Positions 1 through 36,924 of a stretch of 36,924 nt of DNA are shown one piece after another. The position numbers and the translations under genes are program-made. The DNA lies in the IMG/VR virus record IMGVR_UViG_3300021375_000081, positions 1 to 36,924 of that record. One strand, given 5' to 3'. Positions within the stretch are counted from its first letter, which is position 1, and each line of letters begins with the position of its first letter. Source of the stretch: a virus. The notes under the pieces were generated by a model. The model did no database searches. It saw nothing but the letters and a program-made list of their open reading frames with translations, and had not been told where the DNA came from.

Positions 1-222
1 ATCGTTGGAAACATGGGGTCAGAACTTAGATTTGACTATTCCGTCATTGGAGATGCAGTCAACCTCGGTGCTAGACTCGAGAGCCAAACAAGAAATTATG
101 ATGGGGTGGACGTGTTGTTGGGACAAGAAACATATCTCCAGTGTCCAAACAGAACATTCACAAAAGTTGATTCAATTACAGTTAAAGGAAAGACCGAACC
201 AGTTGTCGTTTACACTATCTGA
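1..222 (+). CDS. Class III adenylate/guanylate cyclase, C-terminal part (cut by window edge)
   Basis: This is the end of a class III nucleotide cyclase catalytic domain, which makes cAMP (or cGMP) from ATP (or GTP). The reading frame is open from base 1, and about 73 residues are visible. They include VGNMGS, then DYSVIGDAVNLGARLE, the hallmark segment carrying the transition-state Asn and Arg (VN..AR), and an end of the form VKGKTEPVVVYTI, which is how the domain normally finishes. The position that is Asp in mammalian adenylyl cyclases is Ser here, as in many bacterial (IIIb-like) enzymes. The metal-binding part and any sensor domain lie outside the window. A cyclase is unusual in a T4-like phage. 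The family call is firm. Substrate and regulation are unknown. Confidence 0.88.
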   Translation: MVGNMGSELRFDYSVIGDAVNLGARLESQTRNYDGVDVLLGQETYLQCPNRTFTKVDSITVKGKTEPVVVYTI

Positions 223-529
223 AAAGGAACCTAGTAGTCTTCATTACACTGCATTCATAACACTTCAACTTGCAGATATCTATACCACATATCGTGGTCT
301 CAAATATGATTGTGTCGAAGAACTAAATCCTTTCCTTGGTAAATCTCCTTCAGTGAATGAAATGTTTTTATTTAAGACTGCAGTTCTTATGCCTGCTATA
401 AATTCAGATATTAAAAATGAGAGATTAACACCACAAGTATTCAATCAGATGAACTTCTTAATGACTATGGTAATTGCAAGTAATTATCATGTATTAAGTG
501 ATGCAAAAGAAAGATGCAGAAAATTATAA
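203..529 (+). CDS. Small membrane protein, DUF5658-like
   Basis: A reading frame in a different phase continues past the cyclase stop. Its first 60 codons simply overlap the cyclase, so the real gene starts later. No ATG lies in the unique part. TTG at 203, with AAGGA at 185-189 upstream, is the best start and gives 108 residues. The protein has hydrophobic stretches (AFITLQLADIYTTY, FLFKTAVLMPA, FLMTMVIASNYHVL), with the pattern ADIYTTYRG...ELNPFLG...FKTAV. That resembles short bacterial and phage membrane proteins of the DUF5658 type. It overlaps the cyclase end by about 20 bases, so the two are probably co-translated. No function is known. The start is uncertain. Confidence 0.6.
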   Translation: MSFTLSEKEPSSLHYTAFITLQLADIYTTYRGLKYDCVEELNPFLGKSPSVNEMFLFKTAVLMPAINSDIKNERLTPQVFNQMNFLMTMVIASNYHVLSDAKERCRKL

Positions 530-537
530 AAACCCCC

Positions 538-565
538 TTGAAATTTTAGAAAAAACCCATATAAT
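538..565 (+). promoter_or_regulatory. Sigma70-like promoter upstream of hsp20
   Basis: TTGAAA (538-543) is followed after 16 bp by a perfect TATAAT (560-565). It is preceded by the AAAAACCCCC box, which directly follows the stop codon of the previous gene. The same box recurs at several other promoters in this window. Confidence 0.6.
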
Positions 566-578
566 AGTAGTATGGTGT

Positions 579-586
579 TATAAATA
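579..586 (+). promoter_or_regulatory. T4-type late promoter TATAAATA
   Basis: An exact match to the T4 late promoter octamer, 14 bases downstream of the sigma70-like -10 box. The predicted start is near base 592. Together the two boxes would let hsp20 be transcribed both early and late, through the repeat-containing leader. Confidence 0.6.
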
Positions 587-747
587 CCATTGTTAGAGAA
601 CTTCAAAAGAGCTCGGATTTGGAACTTGGATTGGCCAACGGCGACATCAAGTGACCCCATTTCTTCAAAAGAGCTCGGTTCTCGAACATTAATGCAATGC
701 TCATTAGAGGTTGCACATTATAAACTTGCTTAATAAAGGAGAAAACT
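587..747 (+). other. Untranslated leader or candidate small RNA region
   Basis: About 160 bases without a convincing reading frame lie between the promoters and the Hsp20 gene. The region holds two copies of a 16-base repeat and a short inverted pair, TGCAA (693-697) and TTGCA (711-715). It looks richer in G and C than the surroundings. It ends in a strong ribosome binding site (AAAGGAG) before the ATG at 748. It could be a structured 5' leader or a small RNA. Nothing else is identifiable. Confidence 0.35.
601..678 (+). repeat. 16-bp direct repeat pair
   Basis: CTTCAAAAGAGCTCGG occurs at 601-616 and again, identically, at 663-678, spaced 62 bp start to start. Both copies are inside the untranslated leader of hsp20. 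Confidence 0.8.
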
Positions 748-1161
748 ATGACTATCTATGACGATGTCTTCGGGAAATCATTCCCATTCGCAATCGGGTT
801 CGACAGAACTCTACAACTATTAGAACGTGCAGATACACATTCTAGTTCAAACTATCCACCCTACAACATTGTAAAAATCGATGAGGAAAATTTCCAAATT
901 GAAATGGCAGTAGCAGGGTTCGATAAGAAAGAGGTTTCTATCTCTAAAGAGAAAGAGAAACTAATTATCGAGGGAGAACAAGATACTGAATCAAAAGATT
1001 ATGTCCACCAAGGACTTGCTTCACGTTCATTCAAAAGGTCATTCACACTTGCAGACGATATAATCGTTAAAGGTGCAGATATGAAGAATGGTATTTTGGT
1101 TGTTAGTTTAGAGAGAATTGTGCCTGAGGAAGACAAACCTCAAGAAATCAAAATTTCTTAA
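748..1161 (+). CDS. hsp20: Hsp20-family small heat shock protein
   Basis: An ATP-independent holdase chaperone of 137 residues, similar in length to IbpA. The alpha-crystallin domain runs from about residue 33 (YPPYNIVKIDEENFQIEMAV) to residue 128, with the typical VAGFDKKEVSI and ENKL-like strands and a late GILVVSLER strand. The N-terminus (MTIYDDVFGKSFPFAIGFDR) is also IbpA-like. A strong AAAGGAG sits before the ATG. Hsp20 genes are common in T4-like marine phages, where they are thought to protect proteins or aid assembly during infection. It stands alone between two promoter regions. Confidence 0.95.
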   Translation: MTIYDDVFGKSFPFAIGFDRTLQLLERADTHSSSNYPPYNIVKIDEENFQIEMAVAGFDKKEVSISKEKEKLIIEGEQDTESKDYVHQGLASRSFKRSFTLADDIIVKGADMKNGILVVSLERIVPEEDKPQEIKIS

Positions 1162-1168
1162 AAACCCC

Positions 1169-1198
1169 CTTACAGATACACCTGTTATATTGTATAAT
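1169..1198 (+). promoter_or_regulatory. Sigma70-like promoter before peroxiredoxin
   Basis: CTTACA (1169-1174) or TTACAG (1170-1175), then a perfect TATAAT (1193-1198), 17-18 bp apart. AAAAACCCCC lies just upstream. The -10 box is inside the 3' arm of the hairpin at 1174-1208, so promoter and hairpin share the same bases. Confidence 0.5.
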
Positions 1199-1212
1199 AG
1201 GTGTATCTTTTT
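1174..1212 (+). terminator. Rho-independent terminator-like hairpin
   Basis: A 16-bp stem (1174-1189 with 1193-1208; one G-T wobble, the rest Watson-Crick), a 3-base loop TTG, then TTTT. It follows the Hsp20 stop codon and would end that transcript. Arms are AGATACACCTGTTATA and TATAATAGGTGTATCT. The predicted start of the downstream promoter (about 1205) falls inside the right arm. Confidence 0.75.
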
Positions 1213-1229
1213 ATATTATGGAGAAAAAA

Positions 1230-1727
1230 ATGTTAAACGTAGGAGATAGAATACCCCAAGTAATTCTACCAATAAGAGTAGACGGAGATTTTAAACACTT
1301 AGAAACAAACGAACAGTTTGCTGGAAAGAGAGTAATAATCTTTGCATTGCCTGGAGCATTCACCCCAACATGTTCATCATTCCAATTACCTGGCTTTGAA
1401 ACTCAGTTTTCACAATTCCAAGAAAAAGGTATTGATGAGATATATTGTTTGTCAGTAAATGATTCATTTGTAATGAATGCATGGTTCGATGGACAGGGGA
1501 TTCAAAATGTTAGACCATTACCCGATGGAAACGGAGAGTTTACAGAAGGTATGGGTGCAAGTGTGCAAAAATCAAATGTAGGATTTGGTATTAGGTCTTG
1601 GAGATATGCAATTGTTGTAAACGACAATGTTATTGAAAATATCTTTGCAGAAGAGGGATTCGGTGACAATATCGATTCAGACCCTTATGAAATATCATCA
1701 CCCGAAAATGTCCTTGCAAACATCTAA
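1230..1727 (+). CDS. Peroxiredoxin (Prx5-like thiol peroxidase)
   Basis: Reduces hydrogen peroxide and organic peroxides with an active-site cysteine. The start at 1230 is preferred over the in-frame ATG at 1218 because GGAG (1220-1223) sits 6 bases before it; this gives 165 residues. The peroxidatic motif PGAFTPTCSS (Cys48) and the following FQLPGFE are diagnostic of the Prx5/AhpE-type group, as is CLSVNDSFVMNAW. A second Cys (Cys74) is present. It presumably takes electrons from a glutaredoxin or host thioredoxin; a glutaredoxin is encoded at 30052. A phage peroxiredoxin is uncommon. It could protect the infected cell or the Fe-dependent phage enzymes from peroxide. Confidence 0.93.
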   Translation: MLNVGDRIPQVILPIRVDGDFKHLETNEQFAGKRVIIFALPGAFTPTCSSFQLPGFETQFSQFQEKGIDEIYCLSVNDSFVMNAWFDGQGIQNVRPLPDGNGEFTEGMGASVQKSNVGFGIRSWRYAIVVNDNVIENIFAEEGFGDNIDSDPYEISSPENVLANI

Positions 1728-3141
1728 ACTTTATCAAGTCTTAAAAGACAATGCAAATGAGAAGAGATTACCTATTATTGATGGTAGTCTCTTTGATGCA
1801 TTAACTGAAGAACATGGGAGAGAATACTTCCGTGAGGTTCTTGCAGAATATATAGAAACCGAAAGACCCGAGTTTCCTCTAAAACAAATCTCTCATGAAG
1901 ATATGAGAAACACTTTTATTAAACTTTTAGAATATCCTGTTTGGAAGTTTATATACCCACACGAAAATTTAGAACAAGAAGTCGTAGAAAAATATGACGA
2001 CTACAAATACCCCTATTCAGAATGGGGACATGGAATGGTCAATGCACCTTCCACATTTAATGACGCAAGTGATTACTTTATGCAAGATTTAAGATTGTCT
2101 TGTGATTCATATGGACATAGAGCACCAATAAATGCATTTAGAGAATCAACTGCAAAAGAATTAAAATCACCTCTCGGTGCAATATGGAGAGGTGTCAATG
2201 ATATCACAAAGGAAGTGTCAAAAGACGTAGACGGAAACGAAGTTATAAAACTTGTTGGTGGTTCATTGAAAGAAGATACTTACAGAATGGCATTCAGACT
2301 AGGAGCCTATATTGCAACACAATTCAAACCAGTGGTTGCAAAGTGTTTCTATGAAATGACTGATGCAAGAACTGTATTGGATACAAGTTGTGGTTGGGGA
2401 GATAGACTATGTGGATTCTTTGCAAGTAAAAAAACTACAGTGTATATTGGTTGTGACCCAAACCCAAACACCTTTGAAAGATATAAGAAACAATGTATAG
2501 AATATGAAACAATTCTTACAGGTCATGCACCTAAAATTACAGAAACCAAAGACAGGTTTATGTCAGTTGGTGAGAAGAGAGTTGTAATCTACAGAAGTGG
2601 TGCAGAAGATATACCTTACGAGAAATTTCCACCAATAGATTGTGCATTTACTTCACCACCATATTTCTCAACAGAGACATACAATAAGGGTGGAGAACAT
2701 GAAGAAGACCAATCATGGAGTAAGTTCTCAGAATATGAATCATGGAGAGACGACTTCTTCATACCAGTTTCTAAAAAATCATTTGAAGTGTTATCAGATA
2801 ATGGACACTTATTGATTAACATTATGAATCCAAAGATTAAAGGTAAAATGTTTCCTTCATGTGACGAAGTAGTAGACGAATTAAGAGAACATTTCAAAGG
2901 TCAGATAGGAATGAGAATCATGCAAAGACCTCAATCTTCTACTGCATTCTTGGAGAAGTGGTCAGAGGTCAAAGGTGAAAATGATAGTAATCAAGTATCT
3001 GATAAAGAAGGAATAGATAGAACTGCAATGCAAGACTTTATGAAAAAACTATACATGGAAAATGTATGGTGGTTTGCAAAAGAAGATAAAGATTTATTCC
3101 TACCCAACAAACACAATTCATTGGAGAGTTTCTTTGGGTAA
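1708..3141 (+). CDS. DNA methyltransferase (SPPY type) with clamp-binding-like C-terminus
   Basis: An S-adenosylmethionine-dependent methyltransferase of 477 residues. Motif I is VLDTSCGWGDRLCGFFAS, and the catalytic motif is TSPPYF. SPPY is typical of N4-cytosine enzymes but is also found in some N6-adenine enzymes. About 200 N-terminal residues are not recognised. The ATG at 1708 is chosen because it overlaps the peroxiredoxin end by only 20 bases; in-frame ATGs further upstream lie deeper within that gene. The last residues, NSLESFFG, closely match the DNA polymerase C-terminus, ASLDSFFG. In T4 the polymerase tail binds the gp45 sliding clamp, so clamp recruitment of this enzyme is a reasonable inference. 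No restriction partner is seen. Confidence 0.85.
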   Translation: MSLQTSKLYQVLKDNANEKRLPIIDGSLFDALTEEHGREYFREVLAEYIETERPEFPLKQISHEDMRNTFIKLLEYPVWKFIYPHENLEQEVVEKYDDYKYPYSEWGHGMVNAPSTFNDASDYFMQDLRLSCDSYGHRAPINAFRESTAKELKSPLGAIWRGVNDITKEVSKDVDGNEVIKLVGGSLKEDTYRMAFRLGAYIATQFKPVVAKCFYEMTDARTVLDTSCGWGDRLCGFFASKKTTVYIGCDPNPNTFERYKKQCIEYETILTGHAPKITETKDRFMSVGEKRVVIYRSGAEDIPYEKFPPIDCAFTSPPYFSTETYNKGGEHEEDQSWSKFSEYESWRDDFFIPVSKKSFEVLSDNGHLLINIMNPKIKGKMFPSCDEVVDELREHFKGQIGMRIMQRPQSSTAFLEKWSEVKGENDSNQVSDKEGIDRTAMQDFMKKLYMENVWWFAKEDKDLFLPNKHNSLESFFG

Positions 3142-3457
3142 TACACCATTATTTGACGAAGGTGTTTATTGTGTTGTTGACAATAACAAATTAAACATGT
3201 CAGGCATTCAACTTACTAAAGGAATGTGGGAAGGACTCATATACACATATGGTAAAGTAGAGTTTGTAGAAGGTAAGAAACACTTAAACTTTCAAAGGAA
3301 TCTTATCAAAGTTCCCGACAATCATGACTTTGAAGAACTCCTAAATAATACCGAACTTAATAACCTTATGGGTGACATATTGGTTGAATTAATAGAAGAA
3401 CAAGCGAGGAAAGAGAATGAACAAAGAGATATTGAAAGAACAGATAAAAAGACATGA
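3134..3457 (+). CDS. Hypothetical phage protein
   Basis: The open frame begins inside the methyltransferase gene, but the unique part starts near its stop. TTG at 3134 has GGAGAG (3123-3128) in front at a good distance, giving a 107-residue protein. It begins GNTPLFDEGVYCVV and ends in a charged helix (LVELIEEQARKENEQRDIE). I do not recognise a family. It overlaps the methyltransferase by 8 bases and the lysozyme by 41, which suggests translational coupling. The start codon is inferred. Confidence 0.6.
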   Translation: MGNTPLFDEGVYCVVDNNKLNMSGIQLTKGMWEGLIYTYGKVEFVEGKKHLNFQRNLIKVPDNHDFEELLNNTELNNLMGDILVELIEEQARKENEQRDIERTDKKT

Positions 3458-3872
3458 GGGTGAAGTCCTCGAAATTTACGAAGACTCATTAGGATACTTA
3501 ACTTTTGGAGTTGGTCACTTAATTAAAGACAGTGATGATGAATATGGATTACCAGTTGGAACACCAGTCTCACAAGAAAGAGTAGATGATGTTTATGAAT
3601 ATGATTTTGATAAACACGTAGAAGAAACCATTCATGTATTTGAATCAAAAGGTGGAGAAGATTTCTATGCACTACCCGAAGACATTCAACACGTTTTAGT
3701 TAACATGACATTCAACTTAGGTGGAACAAGATTCAGTAAGTTTAATAACATGTGGAAAGGTGTTGTATCTGCAGACTGGGAAAAGGTTGCAGTTGAAATG
3801 GAAGATTCTAAATGGTTCGGACAAGTAGGAAGACGTTCAGTTGAACTACAGGAGATGGTAAGAAGTGTCTAA
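3417..3872 (+). CDS. T4-type lysozyme (GH24 endolysin)
   Basis: Cleaves the glycan backbone of peptidoglycan. The 151 residues compare with 164 in T4 lysozyme. The catalytic triad of the family is visible: Glu14 in KRHEGE, Asp23 in YEDSLGY, and Thr29 in LTFGVGH, in the same spacing as T4 Glu11/Asp20/Thr26. The later NMTFNLGG and KWFGQVGRRS segments also match GH24 enzymes. There is no signal peptide, so export would need a holin. None is obvious here, although several small membrane proteins are encoded. It could instead be a tail-spike lysozyme, but the compact size and lack of extra domains favour a lysis enzyme. Confidence 0.93.
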   Translation: MNKEILKEQIKRHEGEVLEIYEDSLGYLTFGVGHLIKDSDDEYGLPVGTPVSQERVDDVYEYDFDKHVEETIHVFESKGGEDFYALPEDIQHVLVNMTFNLGGTRFSKFNNMWKGVVSADWEKVAVEMEDSKWFGQVGRRSVELQEMVRSV

Positions 3873-4146
3873 AGTAAAATGTATAAGACTAGATACTGGA
3901 GAAGTTCTAATTGGATTTGTTGAGAGAACCATATTAGGAAACTATAAGATTATCGATGCACAAATTTGTTTAACAAATACAGAAGACGGAAAGTATGAAG
4001 TTAATCTTGCACCATGGATTCCTTTTGCAAAAGAATACACATTCATATTAAACAGTGATTTAGTTCAAACAGTTTTTGAACCAAGACCACAACTTGAAAC
4101 CAACTTTAAAGTTGCAACAGGTAATAAAGTAAGAGGAAGTAAATAA
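3865..4146 (+). CDS. Conserved phage protein, possibly Sm-like fold
   Basis: A 93-residue protein overlapping the lysozyme stop by 8 bases. The N-terminus KCIRLDTGEVLIGFVE is the strand-turn-strand pattern of small beta-barrel (Sm/Hfq-like) proteins, followed by LAPWIPFAKEYTFILNSD. Similar short proteins of this form occur in T4-like marine phages, but none I can name has a proven function. The fold suggestion is only by eye. Confidence 0.6.
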   Translation: MSKVKCIRLDTGEVLIGFVERTILGNYKIIDAQICLTNTEDGKYEVNLAPWIPFAKEYTFILNSDLVQTVFEPRPQLETNFKVATGNKVRGSK

Positions 4147-4379
4147 TGGGAAGAGAAACACTATTAAAAGCACTAATGAGTCAGTATCAAGGTGAAATGG
4201 ATATTGCAATGGCAAACATTGAAGTATACAAAAACAACCCAGCTGGTATTGGTGAACACCCCGACATTGCACAAGCACTCGATACTCAAATTGAGAAACT
4301 TGCAAATGCAAAAGAAAAATATGATGTCACTTACGACATTTTACACGGAAAAAGTAATCTTACTACCTTGACAGAATAG
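4146..4379 (+). CDS. Conserved hypothetical phage protein
   Basis: 77 residues, helical, starting on the last base of the previous stop codon (TAATG). The pattern KALMSQYQGEMDIAMANIEVY, GIGEHPDIAQALDTQIEKLA looks like a small family found in marine T4-like phages near replication genes. No catalytic motif is seen. The gene end runs straight into the polymerase promoter, whose -35 box (4368-4373) lies inside its last codons. Confidence 0.65.
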   Translation: MGRETLLKALMSQYQGEMDIAMANIEVYKNNPAGIGEHPDIAQALDTQIEKLANAKEKYDVTYDILHGKSNLTTLTE

Positions 4380-4397
4380 ACCCTACTGTAGTATAAT
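4368..4397 (+). promoter_or_regulatory. Strong sigma70-like promoter for DNA polymerase
   Basis: A perfect TTGACA (4368-4373), an 18-bp spacer and a perfect TATAAT (4392-4397). With standard spacing the first transcribed base is 4404, which is the A of the polymerase ATG, so the mRNA would be leaderless. Confidence 0.75.
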
Positions 4398-4403
4398 AAC
4401 TAC

Positions 4404-6920
4404 ATGGATTTCTATACTAACGTTTGCAGAACACGTGACAAAATACTTGTCAAAGGATACAAGAACGGAAAACAACAAAAACTATCCGTATCTTACAGAC
4501 CCAATCATTATATCCCTTCTAAGAAGGGAGACACACCATTCAAATCATTAGACGGAAGGTCACTAGAAGCAGTGAACCTAAACTCTATGGGTGGTGCAAG
4601 AAAGTTCCGAGAGAACTATGCTGGAACTCATGGATTTGAAATCCATGGATATGACCGATATATCTATACATATATTGCAGATAAATTTCAAGGTGAGATA
4701 AACTGGAATCTAAAACACATTAAGATTGCAACACTTGATATTGAGTGTGAGTGTGAAGACGGATTCCCCGAACCAACTCTTGCAACTGAAAAGGTCAATG
4801 CAATTTCAATGAAACCACTTGGTAAAGATACACATGTTTTTGGTATCGGGCCTTGGGAACACAACAGAACAGACGTAGTCTATTACAATTGTTTAAATGA
4901 GATTGACCTTTTGACTAAGTTTGTTAAATACTGGAGACAAGAGTGGTTCGATATCATTACAGGTTGGAATGTAAACTCTTTTGATATTACCTATCTCTGT
5001 AATCGTATTGACAGAATACTAGGAGAAGGAGAACATAAGAAACTCTCACCATGGGGTCAATGTGATGTCAGAGAGTTCATGTCTACTTATGGTCAGAAAC
5101 AAATGATATTCAATCTATATGGTATCAATGTTCTTGACTATCTTGAGATATATCGTAAACATACATTCGTAAATCAAGAATCCTACAAACTAGAAAACAT
5201 TGCACAAGTAGAACTTGGAACTGGTAAACTAGATTATTCAGAGTATGGAAATCTACATACACTTTACAAACAAGACTATCCAAAGTTCTTGGAATACAAT
5301 GTCAAAGACGTTGTCCTTGTTGAACAACTAGAAGAAAAACTAGGACTATTGGAACTAACACTTGCAATGTCTTATAATGCAAAGTGTAATTATAACGACA
5401 CATTCGGAATGGTGAAGTATTGGGAAACCATAATCTACAATCACCTCAAAGACCAAAACATACAAACACCACCACAAAGACTGAAGAGTGGTAATGACAA
5501 GACACACCAAATCGTTGGTGCATATGTTAAAGACCCAATTGTCGGTGGACATGACTGGGTAGTGTCATTCGACTTGAACTCACTGTATCCACATATCATT
5601 ATGCAATACAATATCTCACCCGAGAAAATGATAAAGGGAAACAGACAAGACTTGACCATTGACAGAATGTTGAACAAAGAATGTGACTTATCATATGTTC
5701 ACCAACAGGGTCATGCAGTGTGTCCGAATGGTGTAATGTATTCTAAAAACAAACAAGGATTTCTTCCCGAACTTATGGAAAAACTCTATGACGAGAGAAA
5801 GGAGTGGAAGAAGAAAATGATTGGGTATCAACAAGAACGAGAAGTCTGTAAAGAAACCAAACGTAAGAAAGAACTTGATACACTTATCAAACGTGCATAC
5901 AACAATCAACAGGTTCGTAAGATTGCACTTAACTCTGCATATGGAGCTCTTGCAAACCAATACTTTGCATTCTTTTCTATTGACCTTGCAGAGTCAATCA
6001 CAACCAGTGGTCAGTTAATTATTAAGTGGTCAGAGAAAACTATCAACGAGTTCCTAAACAAAACACTTGGAACAGATAACGAAGACTATGTGATTGCAAT
6101 GGACACTGATTCGGTTTATATCACTATGGATAAACTGGTTAAGAAAGTCTTACCCGAAGAAACAGACAAGACCAAGATTGTGGATTTCCTAAACAAGTCA
6201 GAAGGTATGATTGAACAAGTTCTTGCACGTGGTTTTGACGACCTTGCAGAATATACTAATGCATTCCAACAGAAAATGCAAATGGGTCGTGAAGTAATTG
6301 CAGACAGAGGTATTTGGACTGCAAAGAAACGATACATTCTAAATGTTCATGACAATGAAGGTGTCAGACTTGCAGAACCCAAACTTAAAATGATGGGTAT
6401 TGAGACTGCAAAGTCTTCTACACCTAAATGGGTCAGAACCAAACTAACAGAAGCCTTAAAGGTGGTTATGAATGGAACTGAACAAGACCTATGGGAGTTC
6501 GTAGAGACTGCACGAAAGGAATTTAGAAACCTTCCACCCGAGGAAGTTGCATTTCCTAGAGGTGTCAAAAACCTTGTGACGTATTCAGACCCGACTCATA
6601 TCTATGGGAAAGGAACACCGATTCATGTTAGAGGTTCACTCTTACACAATCACTTACTGAAATCTAAAAATCTTGACTTAAGATATGAAATGATTAAGAA
6701 CTCAGATAAGATTCGTTTCTCATATCTTACAACACCAAATCCAATCAATGAGAATGTAATATCATTCTCAAGTTCTCTACCAAGAGAGTTGGACTTGCAT
6801 AGATTTATTGACTATGATATGCAGTTCGAGAAAGCATTTAATGAACCACTAAAACACATTGTGAACTTAATTAACTGGAATGTAGAACCAGTTGCAAGTT
6901 TAGATTCCTTTTTTGGATAA
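4404..6920 (+). CDS. 43: DNA polymerase, family B (T4 gp43)
   Basis: The replicative polymerase with 3'-5' proofreading, 838 residues (T4 gp43 is 898). Exonuclease motifs are TLDIECE (Asp about 112), TGWNVNSFD and YNVKDVVL. Polymerase motifs are A FDLNSLYP (Asp about 390), B KIALNSAYG (about 505) and C AMDTDSVY (Asp about 567). KKRY and GIETAKSSTPKW also fit the family. All catalytic residues are present and the gene is intact. The tail VASLDSFFG corresponds to the clamp-binding end of T4 gp43. There is no Shine-Dalgarno sequence; the ATG coincides with the predicted transcription start. The stop codon is inside the late-promoter-like box for the next gene. Confidence 0.98.
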   Translation: MDFYTNVCRTRDKILVKGYKNGKQQKLSVSYRPNHYIPSKKGDTPFKSLDGRSLEAVNLNSMGGARKFRENYAGTHGFEIHGYDRYIYTYIADKFQGEINWNLKHIKIATLDIECECEDGFPEPTLATEKVNAISMKPLGKDTHVFGIGPWEHNRTDVVYYNCLNEIDLLTKFVKYWRQEWFDIITGWNVNSFDITYLCNRIDRILGEGEHKKLSPWGQCDVREFMSTYGQKQMIFNLYGINVLDYLEIYRKHTFVNQESYKLENIAQVELGTGKLDYSEYGNLHTLYKQDYPKFLEYNVKDVVLVEQLEEKLGLLELTLAMSYNAKCNYNDTFGMVKYWETIIYNHLKDQNIQTPPQRLKSGNDKTHQIVGAYVKDPIVGGHDWVVSFDLNSLYPHIIMQYNISPEKMIKGNRQDLTIDRMLNKECDLSYVHQQGHAVCPNGVMYSKNKQGFLPELMEKLYDERKEWKKKMIGYQQEREVCKETKRKKELDTLIKRAYNNQQVRKIALNSAYGALANQYFAFFSIDLAESITTSGQLIIKWSEKTINEFLNKTLGTDNEDYVIAMDTDSVYITMDKLVKKVLPEETDKTKIVDFLNKSEGMIEQVLARGFDDLAEYTNAFQQKMQMGREVIADRGIWTAKKRYILNVHDNEGVRLAEPKLKMMGIETAKSSTPKWVRTKLTEALKVVMNGTEQDLWEFVETARKEFRNLPPEEVAFPRGVKNLVTYSDPTHIYGKGTPIHVRGSLLHNHLLKSKNLDLRYEMIKNSDKIRFSYLTTPNPINENVISFSSSLPRELDLHRFIDYDMQFEKAFNEPLKHIVNLINWNVEPVASLDSFFG

Positions 6921-6923
6921 ATA
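6916..6923 (+). promoter_or_regulatory. Late-promoter-like GATAAATA
   Basis: One mismatch from T4 TATAAATA, overlapping the polymerase stop codon. The predicted start is at about 6929, two bases before the ATG of the IscU-like gene. Confidence 0.45.
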
Positions 6924-6930
6924 AGACTAT

Positions 6931-7353
6931 ATGGCATATTCGGATAAAGTAGTAAATCGTTTTGAAGACGTTTTAAATAACCCTAAGAAACATGGTGTTG
7001 GTAGATTCGACCCCAACGACCCTAATGTTGCAACAGGACTAACGGGTGCTCCAGCATGTGGAGACGTTATGAAATTGGATATAAAAATAAATCCCGATAC
7101 TGATATCATTGAAGATGTTAAGTTTAAAACATATGGTTGTGGAAGTGCAATTGCAAGTTCGTCTCTTTTCGTAGACATGTTAACAGGAAAGACAATCGAA
7201 GAAGCAAGTCAGATAAAAGACAAAGAGATTGCAGAAGCCTTAGAACTTCCCCCAATAAAATTGCACTGTAGTGTTCTTGCAGAAGACTCTATCAGAAAAG
7301 CAATCCAAGATTGGGCAGAAAAAACTGCTCATAGGAGACATAATTATGTATGA
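6931..7353 (+). CDS. iscU: IscU/NifU-N-like iron-sulfur cluster scaffold
   Basis: IscU proteins hold a nascent [2Fe-2S] or [4Fe-4S] cluster and pass it to target proteins. The protein has 140 residues, close to the 128 of E. coli IscU. The three cluster cysteines are present: Cys43 in GAPACGDVM with the conserved Asp45, Cys70 in TYGCGSAIASSS, and Cys113 in LHCSVLAEDSI. The N-terminus YSDKVVNRFEDVLNNPKKHG is also characteristic. The host chaperone-binding motif LPPVK of IscU is LPPIK here, so HscA recognition could be kept. It sits between the polymerase and a nuclease. Fe-S assembly genes have been reported in marine viral DNA, but the phage client is unknown. Confidence 0.93.
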   Translation: MAYSDKVVNRFEDVLNNPKKHGVGRFDPNDPNVATGLTGAPACGDVMKLDIKINPDTDIIEDVKFKTYGCGSAIASSSLFVDMLTGKTIEEASQIKDKEIAEALELPPIKLHCSVLAEDSIRKAIQDWAEKTAHRRHNYV

Positions 7354-7810
7354 GTATAAAGTTAAAGTGGTGAAAGTTGTAGATGGAGACACTATTGATG
7401 TGGATATCGATTTAGGTTTCGGTATGGTCTACAAAAAACAAAGAGTCCGAATGGTTGGAATCGATACGCCAGAATCTAGAACTAGAGACAAAGTAGAAAA
7501 ACTATTTGGTAAAGCTTCTAAAAAACACTTAAAGAAATTACTAGAAGAATGTGAAACAATATCACTTGTATCACACGACAAAGGTAAGTTCGGAAGAATC
7601 TTAGGAACACTATATGCACATCATGTAGAAGGACACCCTGTATTCGGACACAAAGTAGATATCAATACTCAAATGATTAAAGATTGTCATGCAGTAGTTT
7701 ACAGTGGAGAGAATAAAGACTTGGTTGAACAACAACATTTAGATAACAGAAAGTTTGTTATGGACAATGGATATGTGACTCAAGAGGAGATTGATAAGGT
7801 ATCAAAATGA
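7346..7810 (+). CDS. Thermonuclease-like (SNase fold) nuclease
   Basis: A staphylococcal-nuclease-like phosphodiesterase of 154 residues. Start at 7346 with AGGAG at 7333-7337. The family signature is complete: VVDGDTIDVDID, VRMVGIDTPESRT (Arg and Glu of the active site) and GKFGRILGTLY (second Arg). It has no signal peptide, so it should act inside the cell, perhaps degrading host DNA or RNA or processing DNA during replication. It overlaps the scaffold gene by 8 bases. Whether it needs calcium, as the staphylococcal enzyme does, cannot be judged here. Confidence 0.92.
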   Translation: MYEYKVKVVKVVDGDTIDVDIDLGFGMVYKKQRVRMVGIDTPESRTRDKVEKLFGKASKKHLKKLLEECETISLVSHDKGKFGRILGTLYAHHVEGHPVFGHKVDINTQMIKDCHAVVYSGENKDLVEQQHLDNRKFVMDNGYVTQEEIDKVSK

Positions 7811-7980
7811 TGATTATTACGATGATGGACTGTTTCTATATTGTTATGATTGCAGTAATCTTTGGATTCATTATTCATTTAGAATCTAAAGTTAATCAAA
7901 TTTGTTCTATGATGGAAGAACACATAAAGGTAGACGAAGCTCTATCTGATATTTCTAAAAAATTAGACAAAACCCCCTAG
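7807..7980 (+). CDS. Small single-span membrane protein
   Basis: 57 residues, starting with an ATGA overlap of the nuclease stop. One membrane segment (about residues 9-24, CFYIVMIAVIFGFIIHL) is followed by a short charged helix (ESKVNQICSMMEEHIKVDEAL). Its stop codon TAG lies inside the next promoter's CCCCCTAGACA. The function is unknown; a lysis-related role is possible but unsupported. Confidence 0.6.
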   Translation: MMIITMMDCFYIVMIAVIFGFIIHLESKVNQICSMMEEHIKVDEALSDISKKLDKTP

Positions 7981-8006
7981 ACAATAACAGACTACATGTG
8001 TATAAT
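7978..8006 (+). promoter_or_regulatory. Sigma70-like promoter for uvsX
   Basis: TAGACA (7978-7983), 17 bp, perfect TATAAT (8001-8006), preceded by AAAACCCCC. A 7-bp inverted repeat, TGTATAA (7999-8005) and TTATACA (8011-8017), overlaps the -10 box and could be an operator or a leader hairpin. A ribosome binding site (GGAG) follows, so this mRNA has a normal leader. Confidence 0.65.
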
Positions 8007-8032
8007 AGATTTATACATTATGGAGAAGTGTT

Positions 8033-9085
8033 ATGTCATTTATTAAAGATTTAGTCAAATCAACTGGAAACGAATATGCAAATATAGTTTCAGATGGTGT
8101 GGCTGCTGGAGACGTAGATACATTCGTAGATACGGGTAGTTATGTCTTCAATTCACTTTTGAGTGGTTCACTATATGGTGGACTTCCCTCAAACAAAATC
8201 ACTGCAATCGCAGGTGAATCTGCAACAGGAAAAACTTACTTTGCCTTGGGTATGGTAAAACAATTCCTTGAAGACCACCCCGATTCTGCAGTAATCTATT
8301 TCGAATCTGAATCTGCAATCAGTAAAACAATGATTGAAGATAGAGGAATCGATTCAAAAAGAATGGTTATCGTGCCTGTGGTCACTGTTCAAGAATTCAG
8401 AAAACAGGCAATATCCATACTTGATAAGTATCTTGAAACACCAAAAGATAAGAGACCACCTATGATGATGTGTCTTGACTCACTTGGTATGTTATCAACT
8501 ACTAAAGAAATCGAGGACACTGCCGAGGGTAAAGAAACCCGAGACATGACTCGTGCTCAAGTTGTTAAAGGTGCATTCAGAGTTCTAACACTTAAGTTAG
8601 GACGTGCTGGTGTTCCAATGATTGTGACTAATCACACATATGATGTGATTGGTTCTATGTTCCCTCAAAAAGAAATGGGTGGTGGAAGTGGTCTCAAATA
8701 TGCAGCCTCTTCAATCATTTATCTTTCTAAGAAGAAAGAGAAAGAAGGAACTGAAGTCATTGGTAATATCATTCACTGTAAGAATGCAAAATCTAGATTG
8801 ACTGTAGAAAATAGAATAGTTGACGTAAGACTATCTTATGACAGTGGACTGGATAGATACTATGGTCTTTTAGACCTTGCACTTGCAAGTGGAATCTTTG
8901 AGAAGAGTTCCACACGTATCAAACTACCAAATGGTAAAACAGAATTTGGTAAAACAATTAACAACAACCCCGAGAAATACTTTACACCCGATGTAATGGA
9001 AAGACTCGAAACAGTAGTAGAAGGATACTTTAAATATGGAAACACGCATAGAACAGACGATACTGAAGAATCTGATACAGAGTGA
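8033..9085 (+). CDS. uvsX: UvsX recombinase (RecA family)
   Basis: ATP-dependent strand-exchange protein that coats single-stranded DNA, drives recombination-dependent replication and repairs breaks. 350 residues (T4 UvsX is 391). Walker A is GESATGKT (61-68). The acidic residue of the Walker B strand is in [11 protein letters not shown], and the loop region has [20 protein letters not shown] clear GGAG lies 7-8 bases ahead of the ATG. The end overlaps the helicase gene by 50 bases. The C-terminus is acidic ([10 protein letters not shown]), as in RecA-like proteins where such tails restrain DNA binding. Confidence 0.96.
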
Positions 9086-10433
9086 AGAGTTTGCACGAAA
9101 GTGCGTCCCATTCATTAAGTCAGAGTATTTTGCCGATACTGATGAAAAAACTGTATTCAATGAAATATATGAATACTTTCAGAAGTATACTAAACCACCA
9201 ACTGTAGAAGCACTTCTCATAAACCTTGAAAACAATACTTCTCTTAACGAGAGTATTGCAAAGGGTTCAAAAACTATAGTTGATAAGATTGGTAAAAATA
9301 AGGAGACCACACCAAGTGAGTGGTTAGTGGAAGAAACGGAGAAATGGTGTAAGGATAGAGCAATCTATATTGCAGTCATGGATTCGATTGAAGTCATTGA
9401 CAAGAAATCACAGAGGTCTACTGGTGAAATACCCGAACTATTGAAGGACGCACTTTCCGTGTCTTTTGACACAAACATTGGACATGACGTGTTAGAAGAT
9501 GCAGATGCAAGATGGGAATTCTATCATACGGAAGAAGAGAAGATTCCGTTTGACTTAGAATACTTCAACAAGATTACCAAAGGTGGATTACCAAACAAAA
9601 CACTTAACATTGTTCTTGCTGGAACTGGTGTTGGTAAATCATTGTTTATGTGTCACCAAGCAGCTTCATGTCTTATGATGAACAAGAATGTTCTATACAT
9701 TACTATGGAAATGTCAGAAGAAAGAATTGCAGAGAGAATAGATGCAAACACTATGAATGTTCCTATGAAAGATTTACCCGATTTATCTAAGAAAATGTTT
9801 GACAAGAAAGTTGACAAACTAAAAAACAAAACTAAAGGTAAACTCATAGTAAAAGAATACCCTACTGCAACTGCACACGTTGGACACTTCAGACACCTAT
9901 TACAGGAGTTGGACATTAAGAAAGATTTCCAACCCGACATTATATTTGTAGATTATCTAAACATATGTGCTTCACATAGAATTAGGCCAGGTGCTGGTGC
10001 AAATTCTTATACATTGGTGAAGAGTATTGCAGAAGAATTACGTGGACTTGCAGTAGAGTTTGACGTTCCATTGGTAAGTGCAACTCAAACCACAAGAAGT
10101 GGATTTGGTTCTACTGATATTGGACTCGAAGACACTTCAGAGAGTTTTGGTCTACCTGCGACTGCAGATTTAATGTTTGCATTGATTACCAGTGACGAAC
10201 TAGAAGAACTAGACCAACTCGTAGTGAAACAGTTAAAGAATCGATATAATGACCCTACAATCTTTAAAAGGTTTGTAATCGGTATTGATAGAAGTAGAAT
10301 GAAACTCTATGATTGTGAACAAGAAGCACAAGAAGAATTGTTTGAGAATGATTCTACCCACAATGATGATGTTCCTGTATTTGATAGAGGAAGGAATGAT
10401 GGACAGAAGAGAGATTTTAACGACTTCAAATAA
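9036..10433 (+). CDS. 41: Replicative DNA helicase (T4 gp41, DnaB-like)
   Basis: A hexameric 5'-3' helicase that unwinds the fork and binds the primase. 465 residues (T4 gp41 is 475). The N-terminus, [16 protein letters not shown], matches the gp41/DnaB N-domain. Walker A is GTGVGKS (about 197-203), Walker B is DIIFVDYLN, and the [11 protein letters not shown] loop and the arginine-finger region follow. The start at 9036 lies 50 bases inside uvsX; AAGGA about 10 bases ahead supports it, and no later start keeps the conserved N-terminus. The gp61 partner is encoded at 24490, so the primosome genes are separated. Confidence 0.96.
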
Positions 10434-10442
10434 AAAACCCCC

Positions 10443-10471
10443 TTTACAGACCACCTAAATAATGTTATACT
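10443..10471 (+). promoter_or_regulatory. Sigma70-like promoter after gp41
   Basis: TTTACA (10443-10448), 17 bp, TATACT (10466-10471), preceded by AAAAAACCCCC right at the helicase stop codon. CCTAAATA (10454-10461), a cyanophage-style late box, lies within the spacer. The predicted start (10478) is 4 bases ahead of the next ATG. Confidence 0.6.
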
Positions 10472-10481
10472 AGATGGTTAT

Positions 10482-10658
10482 ATGAAGAAGGTGATAAAAA
10501 GTTCAGAGGTTATATCAAAAATAACCGAAAAAATTGAACTCAAGAAACAATTGAGAGATGCACGTGTGTCTAAAGATTCTAAAGAAATTGATAAAATAAA
10601 CAAAAAAATATCAAAAATAGAATCAAAATTGTCTTCCTCACCACTTGCAAAATCCTAA
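10482..10658 (+). CDS. Small coiled-coil protein
   Basis: 58 residues, strongly basic and helical (SKITEKIELKKQLRDARVSK and KEIDKINKKISKIESKL form heptad-like repeats). There is no ribosome binding site. The ATG is about 4 bases after the predicted transcription start, as for several other genes here. No family recognised. Confidence 0.55.
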   Translation: MKKVIKSSEVISKITEKIELKKQLRDARVSKDSKEIDKINKKISKIESKLSSSPLAKS

Positions 10659-10673
10659 ATAATAACATATAAT
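10645..10673 (+). promoter_or_regulatory. Sigma70-like promoter, with adjacent late box
   Basis: TTGCAA (10645-10650), 17 bp, perfect TATAAT (10668-10673). CCTAAATA (10654-10661), a late-type box, lies in the spacer and contains the stop codon of the small coiled-coil gene. Serves the gene at 10703. Confidence 0.5.
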
Positions 10674-10702
10674 ACTTTCAGAAAGTAAATCACGGAGAAT
10701 TT

Positions 10703-11140
10703 ATGTCAAGAGAAACAGCGAGAACAGATTTAGTATCTAAAATTGCAGACTTAACTAGTAATAAGAATTGGTTAAAGGGTGTAAGTCAAGAATATCAAGT
10801 CACTAATCAACCTAACGGAACAGACCATACTGCACGTAGTAGTAAATCTGCATGGACAGGTGCTGGACTTGTTGGTTGGTTAACTGCATGGAAGACTGCA
10901 AATTCTTCAATAACTGCAGATGCATCTTGGAATCCAGCAGACTTTGACGGAAGTAATTGGACACATGACGATTGGCAACAATTTTATTTCCAAGAACATG
11001 CAAAAGGTATGTCAAATAAAACAGATTCAGACAAAGCTATTACAGATATAGATGCTGAATTAGCTGCATATCAATCAGACTTAGACGATATCGACGCAGG
11101 AATAGCTGCTGGTGATATTGACCAAGTTGACCCAAGTTAA
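10703..11140 (+). CDS. Hypothetical protein, probably a virion component
   Basis: 145 residues with a good ribosome binding site (CGGAGAA). The middle is rich in Trp, Ser and Thr (AWTGAGLVGWLTAWKTANSS, FDGSNWTHDDWQQFYFQE), and the C-terminal third is an acidic helix (ITDIDAELAAYQSDLDDIDA). No enzyme motif. Its position at the head of the block of prohead-like proteins suggests a structural role, but I do not recognise it. Confidence 0.55.
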   Translation: MSRETARTDLVSKIADLTSNKNWLKGVSQEYQVTNQPNGTDHTARSSKSAWTGAGLVGWLTAWKTANSSITADASWNPADFDGSNWTHDDWQQFYFQEHAKGMSNKTDSDKAITDIDAELAAYQSDLDDIDAGIAAGDIDQVDPS

Positions 11141-11155
11141 TAAACAAAAAAATAC

Positions 11156-11193
11156 CATAAATAGTAGTAATACCACCAAGAATGTGGTATAAT
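11156..11193 (+). promoter_or_regulatory. Late box CATAAATA plus TATAAT element
   Basis: CATAAATA at 11156-11163 differs from the T4 late octamer by one base. TATAAT at 11188-11193 has only a weak -35 (TAGTAA, 11165-11170), but its predicted start is 11200, one base ahead of the next ATG. A 6-bp inverted repeat (TACCAC, 11171-11176, with GTGGTA, 11184-11189) lies between the two. Confidence 0.45.
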
Positions 11194-11200
11194 TACTATT

Positions 11201-12403
11201 ATGGGTGCAAAAAATCTACATTTAGAACACTTAGAAGACGAGATTATCAATCAAGGGATTGATGGTGGACGTGGTGCTATAAACTTTTTACAGGGTCTTA
11301 GAGACATGTTAAAAGGAAACTCTAATTCAAGTGTTAACATGACTGTTAAGTGGGACGGAGCTCCTGCTATTTTCTGTGGTCAACACCCCGAAACTAATCA
11401 ATTCTTTGTTGCAAAGAAATCTCTATTCAATAAAGAACCTAAGTTTTACACTTCAGAATCAGAAATTAAAAATGCAGACGAATTAAGTGGTGCATTAAAA
11501 GAAAAGTTCTTAACTTCATTTCAATGTTTATCTAAACTATCTTGGAATACAATCATGCAAGGTGATTTAATGTATACCAATGATAAGAAAATGCAAAAGA
11601 TTGACGGAAAATCATTCGTCACATTCCAACCAAATACAATCATGTATGCAGTAGATATCAATTCAGATTTAGGTAAAGAGATTGCAAACTCTAAAATGGG
11701 TATTGTGTTTCATACCACATACACTGGTTCTACAATAGAAGACTTGGGTGCAAGTTTTGGTGCAAACATATCTAAACTAGGAAACAGTAAAGATGTTTGG
11801 ATTGACGATGCAACATATAAAGATGTCAGTGGTAAAGGTTCAATGACTGCAAAAGAAACACTTACACTTACACAAGAACTATCCAAAACAGGTAAAGCAT
11901 TCCACGGAATTAAAAAGAAAGATTTAGATAAGTTCCAAAAAATACAGGAAGAGATTGGAAAGAAAGGTGCTGGTGCATCATACAAAACATATTGTAATAC
12001 ACTTATCAGAGGTGGTAGTTTCAATCCAACATACAAAGGATATATGGAACACTTTGAAAACTACTGGAGAGATAAGGTGGTTGCAAAGGTCAAAATGGAA
12101 AAGACCAAACAAATCAAACAAGAGATTGGTGAACAACTCTTTAATGAACTCAGAAGTTTAAAGAATATGATAACCAATCTTACTTCATTTATGGGACACT
12201 TGGTTGTTGCAAAACAACTTATCATAAATGCACTAAATAGAGTAAAGAGTATAGGAACTTTCAAAAAGACTGCAAATGGTTTTGAGGTAGTAAACCCCGA
12301 AGGATACGTTGCAATAGATAAAACAGGAAGTGCAGTTAAACTCGTAGACAGAATGGAGTTTGCATTCAACAACTTCACTGCACAAAAATCTTGGGACAAG
12401 TAA
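11201..12403 (+). CDS. DUF6267-like phage protein with a ligase-type KWDG motif
   Basis: 400 residues. The opening HLEHLEDEIINQGIDGGRGA and the block TVKWDGAPAIFCGQHPETNQ are typical of a phage family found in T4-like marine phages (I believe DUF6267). Lys50 in KWDGAPAI resembles motif I (KxDG) of DNA/RNA ligases and capping enzymes, and later IMQGDLMYT and SKMGIVFHTTY could correspond to other nucleotidyltransferase motifs. This is by eye, and the family is formally uncharacterised. It overlaps the next gene by one base (TAATG). Both are nucleotidyl-transfer candidates and may act together. Confidence 0.7.
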   Translation: MGAKNLHLEHLEDEIINQGIDGGRGAINFLQGLRDMLKGNSNSSVNMTVKWDGAPAIFCGQHPETNQFFVAKKSLFNKEPKFYTSESEIKNADELSGALKEKFLTSFQCLSKLSWNTIMQGDLMYTNDKKMQKIDGKSFVTFQPNTIMYAVDINSDLGKEIANSKMGIVFHTTYTGSTIEDLGASFGANISKLGNSKDVWIDDATYKDVSGKGSMTAKETLTLTQELSKTGKAFHGIKKKDLDKFQKIQEEIGKKGAGASYKTYCNTLIRGGSFNPTYKGYMEHFENYWRDKVVAKVKMEKTKQIKQEIGEQLFNELRSLKNMITNLTSFMGHLVVAKQLIINALNRVKSIGTFKKTANGFEVVNPEGYVAIDKTGSAVKLVDRMEFAFNNFTAQKSWDK

Positions 12404-13815
12404 TGAAATCATTTAATAAATTTCTCACAGAAGCTAAGAACAAAGGTGCAGTATTTACCTTTGGACGTTTCAATCCACCTACAACAGGTCATGGAAAGTT
12501 AGTAGACAAACTCAAAAAAGAATCAAAAGGTGATGACGTTTTGTTATTCACTTCACACTCAAATGATAAGGTTAAAAATCCACTATCACACCGAGACAAA
12601 ATCAAATATCTTAAAAACTTCTTTGGGAAGATTGTTGCAGATGTAAATGCAAGAACAGTATTTGAGATTGCAACAGAATTACATAAAAAGAAATACACTA
12701 GAATCAAAATGGTTGTAGGTTCAGATAGAGTTGGTGAATTTACTACACTTCTAAACAAATACAATGGTGTTAAAGCACGTCATGGATTCTATAAATTCGA
12801 AGAGATTAATATAGTATCTGCTGGAGAGAGAGACCCTGATGCAGATGATGTCAGTGGAATGTCTGCAAGTAAACTCAGAGGTTATGCAGAAGCAGGAGAC
12901 TTTGATAATTTTAAACAAGGTGTCCCAACTAAGAACAAAGGATTGATTCAGAAACTATACAATGACATTCGTAAAGGAATGGGTATTGCAGAAGGAACAC
13001 TACCACACTACATGGTTGAAGATTTAGTTAAAGAAGGAGTCTATGACCCAGGCACCTTTAAAGCAGTTTTCCTAAGTGGTGGGCCAGGCAGTGGTAAATC
13101 TGCAGTTGTAAAGAAATTAGCTTTGACTGCACTTGGTTTAAAAATGGTCAACACTGATAAAGCATTTGAGAACGGACTAAAGAAAGCAGGAATGTCACTT
13201 GACCTTAGAGGTGCAGACTTTGATAAAGTAGACCCTATCCGTGCAAAAGCAAAAAGTATTACAGGTAAAAACTTAGATGCATATATCGATGGAAGACTAG
13301 GTCTTATCTTTGACACTACAAGTGCAAAGTCGGGTAAGATTAAGTCCTACAAAAAACTGTTAGATACATTAGGATATGAATACAAAATGGTATTTGTTAA
13401 TGCAAGTCTAGACAATGCACAAAAAAGAAATGACTTAAGGTCTAGAAAACTACCATTTGCAATTGTAAAGAAAGATTGGGACGCTGCACAAAAGAATGCA
13501 AAGGAATATAAATCAATTTTTGGTAGAGACTTTGTAGAGATTAAGAATGATGATGACCTTGCAAGTCTTGATAAAAAGGCAAATTCACTATACAGTAAAC
13601 TGTTAGGTTGGTCTACTTCATTCCCTAAAAACAAAATTGCAATGAAATGGAAATCTTACGAATTGCTGAAGAAGAATACTACTGGTTATTCATCTATAAG
13701 AAGTAAAGATGCAGTGAAAAAACCACCAACAGAAAAACCAAGTCCATTTGGGTCAAACTTAAAAACATTCAAAAGTAGAAAGACTGGTAAGAAGACAGTC
13801 ATTGGAAAGATATAA
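12403..13815 (+). CDS. Cytidylyltransferase-like/P-loop kinase fusion with capsid-targeting-like N-terminus
   Basis: 470 residues, two domains. Residues 21-30 (GRFNPPTTGH) form the HxGH-type nucleotide-binding motif of nucleotidylyltransferases, and MSASKLRGYA is in place of the ISSTxIR motif. From about residue 217 a second domain starts, with Walker A GGPGSGKS (226-233) and an AAA/kinase-like layout (MVNTDKAFE, LIFDTTSAKSG, VFVNASLDNA). The architecture recalls bifunctional NMN adenylyltransferase/kinase proteins, but the substrate is unknown. The N-terminus MKSFNKFLTEA closely resembles T4 internal proteins (MKTYQEFIAEA), which are cut after LxE by the prohead protease. Packaging in the capsid is therefore suggested. 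Confidence 0.85.
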   Translation: MKSFNKFLTEAKNKGAVFTFGRFNPPTTGHGKLVDKLKKESKGDDVLLFTSHSNDKVKNPLSHRDKIKYLKNFFGKIVADVNARTVFEIATELHKKKYTRIKMVVGSDRVGEFTTLLNKYNGVKARHGFYKFEEINIVSAGERDPDADDVSGMSASKLRGYAEAGDFDNFKQGVPTKNKGLIQKLYNDIRKGMGIAEGTLPHYMVEDLVKEGVYDPGTFKAVFLSGGPGSGKSAVVKKLALTALGLKMVNTDKAFENGLKKAGMSLDLRGADFDKVDPIRAKAKSITGKNLDAYIDGRLGLIFDTTSAKSGKIKSYKKLLDTLGYEYKMVFVNASLDNAQKRNDLRSRKLPFAIVKKDWDAAQKNAKEYKSIFGRDFVEIKNDDDLASLDKKANSLYSKLLGWSTSFPKNKIAMKWKSYELLKKNTTGYSSIRSKDAVKKPPTEKPSPFGSNLKTFKSRKTGKKTVIGKI

Positions 13816-13818
13816 ATA
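13811..13818 (+). promoter_or_regulatory. T4-type late promoter TATAAATA
   Basis: An exact T4 late octamer overlapping the preceding stop codon. The predicted start is at about 13824, the A of the next ATG. Confidence 0.65.
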
Positions 13819-13823
13819 GTATT

Positions 13824-15152
13824 ATGTTAGAAGAACTTAGAGAAAAATTACGTAAGACCCAACAAGACAAAGAAGTTGAAGGCAAGAAAGGTTCTCAACC
13901 TAAGAAGTATTATGCTAAAGACGCAGACGGAGACGAAATGTCTAAGTCTACAAAAGATAAACGTGCATCACACTTTGATAAAAACAAAGATAAAGAAGGT
14001 GAGGACGCATTCAAACCAGCACCTGGCGATTCACAAGCAGATACAAAACCTTCACAACACACTAAGAAGTATAAGAAAATGTTTGGAGAAGGTGCAGCTG
14101 ATAAATCTCTACAAAAGAAAGCAGACAAGAGTGGAATGCCAGTTGGTATTCTAAAACAAGTCTACAAACGTGGTGTTGCAGCTTGGAAAGGTGGTCATAG
14201 GCCAGGAACTACACCCGAACAATGGGGACATGCACGTGTTAATTCTTTTGTGACTAAATCTAAAGGAACATGGGGTGGTGCAGACCAAGACCTTGCAAAG
14301 AAAGTTTCGGGTAAATCAGAGTCAATAGAAGAAGGAATTGATATCAAAAAGGCACTTAAGAAAGTTAAAGGTCTTAGTAAAAAACAATTAGAAGTGTTAT
14401 CAACAATGAACACTACTCAGATATCAGTTGTTGTCAATCAATTATCTTCACTTGTTATGAGTGAAGCAATAGAAGAAGGTAAACTTGTCACTGATTGGAG
14501 AAGTATCTTAGAATTTATATTCAAAAATATAACAAAAATGGTTGAAAAAGAATATGAAAAGAATCCTGAAAAAGGAGTCGGAATAATTAATCATTTGGGG
14601 TCATATGTTAAAATGAAAGTCACTGATAAGAAACAAGAGAACGGAAAACTATTCTTAAAGTTTGGTGATAACATACAAGAAGACGCTGCAGTTGACGCTG
14701 CAAATCTTAAAGCAAAACAAACTGAAGAACTAGAAAGATTAAAAGCAAAACAAGAACAAGAGTTAGAAGCACTTACTGATAGACACGAAAGAGAAACAGA
14801 TAAAGTCAATCAACAGAAAGAAAAAGAAGTTCAGAATAAACAAATTCAAGCAAAACGTGATGCAGATAGAAAGGCTGCCGAGAAACAAAACGAAGAAAGA
14901 GATTACAAAAAAGAGTATGAAAATTATCACTCAAAACCCGAACAAGTTAAAAGACGTGCAAAAAGAAATGAAGCACGAAGAAGTCTAAAGGACAGAAAAG
15001 ATATAAAAGGAAAGGACGTTCACCATAAGGACAACAATCCTATGAATAATGACAAGTCTAACTTATCAATTGTATCACAAAAATACAATAGAACAGAACC
15101 AAGACTTAGAAAATTGAAAGAGAAGGGGATACTTCCAAGTGGCAGGAAATAA
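13824..15152 (+). CDS. DUF5824-like / coiled-coil / HNH-like fusion protein
   Basis: 442 residues with three parts. Residues about 105-150 (MPVGILKQVYKRGVAAWKGG, HRPGTTPEQWGHARVNSF) match a short phage domain of the DUF5824 type. Residues about 290-370 are a long charged coiled coil (EELERLKAKQEQELEALTDR). Residues about 375-442 carry DVHHKDNNPMNNDKSNLSIV (His400, His401), an HNH-type endonuclease core. Two IEE|G sites (168-171 and 216-219) fit the T4 prohead-protease consensus. The gene follows a perfect late promoter and lacks a ribosome binding site. It may be a virion-borne nuclease; this is an inference. Confidence 0.75.
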   Translation: MLEELREKLRKTQQDKEVEGKKGSQPKKYYAKDADGDEMSKSTKDKRASHFDKNKDKEGEDAFKPAPGDSQADTKPSQHTKKYKKMFGEGAADKSLQKKADKSGMPVGILKQVYKRGVAAWKGGHRPGTTPEQWGHARVNSFVTKSKGTWGGADQDLAKKVSGKSESIEEGIDIKKALKKVKGLSKKQLEVLSTMNTTQISVVVNQLSSLVMSEAIEEGKLVTDWRSILEFIFKNITKMVEKEYEKNPEKGVGIINHLGSYVKMKVTDKKQENGKLFLKFGDNIQEDAAVDAANLKAKQTEELERLKAKQEQELEALTDRHERETDKVNQQKEKEVQNKQIQAKRDADRKAAEKQNEERDYKKEYENYHSKPEQVKRRAKRNEARRSLKDRKDIKGKDVHHKDNNPMNNDKSNLSIVSQKYNRTEPRLRKLKEKGILPSGRK

Positions 15153-15816
15153 ACACGATAACGGAGTTCACGAACAGGGAACAGACGAAACAGTAAAAGC
15201 ATATCAAGAAGATACGCCTGGTCAATCAGTTGAGAAATACGTAAAAGAGAATCAAAAATCATATCATGATTCAAAGAAAACATTTTCTCAAATTGCAATC
15301 AACGAAACACTCGATACACTTCAAAAAGAAAAAACCAATCTATTAGACAATCCATTTCGTCTAGGTTCTATGATGTATTTTGAATGTATTAATGAAGCAA
15401 GAAATCTTATCAAAGAAGACAGATACAGACTTACTGAAGTTGATAAGAATATAATGGAAACAGATATTGGTGAGTTCGAAGTGTATGAGGGAGAATTAGT
15501 TCCACTAGATTGTCCACAATACGAGTTTATAAACGAAGAAGAAGAACCCGAACTCAACAAACCAAAAGCAGGTGGCCCTAAGAAATACTATGTGTATGTT
15601 AGAGACCCACAAACTAAAAAGATTAAAAAAGTCACATGGGGAGACACTACAGGTCTCAAAGTGAAACTCGGAAACGAGAAAGCAAGAAAATCCTTCGCTG
15701 CACGACATAAGTGTTCACAACAAAAAGATAAAACTACTGCATCATATTGGGCATGTAGATTACCACATTATGCGAAACAGTTAGGTCTATCAGACGGCGG
15801 AAACTTTTTTTGGTAA
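15139..15816 (+). CDS. Phage protein with C-terminal RHxC...YWxCR domain
   Basis: 225 residues from a GTG start that overlaps the previous gene by 14 bases, with AAGGGG upstream. The C-terminal 75 residues (KKYYVYVRDPQTKKIKKVTW, then KARKSFAARHKCSQQKDKTT, YWACRLPHYAKQLG) are a domain common in T4-like marine phages. The two Cys in RHKC and YWACR may bind metal. The N-terminal half is helical and holds an INE|A site of the prohead-protease type. It often occurs beside internal or structural proteins. No defined function. Confidence 0.65.
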   Translation: MAGNKHDNGVHEQGTDETVKAYQEDTPGQSVEKYVKENQKSYHDSKKTFSQIAINETLDTLQKEKTNLLDNPFRLGSMMYFECINEARNLIKEDRYRLTEVDKNIMETDIGEFEVYEGELVPLDCPQYEFINEEEEPELNKPKAGGPKKYYVYVRDPQTKKIKKVTWGDTTGLKVKLGNEKARKSFAARHKCSQQKDKTTASYWACRLPHYAKQLGLSDGGNFFW

Positions 15817-15837
15817 ACTAAATATAAGGAGATAATT

Positions 15838-16098
15838 ATGAGTCAAGTGATACACGAATACAGAAATGAAAACAGGACTGCAACAGTCCGACTAACTTCA
15901 GAAGGTTTTGAAGTAGATTTAGCAAAAGACAACGTAATACTAGAAACTAGACAGGTTCATAACCATAGTGAATCTTATGCAGAAGACGTTGCAGATAACT
16001 ATGTGTTAGGAATGTTTGAAGCAAAAAAGAAAGAGAAAGAAGGTAGTTTTTATGGATATAGAGAAAGGTCAGACAATTACTATCCAGGCGATGACTAA
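15838..16098 (+). CDS. Conserved small phage protein
   Basis: 86 residues with a strong AAGGAG. The first half reads as a beta-sheet protein (TATVRLTSEGFEVDLAKDNV, ILETRQV), the end is polar (YGYRERSDNYYPGDD). ACTAAATA just upstream (15817-15824) might be a late-type box. I recognise the style from marine T4-like phages but know of no role. Confidence 0.6.
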   Translation: MSQVIHEYRNENRTATVRLTSEGFEVDLAKDNVILETRQVHNHSESYAEDVADNYVLGMFEAKKKEKEGSFYGYRERSDNYYPGDD

Positions 16099-16399
16099 CC
16101 CTTATATAGACCAACCACTAGTCCAACATGGGACAGATATAGAATACATTGTTAGAACATTTTCTGCAGATGTAGACGAAGAGGAATTGGTTTGGCATAG
16201 AGATAAAGAGTCTAGAACCATACATGTATTGAGTGGAAATGGGTGGGAATTACAAAAAGAAGATAAACTACCCGAAGAATTAAAGATAGGAAAAGACTAT
16301 TTCATACTGAAAAACCAGTATCATAGATTATTAAAAGGTGAAGGAGATTTGGTTCTTCGTATAAAAAATGGAACAAGAGAAGAAAGAATTATGTCTTGA
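16091..16399 (+). CDS. Cupin-like small protein
   Basis: 102 residues from the ATG at 16091, which overlaps the previous stop by 8 bases. ATG 16052 is an alternative with a better ribosome binding site (GAAGG) and would add 13 residues. The pattern ELVWHRDKESRTIHVLSGNG, then IGKDYFILKNQYHRLLKGEG, fits a single cupin barrel with two conserved His regions, as in small metal- or sugar-binding proteins. No precise family is certain. It overlaps the Cys-rich gene that follows. Confidence 0.55.
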   Translation: MTNPYIDQPLVQHGTDIEYIVRTFSADVDEEELVWHRDKESRTIHVLSGNGWELQKEDKLPEELKIGKDYFILKNQYHRLLKGEGDLVLRIKNGTREERIMS

Positions 16400-16790
16400 T
16401 TGTGGACTATGTTGCACTGGTGCAATGTTTAGAACCATGTTTACAACCGATAAGGAGAAGTCTTACTTTAAGGAAAAGGATAAATTCGAACCAAGAATGG
16501 TAATGTCAAGACGGGTAGGGTCTGATGTAATTGCAACAGACCATGGTCATATCTACCTCTTTCAGAAGGGTTGTGAACACTTACAAGAAGATAATAAGTG
16601 TAAAAACTATGAAACTAGACCCGAAACATGTAAAACTTATAGGTGTGGAGTCTTACGTAGATACCAAGATGGAAAAATATCATATAAAACTGCACTAAAT
16701 ATTATTGCAAAAGCAAAGGAAATACCAAACAAACCAACTAATAGAGTAATTGTAAGGAATATCATGCACATGACCTCTCAAAAATTATAA
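16368..16790 (+). CDS. YkgJ-like CxxCxxCC metal-binding protein
   Basis: 140 residues with the family pattern CLDCGLCCTGAMF near the N-terminus and a second cluster CEHLQEDNKCKNYETRPETC followed by YRCG. This layout defines the YkgJ/UPF0153 'putative zinc or iron chelating' family; an Fe-S cluster has been suggested for it. It overlaps the cupin-like gene by 32 bases, so the two are likely translated together. How a phage uses it is unknown. The IscU scaffold in the same window makes a cluster-bearing role conceivable. Confidence 0.82.
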   Translation: MEQEKKELCLDCGLCCTGAMFRTMFTTDKEKSYFKEKDKFEPRMVMSRRVGSDVIATDHGHIYLFQKGCEHLQEDNKCKNYETRPETCKTYRCGVLRRYQDGKISYKTALNIIAKAKEIPNKPTNRVIVRNIMHMTSQKL

Positions 16791-16793
16791 ATA
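16786..16793 (+). promoter_or_regulatory. T4-type late promoter TATAAATA
   Basis: An exact late octamer overlapping the stop codon of the Cys-rich gene. The predicted start is at about 16799, 3 bases ahead of the next ATG. Confidence 0.65.
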
Positions 16794-16801
16794 ATACTGT
16801 T

Positions 16802-17416
16802 ATGAGTTATAAATCAGAAAACTGGAAAGAAAAACTAGAACAAGTCCGTGGACACATTGCCTTGAAAGAAGGGAGTGTAGAAAAAACTGCAGACGAAATC
16901 ATAAGTGAAGATATCGAAAACGACCTTTTAACTGGATTCAAAGAAGACGTTAAAGTAGTCGAAGTAGAAGAAGAAATCACTGAAGAATTAGTTCTTGAAG
17001 CTTCAATGGGTGATATGATTAAGAAAGTATTCAATACAGATAGTGAAACAGAAGCTATGGGTATTGCAAAACTTCTTAACATGACAGACGTTAAAGTTGC
17101 ACTTGCAATGCAGAAACAAAATCCTAATGGATTTAAGAAAACTACATTCGGTATGGGTGCAGACAATAAACAAAGAGACATGATTAAGGATAAAGACCTT
17201 ATGAAAATGTTCAAAAAAGCAGGTGTTTCACCTCTTAAAGATTCAGTCGAAGTTGAAGAAAAACCAGTTAGTCCTGTAAAAGAATCAGTAGAGAAATCTG
17301 CAGAAAAACTCGTAGAAAAAAATATGCTTGGTAGACTTGCAAAACAATTACATTTAACAACAGAAGGTAAACAGAAGATGTTTGACTACTTCGAAAAAGG
17401 GGAATTAGAACAATGA
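16802..17416 (+). CDS. Acidic virion-internal-protein candidate
   Basis: 204 residues, strongly charged, with an acidic middle (VVEVEEEITEELVLEASMGD) and a helical C-terminus. ALKE|GS near residue 23 matches the prohead-protease consensus. The last part (KQKMFDYFEKGELE) resembles the ending of the next gene product (KKKFFDYIDKNYKG), so the two may share a small domain. It is expressed from an exact late promoter with almost no leader. No family recognised. Confidence 0.6.
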   Translation: MSYKSENWKEKLEQVRGHIALKEGSVEKTADEIISEDIENDLLTGFKEDVKVVEVEEEITEELVLEASMGDMIKKVFNTDSETEAMGIAKLLNMTDVKVALAMQKQNPNGFKKTTFGMGADNKQRDMIKDKDLMKMFKKAGVSPLKDSVEVEEKPVSPVKESVEKSAEKLVEKNMLGRLAKQLHLTTEGKQKMFDYFEKGELEQ

Positions 17417-17667
17417 AACTAACATCAATGGGTCTATCACCCGAATTACTAGAAGCGTCTAGAACAGTCTTACAGAACTCAAAAGAATATGAAGAGTTCT
17501 TTCAATCTGCACTTAAAAAATTTGGTGTAGATTCTCCTGCTGATTTTAAATCAGATGAAGAGAAAAAGAAATTCTTTGATTACATAGATAAAAACTATAA
17601 AGGTAAAAACGAAGAAGAAGTTGCAGAAGGTGAATGTGCCTCTGATAAAAAGAAAAAACAATATTAG
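17413..17667 (+). CDS. Small internal-protein candidate
   Basis: 84 residues, ATGA overlap with the previous gene. The N-terminus MKLTSMGLSPELLEASR holds LLE|A, a good prohead-protease site after about 15 residues, the usual length of a T4 capsid-targeting peptide. The following FGVDSPADFKSDEEKKKFFD is a small helical domain I have seen as a recurrent element in marine phage proteins. The C-terminus is Lys/Glu-rich. The role is inferred from context only. Confidence 0.6.
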   Translation: MKLTSMGLSPELLEASRTVLQNSKEYEEFFQSALKKFGVDSPADFKSDEEKKKFFDYIDKNYKGKNEEEVAEGECASDKKKKQY

Positions 17668-17675
17668 GAACTAGT

Positions 17676-19448
17676 ATGAACCTCTTTTACGAAGCCAAAA
17701 AGGTATTAGATAAGGACGGGAAAGTTAACCCACTCGGCCCTTATGGAAAACAGAAACTTACTGGACGTGAGATTCAAGTCTATTTCCGTAGAAACAAAGT
17801 CAAAGACAAAGTAGTCAAGAAAGCAGTCGAGGTTGCATTAGACCTTGGTGGTGCAATGGATATTGCAATCAAATCCATTAAAGACTATTACGGGGATAAA
17901 GTCCTAAAAGCAAAAGAAGTTCAAAATGCACTTAAGTTTGCAAACGAAGAATCATTCAAAGATTCATTCAATATGTTAGACGAAGATTACAAAAAAGTAA
18001 TCAAAATGTATCCAAGAGACAGAGATTGGAAAAAACTTATAACAAAATATAAACGTGACATTGACAAACTCAGAAACAACGATAAAGATTTACCTAAAAA
18101 AGTAGAAGACGAATTACTAACATGGGCTTCACAAACAGGTGAAGTATCTCATAAAGATGATGCAGAAGACTTCATAATGTCAATTATTGATGAGAAATAT
18201 AAACCTTATTCCGACTCAACCTTTTCTAGATGTGTAGACTTCTACATTCAATTCAGAGGTGGTAAAGGAGACAGAATCACTTCAGAAGAGAATAAAAAAG
18301 ACTTTGAAAAAGCAAAGAAGATGATTGATTCTTATTGTAAGAAAAACAAAATCAAACAAAAACCTGAATACTCAACACCTGAAGAAGGTTCAAGTGCATA
18401 CAAAGTCGGTCTTATGATTGACCCAACATACAGTAAAACAGATGACTATAAAAATGGTGTAGACTTACAACCTTTATATGTTGAATTAGGTAAACTAAAG
18501 ACTGCAGAAGACCATGGTGGTGGTTGGGATAAACCAACAAAAAACGAATCAGAAGTTTTAGAAAAGAAAAATAAAATCAAATATCGTGGTAATCTAAGTG
18601 GTTTACATGAATCTATAAAAAGTATAATGACAGAAGGTAAGAACCTTATGCCTGATTTACAAAAGATTGTAGACAAAAAGAGTGCAACTAAAGTTGGTGG
18701 TATAATGGTTGATATGTTTACTGCCTCAATGATTACACAAATCTATGGTAAAGTAAACGATAAAAACAAGAAGAGAATGGAAACATCAAATATCTCTACA
18801 CTTGTTGACCTTGCACAAAGAATGATGCAAAAGTCAGAGAACGACCCACTTAAAGAAGAGACTGTATCAGAAAATGCAGAAATGGTAATCCATACTGATG
18901 ATGCAGCTCAATCAAATCTTGTTGTCAAGATGGCAAAAAAACACGGACTGAAATCAAATAAAACTAAAATTTCTTGGTCAGGTAAAGACGGAGTTGTTGT
19001 TTCAGGTGATTCAAATAAACTCAAGAAGTTTATGTCTGCAGTTGAAAAAATGTCAGAAGGAACTGTATCAGAAGGACATGCAGTATCAAGTGCTCAACAA
19101 GCTGCAATCGCAATTGCAAAGAAAAAGAAAAATGAATCAGTCATGGATTCTTACAAAAAAATGTGGGAATCTGAAAACCTTGAAGAGAAAAAAGAATTCA
19201 AACAAAGTGATATCGATAAAGTTGAAAAACTTACTGATAGAAACGAACACACTAAATCACTCATACACATTGCAAAATCAATGGGTGACAAAAAGTCATT
19301 AAAAAAATTAGAATTAATCGACAAAATGCATAACGAATATGGTCACATGCCTAAAGGTCTTATGGACATGAGAAATGAAGTCTATGATGACATGAAGAAG
19401 GATATGGAAAAATATTCTAATGGTAAAGACATGTATAATGCAACATAA
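17676..19448 (+). CDS. Large Lys-rich phage protein, probably packaged or structural
   Basis: 590 residues, mostly charged helix. It begins MNLFYEAKKVL, where FYE|A could be a targeting and cleavage signal. Further candidate sites are LHE|S and MTE|G around residue 310. A compact domain near 405-465 (MVIHTDDAAQSNLVVKMAKK, HGLKSNKTKISWSGKDGVVV) is followed by the linker SSAQQAAIAIAKKKK, a segment that recurs in marine T4-like phage proteins. No enzyme motif. Lys and Glu dominate, as in T4 internal proteins and core proteins. Confidence 0.6.
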   Translation: MNLFYEAKKVLDKDGKVNPLGPYGKQKLTGREIQVYFRRNKVKDKVVKKAVEVALDLGGAMDIAIKSIKDYYGDKVLKAKEVQNALKFANEESFKDSFNMLDEDYKKVIKMYPRDRDWKKLITKYKRDIDKLRNNDKDLPKKVEDELLTWASQTGEVSHKDDAEDFIMSIIDEKYKPYSDSTFSRCVDFYIQFRGGKGDRITSEENKKDFEKAKKMIDSYCKKNKIKQKPEYSTPEEGSSAYKVGLMIDPTYSKTDDYKNGVDLQPLYVELGKLKTAEDHGGGWDKPTKNESEVLEKKNKIKYRGNLSGLHESIKSIMTEGKNLMPDLQKIVDKKSATKVGGIMVDMFTASMITQIYGKVNDKNKKRMETSNISTLVDLAQRMMQKSENDPLKEETVSENAEMVIHTDDAAQSNLVVKMAKKHGLKSNKTKISWSGKDGVVVSGDSNKLKKFMSAVEKMSEGTVSEGHAVSSAQQAAIAIAKKKKNESVMDSYKKMWESENLEEKKEFKQSDIDKVEKLTDRNEHTKSLIHIAKSMGDKKSLKKLELIDKMHNEYGHMPKGLMDMRNEVYDDMKKDMEKYSNGKDMYNAT

Positions 19449-19449
19449 C

Positions 19450-20004
19450 ATGAAAGATTTATTTAAAACATATCGTGAGATGCACTTACAAGAAGTGAAA
19501 CAAAAAGAAGTTGATTCACTGAAAAAACTATCTAAGGAAATGCAGTCAGTCCTAAAGGGATATCAGAAGATTGCTCGTATGGGTGACAAAGAAATCTCAA
19601 ATGTAAAATATAATAAAGATTATGAAGCAGTTCTTAAAGCAAGAGATGTTATCTTACAACTTATTGGTAAAGTAAACACTCAAAAGATTCTCAATAAAGA
19701 AGAGACAACAGTAGACTTAGACGAAGGTTTAATACCAATGTATAAGAAAACTAAGTTTGAAGGTAAAGAGTTCGACAGAAAGAAAGAAATCAAAAGTTGT
19801 AAGGATATGATTAAAGCAATTCATAAAGTTGCAAAGATGCAAGATAGTATGCAATACACTGCTGAAACAGGTGGTGGTTCATCAGGTGGAAACCCAAATA
19901 AAGTTTGGGAAAATCTAAGAGATGCAGAAAGAGAATTATATAATTACATGGGTGGTATCGAAAGAGGACATTATGATGGTGTCATTGATATGGACAGAGA
20001 CTAA
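19450..20004 (+). CDS. Hypothetical helical phage protein
   Basis: 184 residues from the ATG at 19450, just after the previous stop. The N-terminus MKDLFKTYREMHLQEVKQK looks like a capsid-targeting peptide (LQE|V), and a second site, LDE|G, is near residue 95. The rest is helical with a glycine-rich loop (AETGGGSSGGNP). It ends overlapping the next start (TAATG). No family recognised. Confidence 0.55.
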   Translation: MKDLFKTYREMHLQEVKQKEVDSLKKLSKEMQSVLKGYQKIARMGDKEISNVKYNKDYEAVLKARDVILQLIGKVNTQKILNKEETTVDLDEGLIPMYKKTKFEGKEFDRKKEIKSCKDMIKAIHKVAKMQDSMQYTAETGGGSSGGNPNKVWENLRDAERELYNYMGGIERGHYDGVIDMDRD

Positions 20005-20543
20005 TGGATAGAGTAGACGCAAGATACAAAACCTTTAAAGAAAAATTAAAGAAACTCGGATACATTAAGGATTCTGCAAAACAGACTAACAAAATCGTAG
20101 AGAAAATTGGTGATTTTGGAATGATGTCTGATACAGGGAATAAAAAGATTGCTCGTGCAGTTTCACAATCAAAGAATGAAAAAGACCTGCGTGCAAAGTT
20201 AGAGAAAATCTCTACAATGGCAAAAGGTAAGTATGCTGAAGCAGGTGAAGACGAAGTAATTGATAGAGCAATAGATGCACTTGGTAGTAAAGCAAAGGGA
20301 GTTCAAAACAGACCTGACGCTGCAATGCTAATGCAACTTCGTAAGTTCAAAGACGGAACTAAAGATGGTGAGGTCAGAACAGACGATATGAAGAAAATTA
20401 AGGTAAAAAGAGACGATGCGGTGAAAGTTCATGACGTTTTAATGAAGGTTAAGACACCCATTCGGTCTAAATACCTACAGTTATTACAAAAAGACAAAAA
20501 GTCTTTCGATAAAGCATTTAAAGCAATCTTAAAGGTTGCATAA
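20004..20543 (+). CDS. Hypothetical helical phage protein
   Basis: 179 residues, very Lys-rich (about one fifth), all-helical in appearance. It contains RPDAAMLMQLRKFKDGTKDG and a C-terminal KSFDKAFKAILKVA. It starts within the previous stop codon. I know of no relatives by sight. It belongs to the same run as the two genes before it. Confidence 0.55.
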   Translation: MDRVDARYKTFKEKLKKLGYIKDSAKQTNKIVEKIGDFGMMSDTGNKKIARAVSQSKNEKDLRAKLEKISTMAKGKYAEAGEDEVIDRAIDALGSKAKGVQNRPDAAMLMQLRKFKDGTKDGEVRTDDMKKIKVKRDDAVKVHDVLMKVKTPIRSKYLQLLQKDKKSFDKAFKAILKVA

Positions 20544-20556
20544 CTAGGAGAAAAAC

Positions 20557-20841
20557 ATGGCACTTTGGGGATTATTAGACAACGAAGCTTCTAAACCAAA
20601 ATATCTTAACACTGCTGATAAAGCAGAATGTTATGGTGCTGATACAGCTGAGGTCGGTGCGACTGCTGGTGTTAATTCAGAAGGTTGGGTATTAAGAAAA
20701 GTAGTAGGGTCAAGAACACAGTTCGAAACATTGGTTGCAATGTCTTCAGGAACTATGGGTGCTGACGTTGCTGATTTTGACGATGACTCAGACGTGAATA
20801 CAGCAGAAGTTGATGACGATACAGTATTATCAGATAGTTAA
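20557..20841 (+). CDS. Small structural-protein candidate (MALWG family)
   Basis: 94 residues with AGGAG 7 bases ahead. The opening MALWGLLDNEASKPKYLNTADK, an alternating Gly/Thr/Val middle (NSEGWVLRKVVGSRTQFETL) and a very acidic tail (DDDSDVNTAEVDDDT) match small proteins beginning MALWG that are frequent in T4-like marine phages next to structural genes. Probably a head decoration or neck component. No direct evidence. Confidence 0.55.
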   Translation: MALWGLLDNEASKPKYLNTADKAECYGADTAEVGATAGVNSEGWVLRKVVGSRTQFETLVAMSSGTMGADVADFDDDSDVNTAEVDDDTVLSDS

Positions 20842-20854
20842 TAGAGGATAAATT

Positions 20855-21295
20855 ATGAAAACATTTAAAAACTTCATTATTGAAGAAGGTGGAAGTCAAA
20901 TTCCAACAGATTCTAACGCATTTTTTGTGGGTGCAGCTGGACTAAGTTCAGAAAAAGTCCCACATGATATAGATGATGCAGATGTTAAAGCTAAGGTTAA
21001 TGCAATCTTAGGACAAACTGCAGTATCAGAATGGTTGAATCCAAAAGCTGCTGTTGCACAAATGGAAGCAAAACTTTCTCTATTAGGACTTAATAAAACT
21101 GGTGAATCAGACTTAGAGTTTGCATCAGAAGAAGGTTCATTCGACATTCAATTCAACAGATATGGAGTTGTCACTGGTAAAACAGTTGATACACCACATG
21201 ACGAATTTGAAAGAGAAGAAAAAATCGTATCACTAAACGTTAAATACGAACAGAACGAAAACGGAACATACAAAGTTATCGGTTCTTTAAGTTAA
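20855..21295 (+). CDS. Internal virion protein candidate with T4-like targeting peptide
   Basis: 146 residues. The N-terminus MKTFKNFIIEEGG is nearly a copy of T4 internal-protein leaders (MKTYQEFIAE), with a prohead-protease site IEE|G at residues 10-13. The mature part would be an acidic, mixed alpha/beta protein (VNAILGQTAVSEWLNPKA, GSFDIQFNRYGVVTGKTVDT). It is the last gene of the block and is followed by a strong hairpin. What it would do once in the host is unknown. Confidence 0.65.
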   Translation: MKTFKNFIIEEGGSQIPTDSNAFFVGAAGLSSEKVPHDIDDADVKAKVNAILGQTAVSEWLNPKAAVAQMEAKLSLLGLNKTGESDLEFASEEGSFDIQFNRYGVVTGKTVDTPHDEFEREEKIVSLNVKYEQNENGTYKVIGSLS

Positions 21296-21331
21296 GTAGT
21301 TTCCCCGAATCTGAAGTTCGGGGACACCTAC
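21296..21331 (+). terminator. GC-rich hairpin, probable transcription end
   Basis: A perfect 7-bp stem CCCCGAA (21303-21309) / TTCGGGG (21317-21323), with an outer 4-bp pair GTAG (21296-21299) / CTAC (21328-21331). There is no T-run after it, so it may be a processing or pausing element rather than a full Rho-independent terminator. It closes the internal-protein block. Confidence 0.6.
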
Positions 21332-21344
21332 ATACTATTACATT

Positions 21345-21716
21345 ATGAGTCTATTTGACAAAATCACAGCAAAAAACTTTTCTGCATATGCTATGAAGCA
21401 CTATGACGACCCTCAATGTGAAGACATAGAGGATTTTCAAGAAGACCTTCGTAGATTCAGATACCTTAAGAGGTTATTACATAGATACCATGAAAATGGT
21501 GAATTACGTGAGCGTTTAATGCTGAATCACCTTATCTGTATCTTTAATGTCTTTGGATATGATGCATGTATGAGAATGTTAGAGTTTAAAATTAAGAACG
21601 TAAACTACTGGTCTTCCATAAAAACTATGTTATTATACCTAGAATACATAGAAGAAGGTTGGAAAATAGATATCCCTATCGATAATAAACTTGCAGAACG
21701 TTTAAGAGACCTTTAA
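21345..21716 (+). CDS. Conserved phage protein (DUF7207-like)
   Basis: 123 residues. The pattern DFQEDLRRFRYLKRLLHRYH, ENGELRERLMLNHLICIFNV, FGYDACMRMLEF is a family seen across T4-like and other marine phages, generally next to the kind of gene that follows here. All helical. No known role. There is no ribosome binding site; TACTAT seven bases ahead of the ATG could be a weak -10 box. Confidence 0.7.
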   Translation: MSLFDKITAKNFSAYAMKHYDDPQCEDIEDFQEDLRRFRYLKRLLHRYHENGELRERLMLNHLICIFNVFGYDACMRMLEFKIKNVNYWSSIKTMLLYLEYIEEGWKIDIPIDNKLAERLRDL

Positions 21717-21721
21717 AAATA

Positions 21722-21729
21722 CCTAAATA
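21722..21729 (+). promoter_or_regulatory. Late-type promoter CCTAAATA
   Basis: A cyanophage-style variant (CTAAATA) of the T4 late box, six bases ahead of the next ATG. The predicted start is at about 21735. Confidence 0.5.
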
Positions 21730-21735
21730 GATTAT

Positions 21736-22323
21736 ATGCGTATAGTCGACACCCTCATAGTATTCCGAATTCTCAAGATGTTAACCACACCTTGGAACAA
21801 AATGCAGGCATTCAAGTTTGGATTCATAGATATGAATGGAAACAGAATCAAAGAAATTGAAGACGAGAATGGAAAAAAGGTTAAGAATGACCCAGTCACA
21901 AAAAAAGAAAAGTCTTCACTCACTCCTTTACATAGATTAGTATTCAATCTTAAAAAGATAATCAACAAAGTTCCTTTCGGTAAAACCCAATTTGCATCAT
22001 ACGTCACTGCACTTCTACTTCTGAAGGAAGAGTGTGACTTGGATAACGAACAGAGTGAGGAGTTATACGAAAAGTTCTATAGATTCCTAAAAGAAGAAGA
22101 ACTATTAGAAGCCGAAATGATTACAGAAACCATAAATGTCGGTAAGTTAATCATAGGTGAGACATATAAAATTAGATTTCCAATCAAACAAAATGATTAC
22201 ATTCACCAATCAAAAGAAGATGTTTTGATTCACCAAGAATATGAAAAGATATATGGTATCCAAACATACATTGGATTTGTTAACGAGGAGAGAGTCGTAT
22301 TGACTGCAGATGATGTTTATTGA
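21736..22323 (+). CDS. Conserved phage protein
   Basis: 195 residues. The pattern IVFRILKMLTTPWNKMQAFK, FGFIDMNGNRIKEIED, SLTPLHRLVFNLKKIINKVP, FGKTQFASYVTALLLLKEE recurs in T4-like marine phages, always as a partner of the gene before it. The C-terminal 60 residues are a separate mixed region (GKLIIGETYKIRFPIKQNDY). Probably structural, but I cannot assign it. It overlaps the following gene by 14 bases. There is no Shine-Dalgarno sequence. Confidence 0.65.
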   Translation: MRIVDTLIVFRILKMLTTPWNKMQAFKFGFIDMNGNRIKEIEDENGKKVKNDPVTKKEKSSLTPLHRLVFNLKKIINKVPFGKTQFASYVTALLLLKEECDLDNEQSEELYEKFYRFLKEEELLEAEMITETINVGKLIIGETYKIRFPIKQNDYIHQSKEDVLIHQEYEKIYGIQTYIGFVNEERVVLTADDVY

Positions 22324-23074
22324 AGCGATACAAGAAATAGATAACCTTACTTTTGGTCAACAAAAGGACTTAAAGAAACCCGACTATAAAAGACTCACAC
22401 TATGGGACGAAGGTTGGGAAACCATAATGTTGGGTGCATATCCTAAAGGACAGAAAGTCGTAGACGAACTTAATGAAATTCAGACATTAGTAAAGGGTGC
22501 AACAGACGAACAGAAACGTCAATATATAAATTGTGACGAAGATGCATCATGTTATATCAAACAATACATGGACGACCATGACTTAGAATACAGTCAAGAC
22601 ACTATAGACTTTATCAGAAAACAATGTAGTCCAGTAATCAAACACCACAAAAACCATTTCAATCGTGCAAGACCATATCAAGTTGCAGAACATTTAGGAA
22701 TGAAATTTGACAGATTTGAAACAGAAACAAGTAAGACACCTTCATACCCTAGTGGACATACAACACAACCATATGTTGTAGGATTATATTACAGTAAAAT
22801 GTATCCACAACACCAACAGGGAATTATGAATGGTGCAAAAATTAGTGGATTCGGAAGAGTCATAGCAGGATTGCATTATCCTTCAGACTATGAAGCAGGT
22901 GTATATCTTGGTAAAGAATTATTCAAGTATATGAAAGTCGAAGAGATAAATGAAGACGCACCTATGAATTCTACTGGAGGTGCAATTAGTATGCCTCCAA
23001 CAATGCAAAAAAAGAAAACAGATAAGAGATATGATACAGATAACATGTATAAACTCTTACGTAGATACATTTAA
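22310..23074 (+). CDS. PAP2-superfamily phosphatase (soluble)
   Basis: 254 residues with the three motifs of PAP2/class A acid phosphatases: KNHFNRARP, YPSGHT and GRVIAGLHYPSD (Arg, His and Asp of the active site). Enzymes of this superfamily remove phosphate from lipids, nucleotides or sugars through a phospho-histidine. No membrane spans or signal peptide are visible, unlike lipid phosphatases, so a cytoplasmic or virion-associated enzyme is more likely. The tail (NSTGGAISMPPTMQKKK) looks like the unstructured tails of other marine phage proteins. The substrate is unknown. Confidence 0.88.
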   Translation: MMFIEAIQEIDNLTFGQQKDLKKPDYKRLTLWDEGWETIMLGAYPKGQKVVDELNEIQTLVKGATDEQKRQYINCDEDASCYIKQYMDDHDLEYSQDTIDFIRKQCSPVIKHHKNHFNRARPYQVAEHLGMKFDRFETETSKTPSYPSGHTTQPYVVGLYYSKMYPQHQQGIMNGAKISGFGRVIAGLHYPSDYEAGVYLGKELFKYMKVEEINEDAPMNSTGGAISMPPTMQKKKTDKRYDTDNMYKLLRRYI

Positions 23075-23077
23075 ATT

Positions 23078-24235
23078 ATGAAATTTTTGAATTACCTAGC
23101 CCTTATTACGTCCATTGGAATTGCAACTATAGCTGCATATTTCAGTGTTCTTGGGCTTGCAACTATATTCAGTGGTGCATTCTTAGGTATTGTTATAATG
23201 GCAGGTGCATTAGAATTTGGTAAGATTGTCAGTGCAGCTTACTTACACATGTTTTGGGATAAGTTAAATTACTTTAAGTATTACTTGGTGGTCAGTGTTA
23301 TAGTGTTAATGTTGATTACGTCATTAGGAATCTTTGGATATCTTGCAAAGGCAAGTTCGGATACGTCTTTTGCAACTGAATTTGCACGACAAGAAATCAG
23401 TCAAATAGACGGGAAGATTGGTAGAGAACAAAACAGAATCAAGTTATTAGAAGAACGAATCAGTGGATTAAACTCGGGTGGATTAGACGTGTCAGATTCA
23501 GTCAATGCACAAATAGAGATTAGAGATGGTGCATGGGATAGAGTTCAAGGGGATATAGACTTTGCACAAGGTCAAATTGATAATTTGAGGTCTGAATTGA
23601 CTGCATTGGACACTTCGGTATCAGAACTCAGAAACAGGGGTGTAGAGACGATTACAGTGGACGAGGGGGTGTTTAATGACGAGGTTAGAGTCATTGATTA
23701 TGTTGCACAAGCAGAGGAATTATACCAAACTCAACAACCACAAAGAGAACAAATCCGTGCAGATATCAAAGACCAACAGAACAATATAGACAAGTATAGA
23801 GACCAAGCACAGAACACTATAGACACTTCAAATGCAGAAATCAGTAGACTCCAAACTCTATCAAACGGAAATGCAGATGAAAAAATAGAGAATATTGAAG
23901 AATACAATAGACAGATTGACACTATCTATGATACAATACAGGTGTTGAGAGAGGAAAAATTCCCCTTTGAACAGGAAATACTCGGTTTTGAACGAGAAGT
24001 AGGGCCGATACAGTATATTGCAGAGGTCATATATGGACAGGAAGAGTCTGTCAAGTATCTTGACAATGCAATTAGATGGGTGATTTTTGCACTTATCTTT
24101 GTGTTTGACCCACTTGCAGTGTTATTATTGATTACAAGTATTGCACTTATATCAAATCCAAGTGGAAAAAAACCAAGAGTTTTGTCTGTTTTAGATAGAC
24201 CAACTGTTATAAGAGTTCCAAAAAAACCTAAATAA
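23078..24235 (+). CDS. Membrane protein with periplasmic-type coiled coil
   Basis: 385 residues. Three N-terminal membrane segments (about 5-28, 31-52, 66-90) and one near 333-357 flank a long coiled coil (about 100-310; RQEISQIDGKIGREQNRIKL, NIEEYNRQIDTIYDTIQVLR). A Lys-rich tail follows. The design, a membrane anchor holding a long charged coil, is seen in a family of T4-like marine phage proteins without known function. It might work at the host envelope during takeover, superinfection exclusion or lysis. The start is four bases after the preceding stop. Confidence 0.6.
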   Translation: MKFLNYLALITSIGIATIAAYFSVLGLATIFSGAFLGIVIMAGALEFGKIVSAAYLHMFWDKLNYFKYYLVVSVIVLMLITSLGIFGYLAKASSDTSFATEFARQEISQIDGKIGREQNRIKLLEERISGLNSGGLDVSDSVNAQIEIRDGAWDRVQGDIDFAQGQIDNLRSELTALDTSVSELRNRGVETITVDEGVFNDEVRVIDYVAQAEELYQTQQPQREQIRADIKDQQNNIDKYRDQAQNTIDTSNAEISRLQTLSNGNADEKIENIEEYNRQIDTIYDTIQVLREEKFPFEQEILGFEREVGPIQYIAEVIYGQEESVKYLDNAIRWVIFALIFVFDPLAVLLLITSIALISNPSGKKPRVLSVLDRPTVIRVPKKPK

Positions 24236-24260
24236 AAAGTTAATTAACGGAGAACAAACA

Positions 24261-24443
24261 ATGCCAGATAACATGACACATGCGGAAGCTAAAGCCTATG
24301 TCGCAGCAAATCCACCAGTCCTTGTATTAGACGGACTAGAGGGAGAAGCCGCTACACTTGCACAAGCATCATACGACGCTTCAATGGTAAAACATAATGA
24401 AGAATTAGTGAGACTTCAAGCTTTAATAGACGCAGAAGAATAG
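24261..24443 (+). CDS. Small hypothetical protein
   Basis: 60 residues with a good GGAG. It begins MPDNMTHAEAKAYVAANPP and ends in an amphipathic helix (MVKHNEELVRLQALIDAEE). No family recognised. It lies alone between the membrane protein and the primase promoter. Confidence 0.6.
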   Translation: MPDNMTHAEAKAYVAANPPVLVLDGLEGEAATLAQASYDASMVKHNEELVRLQALIDAEE

Positions 24444-24454
24444 TAAAAAACCAC

Positions 24455-24483
24455 TAGTATTTTCTCTCCAATTATAGTATAAT
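24455..24483 (+). promoter_or_regulatory. Promoter for primase
   Basis: A weak -35 (TAGTAT, 24455-24460) and a perfect TATAAT (24478-24483) at 17 bp, with an AAAAAACCAC box upstream resembling the CCCCC boxes elsewhere. The predicted start is 24490, exactly the A of the primase ATG. AATTATA (24470-24476) and TATAATT (24478-24484) form a palindrome around the -10 box. Confidence 0.6.
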
Positions 24484-24489
24484 TAATGT

Positions 24490-25518
24490 ATGCTATGGTT
24501 AGAGAGAAAATATCTTTCCCGTATTGTTTCACTCGTTGAACAGGGAAAATGGAAAAACGACAACACACTGAACCATCGGTGTCCGTATTGTGGTGATTCC
24601 CAAAAGAATCAATTTAAATCACGTGGTTTTCACTTCACAATAGGTCAATCATTCGTCTACAAATGTCATAATTGTGGACACTCAACTTCCAGTGTAAACT
24701 TTCTTAAAGACCATTTCCCTATTATTCATAAAGAATATCTCAAGGAGTGGTTAACAGAGACAGGCAGAAAACCTAAAAAAGCACAGAAAATGTTAAGTGC
24801 AAATAAGTTTAAGTTTGTTCCTAATAAAGAAGAATTAGATATGAAAAAAATAGATTTGAGTGCAGTAGCCTTTAAGGTATCAGACAAGGTAGTTGCACAA
24901 GAATTTGTTAACTCGAGACAGATTCCCAAAGAACGACAAGAAGAACTTTGGTTTGTCCCCGTTGCACAATCTCTAAATCTCTTATCACATAAGTATAGAG
25001 ATAGAGTTCTTGGAAATGACCCAAGAGTAATATTACCATTCGAAGATGAGAATGGGGAATTAGTTGGTATCACTGGTCGTGCAATAAACGACTCACCTCT
25101 TAGATACTTAACCATGAGATTCCTAGATGACGTTCCACTCATCTATAACATAAAAAATGTGGACAAAACTAAAACTATCTATGTGACTGAGGGGCCGATA
25201 GACAGTTTATTCCTACCTAACAGTATAGCAGTCGGTGGTAGTGATTTCAAAAAAATAGATGACTCGTTAAAGGAAAATGCAATAATCATTTATGACAATG
25301 AACCACGAAATACAGAAATAATCAAAAAGATAAATGAGGTCATAGACCTCGGATATAATGTTTGTATATGGAATGAAAGAAAAGTGAGTGAATTTAAAGA
25401 TATTAATGATATGATTATGGGTGGACTAAGTCAAGAAGAGATTGTTGAAATTATAAATTCTAATACTTATAGTGGACTCTCAGCAAAAACAAAATTACAG
25501 GAGTATAAGAAGATATGA
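24490..25518 (+). CDS. 61: DNA primase (T4 gp61)
   Basis: Makes the RNA primers for lagging-strand synthesis with gp41. 342 residues, exactly the length of T4 gp61. The N-terminal zinc site is CPYCGDS...CHNCGH. The Toprim domain has IYVTEGPIDSLFLPNSIAVG and IIIYDNEP (catalytic Glu, and Asp-x-Glu in place of Asp-x-Asp). The mRNA is predicted to be leaderless. The nrdA gene overlaps the end by 4 bases (ATGA). It is a long way from gp41 (9036), although the two act as one complex. Confidence 0.96.
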   Translation: MLWLERKYLSRIVSLVEQGKWKNDNTLNHRCPYCGDSQKNQFKSRGFHFTIGQSFVYKCHNCGHSTSSVNFLKDHFPIIHKEYLKEWLTETGRKPKKAQKMLSANKFKFVPNKEELDMKKIDLSAVAFKVSDKVVAQEFVNSRQIPKERQEELWFVPVAQSLNLLSHKYRDRVLGNDPRVILPFEDENGELVGITGRAINDSPLRYLTMRFLDDVPLIYNIKNVDKTKTIYVTEGPIDSLFLPNSIAVGGSDFKKIDDSLKENAIIIYDNEPRNTEIIKKINEVIDLGYNVCIWNERKVSEFKDINDMIMGGLSQEEIVEIINSNTYSGLSAKTKLQEYKKI

Positions 25519-27809
25519 ATTCAGAAATTAGAGTTTTAAAATCAGACGGGTCAAAGGTAGAAATCAATTTAGATAAAATCCACAAAATGGTTCATAAAGC
25601 ATGTAAGAAAATTACAGGTGTATCAGAATCATTAGTGCAGATGAATAGTGGATTACAATTCTATGACGGAATCACAACAAAGGACATACAAAAGATTTTA
25701 GTTAAATCTGCAAGTGATTTGATATCATTAGATAATCCTAATTACCAATTTGTAGCTGCAAGACTATTATTATTTGGAATTCAGAAACAAGTATTCAACA
25801 CCAAATGGAAAGACTCAGAAATCTATCCACCACTCAAAGACATTATTCAACGAAACATTGACATAGGAGTATATGACAATGACATTTTAAAATGGTATAA
25901 AGAAGAAGAGTTAGACCAACTAGACAAGTATATAAAACACTCTAGAGACCTTACCTTCACCTATGCTGGATTACAACAAATAGTAGACAAATATCTAGTG
26001 CAAGACAGGTCAAGTGGAGTTGTATACGAAACACCACAATTCATGTATATGTTGATTGCTATGACTTTATTTAAAAAGTATAGTGGTGAACTAGGAGACA
26101 AATTAGAATATGTCAAAAAATACTACGACGCGATTTCGCAATTCAAAATCAATATCCCAACACCCATCATGGCAGGAGTTAGAACTCCTTTACGACAATT
26201 TGCATCGTGTGTGCTTGTCGACACAGACGACACTCTCGACAGTATCTTCTCGTCTGATACAGCCATTGGAAAATATGTTGCACAAAGAGCTGGTATCGGA
26301 ATTAACGCAGGAAGAATACGAGGACTTGGTTCAAGAATTAGAGGAGGTGAAGTCCAACATACTGGAGTCATACCTTTCCTTAAGAAGTTTGAGTCAACTG
26401 TTAGATGTTGCACCCAAAACGGAGTTAGAGGAGGAAGTGCAACAGTTCACTTCCCAATATGGCACCAAGAAATCGAAGACATTCTTGTCCTCAAAAATAA
26501 CAAAGGCACGGAAGATAACAGAGTTAGGAAATTAGACTACTCCATTCAGTTATCAGAACTATTTTATAAAAGGTTCCTTGCAAATGAAGAGATTACATTG
26601 TTCAGTCCACATGAAGTGGAAGGACTATATGAAGCTTTTGGAACAGAAGAATTTGACGAACTCTATGAGAAGTATGAACGTGCAACTTCTATACCTAAAA
26701 CTAAAATAGGTGCAAGAGAATTATTTTCTAGTCTTTTAAAAGAACGTGCAGAGACAGGAAGAATCTATATTATGAATATTGACCATTGTAATACTCATAG
26801 TTCATTCTTAGATAAAGTGAACATGAGTAATCTATGTCAAGAAATAACACTACCAACAGACCCAATTCAACATATAGACGGGAATGGGGAAATTGCACTT
26901 TGTATTTTAAGTGCAATCAATATAGGTATTGTAAAAGAAGAGGAGTTGGAATCTCTTTGTGATTTATCAGTGAGAGGACTTGAAGAACTGATAGATTTCC
27001 AAGAGTATCCAGTAAAAGCTGCAGAAATGTCAACCATTGCAAGAAGAAGTTTAGGTATAGGTTATATCGGACTTGCACATTTTCTTGCAAAGAACAAAGT
27101 TAAATATGGAGACAAAGAAGCATTACAACTGGTTCATGACCTTACTGAGAGGTTCCAATATTTCCTTCTTAAATCTTCTAATAATCTTGCACGTATCAAT
27201 GGAAATTGTATTGACTTCGACAGAACAAAATATGCAGAAGGACAATTACCAATTGACCACTACAAGAAAGAAGTAGACGAATTAGTAAAACCAGTTTATA
27301 AAATGGATTGGGAACAACTAAGAAAAGATATCAGAATACATGGTTTAAGACACTCCACATTGACTGCACAAATGCCCTCTGAGAGTTCCTCAGTCGTCTC
27401 TAATGCAACGAATGGAGTAGAACCACCAAGAGACTACCTTAGTGTCAAGAAGAGTAAAAAAGGAACACTTAAACAGGTAGTTCCACAATACTCTATGTTG
27501 AAGAGTGCATACACCTTGTTATGGGACATGCCAGACAACACTGGTTATATCAATATAATTGCAGTTATGCAGAAGTTTTTTGACCAAGGTATCAGTGGAA
27601 ACTGGTCTTATAATCCCGAGAACTATGAGAACGGAGAAGTTCCAGTGTCAGTAATGGCAAGAGACATGTTGACAACATATAAATACGGGTGGAAAACAAG
27701 TTATTACCAAAATACCATGGACGGAAAAAAAGAGGACGTGGTAGAAGATACCCCACTTGCAATAAGTGAAGACGAAGGAGACGAAGATTGTGAAGCATGT
27801 GCCATTTGA
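25515..27809 (+). CDS. nrdA: Ribonucleotide reductase alpha subunit, class Ia
   Basis: Reduces ribonucleotides to deoxyribonucleotides together with NrdB. 764 residues. The N-terminal ATP-cone (EIRVLKSDGSKVEINLDKIH) is present. The catalytic residues are visible: ASCVLVD (Cys of the redox pair), MSNLCQEI (Asn, radical Cys, Glu), GEIALCILSAIN (second redox Cys), and TSYYQNT (radical-relay Tyr pair). The C-terminal DEDCEACAI carries the CxxC that glutaredoxin regenerates. The gene is intact. It overlaps the primase end and the oxygenase start. Confidence 0.98.
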   Translation: MNSEIRVLKSDGSKVEINLDKIHKMVHKACKKITGVSESLVQMNSGLQFYDGITTKDIQKILVKSASDLISLDNPNYQFVAARLLLFGIQKQVFNTKWKDSEIYPPLKDIIQRNIDIGVYDNDILKWYKEEELDQLDKYIKHSRDLTFTYAGLQQIVDKYLVQDRSSGVVYETPQFMYMLIAMTLFKKYSGELGDKLEYVKKYYDAISQFKINIPTPIMAGVRTPLRQFASCVLVDTDDTLDSIFSSDTAIGKYVAQRAGIGINAGRIRGLGSRIRGGEVQHTGVIPFLKKFESTVRCCTQNGVRGGSATVHFPIWHQEIEDILVLKNNKGTEDNRVRKLDYSIQLSELFYKRFLANEEITLFSPHEVEGLYEAFGTEEFDELYEKYERATSIPKTKIGARELFSSLLKERAETGRIYIMNIDHCNTHSSFLDKVNMSNLCQEITLPTDPIQHIDGNGEIALCILSAINIGIVKEEELESLCDLSVRGLEELIDFQEYPVKAAEMSTIARRSLGIGYIGLAHFLAKNKVKYGDKEALQLVHDLTERFQYFLLKSSNNLARINGNCIDFDRTKYAEGQLPIDHYKKEVDELVKPVYKMDWEQLRKDIRIHGLRHSTLTAQMPSESSSVVSNATNGVEPPRDYLSVKKSKKGTLKQVVPQYSMLKSAYTLLWDMPDNTGYINIIAVMQKFFDQGISGNWSYNPENYENGEVPVSVMARDMLTTYKYGWKTSYYQNTMDGKKEDVVEDTPLAISEDEGDEDCEACAI

Positions 27810-28794
27810 AGATAGAACTGTAGAATTAACAAAGAACGTTAAAACTCCACAAGGAAAGAATAAAAAATTACCATTTAAAACTAATCAAATCACTGCAGAT
27901 TTTATTAATAATAGATACGTAGTTCTTAGGGATTTTGTTCCTAAAGAAATGATTACGTTTGCAATGGATTGTTGGAAAACAGTTGAACACAATCCCGAGT
28001 GGCATGGTGCATTTTGTAAACGTGAAGACGATATCATTTTCCAATCTCCTAAAAACTCATTGGGTAAATCAGAAAGTATCTATTGTTCACCATGGGGTGT
28101 TGCAATGAATAGATTTCTAAGAGATAAATTAAGAAGTGTATTGGACATTGATTTGGGTGAAACATATTCATTCACTAGAAAATACGACAGAGGTGCATAT
28201 CTAGCTGCACATAGAGATAGACCTGCGTGTGAAATATCAACAACACTATGTTTAGATTATAAAACAGACGATGGTAGACCATGGAGAATTTGGGTTGATA
28301 ATTCTAGAAACTGGGTCGATAGTGATGATGGTGGTGAAACAGGTATACAAAGACAACTTCAATTATTACCAAACAGAAAGAGAACTTCAACACCAATAGA
28401 TTTAGAAGTTGGAGACGTATTATTATACCAAGGGCCTAATGCAGTTCACTTTAGAGACTATTTGTTAGGAGATTATAGTTATCATATATTTTCCCATTTC
28501 TATAATAAAGAAGGGAAGATAAGAAGTCACCCACTCGGAACTTGGCAAGGTATTGATAACAATTTAAAACAAGTTGAAACAAGAGACACAAATGACTTAA
28601 CATTCAGGCCAGGAACTGCTTTAGAACACCCTTGTGTCCTTGAACATGATGGAAAACTAAGTAGATATCACATGCAAAACGATAGACCAAAAGAATTGGA
28701 AGATGCATATCACAATTTTATTGATTCATATGAATCAGAACAGTTTGGACTGAGAAGTGAATATGCAAATAACTATGGATTAGAAGACGAATGA
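27790..28794 (+). CDS. 2OG-Fe(II) oxygenase (between nrdA and nrdB)
   Basis: 334 residues from GTG 27790, with AAGGAG at 27775-27780. It overlaps nrdA by 20 bases; GTG 27799 is an alternative. Iron ligands are HRD in YLAAHRDRP and a distal His in PNAVHFRD, with YSYHIFSHF after. SWs such as VGDVLLYQGPN are typical of prolyl-4-hydroxylase-like enzymes. The family couples 2-oxoglutarate decarboxylation to hydroxylation of a protein, nucleic acid or small molecule; the substrate is unknown. Its insertion between nrdA and nrdB is notable and tightly coupled (4-base overlap with nrdB). Confidence 0.82.
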   Translation: MKHVPFEDRTVELTKNVKTPQGKNKKLPFKTNQITADFINNRYVVLRDFVPKEMITFAMDCWKTVEHNPEWHGAFCKREDDIIFQSPKNSLGKSESIYCSPWGVAMNRFLRDKLRSVLDIDLGETYSFTRKYDRGAYLAAHRDRPACEISTTLCLDYKTDDGRPWRIWVDNSRNWVDSDDGGETGIQRQLQLLPNRKRTSTPIDLEVGDVLLYQGPNAVHFRDYLLGDYSYHIFSHFYNKEGKIRSHPLGTWQGIDNNLKQVETRDTNDLTFRPGTALEHPCVLEHDGKLSRYHMQNDRPKELEDAYHNFIDSYESEQFGLRSEYANNYGLEDE

Positions 28795-29888
28795 CAGTAT
28801 TTAATAAAAACAAAGTAGACTTCACAAAGAATAAGATATTCTTTGGAGAGGGATTGAACACTCAAAGATTTGATGAGTTCAAATATCCAATATTTGATAA
28901 ACTCACTCAAAAACAATTGAGTTTCTTTTGGAGACCCGAAGAGGTATCCTTACAGAAAGATAGAAGTGATTATCAGAATCTATCTGATGCACAAAAACAC
29001 ATATTCACCTCTAACTTGAGGTATCAAACTTTACTCGACTCGGTTCAAGGTAGAGCTCCGTCCATAGCATTTTTACCATTCGTGAGTCTGCCTGAACTCG
29101 AGTCTTGTATTATCACTTGGGACTTTATGGAGACAATCCATAGTAGAAGTTATACACATATCATTAAGAACATTTATGCAAATCCTAGTGATATCTTTGA
29201 CACTATACTTGACGAAGAAGCAATTGTAAAACGTGCAGAAATGGTCACAGAGAAGTATGACGAGTTTATTGCACTTGGTCGTAGAAGATTACTTGGATTA
29301 AAAGTAGAGGATTATGACCTTTATAAAGCATTATATCTTGCACTTATATCAGTTAACATCTTAGAAGGAATTAGATTCTTTGTATCCTTTGCATGTTCAT
29401 TTGCATTCGGAGAGTTAAAACAAATGGAAGGAAGTGCAAAAATCATATCTCTGATTGCAAGAGACGAATCACAACACCTTGCAATATCACAACACATACT
29501 CAAAGCTTATAAGAATCAAGAGAATGATAAGTTAATGAATAAAGTAATGAAAGATTGTGAATCAGAAGTGTATGAGTTATATGAAGATGCAGTTAAACAA
29601 GAGAAAGATTGGGCAGAGTTTCTATTTAAAGACGGGTCAATGATTGGTCTATCAGTTCCTTTACTGGGTCAATACGTAGAGTTCACTGCAAACAAAAGAT
29701 TACGTGCAATAGGACTCAATCCTATCTATGATATCCCTTCAACAAACAATCCTTTACCATGGACACAACATTGGTTCAACAGTAGAGGACTTCAGAATGC
29801 ACCACAAGAGACAGAGATTGAATCCTATCTCATTGGTGGTATTAAACAAGACGTATCAGACGATACATTTGAGGACTTTAAACTATAA
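28791..29888 (+). CDS. nrdB: Ribonucleotide reductase beta subunit, class Ia
   Basis: Houses the diiron-tyrosyl radical used by NrdA. 365 residues. Iron ligands and radical residues are recognisable: TLLDSVQGR (Asp), FMETIHSRSYTHI (Glu, His and the radical Tyr), and LIARDESQHLAISQHI (Glu and His). The N-terminal WRPEEVSLQKDR is typical. The gene is complete. It overlaps the preceding oxygenase and the following small membrane protein by 1-4 bases, so it is in one operon. Confidence 0.98.
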   Translation: MTVFNKNKVDFTKNKIFFGEGLNTQRFDEFKYPIFDKLTQKQLSFFWRPEEVSLQKDRSDYQNLSDAQKHIFTSNLRYQTLLDSVQGRAPSIAFLPFVSLPELESCIITWDFMETIHSRSYTHIIKNIYANPSDIFDTILDEEAIVKRAEMVTEKYDEFIALGRRRLLGLKVEDYDLYKALYLALISVNILEGIRFFVSFACSFAFGELKQMEGSAKIISLIARDESQHLAISQHILKAYKNQENDKLMNKVMKDCESEVYELYEDAVKQEKDWAEFLFKDGSMIGLSVPLLGQYVEFTANKRLRAIGLNPIYDIPSTNNPLPWTQHWFNSRGLQNAPQETEIESYLIGGIKQDVSDDTFEDFKL

Positions 29889-30055
29889 TGGACGGAATAT
29901 TATTAATAGCAATTATTTGGTTGGCACTAGTGTCATTGATAACCTTTTTCTTCTTTGACGAGGGAACCAAAGGTGTAAAGAAAGACCCCTATTATGGTCG
30001 TAAGACTGGAACAATATATACTGCAAAGAAAGAAAGAGAGGAATACTTATTATGA
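29888..30055 (+). CDS. Small membrane protein
   Basis: 55 residues, starting on the last base of the nrdB stop (TAATG) and ending in an ATGA overlap with the glutaredoxin. One strongly hydrophobic segment (about 3-24, GILLIAIIWLALVSLITFFF) is followed by a charged tail (DPYYGRKTGTIYTAKKERE). Function unknown. Confidence 0.65.
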   Translation: MDGILLIAIIWLALVSLITFFFFDEGTKGVKKDPYYGRKTGTIYTAKKEREEYLL

Positions 30056-30270
30056 TTGAAATATTTGGAAAAACACAATGTCCATTTTGTGATAAAGCAA
30101 AGTCACTATGTGAACAAAAAGGATTAGAATACACTTACAAACAATTGGGAACAGACTTCACAAGAGAAGAACTCTTTGAAGAGTTCCCAACTGCACGAAC
30201 ATTTCCACAAATCAGAGTTGATGGAAATGCAATAGGTGGTTATGACCAACTTGCAGAACACTTGAAATAG
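30052..30270 (+). CDS. grx: Glutaredoxin
   Basis: A small thiol-disulfide carrier of 72 residues. The active site is CPFC (GKTQCPFCDKAKSLC), with the conserved TFPQIRVDGNAIGGYDQL (cis-Pro and GG motif). It most likely re-reduces NrdA's C-terminal CxxC, being directly in the nrd operon, and could also serve the peroxiredoxin at 1230. Coupled to neighbours by ATGA and TAGTG overlaps. Confidence 0.95.
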   Translation: MIEIFGKTQCPFCDKAKSLCEQKGLEYTYKQLGTDFTREELFEEFPTARTFPQIRVDGNAIGGYDQLAEHLK

Positions 30271-30536
30271 TGAAAAAGTTCCAACTATATCTGAATGCAC
30301 CTCAGAGACAGACAGTGCAAGATAGAAGATGGAATCACCTATTTAATAATATTGATAGAATGTATCAAGAAGTTAGAGTTTTTGTGGCTGGGTTAGATTT
30401 CTATGAACCCGAGAAAAAATACCCTCTTCCCTATGCAACATTAGACGGAAAGAAAAAGAGTTATGCAAATTTGTATAAAAAGATAATGATTGATACAGGT
30501 AAAATAGAAGACGGATATATTCCCGAGGAGGAATAA
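30270..30536 (+). CDS. Conserved hypothetical phage protein
   Basis: 88 residues from a GTG that shares its first base with the glutaredoxin stop codon. It has VQDRRWNHLFNNIDRMYQEV and DFYEPEKKYPLPYATLDGKK, and ends in KIEDGYIPEEE. I do not recognise the family. It belongs to the tail end of the nrd operon. Confidence 0.6.
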   Translation: MKKFQLYLNAPQRQTVQDRRWNHLFNNIDRMYQEVRVFVAGLDFYEPEKKYPLPYATLDGKKKSYANLYKKIMIDTGKIEDGYIPEEE

Positions 30537-30697
30537 TGAATTACGAACAAGGATTTAGGATTTATTGTCCTAGTTGCAAATCAGAGTGTGATATATTTCA
30601 TTCAATGGAATCACACCAATACGAGATAGACCACTGTCCATTTTGTGGTCATGAAATAGACGAAGACACTAGAGAAGAGATACAAGACGAAGAATAA
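30536..30697 (+). CDS. Small zinc-ribbon protein
   Basis: 53 residues. Two CxxC pairs (CPSC at 11-14 and CPFC at 34-37) form a classic zinc ribbon; the rest is acidic. A strong ribosome binding site (GAGGAGG) lies in the previous gene and the ATG overlaps its stop. The next gene starts on its last base. Such ribbons occur in transcription and replication accessory proteins. No further assignment. Confidence 0.7.
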   Translation: MNYEQGFRIYCPSCKSECDIFHSMESHQYEIDHCPFCGHEIDEDTREEIQDEE

Positions 30698-31008
30698 TGG
30701 AAATTTACTGCAAAGACAAGAAAATGTTGAGTAAATCTATGAGTCTCGCAGAACAATTAAATATTGCAGATGAACAGGGTGTCACTGTCTATATCAAACG
30801 ACTACCACCCTCTTTCAAACAAAAAGGAATCATAGAATTTCCACGACAATTCAAAGATGAGACACATATTGATATCTATATCAAATATGACTCAGAAAGA
30901 TATGTGACACTTGCACACGAAATGGTGCATTTACGACAAGTTATTACAGATGGTGTCGTAGACGAAAACGAAGCATATACACTCGAAAAAACCCTAAAAA
31001 TAGACTAA
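30697..31008 (+). CDS. Small metalloprotease-like protein (HExxH)
   Basis: 103 residues. VTLAHEMVHLRQVI carries the HExxH zinc motif, and VVDENEAYTLEKTL supplies a downstream Glu, so the arrangement fits a minimal gluzincin-like peptidase. Similar short proteins occur in T4-like marine phages with no proven activity. No signal peptide. It ends the nrd cluster, just ahead of the tandem promoters. Confidence 0.68.
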   Translation: MEIYCKDKKMLSKSMSLAEQLNIADEQGVTVYIKRLPPSFKQKGIIEFPRQFKDETHIDIYIKYDSERYVTLAHEMVHLRQVITDGVVDENEAYTLEKTLKID

Positions 31009-31015
31009 ACAAAGC

Positions 31016-31045
31016 TTGACAATAGGTGTCATTTTTTGTTATACT
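31016..31045 (+). promoter_or_regulatory. Sigma70-like promoter, first of a tandem pair
   Basis: TTGACA (31016-31021), 18 bp, TATACT (31040-31045). The -35 forms the left arm of a small hairpin (TGACA 31017-31021 / TGTCA 31027-31031) followed by TTTTTT. The same design is repeated 76 bp downstream. Confidence 0.65.
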
Positions 31046-31054
31046 ATGTCTATA

Positions 31055-31123
31055 ATGAGAAAACAAAAGATTAAGGAGAATACGATAAAGCTTGACAATG
31101 GGGTCAACTTTTTGGTATACTAA
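31055..31123 (+). CDS. Possible 22-codon leader peptide
   Basis: An ATG 3 bases after the predicted start of the first tandem promoter opens a 22-residue frame (MRKQKIKENTIKLDNGVNFL...) that runs through the second promoter and stops at 31121-31123. It has no ribosome binding site. It may be a leader peptide or chance. AAGGAG at 31073-31078 inside it has no start codon after it. Confidence 0.2.
   Translation: MRKQKIKENTIKLDNGVNFLVY
31092..31121 (+). promoter_or_regulatory. Sigma70-like promoter for the deoxyribonucleotidase gene
   Basis: TTGACA (31092-31097), 18 bp, TATACT (31116-31121), nearly identical to the promoter 76 bp upstream. The predicted start 31128 is the A of the next ATG. A small hairpin (TTGAC 31092-31096 / GTCAA 31103-31107) with TTTTT after it overlaps the -35. 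Confidence 0.7.
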
Positions 31124-31127
31124 CAGT

Positions 31128-31631
31128 ATGGAAAATAAAGTAATAAAAAGAATCTTCGTTGATATGGACGGAGTATTAGCAGATTTCAACACTGGTGTTG
31201 AAAACCTAACAGGGAGAGAATTCCCTAACACTGACGCTGGTCACAATGACTATGACGAAAGAAAAGAAGAGTTAACCAACAAGAGATTATTCAGAAATCT
31301 TCCACCTATGGAAGATATGTATGACTTGGTTGCATATATCAGACACACTGGACTTCCTTGGGAAATCCTAACTGCTGCTGGTGTTATCAACAGAGAGTTA
31401 GTAGTGTTTGACAAAAACGAGTGGATTAGAGAATATGTCAGTCCAAGTGTTGTTGTCACTTGCACCATGACTGGTAGTCAAAAAGGTATGTTTGCAATCA
31501 AAGGAAGTGTCCTTATTGACGACAGAAAGAAGAACCTTGAAGCATGGGAAAAACATGGTGGAATTGGTATCCTTCACACTAGTGCAGAAGACACAATCAA
31601 CCAATTAAAAGAACTTAGAAAAGGAGAATAG
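31128..31631 (+). CDS. 5'(3')-deoxyribonucleotidase (HAD superfamily)
   Basis: Removes phosphate from deoxynucleoside monophosphates. 167 residues from ATG 31128, which coincides with the predicted transcription start; the open frame upstream is promoter sequence. HAD motifs: FVDMDGVLADF (nucleophile and acid Asp), ILTAAG (motif II), GSQKGMFA (Lys) and LIDDRKKNLEAW (metal Asp pair). This is the NT5C-like family common in phages. It might balance dNTP pools from host DNA breakdown or produce nucleosides. A strong GGAG near its end drives the next gene. Confidence 0.88.
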   Translation: MENKVIKRIFVDMDGVLADFNTGVENLTGREFPNTDAGHNDYDERKEELTNKRLFRNLPPMEDMYDLVAYIRHTGLPWEILTAAGVINRELVVFDKNEWIREYVSPSVVVTCTMTGSQKGMFAIKGSVLIDDRKKNLEAWEKHGGIGILHTSAEDTINQLKELRKGE

Positions 31632-31632
31632 T

Positions 31633-32034
31633 ATGGGATTAGATAGAATTAAAGATGGGACTGCAAGGTGGTATGTGGTCAACACTCAGAATCTTGAGGA
31701 GTATGGAACGAACTTCCATAAGTTCAAGGGTGGTTCCGAGTATGTGGTTGGATTCCATGTAGACAAACTGGTCTTTGAGGAAGATGCATTTGGTGAGGGT
31801 GAACACTCTTATTACAATTCCCCTTCACTCACTGAAGCTAGTGTTGCAGCTCTAGTCATGAAACATGTCAACAGACTGAATGGTCTAAGGGGTTCTTTTG
31901 ATTATATCACCAACATTGAAGTGATTGATTCCCCTTTTAACACACCCGACCACCCAACGTGGAGAGGTGGTGCAGAGGACTTGATTGAGGAAATCGAGGA
32001 CTTGAGGGAATACAATAAAAACTTGGTAGCATAA
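31633..32034 (+). CDS. Hypothetical protein
   Basis: 133 residues with a strong AAAGGAG placed at the end of the previous gene. It contains DGTARWYVVNTQNLEEYGTN and VIDSPFNTPDHPTWRGGAED. Base use differs a little from its neighbours, with more GG-ending codons (AAG, GGG, GTG), which could hint at a more recent acquisition. No family recognised. Confidence 0.55.
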   Translation: MGLDRIKDGTARWYVVNTQNLEEYGTNFHKFKGGSEYVVGFHVDKLVFEEDAFGEGEHSYYNSPSLTEASVAALVMKHVNRLNGLRGSFDYITNIEVIDSPFNTPDHPTWRGGAEDLIEEIEDLREYNKNLVA

Positions 32035-32396
32035 TGACTACTAAACAAAAGAAACAAATTCGTAATATGGTTCAATCCACATTAAAGATTGTCGGTTGTG
32101 CATTTTTATTCATAGGTATGACAATGTCACTTGGAGTCAGTCCACATATGGAACTCACTGCATATCTATTATTGTTCATAGGAACCATTCTAATCATTGT
32201 GCATAGTTTTAGAGAGAATGACCATATGTTTTTACTAATATCTTCTGCTGGTTTTGTTCTAGTGGGAAATGCATTTTTAGATACGGAAACTGCAATGACA
32301 CTTGCAAATAATTATGGTATTGCACTAACTGAAGAACAAGGTTGGTTTGCAAAATATGGTAAAGTGTTAGTAGAAATAGTCAAGGAACTAGTTTAA
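32034..32396 (+). CDS. Small integral membrane protein
   Basis: 120 residues with three membrane segments (about 17-36, 42-61 and 66-84; IVGCAFLFIGMTMSLGV, LTAYLLLFIGTILIIVH, MFLLISSAGFVLVGNAF), a basic N-terminus (MTTKQKKQIRNM) and a soluble tail. It overlaps the previous stop by one base (TAATG). A holin role is possible, since an endolysin and a spanin-like pair are in this window, but there is no direct support. Confidence 0.55.
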   Translation: MTTKQKKQIRNMVQSTLKIVGCAFLFIGMTMSLGVSPHMELTAYLLLFIGTILIIVHSFRENDHMFLLISSAGFVLVGNAFLDTETAMTLANNYGIALTEEQGWFAKYGKVLVEIVKELV

Positions 32397-32821
32397 TGGT
32401 AGACACATACGAGATACAAAATGTCTCTTTTGGGGACTTAAAACAGGAAGCTATACATGATATCCTAAAAGATGGAAGACTTGCTTCACACTTCTTAGAA
32501 CGTCAATTAGAGATATGGTATCCACATTTGACATTTGTGGACGGCAGAGGTTATGACCATGTTGACGAAGAGGGAAATCTCTATGACCAAAAGTGTTTTA
32601 CTAAAGGTGGTCTTGCATTTGCACCCTCTAATATGATTGGTGGAAGTAGAAGTATCAATGAGGAAGTTGCAACAGAACACTGCAAAGACATAACTTACAT
32701 TGCATGTGATATTATAGACTTCCCTACAGTCAGAGTCAAATTTGCAAAAGGTTCCGACCTTATGAAGGAATACAAGAACTTTAAAATACCCAAATCTCAA
32801 AGAGAGAAATTCTTCTCTTAG
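32396..32821 (+). CDS. Putative PD-(D/E)XK-type nuclease, conserved phage family
   Basis: 141 residues. The motif region YPHLTFVDGRGYDHVDEEGN, LYDQKCFTKGGLAFAPSNMI, GGSR, then ITYIACDIIDFPTVRVKFAK has the look of a restriction-endonuclease fold: an acidic residue in the first strand and the DxK (DQK) of the second, followed by the conserved PS...G.SR. The residue pairing is my reading and a search is needed. Similar proteins are found in T4-like marine phages. It starts on the last base of the previous stop. Confidence 0.55.
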   Translation: MVDTYEIQNVSFGDLKQEAIHDILKDGRLASHFLERQLEIWYPHLTFVDGRGYDHVDEEGNLYDQKCFTKGGLAFAPSNMIGGSRSINEEVATEHCKDITYIACDIIDFPTVRVKFAKGSDLMKEYKNFKIPKSQREKFFS

Positions 32822-32840
32822 AATTCACCTATATATTACC

Positions 32841-33125
32841 ATGTTAAAGAAAATATGGTCAATCATAAAGAAATTTCCACTATGGACACTTACGTTCAGT
32901 AGGTGGTTAGTTGAATTATTCAAAAAACTCTTTACAAAAAGATACTTAGTCACTGTATCATTCAATTCAGTATATGGTGATTCAGACGATAGACAGTTTA
33001 TAACCCGAAAAGTGATAATTCAGAAAGAAAAGCACTTGAAATTTAGAGACGACCATGGTAAAATAGTAGAATACAGAAGTTCGGGTGGACTGAATTATAT
33101 TATTGAGGAGTATGACGGAAAATGA
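32841..33125 (+). CDS. Hypothetical protein with an amphipathic N-terminus
   Basis: 94 residues. The first 30 are a basic, Trp/Phe-rich amphipathic stretch (MLKKIWSIIKKFPLWTLTFS) that may lie on the membrane, followed by a beta-rich part (YLVTVSFNSVYGDSDDRQFI). ATATATT before it might be an AT-rich promoter element; there is no ribosome binding site. Overlaps the next gene by 4 bases. Confidence 0.5.
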   Translation: MLKKIWSIIKKFPLWTLTFSRWLVELFKKLFTKRYLVTVSFNSVYGDSDDRQFITRKVIIQKEKHLKFRDDHGKIVEYRSSGGLNYIIEEYDGK

Positions 33126-33505
33126 ATCAATTTTTTATTGCAATTATACTTGTTCTCGGATTGGGTGGTTATTGGTTATATCAAGAAAACCAAACACTCA
33201 CTGCAAATAATCTAAAATTAGAATATGCAGTAGAAGAACAAAAACAAACCATGGCAATCATGAAAGAACAATATGAGAAACAGGGTAAAGCATTACAAAA
33301 CATGAGTCGAAAGAATGCAGAGATAGAATCTGAAAAAGCAGAGTATCTTGCAATCTTTAGTAGACACAATCTAGATTTACTTGCACTTAAGAAGCCAGGA
33401 ATGATTGAACTCAGAATGAACAATGCAAGTAAAAAAGTTATGGAGGGAATGGAAAATGACACAAAAGAATTATTTAATCTTGACGTGCCTAACACTACTG
33501 ATTAG
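33122..33505 (+). CDS. i-spanin-like membrane protein (Rz type)
   Basis: 127 residues. One N-terminal membrane segment (about 3-19, QFFIAIILVLGLGGYWLY) is followed by a long coiled coil (LKLEYAVEEQKQTMAIMKEQ), the plan of an inner-membrane spanin. Spanins join inner and outer membranes at the last step of lysis of Gram-negative hosts. The next gene encodes a lipoprotein that overlaps it by 50 bases, as expected of an Rz/Rz1 pair. No catalytic motif exists in this family, so the call rests on topology and neighbours. Confidence 0.6.
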   Translation: MNQFFIAIILVLGLGGYWLYQENQTLTANNLKLEYAVEEQKQTMAIMKEQYEKQGKALQNMSRKNAEIESEKAEYLAIFSRHNLDLLALKKPGMIELRMNNASKKVMEGMENDTKELFNLDVPNTTD

Positions 33506-33998
33506 TGGTTGTTCCGTATTTGGAACAAAACAGATTGAGGTAGTATCTAAACCTATCGAGATTGATATCATGCAACCTACACTTCCAAGACCTTTGGATT
33601 TGGAAACACCACAATGGTTCGTAGTATCTGAAGCAAAGATTGTCAATCCATGTGTTAAGTCTTTATCATTCGAACCTAAGAAATTCAATGACGAAGGTGT
33701 AGAACAACTCAAAAGACCAAAAGTATGTGAACTGGAAGAAAGAGAGAATCCCGAGTGGCCAGTTGGATATACTTATCTTGACCAATTTATGGACGAGATG
33801 AAAAAACAGAACAATGGAGAAATTCTATTTGTTGCAACCACTATTGGTGATTACAAAGTCATGGCGGAAGACATGCAAGAACTTAAACGTTATATCAGAC
33901 AACTTGGAGAAGTTGTAATTTATTATAGAAATGTGACAATGCCTAATGGAGAGAAAGGAGTAGGTGTTGGTGTGAAAAAGAATGACAAAGAAAATTAG
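33456..33998 (+). CDS. Outer-membrane lipoprotein (o-spanin candidate)
   Basis: 180 residues from ATG 33456, with GGAGG about 10 bases ahead. A lipoprotein signal is clear (TCLTLLISGC, Cys about 20). The next region is rich in Pro (TLPRPLDLETPQW), as in Rz1-type proteins, but the protein is much larger than a classical Rz1. The segment GEILFVATTIGDYKVMAEDM, QELKRYIRQLGEVVIYYR belongs to a family common next to lysis genes of T4-like marine phages. It overlaps the i-spanin candidate, and the two together probably form a spanin complex. Confidence 0.62.
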   Translation: MTQKNYLILTCLTLLISGCSVFGTKQIEVVSKPIEIDIMQPTLPRPLDLETPQWFVVSEAKIVNPCVKSLSFEPKKFNDEGVEQLKRPKVCELEERENPEWPVGYTYLDQFMDEMKKQNNGEILFVATTIGDYKVMAEDMQELKRYIRQLGEVVIYYRNVTMPNGEKGVGVGVKKNDKEN

Positions 33999-34743
33999 TT
34001 CAACCCCATTTAGTCCGATAAGAGGAAGTGTTGCACCACTTTTTGCAGTTCCTCTATATCGAGGTATTATTCCTCTAAATCATGACATGGTTGCACAAGA
34101 CATTCGGAAGAATGTTGAATCTCTAAGAGATAGTGATAACACTCAGACAAATTACACTAACTATTTCCATGACAGTTTAAGAAAACAACAAGAAGAGGAA
34201 CCTTGGTTCAAAGATTTTTCAGACATAATCAAAGATACATATGTTGCACAACAAATAGAACAATGTAATACAGATTTCAGTAATATGTGTAGAGACGATA
34301 TTCACCTCTTTGCATGGTCAAATCATTATACTGGTCGAAACTACCACGAAGCACATAATCACCCAACAACATTGATAAGTGGAACCTATTACGTAAAGGT
34401 TGAAAAAGACTCACAACCTATCAAATTCTTTAATCCTAATCCAGCTGCAAGTGCATTTCCAATGGGAACTCAAACAGAATGGAACGTGAACGAAAACCCA
34501 TACAATAATATGACTATTACAGGACATGGTGTGAATATGATGGAGGTGTTTGTTCAACCTACAGAGGGTGAAGTGTTAATGTGGCCTTCATACCTATATC
34601 ATACAGTTCCACAATCCCAATCAAAAGACCCAAACTATGAAAGGATATCAGTTTCCTTTAATCTAACACATAAAAGAGACTTAACAGATAACACAACAGG
34701 TAGAAATTTAAAGTATGATTTCTTGAGGAATGAAAATGAGTAA
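33982..34743 (+). CDS. 2OG-Fe(II) oxygenase, 2OG-FeII_Oxy_5-like (first of three)
   Basis: 253 residues. The N-terminus PLFAVPLYRG and the motif YHEAHNHPTTLISGTYYVKV, with WPSYLYHTVPQS and ERISVSFNL, match the phage-abundant TIGR02466/2OG-FeII_Oxy_5 type. The first iron ligands are His residues in HEAHNHP and the distal His is in LYHTVP. It overlaps the lipoprotein gene by 17 bases and the next oxygenase by 8. The substrate is unknown. Confidence 0.83.
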   Translation: MTKKISSTPFSPIRGSVAPLFAVPLYRGIIPLNHDMVAQDIRKNVESLRDSDNTQTNYTNYFHDSLRKQQEEEPWFKDFSDIIKDTYVAQQIEQCNTDFSNMCRDDIHLFAWSNHYTGRNYHEAHNHPTTLISGTYYVKVEKDSQPIKFFNPNPAASAFPMGTQTEWNVNENPYNNMTITGHGVNMMEVFVQPTEGEVLMWPSYLYHTVPQSQSKDPNYERISVSFNLTHKRDLTDNTTGRNLKYDFLRNENE

Positions 34744-35425
34744 AGCATATGCATTAGACGAAAGATTCAAACAGAGTGCAGACTGGGATATTTCCTATGA
34801 TGGGTTTGCACTTACTATTGATAACTATTATGAGAATCCCGAGGAGATATACGAATATCTTATAAATGCAGATTACCCATTGTGGAAATACAATTCCGAA
34901 AGAAATAGTAAAAATGGTATTGAATACAATGACTGTAGAATCGTAGAACAATTTGGACACCCAACTAGATTATATCATAATGGTCAACAAAGACTATTAG
35001 ATGTCTGCAGACAATATTGGTGGAAGTTTGATTATCAGTGGGACGACCGCTTTGAAGTAAATTGTTTTCAGACTAAGACACAATTTGATAAAACACTTCA
35101 ACACTACCCACACATAGATTCGTCTTTTGATACACCCGACCACCTATCAACACTCAACATGTTAGTTTATCTCGACAAAGAAGAAGACGGGGGAACTGCA
35201 GTATATGAAGGAACATGGATTACTAACAATGAACAGGAATCATTATTATATCCAGTCGAAAACGATTTTGTATTGGAGAGAGTGATACCTGCGAAGTTTA
35301 ATCGTTGTGTTGTATTTCCTGGCAATAGATTGCATGGTGCATATATAAATGACTACAATAAATACAAAGAGGACAAGTGGAGATTCTCACAAGTGACTTT
35401 CTTCCACCCACAATCACATGCCTGA
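34736..35425 (+). CDS. 2OG-Fe(II)-like oxygenase, DUF6445-like (second of three)
   Basis: 229 residues from ATG 34736 (GAGGAA just upstream; ATG 34730 is less likely because that start would overlap the Shine-Dalgarno sequence). Motifs: HYPHIDSSFDTPDHLSTLNM (HxD), GGTAVYEGT and VVFPGNRLHGAYI (distal His), then WRFSQVTFF. This is the DUF6445 group of the 2OG-Fe(II) fold. Function unknown. It overlaps the genes on both sides by 8 bases. Confidence 0.78.
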   Translation: MSKAYALDERFKQSADWDISYDGFALTIDNYYENPEEIYEYLINADYPLWKYNSERNSKNGIEYNDCRIVEQFGHPTRLYHNGQQRLLDVCRQYWWKFDYQWDDRFEVNCFQTKTQFDKTLQHYPHIDSSFDTPDHLSTLNMLVYLDKEEDGGTAVYEGTWITNNEQESLLYPVENDFVLERVIPAKFNRCVVFPGNRLHGAYINDYNKYKEDKWRFSQVTFFHPQSHA

Positions 35426-36086
35426 ACAATTTACAACTCACTCATATCAGAAGAATACACTGGAAGAAGGACGTGTAAAGGTTCTTCGACCTATGAAACA
35501 CCATGATGTATTACCAACACTTATTATGATTGCAGAAGAGGCTCTAAGTAAAGACGATTGTGACCTAATCATATCAGAACATGAGAAATTGTCATTGTCG
35601 AAGGTGGATATCGGAAACGGAAATGTTGTCACTCCACATAATAAAGAATTATTAAACAATCAAATTCCATGGAAATATGACTTGAACAATATGCGTATAT
35701 CAGTCATTCCACAAGAAACACGTGCATTCAATACAATAACAGAAATCGTTGATAATTTTCTACCCAAGAATGAAGACTATGGAATGATTACTTATATGAC
35801 AATACAAGAATATCCACAAGGAACATTCTTTGCAACTCATAAGGACGATGCAGAGTCAAACGATACTGCAACAGTTATCTTTACACTTAATGATACATTT
35901 GAAGGTGGAAGGTTTCAGATTAATGGTCACTCAATTGCACAACGTTTGGGTTCAATGGTTGCATTTAACAATAACACTGAGATATTACATAGTGTAGAAC
36001 CTATTACAAAAGGAACTAGATTTGCATTATGTATTTGGTTTTGTTCATTTGAGGAATTGACTGAGAATGCAGAATCAGACTCGTAA
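35418..36086 (+). CDS. 2OG-Fe(II) oxygenase, prolyl-4-hydroxylase-like (third of three)
   Basis: 222 residues. TFFATHKDDAESNDTATVIF supplies the first His and Asp (HKD), TLNDTFEGGRFQI follows, and ILHSVEPITKGTRFALCIWF supplies the distal His and the 2OG-binding Arg. This is the P4H-like arrangement. It overlaps the oxygenase before it and the zinc protein after it. The substrate is unknown. Confidence 0.85.
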   Translation: MPEQFTTHSYQKNTLEEGRVKVLRPMKHHDVLPTLIMIAEEALSKDDCDLIISEHEKLSLSKVDIGNGNVVTPHNKELLNNQIPWKYDLNNMRISVIPQETRAFNTITEIVDNFLPKNEDYGMITYMTIQEYPQGTFFATHKDDAESNDTATVIFTLNDTFEGGRFQINGHSIAQRLGSMVAFNNNTEILHSVEPITKGTRFALCIWFCSFEELTENAESDS

Positions 36087-36222
36087 TTGTAGTGTTTGTA
36101 GAAAACCAGTAAAAATGGAAGAAATAAAATATCATACACCAATAGGGAAACCACCAGTTTATATATTCTGTGGGCCAGAGTGTAGTTTAAAATATCATAT
36201 GGAGAAAAGTGATGCCAGTTAA
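36067..36222 (+). CDS. Small zinc-finger protein
   Basis: 51 residues. CSVC near the start and CGPEC towards the end (Cys 8, 11, 35, 39), with PIGKPPVYIFCGPECSLKYH between, form a treble-clef-like zinc site. It lies in a different phase from the oxygenase it overlaps by 20 bases. No family name known. Confidence 0.65.
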   Translation: MQNQTRNCSVCRKPVKMEEIKYHTPIGKPPVYIFCGPECSLKYHMEKSDAS

Positions 36223-36451
36223 ATTTGGAAAGACTGTTAAACAAGTCGAAAGGGGAACTAAGAAAACCACAATAGTTCATGAATACATGAAGTGTCAATC
36301 TATTAAGACACTTATCGATGCATTCAATAAAGAGGGGACAAAACCTAAATTAAAACGTAAGATTAATGTTGAAATTGATAGACGTAATAAGTTAGGATTG
36401 TCAAATATAATATTTACACGTGAGGAGAAATCAAATGGCATTTTGGGATAA
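36212..36451 (+). CDS. Small conserved phage protein
   Basis: 79 residues from ATG 36212, with GGAGAAAA 7-8 bases ahead. The N-terminus MPVKFGKTVKQVERGTKKTT is a frequent opening of a short protein of T4-like marine phages. The C-terminus is basic (KPKLKRKINVEIDRRNKLGL). It may bind nucleic acid. No known role. Overlaps both neighbours. Confidence 0.65.
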   Translation: MPVKFGKTVKQVERGTKKTTIVHEYMKCQSIKTLIDAFNKEGTKPKLKRKINVEIDRRNKLGLSNIIFTREEKSNGILG

Positions 36452-36596
36452 ATTCACAGACTGGTTAGGATTTGAATGGGTCAGAGCAAGAGACGAGAAA
36501 GGTCGTTTTGTTGCAGACGATAAATCTACACCTAACATAGACGAGTCTAAAAAGAAAGTCTATAAGTCAAGAAAGACAAAACAAATCAAAGAATAG
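36435..36596 (+). CDS. Small basic protein
   Basis: 53 residues with GAGGAG upstream. MAFWDKFTDWLGFEWVRARD, then EKGRFVADDKSTPNIDES, with a Lys/Arg-rich end. The RARDEKGRFVADDKST element is common in small phage proteins. Possibly nucleic-acid binding. Unknown role. Confidence 0.6.
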   Translation: MAFWDKFTDWLGFEWVRARDEKGRFVADDKSTPNIDESKKKVYKSRKTKQIKE

Positions 36597-36602
36597 TTTA
36601 CT

Positions 36603-36678
36603 GGGGCTGTAGCTCAGTTGGGAGAGCACCTGCTTTGCAAGCAGGGGGTCGTGGGTTCGATTCCCTCCAGCTCCACCA
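36603..36678 (+). tRNA. tRNA-Ala (anticodon UGC)
   Basis: Full cloverleaf: acceptor GGGGCTG pairs with CAGCTCC, D-arm AGCTCAGTTGGGAGAGC, anticodon arm CCTGC-TTTGCAA-GCAGG with TGC at 36636-36638, T-arm with GGTTCGATTCC, and an encoded CCA end. It follows the small basic protein gene by six bases. Confidence 0.96.
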
Positions 36679-36683
36679 GTAAA

Positions 36684-36773
36684 GGAAGATTGGCAGAGTG
36701 GTTGAATGCACTGGTCTTGAAAACCAGCAAAGGGGAAACTCTTTCGAAGGTTCGAATCCTTCATCTTCCGCCA
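36684..36773 (+). tRNA. tRNA-Ser (anticodon UGA)
   Basis: 90 bases including a long variable arm, as in serine tRNAs. Acceptor GGAAGAT pairs with ATCTTCC, anticodon stem CTGGT/ACCAG with loop CTTGAAA (anticodon TGA), T-loop GGTTCGAATCC and an encoded CCA end. It lies 5 bases after tRNA-Ala, so the two are probably made as one transcript. Confidence 0.95.
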
Positions 36774-36778
36774 CTTAA

Positions 36779-36800
36779 AACCCTCTAGTCAAATAGGGTT
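36779..36800 (+). terminator. Short hairpin after tRNAs
   Basis: AACCCT (36779-36784) and AGGGTT (36795-36800) form a 6-bp stem with a 10-base loop, then ATTTAAT. It may end the tRNA transcript. The -35 box of the last promoter lies in its loop. Confidence 0.4.
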
Positions 36801-36814
36801 ATTTAATGTATAAT
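36786..36814 (+). promoter_or_regulatory. Sigma70-like promoter for the secreted protein
   Basis: TAGTCA (36786-36791), 17 bp, perfect TATAAT (36809-36814), preceded by AAAACCCTC, a variant of the CCCCC box. Start near 36821, then a strong AGGAGG leader. Confidence 0.65.
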
Positions 36815-36834
36815 AGTTGGTTAGGAGGTATATT

Positions 36835-36924
36835 ATGAAAAATATACTATTAGGACTATTTGTCCTATCAACGTCTGCATTTGCAGATGTAAATGGAAGC
36901 ATAGGTTATTCAAGTGACTATATG
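36835..36924 (+). CDS. Secreted or outer-membrane protein, N-terminal part (cut by window edge)
   Basis: Only 30 codons are visible. The start has TTAGGAGG about 7 bases ahead. A signal peptide is clear (MKNILLGLFVLSTSAFA, likely cut after FA), followed by DVNGSIGYSSDYM. The last segment resembles the beginning of TorF/TIGR02001-type outer-membrane proteins (GxxSDYxxRG), but too little is seen to be sure. A phage gene for an exported protein with its own strong promoter is unusual. It may change the infected cell's surface. The rest lies outside the window. Confidence 0.55.
   Translation, partial: MKNILLGLFVLSTSAFADVNGSIGYSSDYM

Follow-up and report, generated by a model that had tools for sequence, protein, structure and literature searches.

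The end of a phage CHASE2-cyclase gene shares its DNA, in a second reading frame, with the gene for a probable partner protein predicted to be exported

In a lineage of phages that carry a class III nucleotide cyclase among curli genes, the 3′ end of the cyclase gene is also the first half of the gene for a DUF5658-like protein, read in the +1 frame. Codon patterns in relatives with and without the second gene indicate that this coding overlap is real. The cyclase is already known from phages; its neighbour and the overlap between the two genes are the new part.

Results

The window begins within the end of a class III cyclase gene

The stretch of DNA that we analysed (the window) is a contig of 36,924 bases that makes up a single virus record, with no longer version of the genome on record. 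Its first 222 bases (positions 1–222, + strand) hold, in open frame 1, the last 73 codons and the stop codon of a cyclase gene that is cut by the contig start; the translation is IVGNMGSELRFDYSVIGDAVNLGARLES...VKGKTEPVVVYTI-stop. This segment corresponds to residues 540–612 of the cyclase of a relative, L005, to which it is 96% identical, and across these 73 residues L001, L003 and L005 are 96–97% identical to the window. It matches positions 118–177 of the PF00211 profile (E 7e-4) with 19.6 bits, a score that falls just short of the cut-off (21.9) since the contig contains no more than the cyclase's end, and it matches phrog_35576 with an E of 2e-18. The N-x3-R transition-state pair is intact in the sequence (61–75, + strand; in L005 numbering, N560 at 61–63 and R564 at 73–75). 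A Ser codon at 40–42 (+ strand) aligns in our family table with S553, which we take, from what is known of class III cyclases, to be the second adenine-selecting position. We conclude from these matches and residues that positions 1–222 are the end of a genuine class III nucleotide cyclase, in agreement with a sequence-only reading of the window that had seen such an end in a T4-like phage. Scanning IMG/VR with this segment confirmed at least 595 relatives.

The metal-binding aspartates of the window's own cyclase lie to the left of the contig edge, as does its CHASE2 domain, and were read in relatives only. Intact full-length frames of 611–634 amino acids are found there, including in the close relatives L003, L005 and L008, and those 96–97% identical to the window over its cyclase end have an architecture in which a periplasmic CHASE2 sensor and membrane segments precede the cyclase domain. 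Specifically, the 612-residue L005 protein matches CHASE2 (PF05226) at residues 15–327 (E 1.6e-29) and positions 7–176 of the 183 in PF00211 at residues 427–606 (E 9e-16), and the top matches among solved structures are class III cyclase domains, including adenylate cyclase 2w01 and 3r5g. Residues D435, K479, D483, S553, N560 and R564 are conserved in nearly all phage relatives. Both metal aspartates (D435 and D483) are present in every phage relative that covers them except L031, at D435, and the N560/R564 pair in every covered one except Melnitz, in which Ser replaces the Asn. S553 is present and K479 retained in the window's lineage, and a Ser at the former site presumably counts, like Thr, among the adenylate-type purine-selecting residues. 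The sequence-only reading had named an upstream pseudogene or lost metal-binding aspartates as grounds for doubting the enzyme; the relatives give no such grounds, the window itself not being readable in this part. The phage cyclase is therefore probably catalytically competent, to judge from its residues, and the identity of the selecting residues points to cAMP as its product.

The one exception at D435 is from a single contig: L031 has Tyr at residue 435 and Ile in place of the Cys two residues on. No change at D435 was flagged in L033 or L037, which are closely related to it, and either loss or an assembly error is possible.

The cyclase gene and a DUF5658-like gene overlap in two frames

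The DUF5658-like gene (PF18902) is an open frame at 2–529 (+ strand), truncated at its 5′ end by the contig start and lying +1 relative to the cyclase. Both frames are open over 2–222 (+ strand), which is about 73 of the about 96 overlapping codons that are expected from the starts in relatives. Our overlap set comprised 39 non-redundant cyclases of the window's lineage, among the matches listed; in these relatives about 96 codons at the end of the cyclase also encode, in the +1 frame, the start of the DUF5658-like protein. The sequence-only reading had placed the start of the neighbour inside the cyclase end, and the overlap is borne out, but in relatives the start lies deeper, about 23 codons to the left of the window edge.

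Where the DUF5658-like gene is present, the cyclase frame shows strongly reduced synonymous diversity over L005 codons 542–597 (window 7–174, + strand). In the best run of 50 codons (542–591) it falls to 0.32 against a gene mean of 0.65 (n = 39). None of 2000 codon permutations was as low as 0.32, a figure that is not a true probability because the sequences are related by descent, so that the comparison with a control lineage is the stronger argument. In 62 control cyclases without the DUF5658-like gene, the matching region has a diversity of 0.69 against a gene mean of 0.68. The boundary of the constraint is sharp, with values of 0.55–1.03 at codons 528–541 and of at most 0.1 at codons 542–543. 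The +1 frame, moreover, contains stops in all 62 controls and is open in all 39 cyclases with the gene, whereas codons drawn at random, at the frequencies of the genes themselves, would keep it open at a rate of 0.26% per sequence. Individual codons follow the same rule: at L579, TTA or CTA occurs only before T (23 sequences) and TTG or CTG only before G (16 sequences), which is exactly what avoids TAG in the +1 frame, and at L561 and L565 TTA and CTA never occur in the 39, as against 24 of 54 and 52 of 62 controls. A literature search found no paper describing such an overlap.

There is a second, weaker dip in synonymous diversity in the window's lineage, at L005 codons 271–375 (locus positions 5194–5508), with a value of 0.29 at codons 301–315. 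An antisense gene was considered at this place and rejected, since the frame concerned, open in L005, has stops in all but 12 of the 39 relatives; a search of these codons for a conserved alternative frame found none.

The DUF5658-like protein is predicted to be exported

In most of the 39 relatives the +1 frame reaches back to about cyclase codon 511–517, and 37 of them have an ATG at codon 511, 514 or 517, most often 517; a motif resembling a ribosome site accompanies 24 of these 37 ATGs. The N-terminal peptides so encoded, such as MKNYLLSICLLLMSVSALAQENVLSETW, have the form of Sec-type signal peptides, a call that we base on sequence features rather than on a dedicated predictor. The peak hydropathy of the signal stretch averages 2.40, compared with 1.08 under random recoding, and 55 of the 62 control cyclases have a stop within the matching stretch. 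The signal-peptide codons are free of synonymous constraint, as would be expected if only hydrophobicity matters. Taken together, these features indicate a DUF5658-like protein that is exported. The sequence-only reading had called the neighbour a membrane protein; what the relatives show is a signal peptide, and over 19 residues the mean Kyte–Doolittle hydropathy stays below 1.6 in all 37 mature proteins examined (highest, 1.54). The three helices that are confidently modelled may still allow the protein to associate with a membrane.

Two other starts were considered. We at first favoured a TTG at window position 5 because of the sharp onset of constraint at codon 542 and because a TTG stands at codon 540 or 541 in 38 of the 39 relatives; it was dropped because the frame upstream encodes signal-type peptides from the ATG at codon 517, and we attribute the TTG pattern at codons 540/541 to a variable cleavage region. 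An ATGATG at codons 572–573 was ruled out because constraint begins 30 codons earlier.

The DUF5658-like gene adjoins the cyclase gene across viral loci

The C-terminal DUF5658-like domain (245–526, + strand) has, in alignments and an AF2 model, three predicted helices, conserved D, N, P and K residues and two Cys, with pLDDT mostly above 90. Matches to PF18902 are borderline against the cut-off of 25.2 bits (window, 25.4; L391, 25.9; L379, 29.1; L412, 31.5; L005, 20.6–22.9). A fold search with the model gave no match with E below 3, and we found no paper on DUF5658 in the literature searched and no DUF5658-like protein in isolate phages.

Using as query only the part of the protein outside the overlap, we obtained 282 viral relatives, of which the best 80 were used. 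In all 71 loci with enough DNA, from these best 80 of 282, the DUF5658-like gene adjoins a cyclase gene: the cyclase is directly upstream in 65, and in 6 it follows directly, with a short gap or a slight overlap between the two. These six, among which are two pairs of near-copies, amount to about four lineages; their proteins also begin with signal-type peptides and are without most of the segment that the overlap encodes. That the two genes stay adjacent even where their order has changed is a good argument that they function as a pair. The DUF5658-like protein is thus probably a partner of the cyclase, as the sequence-only reading had proposed when it suggested a search for homologous pairs in other phage genomes; the constant adjacency, the two gene orders and the overlapping frames support that proposal strongly. 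Near cellular cyclases and at loci of the HTVC008M type, the only DUF5658-like domain found was in L240, itself of the window's kind, and cyclases of the HTVC008M and Melnitz kinds are without this neighbour.

Downstream of the pair, window positions 596–753 are the 5′ leader region of a phage Hsp20 gene (748–1161). This leader contains two exact copies of TTCAAAAGAGCTCGG, at 602 and 664, an element present in 77 of 412 loci and often paired, 62 or about 40 bases apart. The copies fold together, the next hairpin shows compensatory changes, and the end of the leader resembles the ROSE_3 RNA thermometer (30 bits, below the cut-off of 43; E 1.5e-4). Possibly, then, the phage heat-shock gene is temperature-controlled.

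The curli module and its bacterial relatives

In L003 and L005 the gene order is csgF-csgG-curlin-FecR-curlin-small TM-cyclase-DUF5658-Hsp20-Prx, and 3′ of the cyclase the window shares with them the DUF5658-like gene, then Hsp20 and peroxiredoxin. The upstream genes (csgF, csgG, curlin repeat and FecR), which lie off the contig in the window, are on the same strand as the cyclase in L003, L005, L008 and L010, and curli genes likewise surround the cyclases of HTVC008M, Melnitz and many others. An 87-residue protein with a single strong hydrophobic stretch and no family match is encoded in L005 (4121–4384) after the second curlin gene and before the cyclase.

The presence of a cyclase in a phage curli (type VIII secretion) module is established: an adenylate cyclase and FecR were reported in a pelagiphage curli cluster in 2022 (PMC9599517), and the genomes of HTVC008M and Melnitz are annotated with an adenylate cyclase. 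The sequence-only reading had called such a gene unexpected in a phage, which in view of these records it is not. Two other papers describe the curli genes, the word cyclase being absent from both (PMC7029224, PMC9004378). The isolate phages with the cyclase have SAR11 and OM43 bacteria as their hosts. The DNA polymerase of the window is at most 48% identical to those of isolates, the nearest being cyanophages. Near the right contig end the window has two adjacent tRNA genes (36603–36770).

A tree of 116 cyclases groups 36 phage proteins (support 96–100) with only two from the cellular collection, L083 and L084. L083, a Caulobacteraceae MAG, has among bacterial genes a curli operon with CsgF, CsgG, curlin, FecR and the CHASE2-cyclase; the closest cellular relative lies in this curli-FecR-cyclase operon, its branch being long and its exact place unsure. 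About 440 bases 3′ of its CHASE2-cyclase, at 10482–11072, is a PycTM gene (PF18967, E 9e-25). L084 (1–15697) is a contig binned as Rickettsiales that carries phage-like genes; a large repeat protein, a TolC-like protein, an ABC transporter part and an adaptor are encoded before its CHASE2-cyclase, so that type I secretion-like genes stand in place of curli. FecR-like genes occur in 16 of 80 cellular cyclase loci, and curli genes were detected in only one of the 16. A tblastn search of five other alphaproteobacterial curli loci, several kb on each side, found no FecR or CHASE2 cyclase, making the L083 operon exceptional in this sample. The phages probably acquired their sensor module from bacteria in one piece; to judge from the Caulobacteraceae operon, FecR and the cyclase seem to have arrived together with curli and not to have been added by phages.

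Discussion

The domain make-up, the catalytic residues, the order of the module, the coding overlap, the signal-peptide features and the constant adjacency are read directly from the sequences, and from them we infer how the parts may work together. The CHASE2 adenylate cyclase would lie in the infected cell's inner membrane; from the periplasm, its CHASE2 domain would read the state of phage curli (type VIII) secretion by way of the exported FecR and DUF5658-like proteins, and this readout would change the output of cAMP in the cytoplasm. In the window's lineage, having the first half of the DUF5658-like gene inside the cyclase end would tie the production of the two proteins to each other. 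The proposal supposes an active enzyme with cAMP as its product, a DUF5658-like protein that touches CHASE2 and a signal that concerns curli export. Since CHASE2 and FecR are periplasmic sensing parts, an exported DUF5658-like protein fits the periplasmic side, and the pair would report envelope or curli status. As a whole, we hold this sensor-module explanation to be somewhat better than an even bet. Its most specific form, in which a regulator of the CHASE2-cyclase is encoded out of frame in the catalytic domain, is made together with the enzyme and is exported, and in which curli export is reported as cAMP, we put forward tentatively, as more likely than not to be wrong in some part.

Precedents for such sensing have been published: a FecR-CHASE2 operon of Burkholderia is tied to biofilm, the signals of the CHASE2 domain being described there as unknown (PMC5192318), and CHASE2 cyclases of S. 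meliloti respond through an outer-membrane protein (PMC13001267). A constant exported partner is a candidate regulator of a CHASE2 sensor. It provides a concrete handle, and the reason for which curli genes are carried by ocean phages becomes testable in a laboratory strain. The overlap itself is long, the DNA for a conserved enzyme domain also specifying, in another frame, a signal peptide and about 70 residues beyond it, and automatic annotation could easily overlook it or misplace its start.

Class III cyclases generally feed CRP-type regulators, and the enzyme might instead serve mainly to flood the host with cAMP for CRP-type regulation by the host, the curli genes being passengers. Rewiring of host transcription had been suggested in the sequence-only reading, along with the feeding or blocking of cyclic-nucleotide defence; both ideas are conjectural. 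We looked for a cNMP-binding receptor in ten phage records and found none, so the target of the signal would be the host's. We nonetheless regard this account as unlikely, because curli, FecR and cyclase are linked across divergent phages that vary in neighbours and gene order, as well as in one bacterial operon, and because a CHASE2 sensor implies a regulated output.

The synonymous constraint could also reflect an extended control element, in RNA or DNA, that serves the downstream gene, with the DUF5658-like protein starting near or after the cyclase stop. Constraint eases at codons 598–612 although the frame is still shared there, and the positions of start codons near the cyclase stop vary among relatives, both of which would suit such an element. 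It would leave unexplained the open +1 frame in every one of the 39 relatives, the stop-avoiding codon pairs and the signal-type peptides that this frame encodes behind an ATG and often a ribosome site; in L005, furthermore, the only ATG, GTG or TTG after the overlap falls inside the conserved domain. A control element in place of a second coding frame is accordingly improbable.

Equally improbable, in our judgement, is a Pycsar-like pair in which the neighbour is a membrane-damaging effector switched on by the cyclic nucleotide, to time lysis or to exclude other phages. Here, too, a cyclase adjoins a small partner, the cellular relative L083 has its PycTM gene after the cyclase, and the cyclases match PADLOC PycC models (E about 1e-24). 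Such PycC matches are expected from any class III cyclase domain, however, and the DUF5658-like protein neither matches any PADLOC model nor resembles PycTM; without clear transmembrane segments and with a signal peptide, it should face away from a product made in the cytoplasm. That the cyclase is a functionless passenger or a decaying gene, as the lost metal Asp of L031 and the missing catalytic Asn of Melnitz might suggest, is hardly credible given intact frames, a catalytic set retained in nearly all relatives and two frames constrained at once.

The sensor module that we favour has points of likeness to several known systems. The Rz1 gene of phage spanins is embedded out of frame within Rz. 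In Rz/Rz1, likewise, a phage gene for one envelope protein contains, in another frame, the gene for a second, exported one; the proteins and their function are unrelated to those of the window's pair, in which the outer gene is that of a signalling enzyme and the overlap takes in no more than the first half of the second gene. Pycsar (PycC with PycTM) likewise sets a cyclase gene beside a small partner gene; the window's pair differs in that the partner is unrelated to PycTM and apparently exported, the cyclase has a CHASE2 sensor and the genes are in phages. The CHASE2 cyclases of Alphaproteobacteria (S. meliloti CyaD1, CyaD2 and CyaK; PMC13001267) have the same periplasmic CHASE2, membrane segments and class III domain, whereas the window's cyclase is phage-borne, belongs to a curli module and takes part in a two-frame overlap. 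In the biofilm-tied Burkholderia operon (PMC5192318), an exported FecR-domain protein is similarly encoded beside a CHASE2 sensor, but the output is a histidine kinase, not a cyclase, and no curli genes are described in the operon. Closest of all is the curli cluster of pelagiphages such as HTVC008M and Melnitz, which has the same CHASE2-cyclase family and the common order CsgF, CsgG, curlin repeat, FecR, curlin repeat, adenylate cyclase; to this the window's lineage adds a small gene with a hydrophobic stretch before the cyclase and the overlapping DUF5658-like gene at its end.
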